In this document: positions 1 through 46,501 of the stretch, piece by piece
How the letters are laid out: every line of letters starts with the position of its first letter
Numbering within the stretch: the first letter of the stretch is position 1
Virus record (IMG/VR): IMGVR_UViG_3300028843_000261
Span: 1-46,501 of that record
Direction: 5' to 3' (one strand)
From: a virus
Length of the DNA stretch: 46,501 bases
Position numbers and translations under genes: made by a program
Notes under the pieces: generated by a model
What the model saw: only the letters and a program-made list of their open reading frames with translations
What the model was told of the DNA's origin: nothing
Databases searched by the model: none

Positions 1-2
1 AA

Positions 3-299
3 AGAATTGTATTCAAAATAATAGACGATACTGGAGCCGTTGTTGACATCTCGTCTTGGACAAACTTCTTCTTGACTGTAGATCCTGCTCCGAATCCAAC
101 AGACAACACTTCAAAAGTTCTTGAGGTATCTGGATCATTGGCAACAGACGGAACAGATGGCAGAGTGAAGTTTTCGCCAGACGGAAACACCGATGTTGGA
201 GTATATTTTTATGATGCACAGGCGACCGATGCGAACTCTGAAAAAATTACTTTCGCTGAAGGACAATACTCCATAACTCAAGATATAACAAAGGTATAA
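3..299 (+). CDS. Ig-like virion structural protein, C-terminal part (cut by window start)
   Basis: The reading frame is already open at base 3 and ends with TAA at 297-299, so only the last 98 residues are seen. They read as a beta-rich, Ig-like segment: a FKIIDDTGAVVDISSW start, then alternating hydrophobic strands, a GRVKFSPDG turn and a C-terminal YSITQDI strand. This resembles the N-terminal beta domain of BppU-type baseplate or head-fibre proteins. Its place directly before the head-tail connector genes suggests a capsid decoration, head-fibre or late-head protein, but this is inference. An internal ATG at 72 is not a convincing start because the frame continues upstream with sensible sequence. 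Confidence 0.6.
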   Translation, partial: RIVFKIIDDTGAVVDISSWTNFFLTVDPAPNPTDNTSKVLEVSGSLATDGTDGRVKFSPDGNTDVGVYFYDAQATDANSEKITFAEGQYSITQDITKV

Positions 300-303
300 A
301 ATT

Positions 304-750
304 ATGTCTATGGTCGGTTTTTCAGATGGTTATTGTGATGTTGCTTATGCAACCTCTTTACTTGGGACTTCAGCGCCTTGGATTTCAACGACATCTGTCA
401 ATAAAGAAGACTCTTTGCAATGGGGCAGAGTGTATATTGAAAATACATATAAGGTTCCTGTCAATATTTCTGATACAGAAATAAATGATGCTCTTAAAAA
501 TTCCAATGCTATTTTGGCAAACGAGCATCTTAAAAGCGATTTGTTCCTCACCGCAAGAAGCTCCGCTCCAGAAAAAGGTCTTATAGAGAAAACAGTACAG
601 GCAACTCCTGTGAAGTCTACAAAGAAATATGACCCAAACATTTCGTCAGAGTGGCTAGATCCATTCCCTCAAGTGACAGCTATAATGGCGAGCGGTGGAT
701 GGAAAGTGACAAAGGGCGGAATAACAACTGTCCCAATGATTAGAAGATAA
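304..750 (+). CDS. DnaT-like head-tail connector protein
   Basis: 148 residues. The N-terminal half (SDGYCDVAYATSLLG, then WGRVYIENTYK, residues about 8-50) and the helical middle with ANEHL resemble the phage family often annotated as putative DnaT-like ssDNA-binding protein. In phages these proteins sit in the head-tail connector position, so an adaptor role at the portal exit is the likelier function. It starts 4 bases after the preceding stop, and its TAA (748-750) shares its last base with the next ATG. The length suits the family. Assignment rests on sequence pattern and gene order. Confidence 0.65.
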   Translation: MSMVGFSDGYCDVAYATSLLGTSAPWISTTSVNKEDSLQWGRVYIENTYKVPVNISDTEINDALKNSNAILANEHLKSDLFLTARSSAPEKGLIEKTVQATPVKSTKKYDPNISSEWLDPFPQVTAIMASGGWKVTKGGITTVPMIRR

Positions 751-1145
751 TGGGAATACTTTCTGACATACAAGAGGCACTTGCGGAAGCGTTTGACGAT
801 GACTTGTCTGATGTTGTTGTGTCTTTTACATTGACAAAAAAGTCCGATGGGACTTATGATCCCGTCTCTGATACGAAAACCTCTTCAGAGACTTCATACG
901 AAAGTCGTGGTGTGTTTGTCAGCTTTGGCTCTGCCGAAATAGACGGGACAAATATTAAAAGCGAAGACGAGAAGTTGATAGTGAACGGCTCTGATCTTTC
1001 TGTAAACGCTAACATTGACGATGTTGTAAAAACAAGCAATGGACAAAGCTATATAGTTGTAAACTCAACTCCCGTGATGGGTGGCGGTTCGGCTGCGATT
1101 GTTTACATAATCCAGATTAGAAAGAGCGTCAAAAACAGTGGCTGA
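750..1145 (+). CDS. putative head closure / connector protein
   Basis: 131 residues, following the DnaT-like connector with a one-base overlap (TAATG). The protein has an N-terminal helix, a beta strand block (VVVSFTLTKK), a variable loop and a C-terminal strand pair, with a NIDDVVKTSNGQSYIVVNSTPV segment typical of small beta-barrel head-closure (stopper) proteins. Position between connector and tail-completion genes supports head closure, the protein that seals the portal channel and docks the tail. No specific family signature was recognised, so the function is from order and fold impression. Confidence 0.55.
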   Translation: MGILSDIQEALAEAFDDDLSDVVVSFTLTKKSDGTYDPVSDTKTSSETSYESRGVFVSFGSAEIDGTNIKSEDEKLIVNGSDLSVNANIDDVVKTSNGQSYIVVNSTPVMGGGSAAIVYIIQIRKSVKNSG

Positions 1146-1527
1146 TTTATTCAACAAGGCTTTTATAAAAAAGGTTGGAGCGCAGGTCTTGAAGTCTTCA
1201 GTAGACAGAGCTGACAAAATCGCTCTTGAGATTCACAAGGGGCTGGTTCTTGAAACTCCTGTGGATCTTGGTCAAGCTAGAGCTGGATGGAACTTCACTC
1301 TTAACACGATCGACCCTTCAATTCCAAAAAGACCAGCAAAGGGAGCTGCTCGGCTAAAGTCTCCTGCGACAAAACTTCCATCTCCGTCTGCTTCAAAAGC
1401 TGGAGACTCATACAATATCTCAAACTCTGTTGAGCATATTATTTATCTCAATGAGGGTAGTAGCGAGCAGGCCGCAAAGAATTTTGTTGAATCTGTTGTT
1501 AATGATGTTGTGAGTAAATTCAAATGA
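1138..1527 (+). CDS. tail completion / neck protein (HK97 gp10-like)
   Basis: 129 residues with a GTG start at 1138 that overlaps the previous gene by 8 bases. The LVLETPVDLGQARAGWNF segment (residues about 38-55) is the hallmark of HK97 gp10-like minor tail/neck proteins: a helix, a TPVDTG-type turn, then RxGW. The C-terminal NEGSSEQAAKNFVE segment matches the family's closing helix (NEGTSxQAP). The protein probably joins the tail terminator to the head-closure ring. A low-complexity lysine/serine/proline stretch at residues about 65-90 replaces the usual loop. Confidence 0.7.
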   Translation: MADLFNKAFIKKVGAQVLKSSVDRADKIALEIHKGLVLETPVDLGQARAGWNFTLNTIDPSIPKRPAKGAARLKSPATKLPSPSASKAGDSYNISNSVEHIIYLNEGSSEQAAKNFVESVVNDVVSKFK

Positions 1528-1925
1528 GCTTTGAGGTATTAAGGCAGTCGGTCGAGAGCCAGTTTGTTTCAAACTGGACTGACACGACTCTTGACAAAGT
1601 GGACCACGGAGACAATCACGATTTCACTCCTCCTCAGAATTCAGAGTGGGTTCGCATCGTAACCAATGTTATTGGTAGTGAAAACGCACAGCTCGGAGAC
1701 GACTTTCAAAGGATAACTGGGATAATAACGGTTCAATGTTTTGTTCCATCTGGAACAGGAGAGAAAGCAATAAACAGCTTGGTGGATAGCGTCAAGGCTA
1801 TTTTCCAAAACAAAAATTTTGGTGGCGTTAGATGTTTTACGACTACGCCTCTCAGAATTGGTTCTGTCGGTAACTGGTATCAAATAAATGCTAAAACCGA
1901 TTTTCAATACGACGTATTTTCTTAA
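1524..1925 (+). CDS. tail terminator protein
   Basis: 133 residues, ATG overlapping the previous stop by 4 bases (ATGA). It has the alpha/beta pattern of tail terminator proteins (lambda gpU/DUF4128-like): an N-terminal helix, WVRIVTNVI strand, TGIITVQCFVP strand, a long helix of GEKAINSLVDSVKAIF and final strands ending QYDVF. It would cap the tail tube and stop its polymerisation at the correct length. Position between neck protein and major tail protein agrees. Confidence 0.7.
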   Translation: MSFEVLRQSVESQFVSNWTDTTLDKVDHGDNHDFTPPQNSEWVRIVTNVIGSENAQLGDDFQRITGIITVQCFVPSGTGEKAINSLVDSVKAIFQNKNFGGVRCFTTTPLRIGSVGNWYQINAKTDFQYDVFS

Positions 1926-1943
1926 ACTGAGGAGAGTAATCTC

Positions 1944-3122
1944 ATGACAATTGGAACAAGTAATTCAACAACACTTTCCTTTATCAAGGAATTAATAGCT
2001 GGTGAAACTCCAGTAAGCCCTGCATTGCAGCTTTTGCGAATCACCGGAGAGAGCTTGCAGTCTAGCAACTCAACTACTATGTCAGAGGAATTGCGAGATG
2101 ATCGCGCTACTTCTGATCTAGTTCTAACAGATCAGTCAAATGCTGGAGACATAAACTGTGAGTTTAGCTCTGTTGCCTTTGACGAGCTTTTAGAAGGTGC
2201 AATGCTTACAGACTCAACGTGGACTTCCACTGACAACGGAGGCGAGGCAACAATTGCCTCCACCGGAACTGGATTTACTGACTCAGGAAATGGCCTGATC
2301 GCTTCTGGAATACAAGTTGGTCAGTATATAAGTCTGTCTGGATTCACAGACACCACGATAGATGGCTTCTATAGAATAACATCATTGACCGCTGGATCTA
2401 TTGATACGTTCCCTGTTCCTCCTGCTATAGAAGCAGAAGGCGCGACTGTCACCTACAAAGGCCAGACAATAAAAAGTGGAAAAGCAGATCACTCATACAC
2501 CTTCCAAAAAGCGCATAGAGGTGTTTCTCCAGTTGTTTATCAAAACTTCCGTGGTGTTCGTGTTTCGACAATGAACATGGAGCTTTCTGTTGGAGATCTC
2601 GCAAAAGTTTCGTTTGGTCTTTTGGGTGTTAGTGGTGACGTCACAGAAAGTATAATCGCCGGACAAACAGAGCTGGCAAAGCACACAAATGATATTATGA
2701 ATGCAGTTGGAGATGTCACCAATATTAGCGCAGTTGGGGTTGGCATTTCTACCGTAATACGATTCACGTCATTGACTTTGTCTTATGACAATGCTCTGCG
2801 TGAATTAAAAGCTCTTGGAACACTTGGAAGTATTGATGTTGTCGCTGGAACAATCGTAGCGAACGCAACTATCAATCCGTACTTTGAAGATAAAGAGCTA
2901 TTAGAATCGTTTCTTAATAACGGAGCGTTCTCTCTGTCTTGGCAACTGAGTTCTTCTGACGGTTACGATTACATTTTCACTCTTCCAAATGTTAAATTTA
3001 GTACGCAGAACTTGGCGGCGGGAAGCAAAGATACTGACATGATTGTGGAAAGCGAAGTTCAGGCTATTCTTGATCCTGTTTCGTTGGTAACAGCGATGAG
3101 GATTGATCGCTTCACTCCGTAA
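1944..3122 (+). CDS. major tail (tube) protein
   Basis: 392 residues. The N-terminal segment with IKELIAGETPVSPALQ, SSNSTTMSEELRDDRATSDLV and NAGDINCEFS (residues about 12-80) is typical of the phage tail tube protein family. It is followed by an inserted domain (about 95-185), then the conserved strand with TFQKAHRGV and the final tube-fold strands. At 392 residues it is longer than a minimal tube protein. The glycine/threonine-rich insert at about 95-170 may be an Ig-like or surface domain. It would form stacked hexamers making the tail shaft. A GGAG ribosome site (1930-1933) precedes the ATG. Confidence 0.78.
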   Translation: MTIGTSNSTTLSFIKELIAGETPVSPALQLLRITGESLQSSNSTTMSEELRDDRATSDLVLTDQSNAGDINCEFSSVAFDELLEGAMLTDSTWTSTDNGGEATIASTGTGFTDSGNGLIASGIQVGQYISLSGFTDTTIDGFYRITSLTAGSIDTFPVPPAIEAEGATVTYKGQTIKSGKADHSYTFQKAHRGVSPVVYQNFRGVRVSTMNMELSVGDLAKVSFGLLGVSGDVTESIIAGQTELAKHTNDIMNAVGDVTNISAVGVGISTVIRFTSLTLSYDNALRELKALGTLGSIDVVAGTIVANATINPYFEDKELLESFLNNGAFSLSWQLSSSDGYDYIFTLPNVKFSTQNLAAGSKDTDMIVESEVQAILDPVSLVTAMRIDRFTP

Positions 3123-3125
3123 AAA

Positions 3126-3197
3126 GTTTGACTGTGGATAGCCGCGTTGCTCCTAGGTTTTGCGGTGAAAAGTGAGCCTGACACCTTCCACGGTCAA
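3126..3197 (+). ncRNA. structured intergenic RNA element between tail tube and chaperone genes
   Basis: The 108-base gap between the tail tube stop and the chaperone start contains a long inverted repeat: 3128-3138 pairs with 3187-3197 over 11 positions with one G-U. Inside it, GCCGC (3141-3145) can pair with GCGGT (3162-3166), and GGTG (3164-3167) can alternatively pair with CACC (3182-3185). There is no U-run after the outer stem, so a simple terminator is unlikely. It could be a branched RNA that sets the expression ratio of tube to chaperone, a processing site or a stability element. Confidence 0.45.
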
Positions 3198-3230
3198 TTC
3201 ATTCAGGAATATATTTAACAGGGAAATATT

Positions 3231-3638
3231 ATGGACATTTTAGATTTACAGACCGACCTAGAAGCAGCTGAAGAAGGAACGTGGTTTCCATTTGGTGAAG
3301 ATTGCCAAATAAAGATCGCTCAGTGGGCTAACAAAAAGCACAAAAAGTTTTTGCGGAATATGTATAGCAAGCATGGTCGTAAAATAGAAGCTGGAGCGGT
3401 CACTGACGGACAAGCAAGCAAGTTGATGCGGCCTCAGTGGGTTTTCATTGTGAAAGACTGGGAAGGAATTACAGAAGGAGGCAATGACTTTCCGTTTAAC
3501 GAAGACAATGTTTTGCAACTCGCCTCCGACAAGCGATACGATAGCTTTTTCAAAAAAATTGAGCTTATTTCAAAAGAGGAGGAGAACTATCGCGAGACCA
3601 ACATCAAAGAGTTGGGGGAAGACTCTCCGACTACTTAG
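3231..3638 (+). CDS. tail assembly chaperone, short form (gpG-like)
   Basis: 135 residues between tail tube and tape measure genes, exactly where lambda gpG-type tail assembly chaperones sit. The protein is acidic to mixed and mainly helical, with EGTWFPFGEDCQIKIAQW near the start, as in many gpG-like proteins. In lambda the short form binds the tape measure and recruits tube subunits, and is absent from the virion. Its stop at 3636-3638 can be bypassed by a -1 shift near 3614-3620 into an overlapping open frame that ends at 3934. Confidence 0.75.
   Translation: MDILDLQTDLEAAEEGTWFPFGEDCQIKIAQWANKKHKKFLRNMYSKHGRKIEAGAVTDGQASKLMRPQWVFIVKDWEGITEGGNDFPFNEDNVLQLASDKRYDSFFKKIELISKEEENYRETNIKELGEDSPTT
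3614..3620 (+). other. probable -1 ribosomal frameshift site
   Basis: In the chaperone frame the bases read as codons TTG GGG GAA, giving G-GGG-GAA at 3614-3620. A glycine tRNA on GGG can slip back onto GGG (3614-3616) with full pairing. The -1 frame is open from 3563 to 3934 and continues with protein-like sequence past the short-form stop. The A-site re-pairing (GAA to GGA) is imperfect, so the exact slip codon is uncertain, but it must lie between 3563 and 3637. Confidence 0.55.
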
Positions 3639-3934
3639 TTTGGTCAGTTCGATGGTCGGAGGAAGAGGAAACTCTTGAGAAAATATATATGGTGACAGGG
3701 AAGTTGCCAAAGGCTCTTGAGGAAAGACCAGTTGTTACCCCATTGCTTTTACAATACATACAGGCATTCGCTTTTTTAAGGGAGTTCAGGGACGAAAGAG
3801 GTATTATAGGATTGAGCGACATACTCAGTTACGCAAAGGAGATTGCAGAGGACGACCCGCTTCAGTTTGCCAAAATAATTTCTGTTGCAAATAGATTTTT
3901 TTTGGCAGCCCTAAACGAAAGCAAAGAGATTTAA
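3617..3934 (+). CDS. tail assembly chaperone, frameshift extension (gpT-like part of gpGT)
   Basis: This -1 frame gives about 105 residues that fuse to the chaperone if the ribosome slips near 3614-3620. The region just after the slip (GRLSDYLVWSVRWSEEEE, then LEKIYMVTGKLP) lies upstream of the first ATG at 3689 and still reads like good protein. That argues for a fusion rather than an independent gene starting at 3689. The rest (PVVTPLLLQYIQAFAFLREF, FFLAALNE) is helical. By analogy with lambda gpGT, the T-like part would contact the tube protein while the G part holds the tape measure. Expected fused length is about 234 residues. Confidence 0.65.
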   Translation, partial: GRLSDYLVWSVRWSEEEETLEKIYMVTGKLPKALEERPVVTPLLLQYIQAFAFLREFRDERGIIGLSDILSYAKEIAEDDPLQFAKIISVANRFFLAALNESKEI

Positions 3935-3943
3935 GAGGAAAGG

Positions 3944-6900
3944 ATGGAATTAAATTCGCTAGTAAATGTTAAAATCGAAACTGATTCTGGACAGAAGTCT
4001 AAGAAGATCGTTGACGATCTGAAAAAGATCGAGAAGGGAAACGACAAGCTGCAAAAAGAGCTTAAAGAAACCTCAAAAGTCTCAGCAGAATCTGGCGCAA
4101 GAATCGCAAAGTCTACTGGCGAAGTTGACAAGCGTTTTAAGAAAATGGCGAAGAGCGCAAAGTCGGCAAACGACTCTATACACGGACTTTCCGGAGGAGC
4201 TAAAAGCCTAAAAACTTCTTTTAGTGGATTCGCAAAACTAGGAATCGCCTCTGCAATAGCTGCGATTGGGATAGCTGTGCTCGGAACCGCTGCAAAGTTT
4301 AAGGAGTTCGATCAGTCAATTGCGAACCTTTCTGCAATCACCGGAGCAACCGGAAAAGATCTTGAGTTTTACTCAGACAAAGCTAGGGAAATGGGAAAAG
4401 TTACAACTCTTTCCGCCTCTGAAGTTGCTCAAGCCTTCCAACTAGTGGCCAGTGCAAAGCCCGATTTGCTTTCCAGCAAAGAAGCTCTCGCCCTTGTAAC
4501 TGCTGAAGCGATAACTCTTGCGGAGGCCGCAGGAATTTCGGTTCCTGAAGCCGCAAACACTATGGCCAGTGCATTAAATCAATTTGGTGCTGAAGCTGAT
4601 CAAGCCGCGAGATTCACAAACGTCTTGGCCGCTGGCTCTAAATTCGGTGCGGCCTCAATAGCAGAAATGGGCGAGTCTTTGAAATTCGCTGGAGTTGTTT
4701 CTTCAACTTTCAAGTTAAGTTTTGAAGAAACAAATGCGGCATTGCAAATTTTTTCTACAAACGCAATCAAAGGCGGAGAAGCTGGAACACAGTTAAGAGG
4801 CGTTTTGTTGGCGCTCGAAACAAAAATGAGCGACGAGTTTAAGCCTTCTGTAGTAGGGCTAGAAAAGGCCTTGCAAAATCTTGGTGAGGCGAACTTAACT
4901 TCGGCGGAAAAAGTAAAACTGTTCGGCAATAGAAACTTGGTCGCTGGAGAAATTCTTGTAAAAAGCGTTCAGGCGATAGATGGAAACGCTTCCGCTCTTG
5001 CAACGCTTACGGAAAATATAACTGGAACTTCAATAGCACAAGAACAAGCAGCAACGAAAACAGACACTCTTGACGGAGCAATGAAGCGTCTTGGTTCTGC
5101 AGCTGAAGAGCTTTCTCTTGTTATGTCCGTTGACACCGGATTGGGAAGAGCTCTAACATTTTTGGTTGATGGACTTGCAGCTTTCGTTAACGGCATAAGT
5201 TTTGCGGTTGGCGGCGTTATCGACCTCACAAAATTCTTGTGGGATTTAAGTGGTGCTGGTGAATTCTTGTCAGAAACTTTTGGAGGAGCGGCCGTATCGT
5301 CAAAGGACTTTTTTGACAATTTAGATATAGTTCGCATTTTGGTCGGCGGCGAAATGGTAAAAGGATTCTTATTCTTAGGACAGACGGTCGAGACCGTATT
5401 TGAAGTAATATCTAACGAAGTCAACAAAGTAAAAAACAACATCCTCTCAATGATGAAAGTCTTAGTTGACTTGGCAAAAATTGGAGGGAAAGCTTTTGAT
5501 AAAATGTTTGGAACTGGCGCTGCCAAGAAAATTGAAAAGTTCGGAAAAGAAATTGATGATTTGCGCTCACCAACAAAGAGTCTTGGCGATGTTGTAAAAG
5601 ATACTGCCAAAAAATACGATGAATTGAGACTTGAGGTTGACAAGTCCACAGAAGCAGCAATTGAGTTTCGCGACGCTGGAGAAGAGGCGGCGTCAACAAC
5701 GGAGGATTTAAAAGACGAGGTCGAATTGGCCGCTGAAGAATTGGACGGTCTTTCAGACTCTCTTCAGGACGTTCTTGACAAGCTTGATGAAGAAATAGCG
5801 GCAGTAGGCAGGACAAACGAGGAGCAGAAATTATATAATGCTTTGAAAGACGCTGGAGTCGCCGCGAACACCGCAGAAGGAAGATCTATTCAAAGAAAGG
5901 TTATGGAGCTGCGAATAGAACAACAAAATCTTGAATGGATAAACGAGATAAAAGATATAAGTATTAAAAAGTCCGGAGAGGCAGAAAAAGCCGCTGTTAA
6001 GTCTGCTGAAAACTCTGCAAAGGCAGCAACAGAAGCGGCGAAGGAAACAGAAAAAGCGTGGCTGGAAGGCCGCGACGGAATGACAGACTTCTTTGTAGAC
6101 ATGGCGCAAAATGGTAGCGACGCTTTTAGCGGAATCCTTGACGGTTTTAAAAACATGCTTATAAAGATGGCTGCTCAGGCGGCATCAAACGGAATAATGC
6201 AATTATTATTCGGTGGAGGTGGCGCTGTCGGCGGGTCAATTCTTTCGCAAGGAGCAAGCTTGCTGTCCGGAGGAGGTGGTGGACTTTCATCACTGATTAG
6301 TGGAGGCTCTTCTGTAAGCTCTCTGTTTTCTGGCGGGATTTCTGGAATTGGGACTAGCATAAGTTCGCTTGGGGTGAATGGATTTAATGCACTGTCTGGA
6401 CTAGGGACAACAGGAACATCGGTCGCTCAAGGAATCGCAGGGGTCGGTCAAAATGTAAACGGTCTTTTTGGCAGCACAGGAAATCTCGGAGCCGACTTTG
6501 TAACTGGAGGAATTGCCACAGCCGGAGCGGGGATAGCTGGCAACTTTTTGGGCAATGCCGTATTTGGTGATTCTAAAAATGGCTCGACCGGAGGGTCTAT
6601 CGGGGCGGTTGTTGGAGGTGTTGTTGGCTCTATAATTCCGGTGATTGGAACCGCATTGGGAGCGGCGATAGGTGGCTTCCTTGGAAACGGAATAGGTAGC
6701 CTGATCGGTGGAAAAAGCAATAATTCTGCCATATCAGAATTTGATTTTGGAACCGGACAGATTAGTTCCAGAGGGGTCGGCGAATTCGATCAAAAAAATC
6801 TTGACGCTGTTGACTCTATAGTTCTTGCGCTAAAAGACTTTTCTGATGTACTAGGCGGATCAAGCTTTTCAGGGAAGGTCAGGGTTGGAAATGTATCTGG

Positions 6901-7810
6901 TTTTAAATTGGACGGAGAAAAGTTTGATAGCGCTTTGGAGCTTGTGGAAGCTGGAATGGACAAAATAATAAAAAGCTCTGAAGCGCTAACTCCAGCAATG
7001 AAAACTCTGGCTTTAGAGTTTGAGGGATCTGCTCAAGAGCTTTTGCCTTTCGTTTCTAATTTAAGGGCAATATCAGAGCTAACAGAGTCTAATAATGTAA
7101 AACAAATTGTTGAAGACTTTAATTCAGCAATGATAGAGTCCGAAAAAATAGCAGAGCTTTCCGGAAACTCTTTAATGAGCGTTTACAGGACTCAGCTTTC
7201 TGCCGTGAAGGATATTACTGTAGCTTATGACGGAACGGCACTTGCAACAGAAACTCTTGCCGCAGGACTACTAGCAACAAAGCAAGCTGCTGGAGCTTTG
7301 GCGATTGGAGTTTTACAGCTTCAGCAAAGCTTGGGAAATCTTCTAGAAGGCTCCGCGCAAAGCATTAGAGACTCTGTAAAAACTGAAAAAGAAGTTTTGT
7401 CAGATGCAAGAACAGAGAGGAATCAATTAAGACAGTCGTTGAGGTCTTTAACCTCTCCCGAAGAAATTCAGCAAGCGGCCACGGAAATCGCAAGGCTCAA
7501 TAGGGTTTTGTTTGATGCGTTAAGTGAAGAGCAACAATTAGTGAACGCTGAAAAATTCGCATCTTTTGTTGACCGCACAAACGAAATTGCTCAATCGCAG
7601 TTATCAAAAGTTCTTAATGAACTTAGCAGATCACAAGATAGAATTAATGCAGATGCTAGAAGAGCAATGCGAGAAACCGCAGACAAAACCGCAGCTTCAG
7701 CAAACACTTTTCTTGATGCTGCTGAATTAATCACAAGGGCAGCAAACGTCTTGGCAAACAGCTTATCGTCTGGCTCTTCATTCTCACCGAGAGTTGTAGG
7801 GGAAGTTTAA
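3944..7810 (+). CDS. tail tape measure protein
   Basis: 1288 residues, the longest gene in the window. An N-terminal basic coiled coil (about 1-75) is followed by a hydrophobic segment (about 95-115) and the conserved phage tail tape measure domain. That domain has FKEFDQSIANLSAITGATGK, AMGKVTTLSASEVAQAF-type sequence, GISVPEAANTMASALNQFG and GTQLRGVLLALE (about 115-310). A second hydrophobic patch is at about 405-430, and a glycine-rich hydrophobic stretch at about 750-925 may insert into the membrane during DNA ejection. The C-terminal part is again helical. The protein sets tail length and helps DNA entry. It has a GAGGAAAGG ribosome site and a 9-base gap after the chaperone. Confidence 0.9.
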   Translation: MELNSLVNVKIETDSGQKSKKIVDDLKKIEKGNDKLQKELKETSKVSAESGARIAKSTGEVDKRFKKMAKSAKSANDSIHGLSGGAKSLKTSFSGFAKLGIASAIAAIGIAVLGTAAKFKEFDQSIANLSAITGATGKDLEFYSDKAREMGKVTTLSASEVAQAFQLVASAKPDLLSSKEALALVTAEAITLAEAAGISVPEAANTMASALNQFGAEADQAARFTNVLAAGSKFGAASIAEMGESLKFAGVVSSTFKLSFEETNAALQIFSTNAIKGGEAGTQLRGVLLALETKMSDEFKPSVVGLEKALQNLGEANLTSAEKVKLFGNRNLVAGEILVKSVQAIDGNASALATLTENITGTSIAQEQAATKTDTLDGAMKRLGSAAEELSLVMSVDTGLGRALTFLVDGLAAFVNGISFAVGGVIDLTKFLWDLSGAGEFLSETFGGAAVSSKDFFDNLDIVRILVGGEMVKGFLFLGQTVETVFEVISNEVNKVKNNILSMMKVLVDLAKIGGKAFDKMFGTGAAKKIEKFGKEIDDLRSPTKSLGDVVKDTAKKYDELRLEVDKSTEAAIEFRDAGEEAASTTEDLKDEVELAAEELDGLSDSLQDVLDKLDEEIAAVGRTNEEQKLYNALKDAGVAANTAEGRSIQRKVMELRIEQQNLEWINEIKDISIKKSGEAEKAAVKSAENSAKAATEAAKETEKAWLEGRDGMTDFFVDMAQNGSDAFSGILDGFKNMLIKMAAQAASNGIMQLLFGGGGAVGGSILSQGASLLSGGGGGLSSLISGGSSVSSLFSGGISGIGTSISSLGVNGFNALSGLGTTGTSVAQGIAGVGQNVNGLFGSTGNLGADFVTGGIATAGAGIAGNFLGNAVFGDSKNGSTGGSIGAVVGGVVGSIIPVIGTALGAAIGGFLGNGIGSLIGGKSNNSAISEFDFGTGQISSRGVGEFDQKNLDAVDSIVLALKDFSDVLGGSSFSGKVRVGNVSGFKLDGEKFDSALELVEAGMDKIIKSSEALTPAMKTLALEFEGSAQELLPFVSNLRAISELTESNNVKQIVEDFNSAMIESEKIAELSGNSLMSVYRTQLSAVKDITVAYDGTALATETLAAGLLATKQAAGALAIGVLQLQQSLGNLLEGSAQSIRDSVKTEKEVLSDARTERNQLRQSLRSLTSPEEIQQAATEIARLNRVLFDALSEEQQLVNAEKFASFVDRTNEIAQSQLSKVLNELSRSQDRINADARRAMRETADKTAASANTFLDAAELITRAANVLANSLSSGSSFSPRVVGEV

Positions 7811-7811
7811 A

Positions 7812-8150
7812 ATGGCAATCGTTTTCCCACTTAGCACTTATCGTCTTTCTCCAAAGACCGCATTTGAAGACGTAGACTCAATATCTAGAAGCGAATTCAG
7901 TGATGGGTCTATGGCGATTAGAGAGATCGGAGCCTCTGACTACAGGATAATACAATGCAAGTTTGTGGAAATGTATTTGCAGGAGGCTGACGACTTTGCT
8001 CAGTATGTTAGAGACAACAAAGCACAGGAATTTGATTTTGTTTATCTTGCAAAAACTTATCGCGGTTATATTTGGTCTGCTCCAAAAACAACTTTTGAAT
8101 CTGGGAATGTAGCACTAGTTAGCTTTTCGTTCCGTGGAGTGTTGACGTGA
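7812..8150 (+). CDS. minor tail protein, lambda gpM-like (distal tail)
   Basis: 112 residues, one base after the tape measure stop. Pattern and position match gpM-type small tail-tip proteins: an N-terminal FPLSTYRLSP, a central IQCKFVEMYLQEADDFAQYVRDN helix (the usual integrate-over-a-field-of-data region of these proteins), and a C-terminal strand ending in a short VSFSFRG. Such proteins form the first ring below the tube and start tip assembly. No catalytic motif is visible. Confidence 0.6.
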   Translation: MAIVFPLSTYRLSPKTAFEDVDSISRSEFSDGSMAIREIGASDYRIIQCKFVEMYLQEADDFAQYVRDNKAQEFDFVYLAKTYRGYIWSAPKTTFESGNVALVSFSFRGVLT

Positions 8151-8722
8151 GTCTTTACGATACTCTTGGCGACTTGACAGCGCAACAGATTTCAATACTG
8201 TCAAGCGGAGCGACAAAGCCAATAATGATAATGAAAATACTCCACGGAGCAAGCGAAGAATATATTTCTTTCAATGGCAATTTGGAATTCGATTCTCAAA
8301 GCTACATCGGTGGCCAAGCCTCAATAAGCGGAATGAAGCTTCATCAGTCTGCCAGCATAGAGTTAAACGCAACTCCTGTTAGAATTGGAGAAGTACAGTC
8401 TTCAAGATGGAGGAACGGACACTGCAAGATATATTTTATAATTGCTCCAATTGGAACCCCAATGACGTTTAGTCTATCAGACGCAATAGTTGTCCTTGAT
8501 GGAAAAATAGATTCTTCAAATTACGATGACAAAAACTCTTCTATAAATATGAAAATTCTTCATAGAGCTTTGTCTGGAGCGCTGATCCCTCCTTTTAGAT
8601 TCAATCAGTTTTGCAATCACATGCCTACAACTGGCGATAATTTAAATTGGGGAACTGGAGCTTTACAAAATGTAGATTCACCTAGAGAATTGGTATTAGG
8701 AACTCAAGGAGGGGTCAGATAA
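8147..8722 (+). CDS. minor tail-tip protein, gpL/DUF2163-like position
   Basis: 191 residues, GTG start overlapping the previous stop by 4 bases (GTGA). The sequence is beta-rich (IMIMKILHGASEEYISFNG, DAIVVLDGKIDSS) and ends with a small cysteine-containing motif in FRFNQFCNHMPTTGDNL. Lambda gpL-like hub-adaptor proteins have C-terminal cysteines for a metal or Fe-S site, but only one cysteine is visible here, so such a site is unlikely. Gene order (after a gpM-like gene, before the hub) is the main support for a tail-tip adaptor role. Confidence 0.5.
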   Translation: MSLYDTLGDLTAQQISILSSGATKPIMIMKILHGASEEYISFNGNLEFDSQSYIGGQASISGMKLHQSASIELNATPVRIGEVQSSRWRNGHCKIYFIIAPIGTPMTFSLSDAIVVLDGKIDSSNYDDKNSSINMKILHRALSGALIPPFRFNQFCNHMPTTGDNLNWGTGALQNVDSPRELVLGTQGGVR

Positions 8723-9963
8723 TGGCTGCTGGCGCTATAACTCCAGATCCAAGATTTGCAGAATTCATTCGCAGACAAAAGGCTGAATCAGCATTGGCTC
8801 AGGAAGCTTTGTTTAATATCGTAAATTCAAGACCCTCGCTGAGGAACATAAACTCGTATTCAGCGCCAAGAATGGTTTCGTCCGCGGTCACTGGCGATGG
8901 AGGTGATGTTCCATTAATTTACGGAACACAACCAATACAGGGACATATAATTGTTACTCCGACAGTTTCTGGAGCTTACAGATATGTTGCTATAGGATGG
9001 TGCTTGGGACAAGTGGGGTCGGTAGAAAGGATTTTCATAAATGACGAGCCTATATCCGCTGGAGTTCAGGTTAGAAATTATACTGGATCAAAAACACAAC
9101 TCGTAGACTCTTGGCTTGCTGCCGTAATTCCAAGCTATACGGATGATTGTGTAATAGATTATCGAGGTGACAGAATAGGGATTTGCTATTCGGTTTTCAA
9201 AATACAAACTTCAGTAATTGACGGAAAAGCACTTAGCTTCAAGGCTATAATCAATGGGTCAATAGTTACTGACCCAGACCTTGTAGCGTCAACAGATCCT
9301 TATGCCGATGATAATATCGCTGAAGTAGATTTTGAATCCGGTGGAACAGATTCTTCTTCGAATTATAATCTGTCTCTTACTGGAAATGCAGTTGTAGACT
9401 CTAGTGGTCTTAGGACACTTGGAACCACCGATTCTGTTTCTGAGCTTGGGACTTCAGGAGCAGTGTGGTCTCTTGTTGGTAACGCGCACTCCTCGTACGG
9501 ACTTTTGTATGCTGGATCAGAGTCCTTGAGAACAATAGACTCCGGAGACTGTGCTGTTTCTGACATAGCAATAATTCCAGCAAGTGTGGATGCTGTCGTT
9601 GATATTAAAGTTGTTATAGGGGAATTCTCTGGACCCCTTGCTGGCGCAGACAAAGATTATTTGATGTCTATAGGAACTGGAGCGAACGAGCTTTCGATCT
9701 ATATTAAAGGTAGATATCTTGCCTTTTCATACAATGGAAGTGAGTCTGTTGGTTCTACGGAGATGCTTGCAGACCAGTCTTATGATGTTAAGTTTGAAAT
9801 CATCGGAGATCTGTTTAGCATAAAGATGGACACGATATTACAGGCAAGCAACACTCACATAGGGCACTCTGTTCAGCAGAGCAGAGTTTGTATAATGGCA
9901 CTGGATGATGGTTCGTTTTCTGACAGTCTGATAGGTCATTTCGACAACTTTTCAATAGGATGA
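8722..9963 (+). CDS. tail tip hub protein, N-terminal half (gpJ-like) with lectin-like C-terminus
   Basis: 413 residues, sharing one base with the previous stop. Residues about 45-200 have the gpJ N-terminal pattern: VPLIYGTQPIQGHII, then YRYVAIGWCLGQVGSVERIFIN, then a phage-hub type YTGSKTQLVDSWL and a domain ending at FKAIINGSIVTDP. Residues about 205-413 are a beta-rich domain like a concanavalin A/LamG lectin domain (SVSELGTSGAVWSL to LIGHFDNFSIG). In a normal gpJ the next domain would continue the hub, but here the protein ends. The expected remainder starts in a separate gene at 12659. See findings for the split-hub idea. Confidence 0.6.
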   Translation: MAAGAITPDPRFAEFIRRQKAESALAQEALFNIVNSRPSLRNINSYSAPRMVSSAVTGDGGDVPLIYGTQPIQGHIIVTPTVSGAYRYVAIGWCLGQVGSVERIFINDEPISAGVQVRNYTGSKTQLVDSWLAAVIPSYTDDCVIDYRGDRIGICYSVFKIQTSVIDGKALSFKAIINGSIVTDPDLVASTDPYADDNIAEVDFESGGTDSSSNYNLSLTGNAVVDSSGLRTLGTTDSVSELGTSGAVWSLVGNAHSSYGLLYAGSESLRTIDSGDCAVSDIAIIPASVDAVVDIKVVIGEFSGPLAGADKDYLMSIGTGANELSIYIKGRYLAFSYNGSESVGSTEMLADQSYDVKFEIIGDLFSIKMDTILQASNTHIGHSVQQSRVCIMALDDGSFSDSLIGHFDNFSIG

Positions 9964-9967
9964 GATC

Positions 9968-11056
9968 ATGAGCGGAAGAAAAATAACGGAACTGCCAGCG
10001 CTACCAATTATTTCTGGTGATGAATTGATTGTTGTTGTAGACCCGTTGGACATAACAGATTCCCCCGCCGGAAGCTCCAAGCGCCTTACGGTTTCACAAG
10101 TGTCCGGAGCCTCAACAAAAAAGTTTCGATACTGGAGACTGATAAACGCAAGAGCCAATGCAAACACCGCAAACACAGATCCGACTGGTGAATTCACAGT
10201 AGCGCTGGATGAAATAGATTTAATGGAGCTGGACCAGTCTGGGGATTATGTTGCCGTTCAAACGCTTTCAACCTTGACAGGAACATCACAAGACGTTGGC
10301 AATCCCCCTTCTATATTAGCGAATGGCGAGGTTAATCCAATAGCGGCGGCTTGCCTATGGGATGCGACAACAGTTTCCAATCCTGCATTTTTTCTTATGT
10401 GGGATTTTGGTGCAGATCCAAGAGCGATAGTTTCAATTAGACAATATGCAGCTCTTGGAACAATAGCAACGGATTCTGGATCTTTCAAGTGCTTTGAAAT
10501 TGAAGCCAGTGATGATGCAATAACTTGGCAGAGAAAATTTTATGTCGGTAGTTTTCTTGAAGTCCTTGGAGGAAACGAGTGGTCTGAATTTTACTTTTTG
10601 GCGAATATAGATCTTCTTTCTGCACTTCCCTCGAATGGATCTTCAGGAAAAGTTTTAACAAGAACAGGAACCACAAATAAAGATCTTGTTTGGCAAACTC
10701 CTTCTGGGGGTTCTGAGTGGAGTAGAATTTTAACAAAGAAAATATCAAGCTTTTCCGCTTCGGCCGGAGAATTTTATTACTGCGACTGCGATGCCGCAGA
10801 AGAAGACATAACAATAACTCTTCCTTCCTCTCCGTCTGTAGGTGATCGAGTTGGATATGTTAAAACTTCTTTTAGCTTTAACTATCAGGTTATAATAGAC
10901 GGAGGAACAAAAGTTGTTGCAGACATAATGACTTCCGGAGCAACGACAACAAATGTTGGTTTGGATTTTGGCAGTTTCTATCAGGGCTTTTCTATGATCT
11001 TTTTGGGAAACGAGTGGGTTTTTTACGATAGCACAATGATCCCTGTCGCTGGATAA
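9968..11056 (+). CDS. tail-associated adhesin with discoidin-like carbohydrate-binding domain
   Basis: 362 residues. The first about 45 residues (KITELPALPIISGDELIVVVD) form a short module commonly found at the start of phage tail fibre proteins and shared with the next gene, so it is probably the attachment point to the tail tip. Residues about 48-200 look like an F5/8 type C (discoidin, galactose-binding-like) domain: KFRYWRLINARAN at the start, then FFLMWDFGADPRAIVSIRQY and CFEIEASDDAITWQ, which match the WDFG..I..IRQY and F.IEAS.D...W pattern. The C-terminal about 110 residues are beta-rich, with ITITLPSSPSVGDRVGYV. Likely role: binding a surface sugar of the host. The target is unknown. 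Confidence 0.6.
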   Translation: MSGRKITELPALPIISGDELIVVVDPLDITDSPAGSSKRLTVSQVSGASTKKFRYWRLINARANANTANTDPTGEFTVALDEIDLMELDQSGDYVAVQTLSTLTGTSQDVGNPPSILANGEVNPIAAACLWDATTVSNPAFFLMWDFGADPRAIVSIRQYAALGTIATDSGSFKCFEIEASDDAITWQRKFYVGSFLEVLGGNEWSEFYFLANIDLLSALPSNGSSGKVLTRTGTTNKDLVWQTPSGGSEWSRILTKKISSFSASAGEFYYCDCDAAEEDITITLPSSPSVGDRVGYVKTSFSFNYQVIIDGGTKVVADIMTSGATTTNVGLDFGSFYQGFSMIFLGNEWVFYDSTMIPVAG

Positions 11057-11081
11057 AATAAAATTAAAGAGGTAGAGAAAA

Positions 11082-12050
11082 ATGACTGACACAAAATTAA
11101 CAGGACTTCCGGTTTTAGCAACGATAGATGATGCTGATCTGATTTATGTTGTTGACGCAAGCGATACAACTGACGATCCAGCAGGAACATCAAAACAAAT
11201 AACAAAGGCGAATTTAGTTTCCGGCCTGTCTGGAGGACTTGGACAACCATCAAAAGTTGCATACACTCTCGGTCCAACTGGCGACTTCACAACGATAAAA
11301 GAAGCTATTGATTATTTAACAGAGCATCCAGAAAAGAAGTCTGGAACCGATGGCGATGTTATAATTGCGATGGAGGCGAACTATACGGAAGCGGTCAACA
11401 ATTTTGGTATAGTTCTTCGCACAAATTATAATGTGGTTCTTGACAGCTCTTCGGTTTCTCCAGTCGGAATGATGTGGGAAACTGCAATAAGCCAAATAAA
11501 CATTTTTGCAGAATGCACCGGCAGACACTTCGAGTTCCGAGGATCTTTCGCTGGAGTAGCTATTGTAAATTTCATTCTTTCTGCTTCTACAGAAATGCTA
11601 ATGGATGGGGTAGAGTTCGGGACAAACTTCTCTTTAACACTGGACAACTCAGAAGCATACATTTCAAAAACAACAGGAACAATTAAAAAGGCTTCTGTAA
11701 TAAACAGATCTGTGCTTTCTCTATATGATGTTTCTCTTGCGAACATAAAAGTAAAAAAGGACTCAATATTAAGGACTCTTGAAGCCAAGACGAAATCGCC
11801 AAAGGGATCTGTTCCAAATCTTGTTGGATCGGGAACCGCAATAATACTAGATGAAGGGTCTTTTTTATATGCTAGAGGGCTTGACATAAACGGATACTCA
11901 ATCGGAATACTAATTAAAAACAATAGTCGATTAATAGAGTATGGAGCCTCGACAATTCAATTTACTGGCGTTGCAACCCCTGTTAGTGGACCAGCGGTAA
12001 ACACTCAAGACAACTCTGGAGCTGGATGGTATAACGGAGCTTCGATATGA
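11082..12050 (+). CDS. tail-associated adhesin / tailspike-like protein (beta-helix-like)
   Basis: 322 residues. The N-terminal about 45 residues (TKLTGLPVLATIDDADLIYVVD) are similar to those of the preceding adhesin and probably attach it to the same tail-tip partner. The rest begins with a PTGDFTTIKEAIDYL segment, the usual opening of right-handed beta-helix (pectin lyase-like) tailspikes. It continues with short repeated strands, with no obvious acidic catalytic cluster in the part I can read. It may therefore bind rather than cut a polysaccharide. The last 4 bases overlap the start of the sulfotransferase gene (ATGATGG region), suggesting co-translation. Confidence 0.55.
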   Translation: MTDTKLTGLPVLATIDDADLIYVVDASDTTDDPAGTSKQITKANLVSGLSGGLGQPSKVAYTLGPTGDFTTIKEAIDYLTEHPEKKSGTDGDVIIAMEANYTEAVNNFGIVLRTNYNVVLDSSSVSPVGMMWETAISQINIFAECTGRHFEFRGSFAGVAIVNFILSASTEMLMDGVEFGTNFSLTLDNSEAYISKTTGTIKKASVINRSVLSLYDVSLANIKVKKDSILRTLEAKTKSPKGSVPNLVGSGTAIILDEGSFLYARGLDINGYSIGILIKNNSRLIEYGASTIQFTGVATPVSGPAVNTQDNSGAGWYNGASI

Positions 12051-12643
12051 TGGTAATATTGGACAACAAAGTAGCTTTTTATCATCTTCCAAGAACAGGA
12101 GGGACTCTTTTAAAGCATATCGCTAGACAGCATGACGTAAAATTATTTTCCCCTGACAACCTCATAACAAAAGAAGATAGATACTACAATAAGGAGATAG
12201 ATCCAAGCTTATACAAGTTCGGATTTGTTAGAAATCCGTGGGAGTGGTGCGTTTCCTTTTCAACATTAAGAGTGTCCGTTGAGCATAGGAGAGGATATCC
12301 GGACAATAGAAAAAAGATCGTTCATAAGATAAAAACCCACATGGCTTCGGAAATGGTGAAATACTTTCACGGCTATTACGGGACTGTCGAAAACCGAATG
12401 AAAGTCGACTGGCTTGGCGACGTTTCCGGACGAGAAGAAGTTTTTGAAATAATTTCTGAAATACTTGGAAAAGATTTGATAGGAACTCTGAAAAAGACAC
12501 CTCCAGTAAACGGCGTTTTAACAACTGAAAAATTCAAGGATGGATTCTGGAAGTTTATATATAGCCTAGAAGAAGGTCTTAAAGAGCATGTTGAGAAAGA
12601 ATGCAAACCGATAATAGACGAATTTGGATACACTTTCGACTAA
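12047..12643 (+). CDS. sulfotransferase family protein
   Basis: 198 residues. Two classic PAPS-binding motifs are visible: a 5'-phosphosulfate loop in FYHLPRTGGTLLKHI (residues about 11-25, the HIPKTGGT pattern) and a 3'-phosphate motif in FGFVRNPWEWCVSF (about 58-71, the FVRNPxxRxxS pattern). This fits the Golgi/bacterial carbohydrate sulfotransferase family, which moves sulfate from PAPS to a hydroxyl or amine, usually on a sugar. The WEWCV in place of the usual basic residue after RNP is a small deviation. It overlaps the upstream adhesin gene by 4 bases and lies inside the split hub cassette, so a glycan or adhesin in the tail region is the likeliest target (inference). Confidence 0.75.
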   Translation: MMVILDNKVAFYHLPRTGGTLLKHIARQHDVKLFSPDNLITKEDRYYNKEIDPSLYKFGFVRNPWEWCVSFSTLRVSVEHRRGYPDNRKKIVHKIKTHMASEMVKYFHGYYGTVENRMKVDWLGDVSGREEVFEIISEILGKDLIGTLKKTPPVNGVLTTEKFKDGFWKFIYSLEEGLKEHVEKECKPIIDEFGYTFD

Positions 12644-12658
12644 TAACGAGATATAAAA

Positions 12659-14476
12659 ATGTCATTATTATTAAATGATGGTCTCGGCTCCGTACTTCTC
12701 CAAGACGGAGATGGACTTCTAGAAACGCAGGCCGGAGCCGCGCCAATAACAAAACTTTCTTTCCTTGATTTTTCTAGGACGTTCTCTCATGCAAAAGCCT
12801 CACCGGCTGGCGTGGTTTCTGATTTTGGATTCAATGTAATTTCCGCAGAGTTGAGACTAAAACATGCAGAGCTTGTCACAAGAGGAACGATTCTAGTAAA
12901 TTCAACTATTGAAAAAAGTATTTGGGTCGAGCGGGTCGCAGACACTTTGAAAATATATCTTTCTTCTGACGGTATTAGCTGGGACATTGCAAACGGTGTT
13001 GTCATATATAGCGGTCTGACGATATCGGAATACTATTTGACGATTGAGCATTCAAACGGAGCAATAGTATTCTTTTTTAATGGGATGGAAGTTTTTACGA
13101 TCCTCACCAACTTATACATCTATGACCCAACAGATAAGTCTTGGCACGTCGGGTCTTTCTCTGGCGGCTGGGAGTCTTCTCTAGAAGTGTTTTCGTGGCG
13201 CATTAATATTGGAAATATAAGATACGGTGGAGATCATTCCGCGATTGCAATTCCCTATGCCGATTCCGATTCGTATTCAGCTGGAAATTTGTTTTCAAAT
13301 AATTTTGCCCTGATGATGGGCGATATTGCCTCAAACAAGCTGTATGGACTAGGCGCTCAGCTTGATGGGCTTGTGGAGTCAAAAGACTGGTGTGACATTC
13401 CGTTGGAGGACAATCCTCTCATACCACACGGACACGGAGGAGTAGTCTTCAACAGACAAACAAGAACAGAAAGTGTTCTAAACGTGATGTCGGAGTATGC
13501 GGCATGTATCTGGCAACCATATAAAGAAAAAGTATTATTGTCGCCAGACAAAGAATTGTCCGCAGATTTGCCTTTTGGAAAAGACGTTTTGACAAACGGT
13601 GATTTTAATTCTAATACTGGCTGGACAGAAGGAGGGTCTTGGACAATATCTTCTGGCGTCGCGACCGTAAATAATGTTTCTGGCTTTGACGAAATACTTT
13701 CTTCAACAATTGTTACAGAAAACTCCGTTGACTACTCTTGCATGATAGTAATTCAATCAGTGTCTGGAGCAGGGATAAAAATACTAATTGGCGGCGTAGA
13801 AATTATGCCTCTTGAAATAGCCTCTGGAGAGTTTAGACTTCCATACGAGGCTATTGGTGCTTCAAGCACAATAGAAATAATTGCTCCAGATGGCGTTTCT
13901 GCCGTGATATCTTCGATGGCTGTGAGGCGGCTTGCGTGGTTACAGGAAAGGTGGATTGGCTCTTTAGACATAGGAGGTCCTTCTGATCGCGGACTACCAA
14001 ATAGCATTGTTGTTTCACATAAAGAAAGCACTACTTCTAGCGCGAACTGGAAAGAAAGCGAAACCGAAATTGGACATCCTCTTGCGCTTTCAGGACAGAT
14101 TCCATTAATAAAATCTAATTTAAATATGTATGGAATGCCAACAATTCTTCAAGCACAAAACAGAGGTATAAGAAAAATATCAAGAGGCATAGATCGAGTT
14201 GATATTAAATTTGATGTTTATTCCGAAGGGATAATGTTTAGAGTTGGCACAATAATTCAGCTAAAGGACGATGTCAGAGGCGTAAACATTTTGCTTTGGG
14301 TTTCTGAAATAACGATGGTAGACTATGGTGTTTACAGAGTTAAAGGAATTAGGTACGACAAAAGTCATTTCACTTTAAGTACAACATTGAGCTACGACTT
14401 AATTTTAAACGAAGACGCCTTCCCATTAATTCTCGAAGATGGCGGCTTTGCATTTTTGGAATCATCCAACTTTTAA
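12659..14476 (+). CDS. tail tip hub protein, C-terminal half (gpJ-like) with lectin-like N-terminus
   Basis: 605 residues. Residues about 1-30 carry an LLLNDG/LLQDGDGLL motif of tail proteins. Residues about 35-180 are a beta-rich lectin-like domain. From about 190 the sequence follows the hub pattern: AGNLFSNNFALMMGDIASNKLYGLGAQ, KDWCDIPLEDNP, GGVVFNRQTRTESVLNVMSEYAACIW and KEKVLLSPDKE. These match the domain that follows the N-terminal domain in gpJ-like proteins (NPxYGLG, then C, then the Vln..m...A....y motif). The C-terminus ends FPLILEDGGFAFLE. No start region typical of an intact gpJ is present, which supports a two-part hub with the gene at 8722-9963. Confidence 0.55.
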   Translation: MSLLLNDGLGSVLLQDGDGLLETQAGAAPITKLSFLDFSRTFSHAKASPAGVVSDFGFNVISAELRLKHAELVTRGTILVNSTIEKSIWVERVADTLKIYLSSDGISWDIANGVVIYSGLTISEYYLTIEHSNGAIVFFFNGMEVFTILTNLYIYDPTDKSWHVGSFSGGWESSLEVFSWRINIGNIRYGGDHSAIAIPYADSDSYSAGNLFSNNFALMMGDIASNKLYGLGAQLDGLVESKDWCDIPLEDNPLIPHGHGGVVFNRQTRTESVLNVMSEYAACIWQPYKEKVLLSPDKELSADLPFGKDVLTNGDFNSNTGWTEGGSWTISSGVATVNNVSGFDEILSSTIVTENSVDYSCMIVIQSVSGAGIKILIGGVEIMPLEIASGEFRLPYEAIGASSTIEIIAPDGVSAVISSMAVRRLAWLQERWIGSLDIGGPSDRGLPNSIVVSHKESTTSSANWKESETEIGHPLALSGQIPLIKSNLNMYGMPTILQAQNRGIRKISRGIDRVDIKFDVYSEGIMFRVGTIIQLKDDVRGVNILLWVSEITMVDYGVYRVKGIRYDKSHFTLSTTLSYDLILNEDAFPLILEDGGFAFLESSNF

Positions 14477-14489
14477 ACAGGACTCTATT

Positions 14490-14732
14490 ATGAAAAACCT
14501 CGCACTTTTAATTTTGCTTATTTCGGTTTCAGGATGCTCTCGGTATCGAGCATACGTGGGACAGTATGGACAAGAAACTTCAGACGCTGCTCTGCACGAC
14601 GCTTTGTGGACAATATGTAAAGCCGTTCCAGTAGGAGCCATTAAGCGACGCTTCGATACATTGGAGCGACTTATACAGTACAACGCGATGTGTCGAGAGA
14701 TGGAACAAGTCCCGATATACGAGGAATTATAA
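14490..14732 (+). CDS. small phage lipoprotein
   Basis: 80 residues. The chosen ATG at 14490 gives a clean lipoprotein signal: MKNLALLILLISVSGC, with the lipobox cysteine at residue 16. An earlier in-frame ATG at 14439 would add a 17-residue stretch overlapping the hub gene and spoil this signal, so it is rejected. The rest is soluble, with CKAVPVGAIKRRF, which I recall from small lipoproteins near phage lysis genes. It could be an outer-membrane spanin component (o-spanin-like), because it lies between tail and endolysin genes, but it lacks the proline-rich character of Rz1. Its stop overlaps the next start (TAATG). Confidence 0.55.
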   Translation: MKNLALLILLISVSGCSRYRAYVGQYGQETSDAALHDALWTICKAVPVGAIKRRFDTLERLIQYNAMCREMEQVPIYEEL

Positions 14733-15181
14733 TGAAATATTCGGACGGATATAAGTATCAGCTAAAAGAAGGAAAGGCGTTTCCAACTCTGATAAAACCC
14801 ACGAGAAGACTAGTCACGGAATTCATAATTTTAGAACTAAGTGGATTACTCATAATAAAAAGCGGATATGCGTGGGATGGTCCGAGCGGACCGACAATCG
14901 ACACACCGTATTTTATTGTCGGCTCGGTCGCTCATGACGCTTTATATCAGCTTATGAGGATGGACTTGCTAGACCACAAACGATGGCGCGAAGCCGATTA
15001 CATACTTCGTCGGATCATCCTGTCGTTACTTGATGCCTCTCGCGGAAGTGATTCTTACGCTCGAAAGCTGTCACGCGCCGTATGGAAAATTAGAATGCCG
15101 ATAGCAATGGCTGGTTTAAAGTTAGCGAAAGGACGAGCCGCCTTACCGAGTCACCGCAAAAAAATATACGAGATACTGTAA
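14732..15181 (+). CDS. DUF1353-family phage protein
   Basis: 149 residues from the ATG at 14732, which shares a base with the preceding stop; an upstream in-frame ATG at 14690 lies within the lipoprotein gene. YAWDGPSGPTIDTP and SVAHDALYQLMR are the typical DUF1353 signature segments. Family members are common in phages near lysis genes, but their role is not established. The C-terminal part is basic and helical. The gene runs directly into the endolysin (shared base at 15181). Confidence 0.7.
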   Translation: MKYSDGYKYQLKEGKAFPTLIKPTRRLVTEFIILELSGLLIIKSGYAWDGPSGPTIDTPYFIVGSVAHDALYQLMRMDLLDHKRWREADYILRRIILSLLDASRGSDSYARKLSRAVWKIRMPIAMAGLKLAKGRAALPSHRKKIYEIL

Positions 15182-15600
15182 TGGGCGACCTTACCAAGAA
15201 CTTAAGCAGGGGCGAATTTGCGTGTAAATGCGATTGCGGTTTCGACACCGTAGACGTCGAACTGTTGCCAGCTCTTCAGCATTGCGCCGACTACTTCTCC
15301 AAAAGGCATAAGAGAGAAATTTGGATAGAAATAACAGGTCCGAACAGATGTTACGAGCATAACGTAGACGTAGGCGGCGCTAAAAACAGTATGCACGTAT
15401 TCGCGCGCGCTGTAGACGTCAAGTTCTATCTAGTAGAGCACGACCGTTATCAGAAACGCATAAAAGGAAATCAGTTGTCTCCTAAAGAGACTTATGATTT
15501 TTTCGATGATAATTATTATCATTTTGGCATTGGTCTTTACGTCAATAGAATCCACGTAGATTCCAGAAGTACCGGAGCGGCGCGGTGGGAGGTATCGTGA
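15181..15600 (+). CDS. endolysin, M15-family peptidoglycan peptidase
   Basis: 139 residues, no signal peptide. The Zn-binding pattern of M15 peptidases is visible: S70-x-H72 in NSMHVFARAVDV with D79, and a second His at H125 in RIHVDSR. The FACKCDCG start and TGPNRCYEHN region are also typical of the Peptidase_M15_3 group. It would cut peptide stems of peptidoglycan in the periplasm after the holin opens the inner membrane. It is followed by two small membrane proteins. Confidence 0.85.
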   Translation: MGDLTKNLSRGEFACKCDCGFDTVDVELLPALQHCADYFSKRHKREIWIEITGPNRCYEHNVDVGGAKNSMHVFARAVDVKFYLVEHDRYQKRIKGNQLSPKETYDFFDDNYYHFGIGLYVNRIHVDSRSTGAARWEVS

Positions 15601-15896
15601 AATTTATAATTTTTCTGTTAATGGTCTTGAACGCAAGGATAGTATTTAGATGCGTTATTATAACAGCATTCTCAAGACACGGAAGATATTTGAGCAGCAT
15701 AAAAACCATTATAGCAAGCATCTTCCTATGTTCTTCGGTAACGATAGTTTTCTGTCTGTACGAGCTTTATTGCGACACTCCGACCAACAAGTTTCAGTTT
15801 ATCTCTTTAATATTTTTATACTCGGTAATCTTTTGCGAGGCTCTGTATATAATAGACACTAGCGAAATATATAACAGAATCAAAACAGGAAAATAA
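15597..15896 (+). CDS. small membrane protein, holin candidate
   Basis: 99 residues from the GTG at 15597, which overlaps the endolysin stop by 4 bases (GTGA) and has a GGGAGG site 4-9 bases upstream; an alternative GTG at 15585 would add four residues. Three hydrophobic stretches (about 1-20, 40-60 and 67-85) suggest three membrane segments. With the endolysin upstream, a class I-type holin or antiholin is possible. No family signature recognised. Confidence 0.5.
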   Translation: MKFIIFLLMVLNARIVFRCVIITAFSRHGRYLSSIKTIIASIFLCSSVTIVFCLYELYCDTPTNKFQFISLIFLYSVIFCEALYIIDTSEIYNRIKTGK

Positions 15897-15905
15897 AAAA
15901 ACGTA

Positions 15906-16208
15906 ATGGAATTTAAAGTGCTAACAAAAATACTAGAGCTTTCACAATTTGGATTACTGTCTTTGATAGGAGGAATAGCAAATTATTTTTATTATAATGA
16001 AAAGTTTGACAGGAACTTTTCAACAATAACATTTCTAACGAACATACTACTGTCTTATTTTATAGGAATGGTTGCCGGAGACATGCTTCCGGAGAGCGAG
16101 CATAAATATGGGGTAATAATGGTCTCTGGTTTTTGCTGCTATCCAATACTAGGATTAATTGAATCTAGAGTCAGAAAGTTTATAGAGACAGAAAAGGGAG
16201 ATTTTTAA
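15906..16208 (+). CDS. small membrane protein, LydA-type holin candidate
   Basis: 100 residues with hydrophobic segments at about 12-28 (QFGLLSLIGGIANYFYY), 42-60 (FLTNILLSYFIGMVAGD) and 70-85 (VIMVSGFCCYPILGL). The order of a first helix, a charged FDRNFSTIT stretch, and the FIGMVAGDMLPES and YPILGLIESR motifs resembles the LydA-like phage holin family. The C-terminal basic/acidic tail stays cytoplasmic. Of the two membrane proteins behind the endolysin this is the better holin match; the other may be an antiholin. Confidence 0.55.
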   Translation: MEFKVLTKILELSQFGLLSLIGGIANYFYYNEKFDRNFSTITFLTNILLSYFIGMVAGDMLPESEHKYGVIMVSGFCCYPILGLIESRVRKFIETEKGDF

Positions 16209-16426
16209 TCACTCTTTTTTCCTATTCTTTCAGCTTGCTTTTTACTCAGTCCAAAAACCATTGAGCTTTTTCCTATTGGAATTTTTTCAATAAAATTATT
16301 TTTATCTTTAAGAAATTCTTTAATGTCTTCTTCTATCTTCTTCCTCAAAATGTCCTTGTGGACTTCCTCCTCACTATCAATTACTTTTCTAGGAATATGA
16401 ATATATCCATGCGTGTTTTTACTCAT
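16205..16426 (-). CDS. small hypothetical protein
   Basis: 73 residues from the ATG at 16426 (a GTG one codon upstream is possible). It is charged and helical: EEEVHKDILRKKIEEDIKEFLKDKNNF, then GLSKKQAERIGKK. It is the last gene of the leftward block, overlapping the ligase stop by 8 bases, and ends in a tail-to-tail overlap (4 bases) with the rightward holin candidate. No function recognised; the KKQAERIGKK end could touch nucleic acid. Confidence 0.45.
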   Translation of the reverse strand: MSKNTHGYIHIPRKVIDSEEEVHKDILRKKIEEDIKEFLKDKNNFIEKIPIGKSSMVFGLSKKQAERIGKKSD

Positions 16427-17525
16427 CACTCTTTTCCCTAAACATTAACGCGACCGCCTCTACAGGCTTTTTACCACTTGTGTATCCCTCGAACTCTGCC
16501 CTTATGTGCTTTCCAATATACTCGTCTTTATTTTTTAAAATAAGAGTTTTTTCGGGAACACTTCCTGGAGCTGACATGCTAAATCTTACTCCATTTTCTG
16601 TTTCGCAAATTAAAATCGCCCATCCATCTACGGAGCTTTTTATATTAACAACTAGAAATTCGTCATCCAGCATAAAACTTTCTTCTGTACCACTAGTTAT
16701 TTTCCGCTTAACCTTTAGGACATTTTTGGAACGCTTGCCCTCCTCATACATGCCGTGTGGCAAGCGTAGTATCAGTCCCTCATATTTTTCCTTGAGTGCT
16801 CTTTTTAGAAGCGAAAGAAGATTAAACTCTCCAACTAAATAAGAAGTGTTTATGTATTCCGATTTTTTACCGAACTCAAATGCTCTCAAGAATATATCTC
16901 TTTCTTCGAAGGTTTTTTCTGGATCCATATAATCGAAACACTTGAACTCTAGTTTCAAGGTGTCTGGCTGTCTCCTCTTAACCCAGCTTCCGATCGTTTG
17001 CAATGGGGTTCCGTGATGGTAAAGTTCTCCGTCAATAGGTCTGTGTTTTTTCTTTAGTACTCCTTCGTATTCGGAAAGTATTTCCGGAATGGAAGTTATT
17101 AGCCTTCCTCCTTTGCTATAGGCTTTCATAGTGCCATTGTCGTTTATTATACTGCATCGGTGGCCGTTTAACTTGTGCTGTATGTATACGCCATTGCTAG
17201 GCGTGTCTGACAGACGTTTTAGGCTATGCGCGTTCATTTGCCTTGCGTAGCCAAGCGTATTGCTATTGCTTCCTGTAAGGGCTTTCTGGGGCGTCGTACA
17301 GTGTCCCGAATCAAGCTTTTTGCTCACTCTGCTATTAATCCTCATTGCGATCTGTTCTTCTTTTGTCCTGTTTGCAAGACCATAATGGATCGGTTCCGAG
17401 TTCTCTTGGATTTCACCTCCAAGAACTCCGTGCTCCATAATTATATAGTCTTCATCAGACCATATAGACCAAATTCTCATCTTGCCTCTCGAGTCTTTTT
17501 TGTATAAGTCTATTCGATCTTTCAT
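16419..17525 (-). CDS. ATP-dependent DNA ligase
   Basis: 368 residues. Nucleotidyltransferase motifs are in order: motif I at residues 117-123 (HKLNGHR, with K118 as the AMP-accepting lysine in place of KxDG), motif III DGELYHHG (165-172), motif IV EGLILR (249-254) and motif V LKVKRK (270-275). A C-terminal OB domain follows with SGKKPVEAVALMFR. The first about 75 residues (YKKDSRGKMRIWSIW) look like a small WGR-like domain. It seals nicks during phage replication or recombination. Motif I has N instead of the usual D, which deserves note. Stop overlaps the following small gene; start abuts the deoxyribosyltransferase. Confidence 0.85.
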   Translation of the reverse strand: MKDRIDLYKKDSRGKMRIWSIWSDEDYIIMEHGVLGGEIQENSEPIHYGLANRTKEEQIAMRINSRVSKKLDSGHCTTPQKALTGSNSNTLGYARQMNAHSLKRLSDTPSNGVYIQHKLNGHRCSIINDNGTMKAYSKGGRLITSIPEILSEYEGVLKKKHRPIDGELYHHGTPLQTIGSWVKRRQPDTLKLEFKCFDYMDPEKTFEERDIFLRAFEFGKKSEYINTSYLVGEFNLLSLLKRALKEKYEGLILRLPHGMYEEGKRSKNVLKVKRKITSGTEESFMLDDEFLVVNIKSSVDGWAILICETENGVRFSMSAPGSVPEKTLILKNKDEYIGKHIRAEFEGYTSGKKPVEAVALMFREKSDE

Positions 17526-17980
17526 TATGTATTCACCTCTGGAAAATTTGTGATGTCGTCTTCAACGTATCCCCATTGTTTTATCGAGAATACAATTTCT
17601 TCAAGGTTTTTGATTCCCCTTGCATGAGCGCATATTGCATATCTCAGCATTACATTCACAGGCTTTTGATTGCTTGTGAAAGTTATTATATTCTCGACTT
17701 CTTTTGGAGACGCAGCCGCAAATCCCAATTCAAACATTGTTCCGGTGTCAGGCCAGTCAACAACTGCTATCATTGTGTCGCATGAAAGAATGTTTGAGAT
17801 ATTAGAATCGTAGATCTCTTCCATTCTAAGCCACTTTTCTCTTGGCGTCATATCTTTTATGACACCGAAGCTTCTCGGAGAGAAATACTCTGTCATAGAT
17901 GAGTCTAGAGACCTCTCTATGCTCTTTACAAGATCAAGCTGTTCATCATTAAAAAACGGGGATGCTATATAAATTTTCAT
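17525..17980 (-). CDS. nucleoside 2-deoxyribosyltransferase-like protein
   Basis: 151 residues. KIYIASPFFNDEQLDLV at the N-terminus and IAVVDWPDTGTMFELGFAAA at about 70-89 are the nucleoside deoxyribosyltransferase signature. The glutamate in FELG is the likely catalytic nucleophile. The enzyme transfers or hydrolyses a 2-deoxyribosyl group and would help recycle host nucleosides or trim unwanted ones. It shares a base with the ligase start. A weak TATAAT-type promoter lies about 30 bases upstream. Confidence 0.7.
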   Translation of the reverse strand: MKIYIASPFFNDEQLDLVKSIERSLDSSMTEYFSPRSFGVIKDMTPREKWLRMEEIYDSNISNILSCDTMIAVVDWPDTGTMFELGFAAASPKEVENIITFTSNQKPVNVMLRYAICAHARGIKNLEEIVFSIKQWGYVEDDITNFPEVNT

Positions 17981-18008
17981 TGAGTGATCTTCCTATTAAT
18001 ATTCTTGT

Positions 18009-18014
18009 ATTATA
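18009..18014 (-). promoter_or_regulatory. candidate extended -10 promoter for deoxyribosyltransferase-ligase genes
   Basis: Reading leftward the sequence is TGTTATAAT: a perfect -10 hexamer with an upstream TG. No good -35 box was found at 16-18 bases. It lies in the 49-base gap before the deoxyribosyltransferase gene. Confidence 0.35.
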
Positions 18015-18029
18015 ACATTAAAACTACTT

Positions 18030-19121
18030 CTATTTAACAATAGAAATTATGTCTTTCCAAAAAACTGGTCTGTCGTCATCTTTTGCTTGCGTTATCATCT
18101 TTTCCCTCTGCAGAGAGTTTATAGACAGGTTGTTTAAAATCGCGTGTTTTGGACACGGCGCGTTAGGGTCCTTTCCTTCAAGACGAAGTTCCGCGTCTTT
18201 TTCGTAAGGACATTCTCCGTCGTGGCACGGAAGACCAGCGCTATCTGCTTCGATAATCGTGCTTATCTCGTTAAGAATAGGAGCCCATAAATTATACTGA
18301 GCTATCCAGCAGCTTCTTTTTCTGAGGATGTCTATCATGTCCTCTTCAAAACCCGATATCTGAACGAACATTTTGTCTCCGATCGAGGAGTATACTATTC
18401 CTGGATCCATCATCATTGAGCGCAGATTGTCCCTTATCAGTATGCTTCTGTGTCTGACAAGCTGAGCTCTAAGAGATATTGAAATTCTTGCGCTTATTGT
18501 TATTGTTCCGCCAATATGTCCGCTGCTATTGCATTTTATACTCTTCAGGATTTCAGGCGTTTTGTATTTCTCGATAGCGTCAATCTCAAATCCTAGATGA
18601 ACCAAAACAGCATCGAATTCGTAAATAAAGCTTTCTAACATTTCTAAAAGATGATTAAAATTTCCAGACTCAAGAAGATGCACAGCATAATTCCTGAGAT
18701 GTGCTATGTCTCTGGCCGACATTCGTATTGAGTATTTAGTAGTAGACATTATTGGAAGCTCCATTCTGAAATCGTCCTGTCTGCTAACTCCAGAGGCTGT
18801 AATCATACGATCTCTCACTCTTTCAAAAACCTCGGTATCATCTATCCAATCTGGATATTCAAACTCTAGAATATTCTGAACTCTAGATGTTTGCGCCCAC
18901 ATGACGTGGTTCCTCATGCTTACAATTATTTCTCTTTCTAAAATAGTAGACTCAACAAACATTGATGCTGAGCAAAACTCGTTTACTGGAAGATCTAAAC
19001 TCCTGACCATTTTTCCGTATAGCTCTTCCATTTTTTCTTTTGGTCTGGAGTTGCACCATGCAACTTTAGACATATGATTTCCATCAGACTCAAATGACGA
19101 TTCTATAATTTTAATTTTCAT
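18030..19121 (-). CDS. divergent ThyX-like (flavin-dependent thymidylate synthase) protein
   Basis: 363 residues, longer than usual ThyX. The core has LRAQLVRHR (residues 218-225), as in ThyX where the RHR binds nucleotide and flavin. The canonical RHRxxSxNxxSxRY signature is not intact: after RHR comes SILIRDNLRSMM. Before the core is a NHVMWAQTSRV segment (71-81). The C-terminal third has a cysteine cluster (CHDGECPYEK, then CPKHAI) that could be a metal site. In ThyX, dUMP is methylated using methylene-tetrahydrofolate and FADH2. Context (HD nucleotidase, NDT, dUTPase elsewhere) supports pyrimidine nucleotide metabolism. It may make a different product or be a non-canonical ThyX. Confidence 0.5.
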   Translation of the reverse strand: MKIKIIESSFESDGNHMSKVAWCNSRPKEKMEELYGKMVRSLDLPVNEFCSASMFVESTILEREIIVSMRNHVMWAQTSRVQNILEFEYPDWIDDTEVFERVRDRMITASGVSRQDDFRMELPIMSTTKYSIRMSARDIAHLRNYAVHLLESGNFNHLLEMLESFIYEFDAVLVHLGFEIDAIEKYKTPEILKSIKCNSSGHIGGTITISARISISLRAQLVRHRSILIRDNLRSMMMDPGIVYSSIGDKMFVQISGFEEDMIDILRKRSCWIAQYNLWAPILNEISTIIEADSAGLPCHDGECPYEKDAELRLEGKDPNAPCPKHAILNNLSINSLQREKMITQAKDDDRPVFWKDIISIVK

Positions 19122-19720
19122 TGTGCTCTCCTTGTTATATCGTAAATTATTTCAGAACATTCTTTTCTTAGCCTCTCTAAAAATGGAGACTCAACGATGT
19201 TAAACTCGCTGTATATCGTTACAAGCTTTTCTCCTAGGCTCTTCTCGGCCTTCTCAAGAATGTGGATAACAGTTCTGTTTCCTCTCATCGCAACTTCGTC
19301 GCTTATTTTGTATATAACAGCAAGCAAATCGCAAAGAGAAACTACCGACCCTTCCTTGCCCTTTTTTGACGAGCTCCATATTTCAAACAGTCTGTGTGAT
19401 CCAGAAATATATAAAGACAGTTCGTTTACAGCATCAACTTCCATCTCGTTTATTATCCTCCGCATTTCCTTGCTGTGGTATTTTACAGGCATTGCTATGT
19501 CTCCAGTAGAAACCTCGTCAATGTCGTGCATTATAGCCTTTGACAGAAGTTTTCCAAGATCCATTTTCCTGCCCTCCAAAAGAAGCTCCTCGTATATAAA
19601 CAGAGCCATCACTGAAACAAATCCCGAATGCTCTAGGACGGACTCATTGTTCACAAGTCTGCTGTCCGAGTATCTGTTTACAGACGCAAGTTTCGATATT
19701 GTTTCCATGTATTTCTTCAT
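19118..19720 (-). CDS. HD-domain 5'-deoxynucleotidase, YfbR-like
   Basis: 200 residues. HD metal ligands are in order: H31 in LEHSGF, H65-D66 in IMHDIDE, and a later D in SLCDLLA. The opening NRYSDSRLVNNESVLEHS and the DEVSTGDIAMPVKY segment match YfbR-type enzymes that dephosphorylate dNMPs, including dCMP and dUMP. It probably directs nucleotide pools toward phage DNA. It overlaps the ThyX-like gene by 4 bases (ATGA). Confidence 0.75.
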   Translation of the reverse strand: MKKYMETISKLASVNRYSDSRLVNNESVLEHSGFVSVMALFIYEELLLEGRKMDLGKLLSKAIMHDIDEVSTGDIAMPVKYHSKEMRRIINEMEVDAVNELSLYISGSHRLFEIWSSSKKGKEGSVVSLCDLLAVIYKISDEVAMRGNRTVIHILEKAEKSLGEKLVTIYSEFNIVESPFLERLRKECSEIIYDITRRAQ

Positions 19721-19731
19721 GTTGTCTCCAG

Positions 19732-22617
19732 TTATTTTTCTATTATCGACTCGTCGAGCTTCATTATTTGTTTTATAACTACATATCTGCTATTGTATTT
19801 TATTGTACCTTTCACCAAATACCAATCTTTGTCAACTGTACCTTCCTCTGCTATTTCTCTACCTTTTTCTTCATATTCAAATCTGCCAATTGTTCCCATT
19901 ATGCTATCGGTATCGTCTTCTAGCTTTATCGCAAGCTCCAAAGTATGATCTTCTAAAACTTTACCATTTCTTTTTTGCAAGTTCACATATTCATTTAAGT
20001 CTCTAACGTTTTTATTCATCAATCTCCCAATAAATAAATAATCTCCCTTTTCTTGTACGTCATTTATAAGAGATGGTGGAGCAGACAAACCGTATTTTTG
20101 ATGATTGTCATACAAGTCTCCCCAGTGATGTTTACACGGGAACAAAATGTTAAATGGAGTTTCTGGATGAAGCATTTTTGTAATTATTCCTGGAGGAAGA
20201 CTTTCACCTGTCTCTCTTGATTTTATTATTTTGTTTGCTGCTGCTGGTCCTATTCCGTGAATATTCAACAAACCACCAACGACAATACCCTTGCTATTTA
20301 CAGACCACTTTTTTAGTGATTCGTCTGGATCTATAGAAACATATTTTATTTTTTCATTTACTGTTATGTCTCTAAGAAGTTTTATTGCACTGTCGTCATC
20401 TTTTGCATGATTTAAATTTGCAACAAGAAACTCTTTTGGATGTCTTGCTTTTATATGAGCACACCAATATGAAATTATTGCATACGCAACAGCATGACTT
20501 CTGTTAAACGCATACGCTCCTCCATTTTCTATTTCGCCCCATAAAAAGTCTGCTTCTTCTTCTGAATATTCTCTTTCTTTTGCCCCTTTGACGAATTTTT
20601 CTTTGTATCTGTTGAAATATTCTTTTCCCATGGACTTGCTTAGAGCTTTTCTTAGTGCGTTTACATCAGTCCAATTCATTCCTCCTATTTCTCTACAGAT
20701 TTTTAGAATTTGTTCTTGATAAACAACAATTCCAAATGTATCTTTTGTTATTTTTTTGTGTAGGTTTCCATAAAAAACAGGCGTGTCTTCTCCTAGTCTG
20801 TATTTTACATATCTTGCTGCTCCGCCACTATACAAAGCTCCAGGACGAGCAAGAGATGTTATCGCTGTTATATCTTCAAAAGAATCTATTCCCATTTTTT
20901 TTGTTAATTGTCCTAGAGAATATCCTTCAAATTGAAATATGCCGCTAAGTCTCATTTTATTAAAAACTTTAAATGTTTTCTTAGATTCTAGTGGCAATTT
21001 ATAATACTCCTCGTATTTCATTCCTATCATGTCAGCACATTCTTCAAGGATTGACAAAGTTCTTAGACCCAAAACATCTATCTTTAACAAGCCTAGATAC
21101 TCCGATGTTTTTTTGTCAACCATCGCTGTCCCATCTCTAACATTTACTCCAGAGAAAACATCAATGTCTTCGTTGCAAACAATTATTCCTGCTGCATGTA
21201 CACTGCTATGTCTTGGATGATTCTCAATTTTTGAGACCTCGTTCATTGCTGGATATTTTTTTATAAATTCTTTTCCTATACTCGTTGTTTTAAAAGTATC
21301 TTTCATTCTCATTGCAGCTCTTGCATCGCCGCCAGATCTTTCTATGATTGCATTTTTTACCGCATCGGTTTCATACGGTGGAATCCCCAAAGACTTTGCA
21401 AATTCTCCAATTGCTATTTTTGGTTTCATGGTTGAAATATTAGCTATTTGTCTTACTTTTTCTTGTCCGTATTGTTCCATAAGTTGTTTGATGACTAGGT
21501 TTCTTTTAGTGTCTGGGAAATCTATATCTATGTCAGGCAGGTCGCTCCTGTTTATATCAATAAACCTCTCAAAAAGAAGGTCAAACTTTATTGGATCCAT
21601 ACATTCTGTTATTCCAATCAAATAACAAACAAGACTACCTCCAGAGCTTCCTCTTGCAGGACCGACTAGCATTTTTGTTTTTGCTTTTTTTATCATGTCT
21701 GCAACTATAAGAAAATAGTCCTGATATCCTTTTTCAAGGATAAGTTTTATTTCCCTGTCATATCTAGATTTATATTCCCCTTTATTTTTTATGTCTATCC
21801 CTAATTTTTTCGCACCAATTTTGCAAAGAAACTCAATCTTCTCCGGACCTTTGTATTTTACTAGATCCGCCTTTTTCAGTTGGATGTTGCAGCATTGTTT
21901 GGCTATTTTGTGTGTGTTTTTTATTGCTGATTTTGCTTCAGGATTATTTTTATATAATTCAAACCATTCCTTCGTTGATAAAATATGTTGTGGATATGTT
22001 TGATGACAATTGTCTCTGTAAGTAAATATTTCGTAAACGTCCCTGTCTTCTTCTTTTGGATAGAAATTATTTATGATTGCAACTTTTGGAATTCCTTTAT
22101 ATTCTTTAAACATTTTTGGCGTTGTTGTTGTCAATGCTATATAGTCTATTCTTTTTGGCTTATCAAAGTTTTCTGCAATCACAATTACATTATCGCTCAG
22201 TGCATAAATGTCTTTGAGACTTATGTTTCCACGGTAATAAAAATTCTCGTAAAATATTTTTACCAAATTATATATTTCAGAAAGACCATCTGTGTTTTTT
22301 GCTATTAAAATATATTCACATCCGAATTGTCCTCTTGGTTTTACCCTTTCGGTAGCATCTTTCACGACTGTTAGTCTGACAGAATATATTGGTTTTATGT
22401 TTTCTATTTTCTCTCTGCCAAATTGTGATGCAGCGGTTTTGTAACTGCTGAAATCGTTTAATCTTTGCTCTATTGTAGGATGAGAGTGGGTTACTCCCAA
22501 GTCTGAAACGCCTATATATCCAGTTTCAGATCCATATTTTAGAATTTCGTCAAGATGTCCATATACTTTTTTGAAAGAGTATCCTGTCCTTAGTGCTAAG
22601 TGTACTATTTTTTTCAT
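19732..22617 (-). CDS. dnaE: DNA polymerase III alpha subunit (C-family replicative polymerase)
   Basis: 961 residues from the ATG at 22617, which overlaps the exonuclease stop (ATGA) and has GGAGGT 8 bases upstream; an upstream ATG at 22650 lies within that gene and is not preferred. Features: an N-terminal PHP domain (KIVHLALRTGYSF, lacking the second metal His of HLRVHS-type proteins), the palm motif GPARGSSGGSLV and FERFIDINRSDLPDIDIDFPD (DxD pair near residues 362-366), a third palm Asp in LLKIDVLGLRT (about 514), and a helix-hairpin-helix (IHGIGPAAANKI, about 785). It is shorter than bacterial DnaE (about 1160) and seems to lack the tau-binding end. It would carry out phage DNA synthesis. 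Confidence 0.93.
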   Translation of the reverse strand: MKKIVHLALRTGYSFKKVYGHLDEILKYGSETGYIGVSDLGVTHSHPTIEQRLNDFSSYKTAASQFGREKIENIKPIYSVRLTVVKDATERVKPRGQFGCEYILIAKNTDGLSEIYNLVKIFYENFYYRGNISLKDIYALSDNVIVIAENFDKPKRIDYIALTTTTPKMFKEYKGIPKVAIINNFYPKEEDRDVYEIFTYRDNCHQTYPQHILSTKEWFELYKNNPEAKSAIKNTHKIAKQCCNIQLKKADLVKYKGPEKIEFLCKIGAKKLGIDIKNKGEYKSRYDREIKLILEKGYQDYFLIVADMIKKAKTKMLVGPARGSSGGSLVCYLIGITECMDPIKFDLLFERFIDINRSDLPDIDIDFPDTKRNLVIKQLMEQYGQEKVRQIANISTMKPKIAIGEFAKSLGIPPYETDAVKNAIIERSGGDARAAMRMKDTFKTTSIGKEFIKKYPAMNEVSKIENHPRHSSVHAAGIIVCNEDIDVFSGVNVRDGTAMVDKKTSEYLGLLKIDVLGLRTLSILEECADMIGMKYEEYYKLPLESKKTFKVFNKMRLSGIFQFEGYSLGQLTKKMGIDSFEDITAITSLARPGALYSGGAARYVKYRLGEDTPVFYGNLHKKITKDTFGIVVYQEQILKICREIGGMNWTDVNALRKALSKSMGKEYFNRYKEKFVKGAKEREYSEEEADFLWGEIENGGAYAFNRSHAVAYAIISYWCAHIKARHPKEFLVANLNHAKDDDSAIKLLRDITVNEKIKYVSIDPDESLKKWSVNSKGIVVGGLLNIHGIGPAAANKIIKSRETGESLPPGIITKMLHPETPFNILFPCKHHWGDLYDNHQKYGLSAPPSLINDVQEKGDYLFIGRLMNKNVRDLNEYVNLQKRNGKVLEDHTLELAIKLEDDTDSIMGTIGRFEYEEKGREIAEEGTVDKDWYLVKGTIKYNSRYVVIKQIMKLDESIIEK

Positions 22618-23159
22618 GCTAGTCCGACCTCCAAAAGCCATTTGTAACATTCTATTGTTGCCATAACATCAGCTTTCGCTCTATGAGCTCCCTCTATTTT
22701 TCTTTCAGTGGCAAGCTCATATAAATATCCAAGACGAAGCCTTTTATTTTCAACAGGATGAGACAACTCAACAGTACATTTTGCATTTTTTGGCCAATTA
22801 AATTTGTTTTCTAGTCCTAGTCTTCTTGATTCAAATTTTATCATGTCTAAATCAAAATTTACGTTATGACCTAACGAGTATTCTGCTCCTTTGAAAAATT
22901 TTGAAAGCTTTTTAAATTTATCTGCAAAAGTATTTTGATATTCAAGCATCTCGTCTGTTATTCCTGTTATTCTAATTATATGTTCGGGAACAGGAATTGG
23001 TATTTTCAAAAGCGAGTGAAACTCGTCAACAACTTTAAATTTTTTATTTATCCTAACGCAATATATTTCGGTCATGAATGGCTGTAGGCTCAAGTCTGTC
23101 AAGTTTGGTCTAAGAAGACCCGTTGTTTCTGTATCAAAACATATTCCGTCTCTTTTCAT
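22614..23159 (-). CDS. DnaQ-like 3'-5' exonuclease (proofreading)
   Basis: 181 residues, DEDDh family. Exo I is CFDTETTGLL (D9, E11), Exo II is LGHNVNFDLDMIK, and Exo III is the GAHRAKADVMA end with H and D. It should correct errors of the adjacent Pol III alpha. The two genes overlap by 4 bases, ATG inside TGA, so they are probably made together in equal amounts. A separate epsilon-like gene immediately upstream of alpha suggests a phage-encoded polymerase-exonuclease pair. Confidence 0.85.
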   Translation of the reverse strand: MKRDGICFDTETTGLLRPNLTDLSLQPFMTEIYCVRINKKFKVVDEFHSLLKIPIPVPEHIIRITGITDEMLEYQNTFADKFKKLSKFFKGAEYSLGHNVNFDLDMIKFESRRLGLENKFNWPKNAKCTVELSHPVENKRLRLGYLYELATERKIEGAHRAKADVMATIECYKWLLEVGLA

Positions 23160-23449
23160 TTTGTGTTTTCCTCATCTAGATGTTTTAAAATTTGTGAGTA
23201 TATAGAAATGTCATTCAAAGAGTCTTCGTGACCACCGCAATGAAAATTATTTCCGTATCTAATTATTTTGCTTATCATAAATTCAAACACAGAATATCTA
23301 TTAAAGTCTTCTTTCGTATTCAATACGATGCCATCTCCAAAAATTGCAAGCATCACCTCGCCTTTTCTTTTATATGCCTCTCCGTATTCTAGTTCTTTTT
23401 CTTTTTGTGTTTTGGAAAGGAGTTGAAGTTTTTCGCTAACACTATTCAT
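23156..23449 (-). CDS. DUF1599-like (nucleotide-modification-associated) small protein
   Basis: 97 residues, helical. The pattern KEKELEYGEAYKRKGEV, then FMISKIIRYGNNFHCGGHEDSLNDISIYSQIL resembles the phage DUF1599/Nmad1 family (YGxxY, R...G.....ES..D...Y). Members are found near nucleotide-modifying enzymes in phages. It overlaps the exonuclease start by 4 bases and the VOC gene by 8. No catalytic residues can be named; the H-E-D segment might bind metal. Confidence 0.5.
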   Translation of the reverse strand: MNSVSEKLQLLSKTQKEKELEYGEAYKRKGEVMLAIFGDGIVLNTKEDFNRYSVFEFMISKIIRYGNNFHCGGHEDSLNDISIYSQILKHLDEENTK

Positions 23450-23939
23450 CGTCCGTGTTCCTTCTGTATATGAGTTTCAGGTCAAATCCAAATAGAAAAA
23501 CAGTGTCCATTATTATATAATGATATTTTCTATTGGCAGGAATATTTTCATTTGAATGTGAAAATGTTTTTGCTTCTTGCGCTATTCCTATTCCGCTTTC
23601 CATAAGTTTGTTTTTGATCGACTGAAACTCGCTCCAGTTGTCAATGTGTACGCCTATGTGGCTGATAAAAGGCTCGCTAGATGTGCCGGAACCTCTTTGC
23701 ACATGCCAGTTATCACCTTCGGTATATTCAAGGATTTCAAATTCAATCCCGGGAATTAAATCGTAATTGAAATTCAATTCGGCTTTTGTTGATTTTGTTT
23801 CTCTGTCGAATACAGAACCAGAAAACAAAACTGTGTCGAAGATCCACTCAATAGCACCTAGATGCTTTTTTATATTCTCAACATATACTCTAGAGTCTTT
23901 TCTGACACCGATTGCTATTTGCGTTAATTTAATAGACAT
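23442..23939 (-). CDS. VOC (glyoxalase-fold) superfamily protein
   Basis: 165 residues. The strand order and FISHIGVHIDNWSEF segment (about 91-105) match the vicinal oxygen chelate fold. An early TQIAIGVR strand and two beta modules are visible, and a final HYIIMDTVFLFGFDLKLIYR strand. Substrate unknown: VOC members include dioxygenases, epimerases and binding proteins. It lies between a DUF1599-like gene and an SDR gene, so a small-molecule or nucleotide modification role is possible. Confidence 0.55.
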   Translation of the reverse strand: MSIKLTQIAIGVRKDSRVYVENIKKHLGAIEWIFDTVLFSGSVFDRETKSTKAELNFNYDLIPGIEFEILEYTEGDNWHVQRGSGTSSEPFISHIGVHIDNWSEFQSIKNKLMESGIGIAQEAKTFSHSNENIPANRKYHYIIMDTVFLFGFDLKLIYRRNTDDE

Positions 23940-23941
23940 AT

Positions 23942-24700
23942 TTATGCTCCGTATTCAATATCACATCCTGATAAATAAAAGTGCCTTTCTTTTTTGGACA
24001 AAAGAAAAGCTATGAATTCCGCTAGAATTTCGGGGTCTGTTTCAACTCCGGTCGTAAGTGCGTTTGCTTGATACTGTTTTGAAAATTCAGCGGTCCATCC
24101 GCGCTTTTCGGGAATAATAGCGTCAACGAACTTGCTCATTCCTGTTCCGTCCAGTTTGTTGGGGCTAACAGAAAAGACAGTGATGTTTTTTTCACGTGTC
24201 AGTTCATGCGCCATTTGTTTTGTTATCATTTTTGCAGCGGCCTTGCTTGCATTGTATGCAAGAGAACATCTCATTGGAACGCGAGCAGCATTTGAAACAA
24301 TATTTAAAATGGTTCCTCCTGCACGACTAATTTGCGGGAGTAGCATTTGAGAAATTATAAATGTTGCTCTGGCATTCACGTTCATCAAGCTGTCAAATGT
24401 TTCTACGTCGGCTTCATGAAACCACTGATTCATGTTCAGGCCAGCGCAATTTATTAAGCAATAAATTTTACCCAATCCTTCAAGCTCCAAACAACTTTCC
24501 ACGGTATCGGTTTCGTCATTTAAATCGCATTCAACAATATCGTCCAAGTGTTCTGGCAAAATTTCTAAAAATGTAGAGCTAGAATGAGCCAGCGCAATTA
24601 TATGAAAAGTCGGGTCGGCTTTCTTTAGTTGTCTTGCGACCATGTATCCAAGATTGTCTGGCTCGCTGCATCCAGTTATAACAATATTAATATTTCTCAT
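23942..24700 (-). CDS. short-chain dehydrogenase/reductase (SDR)
   Basis: 252 residues from ATG 24700, which has GGAGAC a few bases upstream; an in-frame ATG at 24739 is less likely. The Rossmann start is NIVITGCSEPDNLGYMVA (the GxxxGxG loop is altered), followed by INCAG, a serine in NIVSNAAR and the YNASK catalytic motif (Y and K of the active site). An NAD(P)-dependent oxidoreductase is expected. Phage SDRs are rare; this one leads the leftward nucleotide-metabolism operon, so it may act on a nucleotide sugar or a modified base. Substrate unknown. Confidence 0.75.
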   Translation of the reverse strand: MRNINIVITGCSEPDNLGYMVARQLKKADPTFHIIALAHSSSTFLEILPEHLDDIVECDLNDETDTVESCLELEGLGKIYCLINCAGLNMNQWFHEADVETFDSLMNVNARATFIISQMLLPQISRAGGTILNIVSNAARVPMRCSLAYNASKAAAKMITKQMAHELTREKNITVFSVSPNKLDGTGMSKFVDAIIPEKRGWTAEFSKQYQANALTTGVETDPEILAEFIAFLLSKKERHFYLSGCDIEYGA

Positions 24701-24741
24701 TTTGTCTCCGTTTTGTTTTAGTAATTGTTGGACGAACATCT

Positions 24742-24769
24742 ATTTTACCATCTATATTTTCTGAAGCAA
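24742..24769 (-). promoter_or_regulatory. candidate leftward promoter for SDR-VOC-polymerase operon
   Basis: Reading leftward: TTGCTT (24769-24764), 16-base spacer, TAAAAT (24747-24742), about 40 bases before the SDR start. It fits a sigma70-type promoter only moderately. A LexA box lies 52 bases further upstream. Confidence 0.4.
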
Positions 24770-24820
24770 TATGTCGGGAATCGTTCCTGGAAATATGCTA
24801 GAAAACGTCATGCAGAAAAC

Positions 24821-24840
24821 TACTGTTTATCCATACAGTG
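24821..24840. promoter_or_regulatory. LexA-type SOS box
   Basis: TACTGTTTATCCATACAGTG at 24821-24840 has the CTG-N10-CAG core and TACTGT/ACAGT arms of the gammaproteobacterial SOS box. It lies upstream of the leftward nucleotide-metabolism operon and downstream of the terminator of the gene on the right. Host LexA could bind here and link expression to SOS. It is a single site, so chance cannot be excluded. Confidence 0.6.
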
Positions 24841-24869
24841 TTTTGTCATCTGGTTAAAAAATGACCAAT

Positions 24870-24888
24870 TTGATCAGAAATTGATCAG
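24870..24888. repeat. tandem TTGATCAG operator-like repeat
   Basis: TTGATCAG occurs twice, at 24870-24877 and 24881-24888, spaced by 11 bases (one helical turn), each with a palindromic TGATCA core. Such spacing suits a dimeric DNA-binding protein. It sits about 30 bases upstream of the LexA box. Confidence 0.4.
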
Positions 24889-25056
24889 CTCGTGTGGGCT
24901 TGTATAGCCGTTATAAGCCACAGAGCGCAAATTTTGGCTACATGGGCAGCTATTTTGCCTTTTCGTTGCTTAGACGACGATCTATGGCGCTCTGGCGGCA
25001 TATACGCATAAAACCTATAGCTGGCGCGCCCTGTATGGCATTGTAAGCAATTTGCA

Positions 25057-25078
25057 GCCATAGGCCAGCCATAGGCCA
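25057..25078. repeat. tandem 11-base repeat in G+C-richer non-coding island
   Basis: GCCATAGGCCA is repeated back to back. Similar heptamers (TATGGC or GCCATA) recur through 24900-25080. The 24740-25118 gap holds no convincing gene. It contains this repeat, the LexA box, the TTGATCAG pair and a candidate promoter, and its base composition is richer in G+C than its flanks. Confidence 0.5.
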
Positions 25079-25120
25079 TACTGAAAAACAATCCCCTATG
25101 AGGCAAAGAATCGCAGGCAT

Positions 25121-25148
25121 AAAAAAAGCGCTCCCAATGGGAACGCTT
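25121..25148 (-). terminator. intrinsic terminator of the 25180-25971 gene
   Basis: Reading leftward, AAGCG/CGCTT and TCCC/GGGA arms (25126-25148, one A-C mismatch, loop of 3) are followed by seven U residues (25127-25121). It is 32 bases past the stop of the upstream leftward gene. Confidence 0.8.
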
Positions 25149-25179
25149 CCTGTTTTCTTGAAAAACAATTATTTAATAA

Positions 25180-25971
25180 TTAATCTTCACTTGCGATTTT
25201 ATTTGCAGAGGCGACGACAGCCTGAGCGAATAAAACATTAGGCCACATTGTTTTTTCGCAGCGCTCCACGTCTTTCTTGTTTTCTTCGCAAAGAGTCTTG
25301 AATTCCTCAAGCGTGATTGAAGGATTTGCAATGACTGCATTCTGAACAACAACTTTAAATCCACCTTTCGCTTTCTTTGCTGGCTTAGGAAGTTCAAGTT
25401 CAAACTCTTTTGCGTATGCCTTAATCCCACGGAGAGCTTGGGCAAGATCTACATCGGAAAGATCTTTTATCATTGAGCTAATCATTTCTGTGATTTCAGA
25501 ATATGAAGATGGTTCAAACTCGGCTTCAACAAGATGATCACGAATATTCACTTTGCGATCTTTCGCAGAGACGCGATAGCCGCCTTCTGTCATTGCATTG
25601 TTAAACAATTTCCCAGCCTGTTTGAATTTAACTCCGGCGGTAACAATTGCAATTAACATTTGATCGTCAGAATGATCGGCAGCAACACCGTTCTTGACAA
25701 TCTCTTCAACTAATTCTGACACTGGACGTTCTGACATAACTGGTAACTCCATTGATTTGATTCCAGCAGCGAGGATCGCTACCACTTCTTTCTTCTTGCC
25801 TTTCTTTGCTTTGATTTTGTTTGCCGCAGCAATCTCCAAAAGCGTCGCAACAGACGGTTGGTTTTCATCGTCGGCCTTGTCATCAAAAATGAATTCGCCA
25901 ACTGACTCGTCAGCGCGAACAAATTTTCCAGTACGAAGGGCTTTAAAGTTTGCGTTTATTAATGCTTTCAT
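25180..25971 (-). CDS. hypothetical protein, isolated transcription unit
   Basis: 263 residues. No family recognised. The sequence is helical and charged, with a lysine patch KIKAKKGKKKE (about 53-63), a second one (PAKKAKGGFK, about 196-205), and an acidic N-terminus. It has its own strong sigma70-type promoter (26052-26079) and a terminator just after its stop, so it is a monocistronic unit and may be highly expressed. A GGAG site precedes the ATG. Possible roles include a DNA-binding or nucleoid-like protein or an anti-host factor, but nothing in the sequence decides this. Confidence 0.6.
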   Translation of the reverse strand: MKALINANFKALRTGKFVRADESVGEFIFDDKADDENQPSVATLLEIAAANKIKAKKGKKKEVVAILAAGIKSMELPVMSERPVSELVEEIVKNGVAADHSDDQMLIAIVTAGVKFKQAGKLFNNAMTEGGYRVSAKDRKVNIRDHLVEAEFEPSSYSEITEMISSMIKDLSDVDLAQALRGIKAYAKEFELELPKPAKKAKGGFKVVVQNAVIANPSITLEEFKTLCEENKKDVERCEKTMWPNVLFAQAVVASANKIASED

Positions 25972-26051
25972 TTTTATTTCTCCAAAAGTTTTATTGGCCT
26001 GATAGCCTTACATGCTGGCAACTAATTTGCCGCATGTACCGAACAAAGACA

Positions 26052-26079
26052 ATTATAGTTGTCCAAAAAATTATTACAA
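26052..26079 (-). promoter_or_regulatory. strong sigma70-type leftward promoter
   Basis: Reading leftward: TTGTAA (26079-26074), a 16-base spacer, TATAAT (26057-26052). The start of the 25180-25971 gene is about 80 bases downstream. This is among the best promoter matches in the window. The 26002-26176 gap around it holds no gene. Confidence 0.6.
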
Positions 26080-26176
26080 CCTTAAACAGACCGATTTGAA
26101 AATATATTTTGCTAGCCTTTTTTGTGCGCGAGTTGCGCTGGCAAGAACATACATATAACAAGTCGGATTACAATAG

Positions 26177-26374
26177 CTAGACTTTCCAGCTACGAGCTTC
26201 TTGAACATTTAACGAAAACGGTCCTATCTTTCTTTTGTGAGCCTCTTTCCTCACTTTAATCCATACTCCAATTTCCGTATCGCTACACGCAATAATTGGA
26301 ACTGACCCATGCTCTGCTAAAAACGCCAATATCTTTTCGTTTGTTGCTTTTTTGTAATTTAGGAATTCAATCAT
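26177..26374 (-). CDS. small hypothetical protein
   Basis: 65 residues from ATG 26374, preceded by GGAGAA; an earlier ATG at 26404 lacks a site. It has MIEFLNYKKATNEKILAFL at the start and IIACSDTEIGVWIKVRK in the middle, and looks like a small alpha/beta fold. No function recognised. Its leader contains CATAAATGG, related to motifs before several other leftward genes. Confidence 0.5.
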   Translation of the reverse strand: MIEFLNYKKATNEKILAFLAEHGSVPIIACSDTEIGVWIKVRKEAHKRKIGPFSLNVQEARSWKV

Positions 26375-26412
26375 TGAAATTCTCCATTTATGTATGAATA
26401 GCAAAATGCCAT

Positions 26413-26444
26413 CCGAATTGCAGACTCATAGAATCTGCAATCGG
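26413..26444 (-). terminator. hairpin after the 26448-26672 gene, possible terminator
   Basis: CCGA plus TTGCAGA (26413-26424, one bulged A) pairs with TCTGCAA plus TCGG (26434-26444), loop CTCATAGAA. Leftward it is followed by only a weak U-rich CATTTTG stretch, so termination efficiency is doubtful. Confidence 0.4.
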
Positions 26445-26447
26445 GAG

Positions 26448-26672
26448 TCACTCTTCTGGGAGCTGCATCTCGTAATATCTACCTATAGTTACATTGCCAC
26501 AATAAGCGACTCCGCTCTCGGCTATAACGCCACATCCGCTGACCCGATCCGTGTCCTCGTCTAAAAACTCATTTAAACTCTTGACCGAACAGAACAGCAT
26601 CGGTGCTGGAATGTTTTTGCGAATCCCACTTTCAAAAAGACGCTTTGAAATATATACCACGACAGTTTTCAT
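26448..26672 (-). CDS. small hypothetical protein
   Basis: 74 residues with GGAGAACC before the ATG. MKTVVVYISKRLFESGIRK opens a short alpha/beta fold; a middle SGCGVIAESGVAYCGN stretch holds two cysteines. No family recognised. It sits in the run of small unknown leftward genes between 26177 and 27533. Confidence 0.45.
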   Translation of the reverse strand: MKTVVVYISKRLFESGIRKNIPAPMLFCSVKSLNEFLDEDTDRVSGCGVIAESGVAYCGNVTIGRYYEMQLPEE

Positions 26673-26686
26673 TTTGGTTCTCCAAT

Positions 26687-27085
26687 TTATGAATGAGTGT
26701 ATCCATCTTTTTCAATGCCAAGCCACATCCCGCACCATTTTATCATTATGCAATCCATCACAGGCACTATTTCTTTTCTGAATTCCCGATATGTTTTTGG
26801 ATAGACCTCGGTTGGATTTCTATCGTAAACTTTTTTCAATGCAGCTCTTTGCTCTTTAGTTAAAAATGTCATTCTTGTATCTACTCTTCTGGCTGAATGG
26901 TCGTCCTCACGGACGCAATGTTTAATTTCGTTTTCGTCTGAGCTTGCAACTTCAGAATCGTCAATTGTTTCTGCCAGCTCAAAAAGAATGCTGGAGGTTT
27001 CCTGAAACAAGAAGTCGTTTTCTGCGACCGATCTGGCCTTCCATCCTTCTGCAAGCGAAATGATTTTGCTTTTTAAATTTTTCAT
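26687..27085 (-). CDS. hypothetical protein
   Basis: 132 residues. The N-terminal MKNLKSKIISLAEGWKARSV is helical and the acidic middle (DSEVASSDENE) looks disordered. The C-terminal part (TFLTKEQRAALKKVYDRN and KWCGMWLGIEKDGYTHS) looks folded. No function assigned. It overlaps the next leftward start by 4 bases. Confidence 0.45.
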   Translation of the reverse strand: MKNLKSKIISLAEGWKARSVAENDFLFQETSSILFELAETIDDSEVASSDENEIKHCVREDDHSARRVDTRMTFLTKEQRAALKKVYDRNPTEVYPKTYREFRKEIVPVMDCIMIKWCGMWLGIEKDGYTHS

Positions 27086-27270
27086 AGGTTCTTCTCCAGT
27101 TCCGTTTTGATACGCTCCATTCTGTCAACTGTGCTTTCAAGGTTTTCAAGCTCGTCGAATTCAATTGCGTCCTTTAGCTTTATGATTTCCATTTCCAAAA
27201 AAGATACAGCGCAATGAACTTCGGCTTTCAGTTTCCTGTTTTCGTTTTTAAGCTGCTGGACATAATTCAT
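27082..27270 (-). CDS. small coiled-coil protein
   Basis: 62 residues, almost entirely heptad-like: YVQQLKNENRKLKAEV, then KLKDAIEFDELENLEST. It probably forms a coiled-coil dimer. It overlaps both neighbours by 4 bases. Function unknown. Confidence 0.5.
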   Translation of the reverse strand: MNYVQQLKNENRKLKAEVHCAVSFLEMEIIKLKDAIEFDELENLESTVDRMERIKTELEKNL

Positions 27271-27533
27271 TTTAATTCCTCCCTGTCAAATAGAATTGCA
27301 TCGCCAGCGATATAGTCTGTTTTTGAGATCACTCTCGCCGCGAGCATTGTTGCAACATGATTTATTTCGTGACTAGAAAACTTTGCTTCCTCTCCGATTA
27401 TAATGACGCGACCATCAATGAGCGTCACCGACTCTATAAAGCCGCCAACTATTTTTTGCATTTCCTCAAGACTAACCTCCTTGCCTCCATTTATTTCGAC
27501 AACGTCTCCGTGAACTGGTATTAATCTGGCCAT
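27267..27533 (-). CDS. DUF3846-like small protein
   Basis: 88 residues. The pattern VEINGGKEVSLEEMQKIVGGFIESV, then INHVATMLAARVISK and IAGDAILF resembles the DUF3846 family found in phages and plasmids: a glycine turn after SLEEM.K.VGG, N..AT, and a closing I.GD strand. Its role is not established. It overlaps the preceding gene by 4 bases. Confidence 0.5.
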   Translation of the reverse strand: MARLIPVHGDVVEINGGKEVSLEEMQKIVGGFIESVTLIDGRVIIIGEEAKFSSHEINHVATMLAARVISKTDYIAGDAILFDREELK

Positions 27534-27535
27534 GA

Positions 27536-28447
27536 TTATTCTCCTGATAAAGATTTTAGTTGTGAGTATACTTTTTCTAGATCGCGAAATGCGTCTGATT
27601 CCCTAGTGCTTTTGTCAATATAGACTATTTTTGTGTGACCGTCCTTCACCTCCTCCTGGAGATTTATCGGAACATTGTGGTCTCCTATTTTTATGGTTGC
27701 TCCCATTCCGCCAGAGAGCTTGTATTCGTTCTGAGCAGACTTGGCAGCGAATCCAAACACGCGATGAAATCCAACATGCGACATTGCTGCAAGACGCTCA
27801 ACGCTCAAAGACTGATTGTACTCCTTAACGACAACGGCACATGAGCAAGAATGACCGACTCTTTGGAATGCCGCCGAAGAAGTTCCTCCGACCAAAATGC
27901 GTACTGACTTGCCAGCTTTTTGCAATTCACCAAAAACCTTCAGGACTACAACAGAACGCCATAGTGAATCGTCAGCGTCAACTAAAGCAAGGCCTCCTAT
28001 GTTTATGAACAATGTTATCAGCGAGTGTTTCTTATCTACGACAACACGCTCTCTCCTACTCCATGCTGACTCAAGTTTTCCGGCATAAACCTTGTGGATA
28101 TCTAGCTCATCGCCGAACCTATCAAATTTTAATTTCCTCTTGACAGATTCTATCCTCTGCTTTGAATTAACATTGCTCATGTCGATTGTCTTATTCATTC
28201 GATTGACTTTTTTCATAAGGCTTTCATACAAAGCTTTGTCCCCAGTAAGGGCATGGTCTATAACGTCACCGACATTTTCGTTGGTGCTGCCAAGCCAATT
28301 GCTATAATTTCTTTGTGAGCGATTCATGAATTTGCGAAACACATCTGCATTTTCCCCAGACGGGACGTAGTCCATTAGGTCAAGGATTGATTCAAAATAA
28401 ACACTCACAAGTCTGTCATTTTTCAAAACTATATTTTTGTTTTTCAT
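27536..28447 (-). CDS. VWA-like (DUF7192-type) partner of MoxR ATPase
   Basis: 303 residues from ATG 28447, with GGAGTG upstream and one base after the ATPase stop. The core alpha/beta section (HSLITLFINIGGLALVDADD, about 141-160; VVVLKVFGELQKAGKSVRILVGG, about 166-188) resembles a von Willebrand A-type fold and the phage DUF7192 family. The MIDAS DxSxS is replaced by NIGG. The C-terminal half has CAVVVKEYNQSLSVERLAA and FHRVFGFAAKS. Pairing with a MoxR-type AAA+ gene is a well-known arrangement in cellular genomes, where the pair acts as a chaperone or metal-loading system. The target here is unknown. Confidence 0.55.
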   Translation of the reverse strand: MKNKNIVLKNDRLVSVYFESILDLMDYVPSGENADVFRKFMNRSQRNYSNWLGSTNENVGDVIDHALTGDKALYESLMKKVNRMNKTIDMSNVNSKQRIESVKRKLKFDRFGDELDIHKVYAGKLESAWSRRERVVVDKKHSLITLFINIGGLALVDADDSLWRSVVVLKVFGELQKAGKSVRILVGGTSSAAFQRVGHSCSCAVVVKEYNQSLSVERLAAMSHVGFHRVFGFAAKSAQNEYKLSGGMGATIKIGDHNVPINLQEEVKDGHTKIVYIDKSTRESDAFRDLEKVYSQLKSLSGE

Positions 28448-28448
28448 T

Positions 28449-29657
28449 TTATTGCACTCCTTTGAATTGAAATCCGCAAACAGCTTTTTCCTCTTTGCTC
28501 CAGTCTGCGAAATATCCCAGTTCAATATCTTCAATAGACCAATCACACTGCTCCTTCATGTCACTTGCATCAATCATGACTCTAGTAGAAAGCAACTTGT
28601 TGAGACGATGGCTTGATATTTTATTTCTTATCTCAATTCCCCATGCTAATACTTCTGGATCAACAAGCTTTTCTTCGACCGCTGGACTATAGTCCATAAA
28701 GATCGTGCCTAAACGGAAGCGATCCTTTGTAGCTCCGTCAAGAGCAACACGTCCGTGATACATCTGGTCGGCTCCATCGCCGAAAGTATTTGCTGCTCCT
28801 ACCGCAACAAAATCTTTGTGCTTGGACACTTTTGTTTTCTTGTATCGTTGAGGCAGAAAGAAATGGCTGTTTGCAAGAGCCTGATTCAAAAACACAAGAA
28901 CGTTCGCGTCACTGTTGTCCATCTCGTCAAACAAGAATACTCCGCCGTTTTCGTATATATCCAGGAACACGGACATGACATGATCAAACCGACCGTCCTT
29001 GCCTATTGGCAAAAGCCATCCTGCAAATGAAGACTCGCTAACTCCGGCTGAGCATGACTGGGATCCATAGCGCAAGCCAATAGCATCTGCTAATTGTTCT
29101 GCGACATGAGTCTTGCCGCATCCACTTGGACCGACAAGGAGAATGTTTTTCCTTGCTTCCGCCAGCTGAACCATCCTTGGAAACAATTCGTGGACGACTC
29201 CTTTAATCGCCTTTGGCTTTTTGTTGCCGATTTTTATTGCGGTCACATTAAACTTTTTCGACTCCCTTTCTATGGCAGCTGTCATACGCTCCTTTACTGT
29301 GGAAACAAAGTCATGCTGAATTTTCCGCAATTCGTTTTCGCGTTTTTCTATTTTATCGGCACATGATTTCTCAATTCCTTTCAATGCGCTGTCTTCAATT
29401 GACTTGACGTGAAAGTCAATTATGTGAGACGCATCGTTTACCGGAATAACTTTTTGAATAGCGCCAGTGGAAGTTTTGTGCAGGACTACAGAATCATAAG
29501 CCTTATCAAACTCCTCCCGATCTGCTTTTTCGCAGACATGAAGTTGTCTTTTAAGGTCTGCAATTTTTCCTTTTTGATCGTCAAGTTTAATTCCAAGGTA
29601 GTCCAGCATCATGCGGACTTGTGAACGTTCAAGTTCTAAAGTTATAGAGTTTTTCAT
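28449..29657 (-). CDS. MoxR-type AAA+ ATPase
   Basis: 402 residues. A long N-terminal helical/coiled-coil region (about 1-140) precedes the AAA+ core. Motifs are Walker A GPSGCGKT (176-183), Walker B GVFLFDEMDNSD (239-250), sensor 1 VAVGAANTFGDG (284-295) and GATKDRF with the arginine finger (308-314). The AANTFG...Y.GR..LD.A.KDRF string matches the CbbQ/NorQ/MoxR group of ATP-driven remodelers. It probably acts with the VWA-like protein encoded directly after it. Its leader has the ACATAAACAGG motif. Confidence 0.8.
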   Translation of the reverse strand: MKNSITLELERSQVRMMLDYLGIKLDDQKGKIADLKRQLHVCEKADREEFDKAYDSVVLHKTSTGAIQKVIPVNDASHIIDFHVKSIEDSALKGIEKSCADKIEKRENELRKIQHDFVSTVKERMTAAIERESKKFNVTAIKIGNKKPKAIKGVVHELFPRMVQLAEARKNILLVGPSGCGKTHVAEQLADAIGLRYGSQSCSAGVSESSFAGWLLPIGKDGRFDHVMSVFLDIYENGGVFLFDEMDNSDANVLVFLNQALANSHFFLPQRYKKTKVSKHKDFVAVGAANTFGDGADQMYHGRVALDGATKDRFRLGTIFMDYSPAVEEKLVDPEVLAWGIEIRNKISSHRLNKLLSTRVMIDASDMKEQCDWSIEDIELGYFADWSKEEKAVCGFQFKGVQ

Positions 29658-29729
29658 ATCGTTACCTGTTTATGTTGTAAGTAAATTTCTGTTTCATCCT
29701 TTTGGAATCATCAGTTCCAGCACACACTG

Positions 29730-29755
29730 AAAAACAGAACGGGAGTTTCCTCCCG
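29730..29755 (-). terminator. intrinsic terminator after the 29763-30101 gene
   Basis: A six-pair stem CGGGAG/CTCCCG (29740-29755, TTTC/GAAA loop) followed leftward by CTGTTTTT. It sits just after the stop of the upstream leftward gene and separates it from the MoxR gene, which must then have a promoter in the following 70 bases or be read through. Confidence 0.7.
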
Positions 29756-29762
29756 CTGTGGT

Positions 29763-30101
29763 TTAGCCTACGAAGCTTCCTTCTTGCAACGTATAACCAT
29801 CCCACTCGATGTCAAAGGCTTGCATCATGATTAAACCTAGCAGGCTTAATATCAGCCTTTTTATAGGAAGAGACTCTTTTGCGCTGTCTGTCATTACGGT
29901 TTTTATTATATTATCTTTGTTGTCAAACAAAGAAAACTGTAACGACCCCTCAAACAAACTAATTATCCTGATCTTGTAATTGTCAAATTCAATTTGCGCA
30001 AAATCATTGTAGATGAAAAAATCCTCAATGTATTTTTCAAGGCTCAGCTGATTCAAGGCGCAAGTCAGCATTCCGGTTTGAGTTTTGTCAAAGTTTTTCA
30101 T
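29763..30101 (-). CDS. hypothetical protein
   Basis: 112 residues. The N-terminal half is polar with a SLEKYIEDFFIYNDFAQIEF segment; the middle has a short beta run (KIRIISLFEGSLQFSLFD), and the C-terminal LILSLLGLIMMQAF is a hydrophobic helix that could be a membrane anchor. No function recognised. An AGGGAGC site precedes its ATG. It is the last gene before a terminator. Confidence 0.45.
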   Translation of the reverse strand: MKNFDKTQTGMLTCALNQLSLEKYIEDFFIYNDFAQIEFDNYKIRIISLFEGSLQFSLFDNKDNIIKTVMTDSAKESLPIKRLILSLLGLIMMQAFDIEWDGYTLQEGSFVG

Positions 30102-30151
30102 GATGTAGCTCCCTTTATAAAATTAAAGTCTTCACGATATTGTTTTTCTTG

Positions 30152-30358
30152 TTATGCACCCAACTCACTTTCCAAAACGCTATCAAACTCTTCACCAGCA
30201 ATTTGCTCAACGCGCTTCCGCATGGTTTGGAATTCCTCAGTGTGATCCCAAGACAAACTGTTTAGCTCACGAACATGGTCGCTCCATTGCTTTACGAAAT
30301 CCTCGCGACTAATTTGTTTTTCGTTTCCAAAACAATTCTTTACAGTAATAGTATCCAT
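30152..30358 (-). CDS. small hypothetical protein
   Basis: 68 residues, acidic and mainly helical (REDFVKQWSDHVRELNSL, MRKRVEQIAGEEF). No family recognised. GGAGG precedes its ATG. Confidence 0.45.
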   Translation of the reverse strand: MDTITVKNCFGNEKQISREDFVKQWSDHVRELNSLSWDHTEEFQTMRKRVEQIAGEEFDSVLESELGA

Positions 30359-30402
30359 TTTAAAACTCCTCCAAACTAAAAACTTTTATTGTTCTCATTA
30401 TC

Positions 30403-30801
30403 TCATACCTCGTCCATGTAAATAATTTCTTCAATTGACTCTACAAATTCGTCAACATTGTCTATTGCGTACTCGAGGGTTTCAAGCTCAAGATCAATAA
30501 TCAAACATTTTAAATCAAAAGAAAACATTCTATCAACAAGTGAGTCGATAAATTTTTCAGTTTCGGTGTCGTATGTATTTCCAGCGACAACATCTAAAAA
30601 TTCAACTTCGTCGTCACAGAGCCGAATCACATTAAGTTTTTCCAGTACAGAAATTACACAGACGCGTTCTTCATAAATTTTGTCTGCCGTATCATCAAGC
30701 TCAATTAGAGTGTCCATAGCGTGATCTCTGGCTCTGACAAGAGGAGTTGTAATTTTATAAATTCTGCTATCGAATTTTTCAATTAATTTTTGGATGTTCA
30801 T
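30403..30801 (-). CDS. hypothetical acidic protein
   Basis: 132 residues, helical, with a strongly acidic C-terminal third (DNVDEFVESIEEII). Such acidic phage proteins can mimic DNA or bind basic host factors, but this is only a possibility. The leader carries ACATAAACAGG before the ATG, as for the MoxR gene. Confidence 0.45.
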   Translation of the reverse strand: MNIQKLIEKFDSRIYKITTPLVRARDHAMDTLIELDDTADKIYEERVCVISVLEKLNVIRLCDDEVEFLDVVAGNTYDTETEKFIDSLVDRMFSFDLKCLIIDLELETLEYAIDNVDEFVESIEEIIYMDEV

Positions 30802-30827
30802 AATATTAATCCTGTTTATGTTGTTGA

Positions 30828-31016
30828 TTAGATTTTTGAGTAGCGGATTGCCATGTCAACAATTTCGCTCGTTCTCATTGAGCACGACTCGCTCATGTCT
30901 TTTAAATTTTCGTCAAATTTTCCAGAGCGTACAAATGTTATTGCTTTTTGACCACAGCATCCAAGCTTTTTCATTTCAGTCATTTGCTTCAACACATTCT
31001 TTTTTAAATTTTTCAT
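30828..31016 (-). CDS. small hypothetical protein
   Basis: 62 residues, basic and helical (MKNLKKNVLKQMTEMKKLGCCGQKA), with a CC pair and a polar C-terminus. It opens the leftward set of small genes after the long non-coding region. Its leader has CATAAACGG. No function recognised. Confidence 0.45.
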   Translation of the reverse strand: MKNLKKNVLKQMTEMKKLGCCGQKAITFVRSGKFDENLKDMSESCSMRTSEIVDMAIRYSKI

Positions 31017-31734
31017 AATAATTTCCGTTTATGTAGTTTCGGGATAATTCCCATCGTCAGGACTGGCAAAGAACCAGCCGACTACAAAACCTTTCTGTAA
31101 ATTTTTAAATTAATAAGTAAAGCTAGAAAGGAAAAACTAAAAGTTTTATTTTTGTTTGCAGCACGATTTACCTTTCGGCTTCGCTAGGACAGAACGTATC
31201 GGTTTCACTTTGACGACTTACGATTTTAAAAATAAAAAAATCAACATCAATTTAGTGGCGATTTTGTTTGCTGCTATTTCACGCTTCCTTGGGGCGACGT
31301 GTATGGGACCCTGTGACTTTAGATAAATAAGATAAAAACTTTTTGCTGTGAGTTTTTTCTTAATTGTGTTTACTCGGTGGTAACACTGGTTTCCAGTCAC
31401 TCACTTAAACCTACAATGTATCCTCTATTGCTAGAGCTGGTAGGCTTAAAGTGTTAAAGAGCGGCAGAGGCGCGGTGGCTTGCCAGAGGCAAGTTATATT
31501 GAAAAGACCGACTTGGCAAGACAAAAATGACGATTTTTTGATTATCTATAAGTAGTAGGCTATAGAAAATATAAAAAAGCTATATAAAACAACAACTTAG
31601 CAACATTGAAAAAAGTGTACATTTACCCTGAAAATGCCACCAAATATGCCCTATTTTTGTCGTGGTTTTCAAAACAAGCATATTGCCAATGCCGCTAGAA
31701 TTGGGCTTTCAGCATACTTTGATAGGAATAAGAC
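31017..31734. other. long structured non-coding region
   Basis: No convincing gene on either strand for about 720 bases. It contains several inverted repeats: GGGATAATTCCC (31041-31052), a CTGG/CCAG hairpin near 31064-31079, ACTGG-TTT-CCAGT (31385-31397), an imperfect pair CACTTAAACCTAC/GTAGGCTTAAAGTG (about 31402-31453) enclosing CTCTA/TAGAG, and CTTGCC-AGA-GGCAAG (31479-31493). It may hold an RNA gene, promoters for the 31016 genes, or both. A 60-residue leftward frame at 31218-31400 is not supported by a ribosome site. Confidence 0.5.
31568..31595 (-). promoter_or_regulatory. candidate leftward promoter
   Basis: TTGTTG (31595-31590), 16-base spacer, TATATT (31573-31568) read leftward. It lies in the non-coding region about 550 bases upstream of the 31016 gene and downstream of the helicase terminator, so it could transcribe the structured stretch and the small genes behind it. 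Only moderate match. Confidence 0.35.
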
Positions 31735-31762
31735 TATAAAAACAGTCTTTTCTAAAGACTGT
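31735..31762 (-). terminator. intrinsic terminator of helicase operon
   Basis: A perfect nine-pair stem ACAGTCTTT/AAAGACTGT (31742-31762, 3-base loop) followed leftward by UUUUUAUA. It is 33 bases past the helicase stop (31795) and ends the leftward early block. Confidence 0.8.
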
Positions 31763-31794
31763 CTAGCTTATATGCTCCTATACTAGTCTTATTA

Positions 31795-33462
31795 TTAGAA
31801 TTTTGCGTCAACTACTTCAGGACGCTTGCCCGTAGTGCTAACAAGTATTTTCACTGGCTTTTTTATAAATTCTTGACGACTTATAAAATCAAAAACTGTA
31901 ACAGGAGGATTTTCATTCTCGTTATTCCATCTGAAGTCTATCCAGTTTTTTGCTCTAAACTTTGCATATCCATTGTGCTGAATTCCAATATATTCTTTCA
32001 CGGTCGTCAGACCACATCTGTATCTTACTAGAATCTGCTCTGGAGTTCCCAAATTGCTCCTGAATTTTGAATAAGAAACGCTGTCAACATCCACCCATGT
32101 TTTCGCATCTTCTGGAATCGCAATCATCTTTCTCTTTGCGATTATTTCGTCTTCTCCTGCTGTGATTTCTAAGCTCTCTTTGAATTCAAATTCAAACCCG
32201 CAGTTGCAACAAAGCTTTGCCGCTCCGTAATTTATCATTGTGCAATCCGGACACTCTTTTGTTATTGCCTCTCCCTTTCCGTTACCTTTTTCTTTCTGCT
32301 CTATGTCCATGTGATTTATCGGACCTAGTCTTGAGACATTCCCAGCAAAATCAAGAATAAGACAATGAGGTTTGCCGCCTTTTTTGATTGCTTTCAACCT
32401 TTGCTTTTTTGTCTTTAAATCTTTTCCTGATTTGTAAACAACTCTTGAGCCTCTTGCTATCATTTGAACATGGAAGTTTTGTGATTTCGTCGGGCGCATT
32501 AATAAGATCAAGTCAATAGCAGGAAAGTCAAATCCAACCGCTGCCATGTTTACATTAATCAGAACTCTATATTTCCCAGACTTATAGTCTGATATTATCC
32601 TGTCTTCATCCTCTTCCATCTTAGAATGCAAAACGCATGACGGAATGTCGTGCGCCTCAAAACGCTTCTTTATATTTTCTGCGTGAGATATGTCTATAGC
32701 AAAGCACAGCCAATGCTTATATTTTTTGCCATAGAAAATAGACTCTATTACAGCGGCCTCTGTTAAAGACTCTCTGTCAAATTTTTCAGACATGTCCTTT
32801 GCTGAAAAATCACCGGCTAGAGTTTTCACACCATCTGTTTTATATTTTAAAGAAGTTGGTTTTGAAAACAGCTGAGATAGATATCCGTCGTCTATAAGTT
32901 TGTTGAAGTTTTCTGTTGACGATCCGTCATACGCAAGAACATTGAAAAGAGCGTTGTCTCCTTTATGAATATATCCGTGTCCTGTCCTGAAATGAGTTGC
33001 GGTAAGACCTCCAACCTGAACCATAGGCAAAGCGTCAATAAATTTTCGGTACATTCCTGTCTGCTCAATCGTAACAAGGTGACACTCGTCAATCAGAACA
33101 ATGCCAAAGTTTTCGAATAAATCTGGTCTCCTGAAAATGCTTTGTATTCCAGCGACAGTTATCTTTTTTATTTCTTTCGTTTTAAGACCACTGCTGTACA
33201 TACCAATGTCTATTCCGTCAAAATACTCCTCAAGAGAATTAAAATTCTGAGTAAGGATTCTTTTGTCATGAGACAGAACCAAAATGTTTTCATGCGGATC
33301 GTTAGACAGTATTAAATCTATTATTTTGCACAATATTACTGTCTTTCCAGAGCCTCCAGGAGCAACCACTATTGGATTAGACTCGGGATCGCCTTTCAGC
33401 GCTTCGTATAGAGCGTTAGATGCTTCGATCTGATATTTTCTTTCATGAAATTCTTTAGACAT
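31795..33462 (-). CDS. SF2 DEAD/DEAH-type DNA helicase with zinc finger
   Basis: 555 residues. Helicase motifs: Q-motif-like YQIEASNALYEAL, Walker A APGGSGKT (34-41), motif II DECH (about 124-127), motif III GLTAT, and later motifs V/VI in VAMAAVGFDFPAID-like and QMIARGSR. A four-cysteine segment (CPDCTMINYG then CCNCGFEF, about 400-425) probably binds zinc. The C-terminal part (about 440-555) has a further small domain. It would unwind DNA or branched intermediates during phage replication or recombination. It overlaps the DUF3268 gene by 8 bases and its end is followed by a strong terminator. Confidence 0.85.
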   Translation of the reverse strand: MSKEFHERKYQIEASNALYEALKGDPESNPIVVAPGGSGKTVILCKIIDLILSNDPHENILVLSHDKRILTQNFNSLEEYFDGIDIGMYSSGLKTKEIKKITVAGIQSIFRRPDLFENFGIVLIDECHLVTIEQTGMYRKFIDALPMVQVGGLTATHFRTGHGYIHKGDNALFNVLAYDGSSTENFNKLIDDGYLSQLFSKPTSLKYKTDGVKTLAGDFSAKDMSEKFDRESLTEAAVIESIFYGKKYKHWLCFAIDISHAENIKKRFEAHDIPSCVLHSKMEEDEDRIISDYKSGKYRVLINVNMAAVGFDFPAIDLILLMRPTKSQNFHVQMIARGSRVVYKSGKDLKTKKQRLKAIKKGGKPHCLILDFAGNVSRLGPINHMDIEQKEKGNGKGEAITKECPDCTMINYGAAKLCCNCGFEFEFKESLEITAGEDEIIAKRKMIAIPEDAKTWVDVDSVSYSKFRSNLGTPEQILVRYRCGLTTVKEYIGIQHNGYAKFRAKNWIDFRWNNENENPPVTVFDFISRQEFIKKPVKILVSTTGKRPEVVDAKF

Positions 33463-33841
33463 TTTTCCTTTTCTCTATTATTTCCAAAGCGGAATTGCAT
33501 TTTTTTAAATCAAACATTCCAATGTGAGTTTCGTCTGAAGACAACTTCATTTTCTTTGAAAGCCATTTGTACGCTCTTGTTCTTCCGTTTCTAGTAGACC
33601 ACATTGAATCGAATTTGGAATGCACTTTTATACGCATTGCTCTTAATTCTTGATTTGCTGGATGTCCAAGCGTCCTTTTTGAGTATTTGTGACATCCAAC
33701 CCACGCCCAACACGGTTCGCAAAAATAGAACCACTTGTGCTTCATAGACGGATTGAATGGGCTTATCACTGAACCAAGAGTCAGTACAGACTCTTGATTG
33801 CAATGCGAGCACAATGGCGCGTTTGGAATTTTAATACTCAT
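33455..33841 (-). CDS. DUF3268 zinc-finger protein
   Basis: 128 residues. An N-terminal CxxC (CSHCNQ) and a second one (YFCEPCWAWVGCH), together with GHPANQELRAMRIKVHSKFD and AYKWLSKKM and a HIGMFDLKKC end, match the DUF3268 zinc-finger family. It probably binds DNA or a partner protein. It lies between dUTPase and helicase genes, overlapping both, and may regulate or assist them. Confidence 0.7.
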   Translation of the reverse strand: MSIKIPNAPLCSHCNQESVLTLGSVISPFNPSMKHKWFYFCEPCWAWVGCHKYSKRTLGHPANQELRAMRIKVHSKFDSMWSTRNGRTRAYKWLSKKMKLSSDETHIGMFDLKKCNSALEIIEKRKNV

Positions 33842-34257
33842 CTTCCTGTTGATCCAAATCCTCCAGAACCGCGCTCTGTTTTCGACAATGAATCCTCAAA
33901 AGTCTGCAAATTAATTACTGGAGAGATTACAAGTTGCGCTATCCTGTCTCCTGGAAGTATTTTGAAGTCTTCCACTCCAGAGTTTAACAAGCACACTTTT
34001 ATTTCACCTCTATAGTCTGAATCTATAAGTCCAGCCATCACCTGAATTCCACTCCTGACTGCTATTCCAGAGCGAGGCCAAATAAAACCAGCGCATCCTT
34101 CTGATATTTCCCATTTGAATCCAGTCCCTACAACTTTACTTTCGCCTGACTTTATAATCATGTGCTCTACAGAGCTTAGATCAAATCCGGCGCTAGAAGC
34201 AGTTGCCTGACTTGGCATATTTAGAGTGTGGTTTCCTATCCTTTCTAATTTAATCAT
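33838..34257 (-). CDS. dut: dUTPase (deoxyuridine triphosphatase)
   Basis: 139 residues, trimeric dUTPase family. Motifs: AGFDL (about 24-28), PRSGIA (about 61-66), GLIDSDYRGEIKV, PGDRIAQLV, and the closing RGSGGFGSTGR. The enzyme hydrolyses dUTP to dUMP and pyrophosphate, keeping uracil out of phage DNA and feeding dUMP to a thymidylate-forming step such as the ThyX-like protein. The GA-rich leader carries CATAAACCAG. It overlaps the next gene by 4 bases. Confidence 0.9.
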   Translation of the reverse strand: MIKLERIGNHTLNMPSQATASSAGFDLSSVEHMIIKSGESKVVGTGFKWEISEGCAGFIWPRSGIAVRSGIQVMAGLIDSDYRGEIKVCLLNSGVEDFKILPGDRIAQLVISPVINLQTFEDSLSKTERGSGGFGSTGR

Positions 34258-34304
34258 TTTTCGCTTTCCCCTTTCTGGTTTATGGATTTAAGAAATTTAT
34301 ATTT

Positions 34305-35249
34305 TTAGCTTAACTTTAAGCTCCATCCTAGTTTATAAAATTTACAACCCTTTTTCTGGCGCTTCTCCGGAAGCGTATAGTCGCCCTCGCAGTCATGACA
34401 TTCGTCGTATGCGTCGCAGCCGTTTGGGCACACTTTTGTAGAGATAAAATTCCTGTTTGAACAAGACCATCTTCCTTCATTCTCTAGATCAGAATAATCG
34501 CACGTTCTGCAATTTTTTTCAGGAGTCTTTTTCTCGTGGCATATTTCGTTATGCGGACAGAAGCCTCCAACACACTTATAGAATCCTGGAATATAATGCT
34601 TCGCAGGAGGCTCGTAGGCCATTATCACAGACTGCTCTTTTCTAACAAGATCGTCTGCATATCCACTCTCCAGCTTTACTCTCTCCCAGTAAACTCTGCT
34701 GTCGTTTTTGTTTATGGCTCCAAAAAGAGCGCGGTCGAGTTTCATAGCTCTCATGTATCGCTGCATCTGATCGTAGTAAGCCGGATTTGAAACCTTAACT
34801 CCCTTTTTAATCAGGGTCAAAAAATATTTCTGAGCCATAGTTTTAAGCTCAAGAAGATGGACTGTTTTCGGAGCCTCTATAACCCCTGAGATCCTGCCGT
34901 CAGTATGTCCCATTGCATGTGCCGCGAAGCCAATTAGTTCCTCCTGCTTCTCGGACGGAAAACCAAACAACTCTATTCTATCTCCGGCGTCATCAACTCG
35001 AAAAACATCCATTCCGTTTAGTTTTAGCTCTGAAATTATTAGCTGCTCAAATAAATGTCCTATTCCAAATATCCTGTTTGTTCTTGCAGAGAATTTCTTA
35101 GACTTTGAAGCCCAATGAAATCCATACCATCTCTTTCTCAGACATGGCTCTCCTATGCCAGACATACCCAAATACGGCCTCGCCTTTCCGCCATATTTCC
35201 TGTGATCTAATTTTCTCTTTGTCGTGTTTTTTATCACTACCTTAACCAT
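34305..35249 (-). CDS. PD-(D/E)XK nuclease with cysteine-rich C-terminus
   Basis: 314 residues from ATG 35249 (GGAGAG upstream); an earlier ATG at 35282 lies in the preceding terminator and is rejected. The N-terminus has GIGEPCLRKRWY. The catalytic core is GHTDGRISG (D117) and LLELKTM (E134, K136), with an YYDQMQRYM helix after it, as in RecB/Cas4-like exonucleases. The C-terminal third has many cysteines (CVGGFCPHNEIC, CRTCD, CPNGCDAYDECHDC), suggesting metal or Fe-S binding. It may process DNA ends with the Sak4-like and DUF669-type proteins in recombination or replication. Confidence 0.75.
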   Translation of the reverse strand: MVKVVIKNTTKRKLDHRKYGGKARPYLGMSGIGEPCLRKRWYGFHWASKSKKFSARTNRIFGIGHLFEQLIISELKLNGMDVFRVDDAGDRIELFGFPSEKQEELIGFAAHAMGHTDGRISGVIEAPKTVHLLELKTMAQKYFLTLIKKGVKVSNPAYYDQMQRYMRAMKLDRALFGAINKNDSRVYWERVKLESGYADDLVRKEQSVIMAYEPPAKHYIPGFYKCVGGFCPHNEICHEKKTPEKNCRTCDYSDLENEGRWSCSNRNFISTKVCPNGCDAYDECHDCEGDYTLPEKRQKKGCKFYKLGWSLKLS

Positions 35250-35273
35250 CTTAACTCTCCAACTCTCCTGTTC

Positions 35274-35305
35274 CAAAAACAAATACGCCTCGCTAGAAGC
35301 GTATT
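35274..35305 (-). terminator. intrinsic terminator after DUF669-type gene
   Basis: AATACGC (35282-35288) pairs with GCGTATT (35299-35305), 10-base loop; leftward it is followed by TGTTTTTGG (35281-35273). It falls between the DUF669-type gene and the nuclease gene. Confidence 0.6.
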
Positions 35306-35323
35306 CATTTTTACAGCTAAGTG

Positions 35324-35827
35324 TTAATCGTCAAAAGAGACATTAGCTTTTTTCTTTTTCTTTTTCTTGTCCTTTCCGGAGCTAGGCTTTGCAGACCCTG
35401 CGAGTGGAGCATATCCAGTTGAGACGTTCTGTGCTGCATACTGAGCTGACGCTGGTTTAATACGAACAGACATAACAAGCTCAATTCCATTGAGCTCGTC
35501 TGTGTCTTCGACAGATCGTTTTCCACATGCAAGCAAGATGGAAGTGAACTCTTCATCCGCCATGCGGACAGTGTCCTCGTTATCGTTTTCGATATTGAGA
35601 TTGGTAAAGAGAATTCGTCCTTTATACTTTCCCTCTGTAACCTCAAATTGAAAGCTAAGACGCTTACCCTTGATCTTCTTGCCTTTTTCTTTGGCTTCAA
35701 TCTTGGCTTTTGTGTCTTTCAAGTCTGAGGACTTGACTTTCACTTTATAGTCGTCTGCCGGTAATGCCTCGAAGCTTTTCATTTCTTCGTGGTCGTCTGC
35801 GCTGAATCGCTTTCCTAATTTTGCCAT
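35324..35827 (-). CDS. DUF669-type phage protein, probable ssDNA-binding
   Basis: 167 residues from ATG 35827, preceded by AGGAAAG; an earlier start at 35878 lies in the hairpin region. The FEALPADDYKVKVKSS opening, LSFQFEVTEGKYKGRILFTNLNIEND, and a RMADEEFTSILLACG segment match the DUF669 family, whose members sit with Sak4 ATPases and are probably ssDNA-binding proteins. The C-terminus is a lysine-rich tail, KDKKKKKKKANVSFDD, that may contact DNA or a partner, with an acidic end like that of SSB. Confidence 0.7.
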   Translation of the reverse strand: MAKLGKRFSADDHEEMKSFEALPADDYKVKVKSSDLKDTKAKIEAKEKGKKIKGKRLSFQFEVTEGKYKGRILFTNLNIENDNEDTVRMADEEFTSILLACGKRSVEDTDELNGIELVMSVRIKPASAQYAAQNVSTGYAPLAGSAKPSSGKDKKKKKKKANVSFDD

Positions 35828-35860
35828 GATAACTTTCCTTTTTGAATTAAAAAATGTTGT

Positions 35861-35883
35861 GGTAATTGTAAAGGACAATTACC
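35861..35883 (-). terminator. perfect hairpin after Sak4-like gene, possible terminator or attenuator
   Basis: GGTAATTGT (35861-35869) and ACAATTACC (35875-35883) form a nine-pair stem with a 5-base loop. Leftward it is followed by ACAACATTTTTT, so the U-run is a little displaced. It sits between the Sak4-like stop (35899) and the DUF669-type start, so it could limit or process the mRNA. Confidence 0.45.
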
Positions 35884-35898
35884 AAACCTTGAAAACTA

Positions 35899-36942
35899 TT
35901 ATTCTTTTTCTTGAGCGGTCTTCGCTTTTTCGTACTTCAGCTTCGATAGCTCAACTAATTTGTTGTCAATGACTCCAGAAAGATCATGTCCTTTTGCAGT
36001 TGTCATTAGATTTCCATTTTCTAGATCCTGCCAGTATTGCTTTTTCACACTTATAACAGGCTCTTTTGCTTTGTCTTCAGGATCATCCTTCGGTCTTGTG
36101 CTTTTTGCTTTTTTCTTTTTGTCTTTTTTCTTTTTGTCTTTTTTCTTTTTGTCTTTTTTCTTTTCATCTCCAATAGGTTCAGAAGATTTCTTAACTTCTT
36201 CTGGATCACGATCTTTAAGCAATACATATTCAGGATTTATTTTGTATAAAAGCTTGTTGAGATTCGGAGGCTCAAACTGCTCAAGCTCGCCACTTCTGTC
36301 CTTTGCTTCGTAGTGGACGTCGCGACTGGTTTGAAGAGTTCTGAACTCTGACATATCACCGTCATCGTCTTCTTCTTCTTCGACGCGCAATGCAAAAACT
36401 TCGTCAAACAGATACGGTATCGCTGGACCGACTTGTCGTCCTGGAAACGAAGGGACAAATCTTGTTCGCTCGGTGTCTACGTCAACTTCTCGGACTTGCT
36501 TGCAAGTCATGTGGACGTTGTATCCAGGAAGATCCCTGAAGTCTCTCATCTTGTCTAGCATTTTATCCGTGAGATTTCCGTATGCCTTACGAGGGTCTTT
36601 GCTTTCTTTCTTTTCGCTACTTAATATCTGCTCTGCGATCTCAGACACAGAATCAAGCATGAGCCAGTCGGAAAGTTGAACGTTGTCTTGAAGCATTTCA
36701 AGAGTGTCCTCCAACTCATCAAAGCTTTTTATAGTTATTATTTTTATAAACTTTTTGTAGTCTGGTTTTTGATTCAGGAACTTTTTAAGAGAAAGCAATC
36801 CTGCCTCCGCGCTTATAATAATGGTTGACATTCCAGCGGTGGCGCACAGTACGGTCTTTCCAGAGCCAGCCATCCCATGAGTTAATATTTTAATTCCATT
36901 GTCCTCAATGGCCTCGTCTACAGTTTCAAAATTTATCGTCAT
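35899..36942 (-). CDS. Sak4-like RecA-type ATPase
   Basis: 347 residues. Walker A is HGMAGSGKT (about 22-30), with Walker B-like strand SDWLMLDSVSEIAEQ and later PSFPGRQVGPAIPYLFDEVFAL. This resembles the phage Sak4 (RecA-like core) ATPases that promote single-strand annealing with an SSB. The C-terminal part has a low-complexity lysine-rich linker made of KKDKK repeats (15-base DNA repeats, 36108-36165) before a final helical segment. The gene is followed by a DUF669-type probable SSB, the usual partner. Confidence 0.75.
   Translation of the reverse strand: MTINFETVDEAIEDNGIKILTHGMAGSGKTVLCATAGMSTIIISAEAGLLSLKKFLNQKPDYKKFIKIITIKSFDELEDTLEMLQDNVQLSDWLMLDSVSEIAEQILSSEKKESKDPRKAYGNLTDKMLDKMRDFRDLPGYNVHMTCKQVREVDVDTERTRFVPSFPGRQVGPAIPYLFDEVFALRVEEEEDDDGDMSEFRTLQTSRDVHYEAKDRSGELEQFEPPNLNKLLYKINPEYVLLKDRDPEEVKKSSEPIGDEKKKDKKKKDKKKKDKKKKAKSTRPKDDPEDKAKEPVISVKKQYWQDLENGNLMTTAKGHDLSGVIDNKLVELSKLKYEKAKTAQEKE
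36108..36165. repeat. 15-base tandem repeat encoding KKDKK
   Basis: CTTTTTTCTTTTTGT (plus strand) occurs three times in full (36108-36152) and once in part, encoding the lysine-rich linker of the Sak4-like protein. Such repeats can vary in copy number by slippage. Confidence 0.75.
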
Positions 36943-36944
36943 TT

Positions 36945-37202
36945 TTACTCTCCAAGATTGTTTAATTGTCTTACTCGCTCAATTGCGCTTCCTGTTGTTG
37001 AGTTTGGATCTGCATCTTCCTGCTTTTCAAGCTCACTAATAACATAATAGACAGACATTTCTACCAGCTCGTTATGAGTTATTTTTCCTTTTTCAAGTCC
37101 GTTCAAAACGTACCTCTGTAGCATTGTCATATCCGCGACAATCTCTTTGCGCTTTTTTGCAAATGATTTTTTGTCCATTCTTCTTCTGTTTCTTTCTGAC
37201 AT
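36945..37202 (-). CDS. small basic hypothetical protein
   Basis: 85 residues from ATG 37202 (GGAGCAAG upstream); an upstream ATG at 37289 lies in the next gene. The N-terminus is strongly basic (SERNRRRMDKKSFAKKRKE), then a helical part, MLQRYVLNGLEKGKI. It could bind nucleic acid or a Sak4 partner, given the neighbouring gene two bases downstream. Function not known. Confidence 0.45.
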   Translation of the reverse strand: MSERNRRRMDKKSFAKKRKEIVADMTMLQRYVLNGLEKGKITHNELVEMSVYYVISELEKQEDADPNSTTGSAIERVRQLNNLGE

Positions 37203-37212
37203 TTTCTTGCTC

Positions 37213-37494
37213 CTATTTAATTTTTTCGTAAACATGCCAAACAAATTCACTGTCAAGAACAGTGCATATGAATTTATGAAGATAGACAAACTCTTCTAAG
37301 ACCACGAATCCAGTTCCTAGTATCTTAAACTCCCTATATTCCTCCTCCTTTTCAAGATCAGCAAGAAACCAAAAGCATATAAAATCACCTTGTTTTTTTA
37401 CAGACAATAAATCAGAGTTTTTGGCCACAGAAAACCTTGTCATGTCTCTGTCGCTATCATCTAGCCTCAGGCTGTATTTTTGAATTTGCAGCAT
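37213..37494 (-). CDS. DUF7352-like small phage protein
   Basis: 93 residues. KYSLRLDDS, then DLLSVKKQGDFICFWFLAD, FKILGTGF, and the final EFVWHVYEKI follow the pattern of the phage DUF7352 family (YxL, L.V..Q....LW.L, GTG, VWHVFE). No function is established. It overlaps the upstream gene by 38 bases. Confidence 0.5.
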   Translation of the reverse strand: MLQIQKYSLRLDDSDRDMTRFSVAKNSDLLSVKKQGDFICFWFLADLEKEEEYREFKILGTGFVVLEEFVYLHKFICTVLDSEFVWHVYEKIK

Positions 37495-37747
37495 TTTTCG
37501 CTCTCCTTTTTCTTTTTACGTCAGGTGGTAGATATCCTACTATATCAGTCTTTTCGTAGGTGGCAGTCCAAACTATGTTCATGATTCTTAGCTTTTTTAT
37601 TTCTCCATTTCTAAAAACAATTTCAATTTTCTTTTTGTCTTTTTCAGAATACAGTTCTTGAGGCATGTCAAAGCTGCATCTTCCTTTCCAATGCTTAAAT
37701 CCTTTTGGTAGTCTTCTGAACTCAACTGGCTCTTTTTTCTTTTTCAT
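37457..37747 (-). CDS. small basic hypothetical protein
   Basis: 96 residues, lysine/arginine-rich at both ends (KKKKEPVEFRRLPKG and PPDVKRKRRAKNAAN) with a beta-like core (KIEIVFRNGEIKKLRIMN). It might bind nucleic acid. Overlaps both neighbours (4 bases upstream). No family recognised. Confidence 0.4.
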   Translation of the reverse strand: MKKKKEPVEFRRLPKGFKHWKGRCSFDMPQELYSEKDKKKIEIVFRNGEIKKLRIMNIVWTATYEKTDIVGYLPPDVKRKRRAKNAANSKIQPEAR

Positions 37748-38226
37748 GTTCTTGAGCTTTTTGAGCTTGACGATGGTCCGCCGATCGATGATGATTTTGC
37801 TCTAGATTTTGTTATAGTCTTCGGGACATTTATTTTATTCATGTCGGCAGAACTGAACCACTGTGATATTGTGCAACCTTCGTGCAAGTTCTTGCTACGA
37901 AGCATATATCTTGCACATCCATTTGAATAAAACGCCATGCCGATAACATTGCCTATGAACGGATTATTTTTTATAGAAACTTTGTCGTCAATCTCGAAAT
38001 CAAACACTGGAGTTATTGCCGACTGTCTGCATCCGCCTTCGACTTCTGTGAAATTCTGCCAGTCCATCCAGCTAGAATCTCCCTCTTCACCGTTTTCTTT
38101 GGGACCTACATTTAAGGAGTATTGCCGACTGCCATTATTCCACTCTACAATAGCGTCAATGTTTCCTTCAACTCCTGTCATGTGGCATTTTATTCTTTGT
38201 CCAAACTTATATTTATAAGTGCTCAT
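37744..38226 (-). CDS. hypothetical protein with two SH3/KOW-like beta segments
   Basis: 160 residues. Two similar beta segments are visible: KYKFGQRIKCHMTGVEGNID (about 5-24) and FEIDDKVSIKNNPFIGNVIG (about 76-95), each a DxV...-type start and a small G turn as in KOW/SH3-like repeats. The serine/lysine-rich C-terminus looks disordered. Such proteins are common in phage early regions and often have no known role. Confidence 0.45.
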   Translation of the reverse strand: MSTYKYKFGQRIKCHMTGVEGNIDAIVEWNNGSRQYSLNVGPKENGEEGDSSWMDWQNFTEVEGGCRQSAITPVFDFEIDDKVSIKNNPFIGNVIGMAFYSNGCARYMLRSKNLHEGCTISQWFSSADMNKINVPKTITKSRAKSSSIGGPSSSSKSSRT

Positions 38227-38229
38227 GAT

Positions 38230-38436
38230 TTATGCTCCTGTTAAAAAAGATAGAACCTGATTAGAAGTAAGTCCAAATTTTTGTGGAAGATTGATTATGT
38301 CTTTTGATATTTCCAAAACGCCTTTTTTATCTTTTTCTCTATACGCCAAAGACAAAGAGACTTTTAAAACCTCAAGCTCGCAATTCGCGCAAACGACTTG
38401 AGACTGTATACAGGCTGCTTTTTGCTCATTGTCCAC
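38230..38436 (-). CDS. small hypothetical protein
   Basis: 68 residues, helical, with CIQSQVVCANCELEVL (a CxxC) near the N-terminus and KFGLTSNQVLSFL at the end. The single CxxC would not by itself make a zinc finger. No function recognised. Confidence 0.4.
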   Translation of the reverse strand: MDNEQKAACIQSQVVCANCELEVLKVSLSLAYREKDKKGVLEISKDIINLPQKFGLTSNQVLSFLTGA

Positions 38437-38734
38437 GATTATACTCCCTCATTGCTTTTAAGATTCCGTTGTCAAAAGCGGTTTCTCTTCCGGATTTGTT
38501 GAACGGATTGTAAGCCATGGACTCGACCATTTCAGAATTGCCTTTCTCCAATTCCGCCAAAGCCCATTCATAGCCACTATCGAAAGAGCAATTGGTGTTT
38601 CTTCTGTTTCTGGCCTGCAATTCAATTCTGTAATTCTCGATAATTTTTGTCAGTCCATTTATTCTTTTTATAAGAAATCTCGAAACAAAATTAGTCTTGT
38701 TAATAACAGTTTTTGAATTCATTTTATTTTTCAC
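38426..38734 (-). CDS. small hypothetical protein
   Basis: About 102 residues. The start is uncertain: GGAGG sits next to AUG (38737), GUG (38734) and further from a second AUG (38722). The GTG gives the most reasonable spacing. The sequence is helical (RFLIKRINGLTKIIENYRIEL), with an EWALAELEKG segment and NPFNKSGRETAFDNG. No family recognised. It overlaps the next gene (38230-38436) by 11 bases. Confidence 0.4.
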   Translation of the reverse strand: MKNKMNSKTVINKTNFVSRFLIKRINGLTKIIENYRIELQARNRRNTNCSFDSGYEWALAELEKGNSEMVESMAYNPFNKSGRETAFDNGILKAMREYNRGQ

Positions 38735-39212
38735 CATTCCTCCCGCCAAGCATAAGCCGAATTTCTGGCTCTAATTCATCTCTCACTGTGTCTATGGTTG
38801 CAGCACTGCCGTAGCGTTCGTGTTCATGTGCCACCACAGTCCTGCACCAATATGTACAGAGAACAGAGTTGACAAGGTGACTAAGGACAAATGTGTAGTT
38901 GTTTCCACCATAAATAAACCCCTGCTCTCTACCCTCCAGCTTGTTAAGCTCTTTGATGCGAGCGTACACTTTAGTCTTGGCCTTGAGCCGTGCTAACGCC
39001 TTATTTGCAAGCTCTTTAGTGGCGTATACGTTGCCTATGGCTAGGCGTTGTTGATAGGATTCTGGGAAGCTTTTGCGGAAGCCCACTTGTACCAATCCTG
39101 TGTCACCAATATACTCATACGTATCCACAATCTCATAACTCAGCGCATCAATACCAGCCTGTGCTTCTTTGATAATCTTCTCGAATTGCTCTTTAGTTTT
39201 GACTGTTTTCAT
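38724..39212 (-). CDS. hypothetical protein, possibly acquired
   Basis: 162 residues. N-terminal helices (TKEQFEKIIKEAQAGIDAL), an Arg/Lys-rich middle (TKELANKALARLKAKTKVYARIKEL) and a C-terminal AATIDTVRDELEPEIR segment. No function recognised. Base composition of this and the next gene is visibly richer in G+C than their neighbours, suggesting transfer from another phage. Confidence 0.4.
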   Translation of the reverse strand: MKTVKTKEQFEKIIKEAQAGIDALSYEIVDTYEYIGDTGLVQVGFRKSFPESYQQRLAIGNVYATKELANKALARLKAKTKVYARIKELNKLEGREQGFIYGGNNYTFVLSHLVNSVLCTYWCRTVVAHEHERYGSAATIDTVRDELEPEIRLMLGGRNGEK

Positions 39213-39472
39213 TTCTCACCTCCTGTATTTGGTAGTATGGCTGCTAGGGCTGACAGCTTCAACACGTTGACTTTGGCAAATAGCTGATGTCCGCTGTCTA
39301 CATTGTGCCTTTCGGCCACCACAGCCCGTGCGGCCTCCCTCAGCGCATCCCGCTCTGCTGTTAACGCGGCAAGGGCGGCATAGGGACACTCTGCTACCGA
39401 ATTAGAAAATATAACGTCATGGGTCTGGCAGTTCATCCCTATTGGCGTTTCATTCAGCTTGCAATCACTCAT
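39209..39472 (-). CDS. small hypothetical protein, possibly acquired
   Basis: 87 residues. A CPYAALAALTAERDALREAARAV heptad segment is typical of small phage early proteins (Ea22-like style), and the N-terminus has SDCKLNETPIGMNC. No function. G+C-richer than surroundings. It overlaps the preceding gene by 4 bases. Confidence 0.4.
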   Translation of the reverse strand: MSDCKLNETPIGMNCQTHDVIFSNSVAECPYAALAALTAERDALREAARAVVAERHNVDSGHQLFAKVNVLKLSALAAILPNTGGEK

Positions 39473-39669
39473 TTATTCATCTCCTGATTAACAATTCCCA
39501 TTAAGTCGTTATAGTGGTCTCTACAGTCATGAACATCTCCAGTACTGGGGTCTAAAAACTTTTTGAAAGAATCTCCAACGCAAGTTACCTCTATAAAACC
39601 CGAAGTGTCCAAGCCTTCTGGAAAACAAAAAGTTACATGGCCAGATTGATCCAAAACAAAAATTTTCAT
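39469..39669 (-). CDS. small hypothetical protein
   Basis: 66 residues from ATG 39669 (CGGAGAA upstream). KIFVLDQSGHVTFCFPEGL starts a small beta fold; DVHDCRDHYNDLMG ends with a helix. No family recognised. Confidence 0.45.
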   Translation of the reverse strand: MKIFVLDQSGHVTFCFPEGLDTSGFIEVTCVGDSFKKFLDPSTGDVHDCRDHYNDLMGIVNQEMNK

Positions 39670-39673
39670 TTTT

Positions 39674-39955
39674 TCATTCTCCGTGAAATTGCCAGAGCAC
39701 AGCATTACAATGACAATGAACTGCGCCCAGTGTCATTCCCGTGTCGTGGCTATGATGCAGATGAACAGGATGGTCGAAAAAGTTTTTTGAGAATAGCTCG
39801 CGAGAGACCACTGTGATCATTGACAAAATACTAGGATTGCCATCAAGAGCAGACTCACAGTAGTAGCACTTTCCGCTTTGCAGTTTAATATATTCTCGTC
39901 TGATTATTGCGCGCTCTTTCTGCGTTATGTGATTGTAATTAACTGGCGGTTTCAT
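39674..39955 (-). CDS. HNH / endonuclease VII-like nuclease
   Basis: 93 residues. A zinc-type CYYC near residue 29 pairs with a C-terminal CHC (GAVHCHC), and the catalytic region is HLHHSHDTGMTLGAVHC. This matches the short HNH/endonuclease VII-type family (HxDHxH..G..RG.LC.xCN). It may nick DNA during packaging or recombination, or be a homing-type nuclease. ATG overlaps the preceding stop (GAATG). Confidence 0.65.
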   Translation of the reverse strand: MKPPVNYNHITQKERAIIRREYIKLQSGKCYYCESALDGNPSILSMITVVSRELFSKNFFDHPVHLHHSHDTGMTLGAVHCHCNAVLWQFHGE

Positions 39956-40251
39956 TCTTCGTCTTCCTCAAAGTTATTCTCTGAGTCTTCTATATATTCT
40001 GCCACCATGATCTTGTCCTTTATTTCAAGCATATTGAACACGGCTTTTGCAATTTTCTTATGCGGGAAATTTGGCGGAGATTCAAAGTCTCCTTTTGAGT
40101 CAACGTAATATAGTAATCCAACAAGACCGACTTCCGCTCCTGTTTTATTTGGGTCAAACAATTGCATGGCTTTAAACATGTGAACGACAGTCACGTTGTT
40201 GTTCATCAGGTTTTCGTACTGCTCTGAGTTAAGTCTATAATGATCTTTCAT
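39952..40251 (-). CDS. hypothetical protein
   Basis: 99 residues from the ATG at 40251, which overlaps the upstream stop (ATGA); a further ATG at 40266 is less likely. It has NNNVTVVHMFKAMQLFD and LVGLLYYVDSKGD, and an acidic tail (DSENNFEEDEE). No function recognised. Confidence 0.4.
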   Translation of the reverse strand: MKDHYRLNSEQYENLMNNNVTVVHMFKAMQLFDPNKTGAEVGLVGLLYYVDSKGDFESPPNFPHKKIAKAVFNMLEIKDKIMVAEYIEDSENNFEEDEE

Positions 40252-40601
40252 GGGAAAACTATCCATGAAAAGTCGGCAATTGATTCTATGAAAGGCACTT
40301 TAGTATGACTGTGAATAGACACAGGCTTAGTGGGAGGAGGCGATATTTCCTGCATCATATTGCTAAAAGCAAGATCGTCTAAAATGTATCTACCTTTGTT
40401 GCTGATGATTTTGATTCCGCTTCTCGAAAGCTTGACTGGTAGATTTATTTTTCCAACATTTTCCCCAGCCATCCATCTAACATAGCTGGGATCGTTTTTC
40501 CAAATTTCTTTAAGAGAAGAGCCTTTGTATTTTCCAAACTTTATGACATAGGTTTTGAAGTCTACTTGGATAACTGGCTCTCTACTTGGTATGGCAACCA
40601 T
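40248..40601 (-). CDS. ExoX-C-like small protein
   Basis: 117 residues. The segment FGKYKGSSLKEIWKNDPSYVRWMAG (about 22-46) matches the short C-terminal module of exodeoxyribonuclease X-like and other phage proteins (FGKYKG..L.EI...DP.YV.W). No exonuclease catalytic motif is present, so it is only the small binding module, perhaps targeting DNA or a partner nuclease. A CAGGAAGCC site precedes its ATG. Confidence 0.5.
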   Translation of the reverse strand: MVAIPSREPVIQVDFKTYVIKFGKYKGSSLKEIWKNDPSYVRWMAGENVGKINLPVKLSRSGIKIISNKGRYILDDLAFSNMMQEISPPPTKPVSIHSHTKVPFIESIADFSWIVFP

Positions 40602-40653
40602 AATGGCTTCCTGATTTAATTTTTTAATTCAGTTAATTAGTTCGTTTTAAAAT

Positions 40654-40744
40654 GGCGGCGAGCGGAAGTCATACAACTTTTGGAGGAAGATGAAAGTCAA
40701 TGGCGATGCCATAACACTACTCTCATAAATGACGCCGCTCGCCA
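40654..40744 (-). ncRNA. G+C-rich hairpin element in intergenic region
   Basis: GGCGAGCGG (40657-40665) pairs with CCGCTCGCC (40735-40743), nine G+C-rich pairs, closing a loop that contains a second palindrome (ATGGC-GAT-GCCAT, 40700-40712). In this A+T-rich window the stem stands out. It lies in the 189-base gap after the C39-like gene (40791) and before the ExoX-C-like start (40601). No U-run close enough for a standard terminator. It could be a regulatory or stable small RNA. Confidence 0.45.
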
Positions 40745-40790
40745 CCAGAAACACTATTATACTAGCGTATAAATAGATTACAATAGGGAG

Positions 40791-41213
40791 CTATCCCTCT
40801 TTAGAAATATCTATTATTTTTATAGGAGAAGACCAATTTTTCAAATTAGACTCGTCATAGAATTTCTTTCCTTCAACTCCATCTTGAGGGTCATAAATCA
40901 AAAGTTCATCTCCTCTTGCGTCTGCAACTATTGCATGATTTCCTCTTTCGCAATTTAGCGAAGGTACTGTTATTATATATAGAGAGCCTCTGTATAAAGA
41001 CTCGTCAGAAGTGTTTACTGGCAATGCCAGCACTCTGAAGTATGAAAGAGTTCTCAACAACTGCATATTTGTAAGCGGAGCTTTTATGTTTATTTTTTCT
41101 ATAACACTTTTTACAGTTTCGATCTTTTTGCCTGTCACCATTGACATACAAGCAAGTACGCAAGATAAATTGTCATACTGATTTACCAATTTTATTTCTT
41201 TTGGAATCTTCAT
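40791..41213 (-). CDS. C39-like papain-fold cysteine peptidase
   Basis: 140 residues. The C39 pattern is visible: Q12 then C18 in NQYDNLSCVLACMSMVTG, a C-terminal H93 in ERGNHAIVADARG, and D108 in IYDPQDG, giving a Cys-His-Asp triad with a preceding Gln oxyanion residue. There is no transporter domain or signal peptide, so it would act in the cytoplasm. It may cleave a phage or host protein with a Gly-Gly-type site. C39-like free-standing proteins are unusual in phage early regions. Confidence 0.6.
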   Translation of the reverse strand: MKIPKEIKLVNQYDNLSCVLACMSMVTGKKIETVKSVIEKINIKAPLTNMQLLRTLSYFRVLALPVNTSDESLYRGSLYIITVPSLNCERGNHAIVADARGDELLIYDPQDGVEGKKFYDESNLKNWSSPIKIIDISKEG

Positions 41214-41222
41214 TTGATTTTC

Positions 41223-41576
41223 CTACTGTTTGTCGTCTATGCGTCTTCCACCTACAGAGACAGTTTTGTTTTTGTCGCAAACCTCCTTTACATTTTCCAC
41301 ATATCGTCTTCCAAAGTCTCCATCGTGCCCTATTACTTGATGACAAGGTGGTTTTCTGCAAAGTGAGATGAGATTATTTGGATCGCCAGCCTTTTCTGGA
41401 GATACAGACACAGGTTCTATGTGATGGATCTCTACTTTTTTGCTGCGACCGCACCACACACAATTTGGATTTTCGTCTTTGTGCTTTCTCATCGCTTTGC
41501 GAACAGACCCTCTGTATCTAGCACTTTTTGTAACATGAGACGGATTCCGTATAACAAATCTTATATAGTCAAACAC
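41223..41576 (-). CDS. HNH endonuclease
   Basis: 117 residues. CVWCGRSKKVEIHHIEP has the zinc CxxC, the HH of the HNH, and DPNNLISLCRKPPCHQVIGH the closing N and CxxxxCH. A basic N-terminus (RGSVRKAMRKHKDEN) follows the start. It may help packaging as in other phages with HNH next to terminase, but no terminase gene is here. It overlaps the HTH gene by 8 bases. Confidence 0.7.
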   Translation of the reverse strand: MFDYIRFVIRNPSHVTKSARYRGSVRKAMRKHKDENPNCVWCGRSKKVEIHHIEPVSVSPEKAGDPNNLISLCRKPPCHQVIGHDGDFGRRYVENVKEVCDKNKTVSVGGRRIDDKQ

Positions 41577-41838
41577 TGTTTGTTCTCCATAGCGAGTTGA
41601 ATTTTTCGTTTAATTCTTTTCCAGCTCTGCCACTATTATCACGGATGACTTCTTTGCTGGCGGTTTGTGGGTCACCGTTTATAAGACGATGAACCGTTGA
41701 CTGTGAAACTCCAACCTTGTCTGAAATTTGAGATTGTTCATGCCCTTTTTCTTTCATCTCAAGACATGCTTTCACCAATTCTTTTCTAGTGTCGTAATTA
41801 CCAGTTTTTCTCTTTTGTCGTTCGTCTTTTACTCCCAT
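41569..41838 (-). CDS. helix-turn-helix DNA-binding protein
   Basis: 89 residues. The HTH is QSQISDKVGVSQSTVHRLING (about 36-56), typical of Hin/Trp-repressor-like or terminase-small-like DNA binding helices. The N- and C-terminal parts are charged. It may be an early transcription regulator; partner DNA sites are not identified. Confidence 0.6.
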   Translation of the reverse strand: MGVKDERQKRKTGNYDTRKELVKACLEMKEKGHEQSQISDKVGVSQSTVHRLINGDPQTASKEVIRDNSGRAGKELNEKFNSLWRTNSV

Positions 41839-41840
41839 TG

Positions 41841-42077
41841 CTACAGCTCTTCTTCTATCATAAAATTTATCTTCTTCATTTTGTCACGGAGTCTATTTAT
41901 CACTCTTTTCAAAACGGCAATTTTATCCTCGTGTTCGCTGACCATTTTTTCGTGATGTTCGCAATTGTAGGACTCTAAAAACTCTTTCATGTGCTTACCC
42001 GAAATAGTCATTGTTCCGTCTACACCAAACTTTTCTAATCTGGCTTTTAACTTTCTTATTTCGTGATCCTGTATCAT
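41841..42077 (-). CDS. small coiled-coil hypothetical protein
   Basis: 78 residues, helical (DHEIRKLKARLEKFG, HEDKIAVLKRVINRLRDKMKK). ATG overlaps the upstream stop (ATGA). No function recognised. Confidence 0.45.
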   Translation of the reverse strand: MIQDHEIRKLKARLEKFGVDGTMTISGKHMKEFLESYNCEHHEKMVSEHEDKIAVLKRVINRLRDKMKKINFMIEEEL

Positions 42078-42238
42078 AACCCGATCCTCGTATTATATTC
42101 GCGCAGCATTTGCTTATACGCTTTTGATTTAAGATTTGGAAACACTTGTGGAAATTTTGTTTGCATTGGCTTTGCTTTAGCCTTCATTTCTCGATATGAA
42201 GATGTATGCAATTTCATTGGCACTATAAACTTTCTCAT
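42074..42238 (-). CDS. small basic hypothetical protein (54 residues)
   Basis: 54 residues. Translated from ATG 42238 to TGA 42074-42076: it starts MRKFIVPMKLHTSSYREMKA and ends AYKQMLREYNTRIGL, rich in Lys, Arg and Met. Both ends overlap neighbours (ATGA at 42074-42077; TAATG at 42236-42240), which supports translation. No function recognised. Confidence 0.5.
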   Translation of the reverse strand: MRKFIVPMKLHTSSYREMKAKAKPMQTKFPQVFPNLKSKAYKQMLREYNTRIGL

Positions 42239-42402
42239 TAGAGTTTTTCTTCATCAGACTGAGGTTCTTGCTCGTATACAAAATCCATGAGCTCTTTTAA
42301 TTCATGCAGTCCGTAATGCCATTTTCCATACTTTTCTTTTGAATCTTCCGTCCTGTCAAACTGTCTTTCTATAAATTCAACAGACTCCTTTCTAGCTCTC
42401 AT
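42238..42402 (-). CDS. small hypothetical protein (54 residues)
   Basis: 54 residues. It starts MRARKESVEFIERQFDRT and has YGKWHYGLHELKELMDFVYE, a pattern I recall from small conserved proteins of phage early regions. It overlaps the PEP-CTERM-like gene stop by 4 bases and the following gene by one. Function not known. Confidence 0.55.
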   Translation of the reverse strand: MRARKESVEFIERQFDRTEDSKEKYGKWHYGLHELKELMDFVYEQEPQSDEEKL

Positions 42403-42590
42403 GATTTTCTTCTAGCAACTTTCATCATTACGAGTCCAAGAACAAAAAGAGGGAGAGCGCTAGGAACAGGAACGTTTCCGTGTGGTGGATCGACAGGCGG
42501 ATAAGGAGGTATTGCCACCAGACAAAAGTTCGGTGACAAAACGAGTCCCTCTGAACAAATCGGCAAATTATCCCAGTCTATTTCAATCAT
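42399..42590 (-). CDS. small protein with PEP-CTERM-like C-terminal signal
   Basis: 63 residues. The C-terminal 24 residues read VPVPSALPLFVLGLVMMKVA then RRKS: a VPxP motif, a hydrophobic stretch and a final basic cluster, the form of PEP-CTERM/exosortase sorting signals. Upstream is a proline-rich NFCLVAIPPYPPVDPPHG region. No signal peptide at the N-terminus, so classical exosortase handling is uncertain. It may just be a C-tail-anchored membrane protein. A GGAAAA site precedes the ATG. Confidence 0.55.
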   Translation of the reverse strand: MIEIDWDNLPICSEGLVLSPNFCLVAIPPYPPVDPPHGNVPVPSALPLFVLGLVMMKVARRKS

Positions 42591-42608
42591 GGTATTTTTC
42601 CTTTTTAG

Positions 42609-43187
42609 TTAGTAGTTTGCAGTAAATCTTGAAAACTGATTCTTGTTAAACTCTGGTCTTTCATCGTTATATTCCGATAATCTCAGGCTGACTATTTCAA
42701 TCAATGAGATTTCCTTTTTTATTGCTTCAAGCTCGTCTGTCAAGCATTCTATTTCCTCTTTGATTATTTCATCATAAAGATTGTTCCTGAAAGAAGTTGA
42801 CGAAAGACGACCAAGATTCCCTTCGCCCATAGCAATTTCGTGCTTTATATCTTTTGCTCTTTGTTTCATAAGAGATTTCATTCTTTTGAGTTTTAAGCCA
42901 CAATATGACACGATATTCTCAGCTTTTTCCCGAATCGCTTCTAGCATTATTTTTTTTATTTTTTCATCGATAAGACTAGAAATATCGCTATGAATACCAA
43001 GACAGTCGTAGGCCATTCTTTTTTCTTTGTCTATTAGAATATCATACGCCTTCTGAACCAGCATGAATTTATCGCTACAGCCTTCGTCTTTGTCTGGATG
43101 ATATTTTTGAGCAAGCTTTTTATAAGAAGATCTTACTTGCTTTTTTGTTGCGTCTACTTCAACGCCTAATATTTCGTAAGGATTCAT
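42609..43187 (-). CDS. J-domain (DnaJ-like) co-chaperone
   Basis: 192 residues. Residues 1-65 are a complete J-domain: YEILGVEVDATKKQVRSSYKKLAQKYHPDKD, with the HPD tripeptide, then KFMLVQKAYDILIDKEKRMAYD. The remainder is helical (KIKKIMLEAIREKAENIV, IKHEIAMGEGNL), without the G/F or zinc regions of DnaJ. It would direct host DnaK (Hsp70) to a phage substrate, for example a replication complex. Confidence 0.85.
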   Translation of the reverse strand: MNPYEILGVEVDATKKQVRSSYKKLAQKYHPDKDEGCSDKFMLVQKAYDILIDKEKRMAYDCLGIHSDISSLIDEKIKKIMLEAIREKAENIVSYCGLKLKRMKSLMKQRAKDIKHEIAMGEGNLGRLSSTSFRNNLYDEIIKEEIECLTDELEAIKKEISLIEIVSLRLSEYNDERPEFNKNQFSRFTANY

Positions 43188-43189
43188 AA

Positions 43190-43489
43190 TTAATGCTCTA
43201 CATAGTTTCCGTTGTTATTGGTGTCATTTACGAACTCGTTCCAGTCAAAAGATGATTTTGTTTTCACCTTGCCTCTTTCCTTGTCCATTCTTTCACACTC
43301 TTCTTTTGAGGCTGGACTTAAACCAAGAATTTCTAAAGGGATTACACCGTTCTGTCTGCAAGCTCCGATTATTGTAGCCATTAGACGAGCTGGACTTTGG
43401 TCGGAAGGAACGTCAGTGAAGATTTCACCAAATCTTAATTCTTTGGTTTTTATTACTAAAAGCTTCGCAGTGACTTTTAACAAGAGCAT
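43190..43489 (-). CDS. small hypothetical protein
   Basis: 99 residues. LLLKVTAKLLVIKTKELRFGEIFTDVPS, then MATIIGACRQNGVIPLEILGLSPASKEECERMDK. No family recognised. The ATG is one base after the stop of the upstream 58-residue gene (TAAAATG), and the gene ends two bases before the J-domain gene start. Confidence 0.45.
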   Translation of the reverse strand: MLLLKVTAKLLVIKTKELRFGEIFTDVPSDQSPARLMATIIGACRQNGVIPLEILGLSPASKEECERMDKERGKVKTKSSFDWNEFVNDTNNNGNYVEH

Positions 43490-43490
43490 T

Positions 43491-43667
43491 TTAGAACACT
43501 CCTACAGGAAGATACTCTATTATCTTTATTAGTGCGGCGATCAGCCCTATTACTATAAGCGCATAAAATGGCTCGCTTATGGCAGATATGGCAGCGCTAT
43601 ATATAGCTATAACCATCACTAGGAAGACTGCTATATATAGCATGAGTATTTCTGGCGAGTAGTGCAT
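43491..43667 (-). CDS. small two-helix membrane protein (58 residues)
   Basis: 58 residues read leftward from ATG 43667 to TAA 43491-43493: it starts MHYSPEILMLYIAVFLVMVI, with a long hydrophobic stretch (about 7-30) and a second one (about 35-52, YALIVIGLIAALIKIIEYL). GGAGAAG precedes the ATG. Two membrane segments with no charged loop suggest a small inner-membrane protein. It opens the leftward early block directly behind a promoter. Function unknown; could be a membrane-depolarising or superinfection factor. Confidence 0.55.
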   Translation of the reverse strand: MHYSPEILMLYIAVFLVMVIAIYSAAISAISEPFYALIVIGLIAALIKIIEYLPVGVF

Positions 43668-43704
43668 TTTTACTTCTCCAAAAGTTAATTAACTGACGGA
43701 TGTA

Positions 43705-43734
43705 ATTATATGCTGCATATATAGTCTAAAACAA
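43705..43734 (-). promoter_or_regulatory. leftward early promoter
   Basis: TTGTTT (43734-43729), 18-base spacer, TATAAT (43710-43705) read leftward, about 40 bases before the 58-residue gene at 43667. This is the likely origin of the long leftward early transcript. Confidence 0.55.
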
Positions 43735-43786
43735 GGGGTGGTGAATTCTGTGTGTATATAAATTCAAAGTGTTTTGGGTTATGATA

Positions 43787-43869
43787 AGCAGTTCTGCTGG
43801 TAGCTCCTACAGATGCGAAAGTGTCAGTCCGTTTTCTACCTTTTTAATTCGGCTGACACTTTCTTTTTT
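43787..43869 (+). terminator. leader hairpins ending in a strong intrinsic terminator upstream of primase gene
   Basis: Rightward: a small hairpin (AGCA/TGCT, 43787-43798), a second (GTAG-CTC-CTAC, 43800-43810), then a perfect 11-pair stem GAAAGTGTCAG/CTGACACTTTC (43817-43827/43853-43863) extended by CCG/CGG, followed by TTTTTT (43864-43869). The primase/helicase GTG is only 22 bases downstream, too near for a separate promoter. The gene is therefore probably under attenuation or antitermination, or the leader is itself a small RNA. The upstream rightward promoter was not identified with confidence. Confidence 0.7.
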
Positions 43870-43891
43870 ATTTTAAAAAGGGAAAAATAAT

Positions 43892-46240
43892 GTGAAACAA
43901 CTCCTGATCCTCACACCAAAAAAGGGCAGTCCGTCCAAGACATTAAATAAAAAACTAGAAAAAATATCAAGTTTCTCTGCTGGATTTTTGTTTAAGTTCG
44001 AATCTAAAGACTATCTTAACTTTCACGATGTCATAAAAACTATTTTAAAAAGAAACGACTGCTTTATATGTTTAGGCGAATTAACAGAATACGGAAGCGA
44101 ACTTGAAGAAAATGATGATTTTGGTCCAAGAAGAAAGAAAAAGGGAGATCCGACTATTCAAGACAGAATAGGACCTGAAATCGTATTAGATTTAGACGAT
44201 CACATCATCAAGGGTTTTGATCCTTTAAGTCCAGTTCCTGCTATTATCAAATGGCTGAAGAAGCGAAAGATAAATTGCGATGTAACATGGCAGATAACTT
44301 CTAGTCAACAACTTAATACAAATGAGGCCAGAATACGATTATATTTTGAGGCCGACAAGGAATACGATCTAACTTACAGAAAAGCATATTCACAATCTAA
44401 AGAAATTCAAGCAGACGGTTCCGTCTATACATGCTCGCAGCCTATTTATACATCGCATCCTATTATTAAAGGCAATAAGCCAGATCCTATTTCTGTTCGC
44501 TCGGGGTTCATCAAAGGCAAACAAAGAAAACAAAAACTACCAAAGCTAACAAAGCCTACGATTGAAAAGTATTCCACTTTTAATCGCGGAGGAGAGATTT
44601 ACGACTTTCATGATCAGAACTTGCCAGATGAAGTCTTAAGCGGAAAAATATACCGTAGATACTTTATGCCTCTGGCTTTTCATTATGCTAATTTATTGAA
44701 AGGGGACAGAGAAGCTGTGTTCTGTATAGTCCGAGCAAAAGCTAGTTTGGTTTCTTCAAGAGAGTTTGATGCAGAAAACACATACGCTTATATAGACGAC
44801 GCCATTTTAAAAATAGCAGAAGAAAAAGACCTAGACGAGGAGTTGTTAAAGGTTGAAGACATAGCAGATACGAAGCTTGCATCACTTCCCGATTTTCCAA
44901 ATGACATTCTTGATACATGGCCTGATCCGTGGCCTATGATTTGGAAGAACTTCAAGAAAATACCTCGAGAACTAGAACCAGCTCTTCTTATTCCTACTGT
45001 GTTGGCTCTTAATGCTTTTTTTCTACGAGCTAACTATACTACTTCTTATAATCGCAGACCGAATTTGTTGTTTCTAAACTTGACTCCTAGTACAGGAAAC
45101 AAAGATGTAAACAGCAAAAACGTAATTAGAGACTTGGATGAAATATTCAAGAAAAAAGGTTCTCTGTCCAGTTTGTTTTCAGGCATTCTTAGCACAGAGT
45201 CATCTATTACTGCTGATATTTCTTTTCTAAACAGCTTCTCCGATTCAGGTGAATTGTTTTGGATTAACACAGAGGCTACTAGGATATTTCAGCAAATTAA
45301 AACTTCTGGTTCTATATCTTCCGTGGCTGCTCTTTCTGATAAGCTAATAGAATTAGTTGATGGTCATGAAATAACAGGAAAAGTAAAATCTGGAGGAAAG
45401 ACAAAAACTATTAACGATCCAAATGCTCAGGTTTTGTTTTATGCACAGCCTGAAACAATAGAGCGTTATATAGACGAAGACATGGTAGACAGCGGTTTGT
45501 TTGGTCGTGCTCTTTTAAGTATTATTCCTGAATTGAAATTTGACAAAGATAAATATTCTATGTTCTTGTCTAAGAAGAACAAGAAAGCAAAAATATCAGA
45601 TGATTTTTATGACTTCTATACGAGCCAAAAATTCAATCTTTCGCAGATGTCTGCTGGGAAAACTATTTTAAGCCCTCCACAAAAATCACTAGAAGTAATG
45701 GATGAATGGGCAAGAGAAACAGTAGCAGAGTTAATGGAAGACAATGAGGTTTTCCAGAAAGTTCTGAGCAGGATAGGTAACTCGGCAGAACAGCTGTATG
45801 TGATTGTTCTAGGTATATGCCAGCTGTATGACGCCCACATGGAAGTTGACATAAGAAAAAGCATTCCGATTGGACCTCTTTTGCCGATGCTAGAATATTG
45901 GGCTGAAACAAAAGTTTACGCGATTGAAAACTTTGTTAATTCTAGCCTTGATCCATTAGCTGATTCTATATTGGAAATCATACAGGATATTATGTCAGGG
46001 AAAGTAAAAATGTCTGTCGTTAAGGATAAAACTCTCGTTAAAGAGCACAGTATGGTTCCTCGCTCTCAAGTGTTTAAAGCTATGAAAAACAGGACAAAGC
46101 TAATTAGAAAATTAAGTGCCGATGGTGACAAGAAGAACGCGACTGTAAACGCGATGAGGATTATGGAAGGGATGGTTCGTCATGGAATCCTAAAAGAAAA
46201 GCTGATATTAGGAAAAGAGTGTATAGGAATTCAAAAATGA
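43892..46240 (+). CDS. primase/helicase-type replication protein (DUF3987-like)
   Basis: 782 residues, GTG start (43892) after AAAGGGA. Residues about 95-200 have an acidic DLDDHI segment and RIRLYFEADKEYDL, which look like an archaeo-eukaryotic-primase-like N-terminal part. From about 340 the sequence is DUF3987-like: PDPWPMIWKNFKKIPRELEP, RPNLLFLNLTPSTGNKDVNSKN (about 390-411; a degenerate P-loop missing the first glycine), ELFWINTEATRIFQQI, and VLFYAQPETIERYI with GLFGRALL. The C-terminal about 200 residues are helical. It is probably the phage initiator/primase-helicase and is followed by iterons. Confidence 0.65.
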   Translation: MKQLLILTPKKGSPSKTLNKKLEKISSFSAGFLFKFESKDYLNFHDVIKTILKRNDCFICLGELTEYGSELEENDDFGPRRKKKGDPTIQDRIGPEIVLDLDDHIIKGFDPLSPVPAIIKWLKKRKINCDVTWQITSSQQLNTNEARIRLYFEADKEYDLTYRKAYSQSKEIQADGSVYTCSQPIYTSHPIIKGNKPDPISVRSGFIKGKQRKQKLPKLTKPTIEKYSTFNRGGEIYDFHDQNLPDEVLSGKIYRRYFMPLAFHYANLLKGDREAVFCIVRAKASLVSSREFDAENTYAYIDDAILKIAEEKDLDEELLKVEDIADTKLASLPDFPNDILDTWPDPWPMIWKNFKKIPRELEPALLIPTVLALNAFFLRANYTTSYNRRPNLLFLNLTPSTGNKDVNSKNVIRDLDEIFKKKGSLSSLFSGILSTESSITADISFLNSFSDSGELFWINTEATRIFQQIKTSGSISSVAALSDKLIELVDGHEITGKVKSGGKTKTINDPNAQVLFYAQPETIERYIDEDMVDSGLFGRALLSIIPELKFDKDKYSMFLSKKNKKAKISDDFYDFYTSQKFNLSQMSAGKTILSPPQKSLEVMDEWARETVAELMEDNEVFQKVLSRIGNSAEQLYVIVLGICQLYDAHMEVDIRKSIPIGPLLPMLEYWAETKVYAIENFVNSSLDPLADSILEIIQDIMSGKVKMSVVKDKTLVKEHSMVPRSQVFKAMKNRTKLIRKLSADGDKKNATVNAMRIMEGMVRHGILKEKLILGKECIGIQK

Positions 46241-46266
46241 ATTGTCTGATTGTCAATAGGTACAAA

Positions 46267-46421
46267 ATAAGTATGACGAATAATCACAGAAATAATAAGT
46301 ACAGGATAAGTATGAGAGAGCTTTTGAGTTTTCTAGTAAAAAAAATAAGTACGATAAGTATTTATAAGTACGCTGAAGGCCGCGCCGTTGCTGGATTGTT
46401 GGCCAAAAAGGCCATACTTAT
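46267..46421. repeat. iteron cluster, probable replication origin
   Basis: The heptamer ATAAGTA (usually RATAAGTAY) occurs at 46267, 46295, 46306, 46345, 46354 and 46364, and inverted (TACTTAT) at 46415-46421. Neighbouring copies are spaced by 9-11 bases, about one helical turn. A GGCC-AAAAA-GGCC hairpin (46401-46413) and A+T-rich DNA follow. Directly downstream of a replication initiator-type gene, this is the pattern of an iteron origin. Confidence 0.65.
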
Positions 46422-46457
46422 TTTGCTACGCTCACGCGCTTTAAAAACCACCCCTAT

Positions 46458-46501
46458 GTATAGGTATAATAATAATAATAAATATATATATACATACATA
46501 C
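46458..46501. repeat. A+T-rich simple repeats (possible unwinding element), cut by window end
   Basis: AAT triplets, then an AT run, then CATA repeats from about 46465 to the window end. No gene. Such A+T-rich runs next to iterons can serve as the DNA unwinding element. Confidence 0.6.

Follow-up and report, generated by a model that had tools for sequence, protein, structure and literature searches.

The window analysed here is the whole 46,501-nt stretch of IMG/VR record IMGVR_UViG_3300028843_000261, a 46.5-kb fragment of an uncultivated tailed virus with neck and tail genes at its left end. Its major tail protein shares 33-36% identity with those of Nanhaivirus phages, and its tape measure protein is akin to that of phiKO2 and to that of an Aeromonas phage. 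The tape measure gene is followed by a tail-tip operon in the order 7812, 8147, a, c, d, e and b, with intergenic gaps of -4 to +25 bases and a strong Shine-Dalgarno sequence upstream of a. The ORFs, coordinates and strand that a first-pass annotation of this DNA had assigned to a and b, and the three co-directional genes that it saw between them, were all right, and the genes are packed as in an operon. The genes, and the parts of a and b that are referred to below, are:

3944..7810, + strand: tail tape measure protein (Pfam PhageMin_Tail, 3.7e-24; many PHROG tape measure matches), directly 5' of the tail-tip genes
7812..8150, + strand: 112-aa protein in the place of lambda gpM or a distal tail protein, by position alone
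8147..8722, + strand: putative HDI-type hub partner of 191 aa, in the DUF2163 / gpL / GTA g13 position (hhalign, 4e-5)
8722..9963, + strand: gene a, first putative hub fragment plus a C-terminal module, 413 aa
8908..9279, + strand: part of a that is homologous to hubs (residues 63-186), the adhesin-like / HDII-insertion region (hhalign, GTA_megatron, PHROG)
9289..9960, + strand: C-terminal module of a, residues 190-413, lectin-like by its earlier label only
9968..11056, + strand: gene c, fibre-type protein with an N-terminal virion anchor
11082..12050, + strand: gene d, probable appendage protein whose N-terminal anchor is that of c
12047..12643, + strand: gene e, probable sulfotransferase
12659..14476, + strand: gene b, second putative hub fragment of 605 aa, with a module at the N-terminus, then HDII to HDIV with an insert inside
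12659..13243, + strand: N-terminal module of b, residues 1-195, lectin-like by its earlier label only
13253..13456, + strand: start of HDII-HDIV in b, residues 199-266 (hub columns 147-211, E 0.007)
13574..13933, + strand: domain inserted in HDII-HDIV of b, residues 306-425, resembling carbohydrate-binding domains in the style of its sequence only
14135..14386, + strand: HDIII/HDIV part of b, residues 493-576 (phrog_469, TipJ-related, 24-hub profile and gpJ model match)

The 112-aa product of 7812 gave no profile match in PHROG searches or in hhalign comparison, and its identification as gpM was rejected for want of a match.

The central protein of the tail tip, the hub, is usually a single chain. 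At this locus, the regions typical of its first and second parts were found in two ORFs, a and b, which lie 2.7 kb apart in different frames. Hub patterns had been pointed out in both products by the first-pass annotation; profile comparisons and shuffled controls indicated that these are real and well above chance. For the first part, hhalign aligned residues 63-186 of a with hub-profile columns 13-148 (E 3e-8), and residues 36-200 matched a profile of 13 hubs at E 4e-8 with a score of 59, the best of 40 shuffles reaching 18. When the 259 ORFs of the window were searched with an HMM of the hub N-terminal part (hmmsearch), a ranked first (E 4.7e-7; next ORF 0.72). NCBIfam GTA_megatron (7.4e-6) and the PHROG hub families phrog_4271 (1.9e-4) and phrog_5616 (0.004) also matched a. 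The hub match stops at the motif preceding a conserved hub stretch, SNNxAL...D. Plain BLAST of a returned no relatives; among its best sub-threshold matches, the N-terminal region found hub genes of Vibrio phage 83AMN and Microcystis phage Mwe-JY26. The product of a is without the hydrophobic N-terminal iris/penetration helix, its maximum 19-residue hydropathy being 0.12, versus 1.6-2.5 in 12 of the 13 hubs compared. Assignments of a to gpI or gpK were tried and rejected, as neither matched.

Evidence for the second part was marginal with the smaller profile built first, which gave two separate matches in b (E 0.007 and 0.03). A 24-hub profile matched b as the sole ORF in the window (E 1.7e-5; next 1.2), in two collinear stretches. 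Taken singly against this profile, residues 199-266 scored 8e-5 and residues 493-576, which correspond to hub-profile columns 326-410, scored 6e-5; none of 60 shuffles was as good. The hub family phrog_469 matched b at 9e-4, and a TipJ-related model (0.0045) was its only NCBIfam match. The gpJ/TipJ kinship proposed in the first-pass annotation has thereby gained hub families for both halves from each of the PHROG and NCBIfam libraries. A Pfam search of b gave no Ig_J and no Phage_Tail_Tip match, and BLAST and single-sequence searches with a and b against phages, the PDB and genome contigs found no relatives.

AlphaFold2 modelling of b from its single sequence gave a mean pLDDT of 30. With 17 hub relatives aligned, the hub part of b reached a pLDDT of 60-80, in the HDIV part only. 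This HDIV model matched lambda gpJ (Z 10.3, 3.0 Å over 149 residues), as well as the hubs of T1 (Z 9.8), RcGTA (Z 9.3), JBD30 and T5. Because the alignment contained known hubs, we treat the model as supporting rather than independent evidence. Residues 306-425 of b fall in a gap in the 17 aligned hubs (MAFFT), as expected of an extra inserted domain, and match phrog_30593 (7.3e-5), a family of unknown function. The protein stops ~30 residues past its HDIV match, with no fibronectin domain and no central fibre.

The two matches are complementary. That of a finishes at hub column 148 and that of b starts at column 147, within two columns of each other. A family profile of the first part matched residues 250-444 of T5 pb3 and 4-200 of the RcGTA megatron, and one of the second part matched residues 458-716 of pb3 and 261-608 of lambda gpJ; therefore, the split lies at the border of two neighbouring stretches of a single pb3 chain. 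These comparisons establish the domain homology, the collinearity and the position of the break, and the gene order follows from the operon. The remaining hub domain, HDI, appears to be supplied by 8147, whose product matched 14 homologues that precede known hubs (hhalign, 4e-5; score 35.9, shuffle maximum 18.8), although it has two Cys only, without the four-cysteine 4Fe-4S set of gpL / GTA g13. An inventory of hub domains (adhesin-like / HDII-insertion in a, HDII-HDIV in b, HDI in 8147) thus found all of them present. Sequence comparison supports the assignment of a and b as putative complementary, collinear parts of one siphophage tail hub, and the predicted division of this hub across two genes is real.

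Homology to parts of a hub could also be left behind by a hub that has degenerated or been duplicated, with a and b as remnants or accessory copies and the complete hub encoded outside the 46.5-kb fragment. The record does begin among neck genes, b is without a central fibre and a without a penetration helix. However, none of the tail-tip ORFs is short or interrupted and all are closely spaced in a single operon, a and b sit 3' of the tape measure gene, in the usual place of a hub, and each half is without exactly what the other supplies. Neither product matches an unrelated family, as the earlier proposal of a divided hub would have it, and no further ORF matches a hub in the window, itself a fragment of a genome. 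We consider remnants or accessory copies improbable.

The separation of a from b might also be an artefact of assembly, in which two fragments, from different phages or from a single intact hub gene, were wrongly joined. The record is of metagenomic origin, and an IMG/VR search with a and b returned a single contig, of 26.7 kb; it shows 100% identity in the stretches that were compared and may have been built from the same reads. Against this, gene packing is continuous over both joints, G+C content is even over the region (0.39-0.43), and at neither break does one of the two ORFs continue into the frame of the other. We consider a wrong assembly join of this kind very unlikely. A long stretch dividing a gene also brings to mind an intron, an intein or trans-splicing, which would restore a single chain after transcription or translation. 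Yet a and b each start and stop at codons of their own, the gap is filled by three unrelated ORFs, and no Rfam match was found in 7800-15000, on which ground an intron or intein was rejected. Restoration of one chain is, in our estimate, hardly credible.

Thus, there is good reason to think that a siphophage tail hub of the gpJ / TipJ / GTA megatron / T5 pb3 type is made here as several polypeptides. HDI would come from 8147, the adhesin-like / HDII-insertion region from a, and HDII-HDIV from b. We propose that the products of a, b and 8147 would co-assemble in the virion into one trimeric hub, with the break on its outer face, because the complementarity, the collinearity and the operon structure support such an arrangement of a and b. 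Since the break lies at the site of an outward-facing 'peripheral' domain, the conserved core could close around it non-covalently. The free chain ends would carry accessory modules, which may face outwards and bind glycans.

Related hubs carry long inserts at this same point. In RcGTA, the adhesin-like domain (residues 47-229) and the central domain (745-984) flank the peripheral domain (PMC7296036), and in roseophage R4C a mannanase-like peripheral domain, itself with an inserted carbohydrate-binding domain, lies between the same regions (PMC10276861). We found 344 extra residues at this site in a further relative (L062), and a TIM barrel in R5C. The break site is therefore one that accepts large outward domains.

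The genes between the halves are consistent with a role in host contact. The products of c and d have a common N-terminal segment (E 1e-9), and the C-terminal part of c gave a match to phrog_31104 and a weak one to a tail fibre family. Over 49 aa, the anchor of d shows 47% identity (E 2e-6) to structural proteins from the Cellulophaga phages phi13:1 and phiST, a similarity that points to virion-attached, fibre-type proteins for both c and d; d also matches the appendage family phrog_29955 (7.7e-4). Gene e may encode a sulfotransferase, as suggested by a weak match to phrog_3347, galactose-3-O-sulfotransferase (1.3e-3), and by PRTGGT and RNP motifs read directly from its translation; it had no Pfam or NCBIfam match. 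We infer that c, d and e may be host-contact genes of the tail tip, with c and d attached to the hub. Among the ORFs examined for fibre features, which were part of those in the window, no fibre-like genes were noticed beyond the c-d-e block.

The first-pass annotation had read these genes as an adhesin/sulfotransferase cassette placed inside an intact hub gene. The adhesin part of this description agrees with two products that bear a virion-structural anchor, and the sulfotransferase part with the weak match of e (1.3e-3). The insertion of a ready-made cassette into an intact gene was not borne out, as a and b each end in a module that looks like their own; for this reason the data fit gene fission or gradual accretion just as well. 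The searches recovered no close relative, and we therefore leave the origin between insertion of the c-d-e block and gene fission followed by gene gain.

To place the split among other hubs, we considered how often the two regions are separated. At 98 other loci, many of them close relatives of one pelagiphage in a sample not designed for splits, the a-type and b-type regions lie in one ORF, and none shows the present split. Likewise, in a set of 391 phage records with the same hub type, also not designed to detect splits, 363 contain 80% or more of the hub-core query at a single place. A fused hub is therefore the common state. Searches for relatives through the major tail protein, the 191-aa and 112-aa genes and the tape measure protein recovered related tails, none with this tip, and a relative of this lineage with one intact gene, the counterpart looked for since the first-pass annotation, was not among them.

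Hubs spread over genes are already known: lambda gpL, gpI and gpJ together correspond to T5 pb3, with other genes between them, and in RcGTA the HDII insertion is divided between g13 and g15 (PMC10721106). The split at a/b is a new variation on that theme. It raises an account of the origin in which the hub is an old multi-gene one, of the lambda L/I/J or GTA 13/14/15 sort, that no cassette ever interrupted and in whose gap c, d and e accumulated. This concerns the origin only and is compatible with co-assembly of a and b. The precedent of hub domains distributed over genes with others between them (PMC10721106), a Bradleyvirinae hub that a small gene divides elsewhere, and the seemingly complete modules in which a and b each terminate all speak for it; the 98 one-ORF loci, none so split, and the 363 of 391 records speak against it. 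We regard an old multi-gene hub as a serious contender that falls a little short of an even chance.

Comparison with named systems brings out what is shared and what differs. As at this locus, the RcGTA / R4C megatron (g15) has its HDI in a separate upstream gene (g13), its adhesin-like region is followed by an HDII-HDIV central region, and extra domains with carbohydrate-binding features occur at the same point as the present break. In those hubs, however, the adhesin-like, peripheral and central domains form one chain, whereas here the chain ends at the peripheral position and three genes intervene, and no iris helix or fibre-binding domain is seen. In lambda, too, the hub domains are spread over several genes (gpL, gpI and gpJ) with genes between them and a division at the HDII-insertion region, and b matches HDII-HDIV of gpJ. 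The lambda break separates HDI from what remains of the HDII insertion; the present hub has a second break further on. Moreover, gpJ continues after HDIV with FNIII domains and a central fibre, whereas b has neither. With its a-type and b-type regions in two ORFs, the present hub was therefore not filed as gpJ. T5 pb3 contains both hub regions, adjacent to each other (250-444 and 458-716), but in a single polypeptide that includes HDI, plug and FNIII. Queuovirinae-type hubs, exemplified by that of Vibrio phage 83AMN, were the best profile source for a and have the same order of HDI protein and then hub; unlike here, the 83AMN hub gene is intact and has a hydrophobic N-terminus and Ig-like and fibre domains. 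The Bradleyvirinae member is Stenotrophomonas phage A1432, whose hub likewise occupies two genes with a small gene between; its break lies 76 residues from the start of the hub, outside the peripheral-domain site, and the interval contains no adhesin genes.

The tail channel ends in the hub, which must open upon receptor binding. If both chains are used, the link between the adhesin-like and central regions need not be covalent, and the peripheral-domain site is a place able to house whole genes. The same hub domains are thus found fused (T5), split once (lambda, GTA) and split again (here), a series with implications for the ways in which tail tips acquire and shed parts that bind receptors. 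A tentative extension, which we hold rather doubtful, is that with a two-chain hub the peripheral-domain site might act as a docking point at the level of genes, where genes for host recognition, encoding anchored adhesins and an enzyme that modifies glycans, would be exchanged whole and not as inserted domains.

The modules that border the break had been called lectin-like, and the break had been placed in a domain that tolerates interruption. The tolerance of the site agrees with the large insertions that relatives carry there; the lectin identity of the flanking modules was not confirmed. Searches of Pfam, PHROG and NCBIfam assigned neither the end of a nor the start of b to a family, and with a small LamG profile both scored no better than shuffled sequences, so 'lectin-like' is a guess. 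The notion that the two ends are halves of one lectin domain was rejected, as each is seemingly a module of its own and the two are mutually unlike. In related phages, LamG domains do occur in the HDI protein, namely in RcXuper and in a relative from IMG/VR, and there is a weak sign of one in the hub of R5C.

The hub of Stenotrophomonas phage A1432 (L006:11104-13830) is encoded by two genes, gp50 (76 aa) and gp48 (769 aa), with an overlapping 66 aa gene placed between them. Sequence comparison showed that gp50 and gp48 correspond to successive stretches of the Pan1 hub, which is intact.

In most related hubs, a hydrophobic helix at the N-terminus makes up the iris/penetration domain. Within the window, the first hub fragment, gene a, begins (8722-8907) without such a helix, and no replacement for it was found among the neighbouring genes. 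The second fragment, gene b, carries a similar 'LLLxDGxxLLE'-like motif at both of its ends:

12659-12735, + strand, first end of gene b, SLLLNDGLGSVLLQDGDGLLET
14395-14473, + strand, second end of gene b, DLILNEDAFPLILEDGGFAFLES

In the HDI-type tail-tip protein, the partner of the hub, a LamG domain lies inside the cysteine-bearing part in RcXuper (L084) and in L088, an IMG/VR relative of the comparison locus L046. This part of the protein is a further insertion point for sugar-binding-type domains.

Three further genes noted in the window, all on the minus strand, are these:

19732-22650, - strand, 972 aa product
23942-24739, - strand, match to a FabG-like reductase (phrog_3142, 9e-37)
28449-29657, - strand, ATPase, match to a family labelled porphyrin biosynthesis (phrog_249, 1e-46)

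As read from its sequence, the 972 aa product looks like a DNA polymerase III alpha-type protein (PHP plus polymerase); the other two are probably auxiliary genes.

Follow-up and report, generated by a model that had tools for sequence, protein, structure and literature searches.

The question raised by this locus is what a MoxR-type AAA+ ATPase and the protein encoded directly behind it do in a phage. The window analysed here is a complete virus record of 46,501 bases, in which the second gene encodes a member of DUF7192, a family whose Pfam entry gives its function as unknown. The original prediction stated that the role of such pairs in phages was not known. Proposals for viral AAA+/VWA pairs have in fact been published, in which they act as CobST hijacking host CobN (PMC8651126) or as virion-assembly chaperones (PMC7824862), but none of them names DUF7192 and to that extent the statement stands. 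No mention of DUF7192 was found in the literature searched, with most subscription journals outside the search, so that priority is not claimable, and the literature on Kayvirus and Listeria phage transcriptomes held no statement on the ATPase/DUF7192 genes.

The ATPase gene and its neighbour in the window

The left side of the window carries a tail and head module on the + strand, while a long region on the - strand holds replication and small genes, the ATPase/DUF7192 pair among them (Table 1). The mechanically assigned start of the DUF7192 open reading frame, a GTG at 28546, overlaps the ATPase gene; the likely start is the ATG at 28447, one nucleotide past the ATPase stop and with a GGAG nine bases upstream. 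The pair probably opens a transcript, since a terminator-like hairpin with a U-tract separates the preceding gene from that of the ATPase. Promoter-like sites around the pair were not above chance, and neither tRNA nor Rfam RNA genes were found in the window.

Table 1. Features of the ATPase/DUF7192 locus, in window coordinates.
Feature	Position	Strand	Remarks
AAA+ ATPase gene, AAA_5 / MoxR-NorQ-CbbQ type, phrog_249	28449..29657	-	402 aa
AAA_5 core domain, residues 171-314	28716..29147	-	Walker A, helix-2 insert hairpin, Walker B, sensor 1, Arg finger
ATPase N-terminal long helix, residues 73-135 (63 residues), predicted coiled coil	29253..29441	-	AlphaFold2 model
DUF7192 (PF23822) gene, VWA-like fold, 303 aa	27536..28447	-	directly downstream of ATPase gene
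Predicted DUF7192 finger, residues 103-135, strand-helix-strand	28043..28141	-	conserved G112/D116/G123; CbbO finger motif alignment
DUF7192 VWA strand beta-1 and MIDAS DxSxS remnant (N149-I-G-G-L)	27989..28021	-	
Shine-Dalgarno-like GGAG of DUF7192 gene	28457..28460	-	within the end of the ATPase gene
Intrinsic-terminator-like hairpin and U-tract, z -2.6	29738..29757	-	between preceding gene and ATPase gene

Several other genes of the - strand were noted in passing. A DUF3846 protein is encoded directly downstream of the DUF7192 gene (27267-27533, -); a family of ~128 aa that resembles it by eye recurs in 12 dereplicated loci, and the DUF3846 gene may share an operon with the pair in some phages. 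A J-domain (DnaJ-like) protein with an HPD motif (42609-43187, -) adds another gene of chaperone type to this early region. The cluster at 16419-19720 and 23442-24739 (-) includes genes for a DNA ligase, a deoxyribosyltransferase-like protein, a protein that reads as ThyX-like and an HD dATP-triphosphohydrolase-like protein, with an SDR gene and one for a glyoxalase-like protein farther along. None of the window ORFs read was PurZ-like.

The complete MoxR/CbbQ-type motif string that had been claimed for the ATPase is present in the 402-residue product as VGAANTFGDGADQMYHGRVALDGATKDRF. The protein matched AAA_5 in Pfam (E 2.6e-15; 57.1 bits against a curated cut-off of 22) and phrog_249 (E 1.1e-46), which carries the label porphyrin biosynthesis. 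Residues G176, G181, K182, D244, E245, N290, T291, D307 and R313 were invariant across 66 sequences and cover Walker A, Walker B, sensor 1 and the Arg finger. The AlphaFold2 model (pLDDT 90.6) comprised a small N-terminal helical part, the long helix and a standard AAA+ module, in which strands 214-216 and 225-227 form the helix-2 insert hairpin. NorQ and CbbQ took the top 21 rows of the fold search (Foldseek E ~1e-12), and Midasin was the best PDB match by sequence. Among 117 ATPase cores placed in a tree, those linked to DUF7192 sat on long branches away from CbbQ, and viral rows were interspersed with bacterial ones; formal support for the split from the outgroups was weak (79/83) and the outgroups were thinly sampled. 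Judging from its family, the ATPase would form a hexameric ring. The long N-terminal helix had been taken as a clue to a specific partner and is indeed present in the model, but helix and N-terminal extension vary widely among these ATPases (~270-600 aa) and thus cannot define the function of the family.

The product of the second gene matched the DUF7192 profile with an E value of 2.4e-24 (86.6 bits against a Pfam cut-off of 27), and its AlphaFold2 model, built from 68 sequences, had a pLDDT of 92.0 and a pTM of 0.87. The VWA-like fold proposed for it was recovered, as the only PDB matches at a Foldseek E of 0.001 or below were the NorD VWA chains of NorQ-NorD complexes (E 8e-6 to 2e-4). VIA-align also placed the NorD VWA domain at the top (Z 9.4 over 199 residues, rmsd 4.6), followed by the MIDAS domain of Rea1/MDN1 (Z 7.4-8.3), with other VWA domains lower; the lack of further folds in the VIA list was given no weight. 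Since the Z scores were moderate and TM-scores low (~0.3), a fold match of the predicted model alone would not settle homology. A fold search of a viral library returned DUF7192 proteins first and then CobT/VWA proteins of phages and archaeal viruses.

Profiles were therefore compared as well, with a CbbO VWA profile drawn from 18 CbbO-type proteins encoded beside CbbQ genes. Against it, DUF7192 gave an hhalign score of 44.2 at a probability of 83%, which is not near 100%, with controls reaching at most 23.1 in 60 column-shuffled alignments and 13.4 for the reversed alignment. The profile alignment paired GDELDI with GDEIDI, FINIGG with LLDLSE and VVKEYNQSLSVERLAAM of DUF7192 with FKDF...RLAGM of CbbO, all in one register. 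While the DUF7192 profile returned nothing meaningful from PDB chain sequences, the fold search and the profile-profile comparison both succeeded, and they point to DUF7192 as a VWA-like family homologous to the CbbO-type VWA proteins.

A kept finger, a decayed metal site and a regular partner

In the model the finger segment (strand-helix-strand, residues 103-135) precedes strand beta-1, and its G112 was the most constant residue of the family, found in 104 of 105 dereplicated relatives, with an Asp near this glycine kept in 80. The MIDAS has fared otherwise, and its loss, which had been noticed from the sequence alone, was borne out. The window protein has N149 at the position of the first MIDAS Asp (N149-x-G-x-L). 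Across the 105 members the first position was N in 38, D in 28 and S in 20, the third S in 42, G in 24 and T in 13, and the fifth S in 45 and N in 33, so that D-x-[ST]-x-[ST] was retained in two (L048 and L061). The position aligned with the MIDAS Thr was mostly L or F and hence hydrophobic, followed by an Arg kept in 101 of 105, in a register that rests on the CbbO profile alignment and is less sure. DUF7192 is thus VWA-like and would work like a partner of MoxR ATPases, but is not a MIDAS-type VWA protein.

As the finger glycine is near-invariant while the MIDAS positions drift, selection appears, from these alignments, to keep the ATPase-facing part of DUF7192 and to relax the metal site. 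The MIDAS mutants T534V and D562N of NorD still co-purify with NorQ and give no target maturation (PMC9976466), and decay of the MIDAS therefore need not break the ATPase/DUF7192 pair. The NorD finger is essential to target remodelling, the NorD C-terminus being the stronger anchor (PMC13036017). By analogy, DUF7192 would keep its engagement with the ring and hold its target otherwise than by a MIDAS.

The linkage of the two genes was followed from both sides. Locus searches with single proteins gave one relative or none, and alignments were used as queries instead. Starting from the ATPase only, 80 loci from viral contigs and 68 from bacterial genomes were collected, and DUF7192 was sought in them by iterated profile; starting from DUF7192 only, the ATPase was present in all 11 viral loci. 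Both genes occurred in 112 of the 123 dereplicated loci of the linkage set, phage and bacterial, which includes a few fetched by other routes. DUF7192 lay downstream on the same strand in 106 of the 112 (within 200 bp in 99) and upstream in the other six, and no other neighbour family occurred in more than 12 dereplicated loci. This far exceeds chance, and conserved linkage was thus found, as was the VWA-like fold; the lack of either would have spoken against the original prediction. Where DUF7192 was missing, the locus mostly had a contig end, a broken ORF or another type of ATPase, or came from Malacoplasma, which uses code 4. In Malacoplasma the partner seemed absent because of the genetic code: under code 4 a DUF7192-like partner scores weakly, with an E value of ~1e-3. 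From these loci, a large ATPase lineage, viral for the most part, appears to have DUF7192 as its regular partner.

A divergent branch of DUF7192 in Flavobacteriaceae (L223-L228; ~339 aa), seen in 5 of 249 genomes sampled, has no immediately adjacent ATPase gene; within the stretch read, three of six loci have an AAA_5 ATPase gene 0.8-5 kb away and the remaining three showed none. Among isolated phages, the pair is carried by Acinetobacter phage Bestia, Gordonia phage Kudefre and the Staphylococcus Kayviruses, and it was found in more than 200 Staphylococcus phage records. DUF7192 relatives also occur in mycobacteriophages such as LeBron, and ATPase relatives in 82 Mycobacterium phage records.

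Some individual loci merit separate mention. In Malacoplasma genomes (L157:6535-9703, code 4) the partner of the ATPase is DUF7192-like but very divergent, and immediately upstream of the two lies a gene reading as adenylosuccinate synthetase. The DUF7192 gene of Staphylococcus phage BSwM-KMM1 has been annotated as a pair of ORFs (L005:6024-6868); it is intact in related Kayviruses (L088:6034-6879), and the split reflects a frameshift, an insertion or a sequencing error. Two candidates were rejected: a Turneriella ORF that matched both profiles (L160) was spurious, being one ATPase ORF of 338 aa, and a match in Vibrio phage Vp670 (27% over 99 aa) fell within a lysozyme gene.

Possible roles of the pair

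We consider it fairly probable that the pair is a NorQD-like, two-part, ATP-driven remodeller that docks its target free of a MIDAS, is not a cobalt chelatase and most likely serves in takeover or conflict. The reading builds on the observed ATPase motifs, VWA-like fold, CbbO-type homology, MIDAS decay and genetic linkage, and from these we infer the hexamer, the docking of the finger in the pore, the direction of force and the class of target. The pair would work like the bacterial NorQ-NorD and CbbQ-CbbO machines, with DUF7192 as a VWA-type adaptor seated on the ATPase ring. Its conserved finger would enter the central pore and be gripped there by the helix-2 inserts, and ATP cycling would twist DUF7192 so as to prise apart or rearrange the target complex bound to it, both steps being modelled on NorQD (PMC13036017). 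With the metal site decayed, contact with the target probably falls to surfaces outside the MIDAS; the candidates are the N-terminal region of DUF7192 and the ATPase's N-terminal helices, which are variable. In phages, the most likely target of the pair would be a complex of the host or of the phage itself, acted on in takeover of the cell or in conflict with it.

Host takeover or conflict is weakly favoured over virion assembly, on account of early-type placement, Bacteroidota copies beside restriction systems and DarT-like fusions. The pair lies amid small early-type genes in the Acinetobacter, Gordonia and Staphylococcus phages. The hints from restriction systems and DarT-like domains come from selected loci, and other Bacteroidota copies lie among housekeeping genes. 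A scan across both proteins gave no PADLOC defence model, with partial matches to the ATPase domain only and none to DUF7192. A more tentative suggestion, of low probability, is that the pair is an unrecognised mobile conflict module: phages would use the remodeller to dismantle or disarm a host complex, and bacteria would have taken it up too, with a LytTR-type regulator in front of it and restriction systems nearby in some Bacteroidota, and with DarT-like fusions in a few genomes.

The loci behind these hints are as follows. In Flavobacteria a three-gene cassette (L122, L133, L134 and L144; for example L144:6840-9606) comprises a LytTR-type response regulator, the ATPase and DUF7192, and in three of the four loci genes for restriction or for other kinds of defence (McrBC, GmrSD, type I RM, SLFN-g3 helicase) lie near it. 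Genome bins of Acholeplasmatales and Bacteroides (L145:8723-10690 and L146:1105-3036) encode, beside the ATPase, two proteins that have a DarT-like domain (ssDNA ADP-ribosyltransferase) at the C-terminal end of DUF7192; one of these passes the Pfam cut-off and the other falls slightly short of it. The Planctomycetota and DarT-type loci, which were scanned together, include terminase and portal genes, and some are therefore prophages.

A chaperone that remodels or helps to assemble phage structural proteins has been proposed for the MoxR-vWA pair of jumbo phages and for p618/p892 of the Acidianus two-tailed virus (PMC7824862, PMC7911831), and a gene reading as a terminase lies ~3 kb from the present pair in 11 dereplicated loci. 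In the window and in several isolates, however, the pair is placed among replication and small early-type genes outside the virion module, and the chromosomal Bacteroidota copies have no evident phage structural module nearby, which leaves a role in virion assembly doubtful. It is improbable that DUF7192 has a function of its own and is merely co-transcribed with the ATPase: the divergent Flavobacteriaceae members that lie away from an ATPase gene would fit this, but neighbour order is kept across 112 dereplicated loci whose other neighbours differ, the fold is specifically that of AAA+ partners and the finger motif is conserved.

A CobST-like accessory that borrows host CobN, inserts cobalt and raises the supply of cobalamin would suit the label of phrog_249, the structural similarity of DUF7192 to phage CobT proteins and the CobST-CobN hijack proposed for tailed viruses (PMC8651126). 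A cobalt-chelatase role is nevertheless unlikely, and this form of it highly so, because CobN went unmatched in 14 of the 16 carrier genomes, four of the five named isolate strains among them; several of the 16 were incomplete bins, and the host of the window virus was not among them. Moreover, neither protein matched the CobS or CobT Pfam domains (for the ATPase, among the best 25 of 35 matches), and DUF7192 has lost the MIDAS site, which the CobT-type partners that were read retain. The many Staphylococcus phages with the pair also speak against it, Staphylococcus hosts being, to our knowledge, devoid of cobalamin synthesis. The earlier analogy with bacterial pairs that mature enzymes or load metals thus holds at the level of the motor but not in its cobalt-chelatase version, CobN having been found in 2 of the 16.

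Relation to known AAA+/VWA machines

The remodeller favoured here belongs to a known kind of machine, of which the nature of the partner family was previously unannotated; what appears new is DUF7192 as a finger-bearing, MIDAS-decayed VWA family and regular partner of an ATPase lineage. For an unnamed Pfam family, this supplies a fold and a partner, along with a mechanism that can be tested. The porphyrin biosynthesis label of phrog_249, a family with hundreds of phage records, many of Staphylococcus Kayviruses among them, is probably wrong for the DUF7192-linked lineage. Being compact and having an adaptor that lacks a MIDAS by nature, the motor can also serve to tell the ring-gripping from the target-gripping parts of AAA+/VWA machines.

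In Rea1/Midasin, the second-best fold group for DUF7192, an AAA_5-type ring serves as the docking site of a VWA (MIDAS) domain; unlike the window pair, Rea1 is a single giant eukaryotic protein with an intact MIDAS that acts on pre-60S ribosomes. Among viral systems, the cobST (CobS-CobT) pairs of tailed phages and archaeal viruses (PMC8651126) are likewise AAA+/VWA gene pairs, with a structural match to CobT/VWA, but their CobT-type partners are mostly ~560-860 aa, against ~300 aa for DUF7192, and the two that were read keep MIDAS strings, which DUF7192 mostly lacks. The MoxR-vWA pair of group 2.2 jumbo phages and p618/p892 of the Acidianus two-tailed virus are viral AAA+/VWA pairs with a proposed chaperone role (PMC7824862); the jumbo-phage vWA protein has a metallopeptidase domain, which DUF7192 does not, and ORF892 gave only a weak structural match to DUF7192.

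The bacterial systems are closer. CbbQ-CbbO, a rubisco activase, shares profile homology in the VWA region, including GDE[IL]DI and FKDF...RLA, whereas CbbO keeps DLSEST and TDGEPADID and its ATPases fall outside the DUF7192-linked lineage in the tree. NorQ-NorD, which matures nitric oxide reductase in Paracoccus denitrificans, gave the best PDB fold matches to both window proteins. NorD differs from DUF7192 in its intact MIDAS, its larger N-terminal and linker region and its target, cNOR, but the two systems share the arrangement of an ATPase with a VWA partner whose finger stands ahead of the MIDAS strand.
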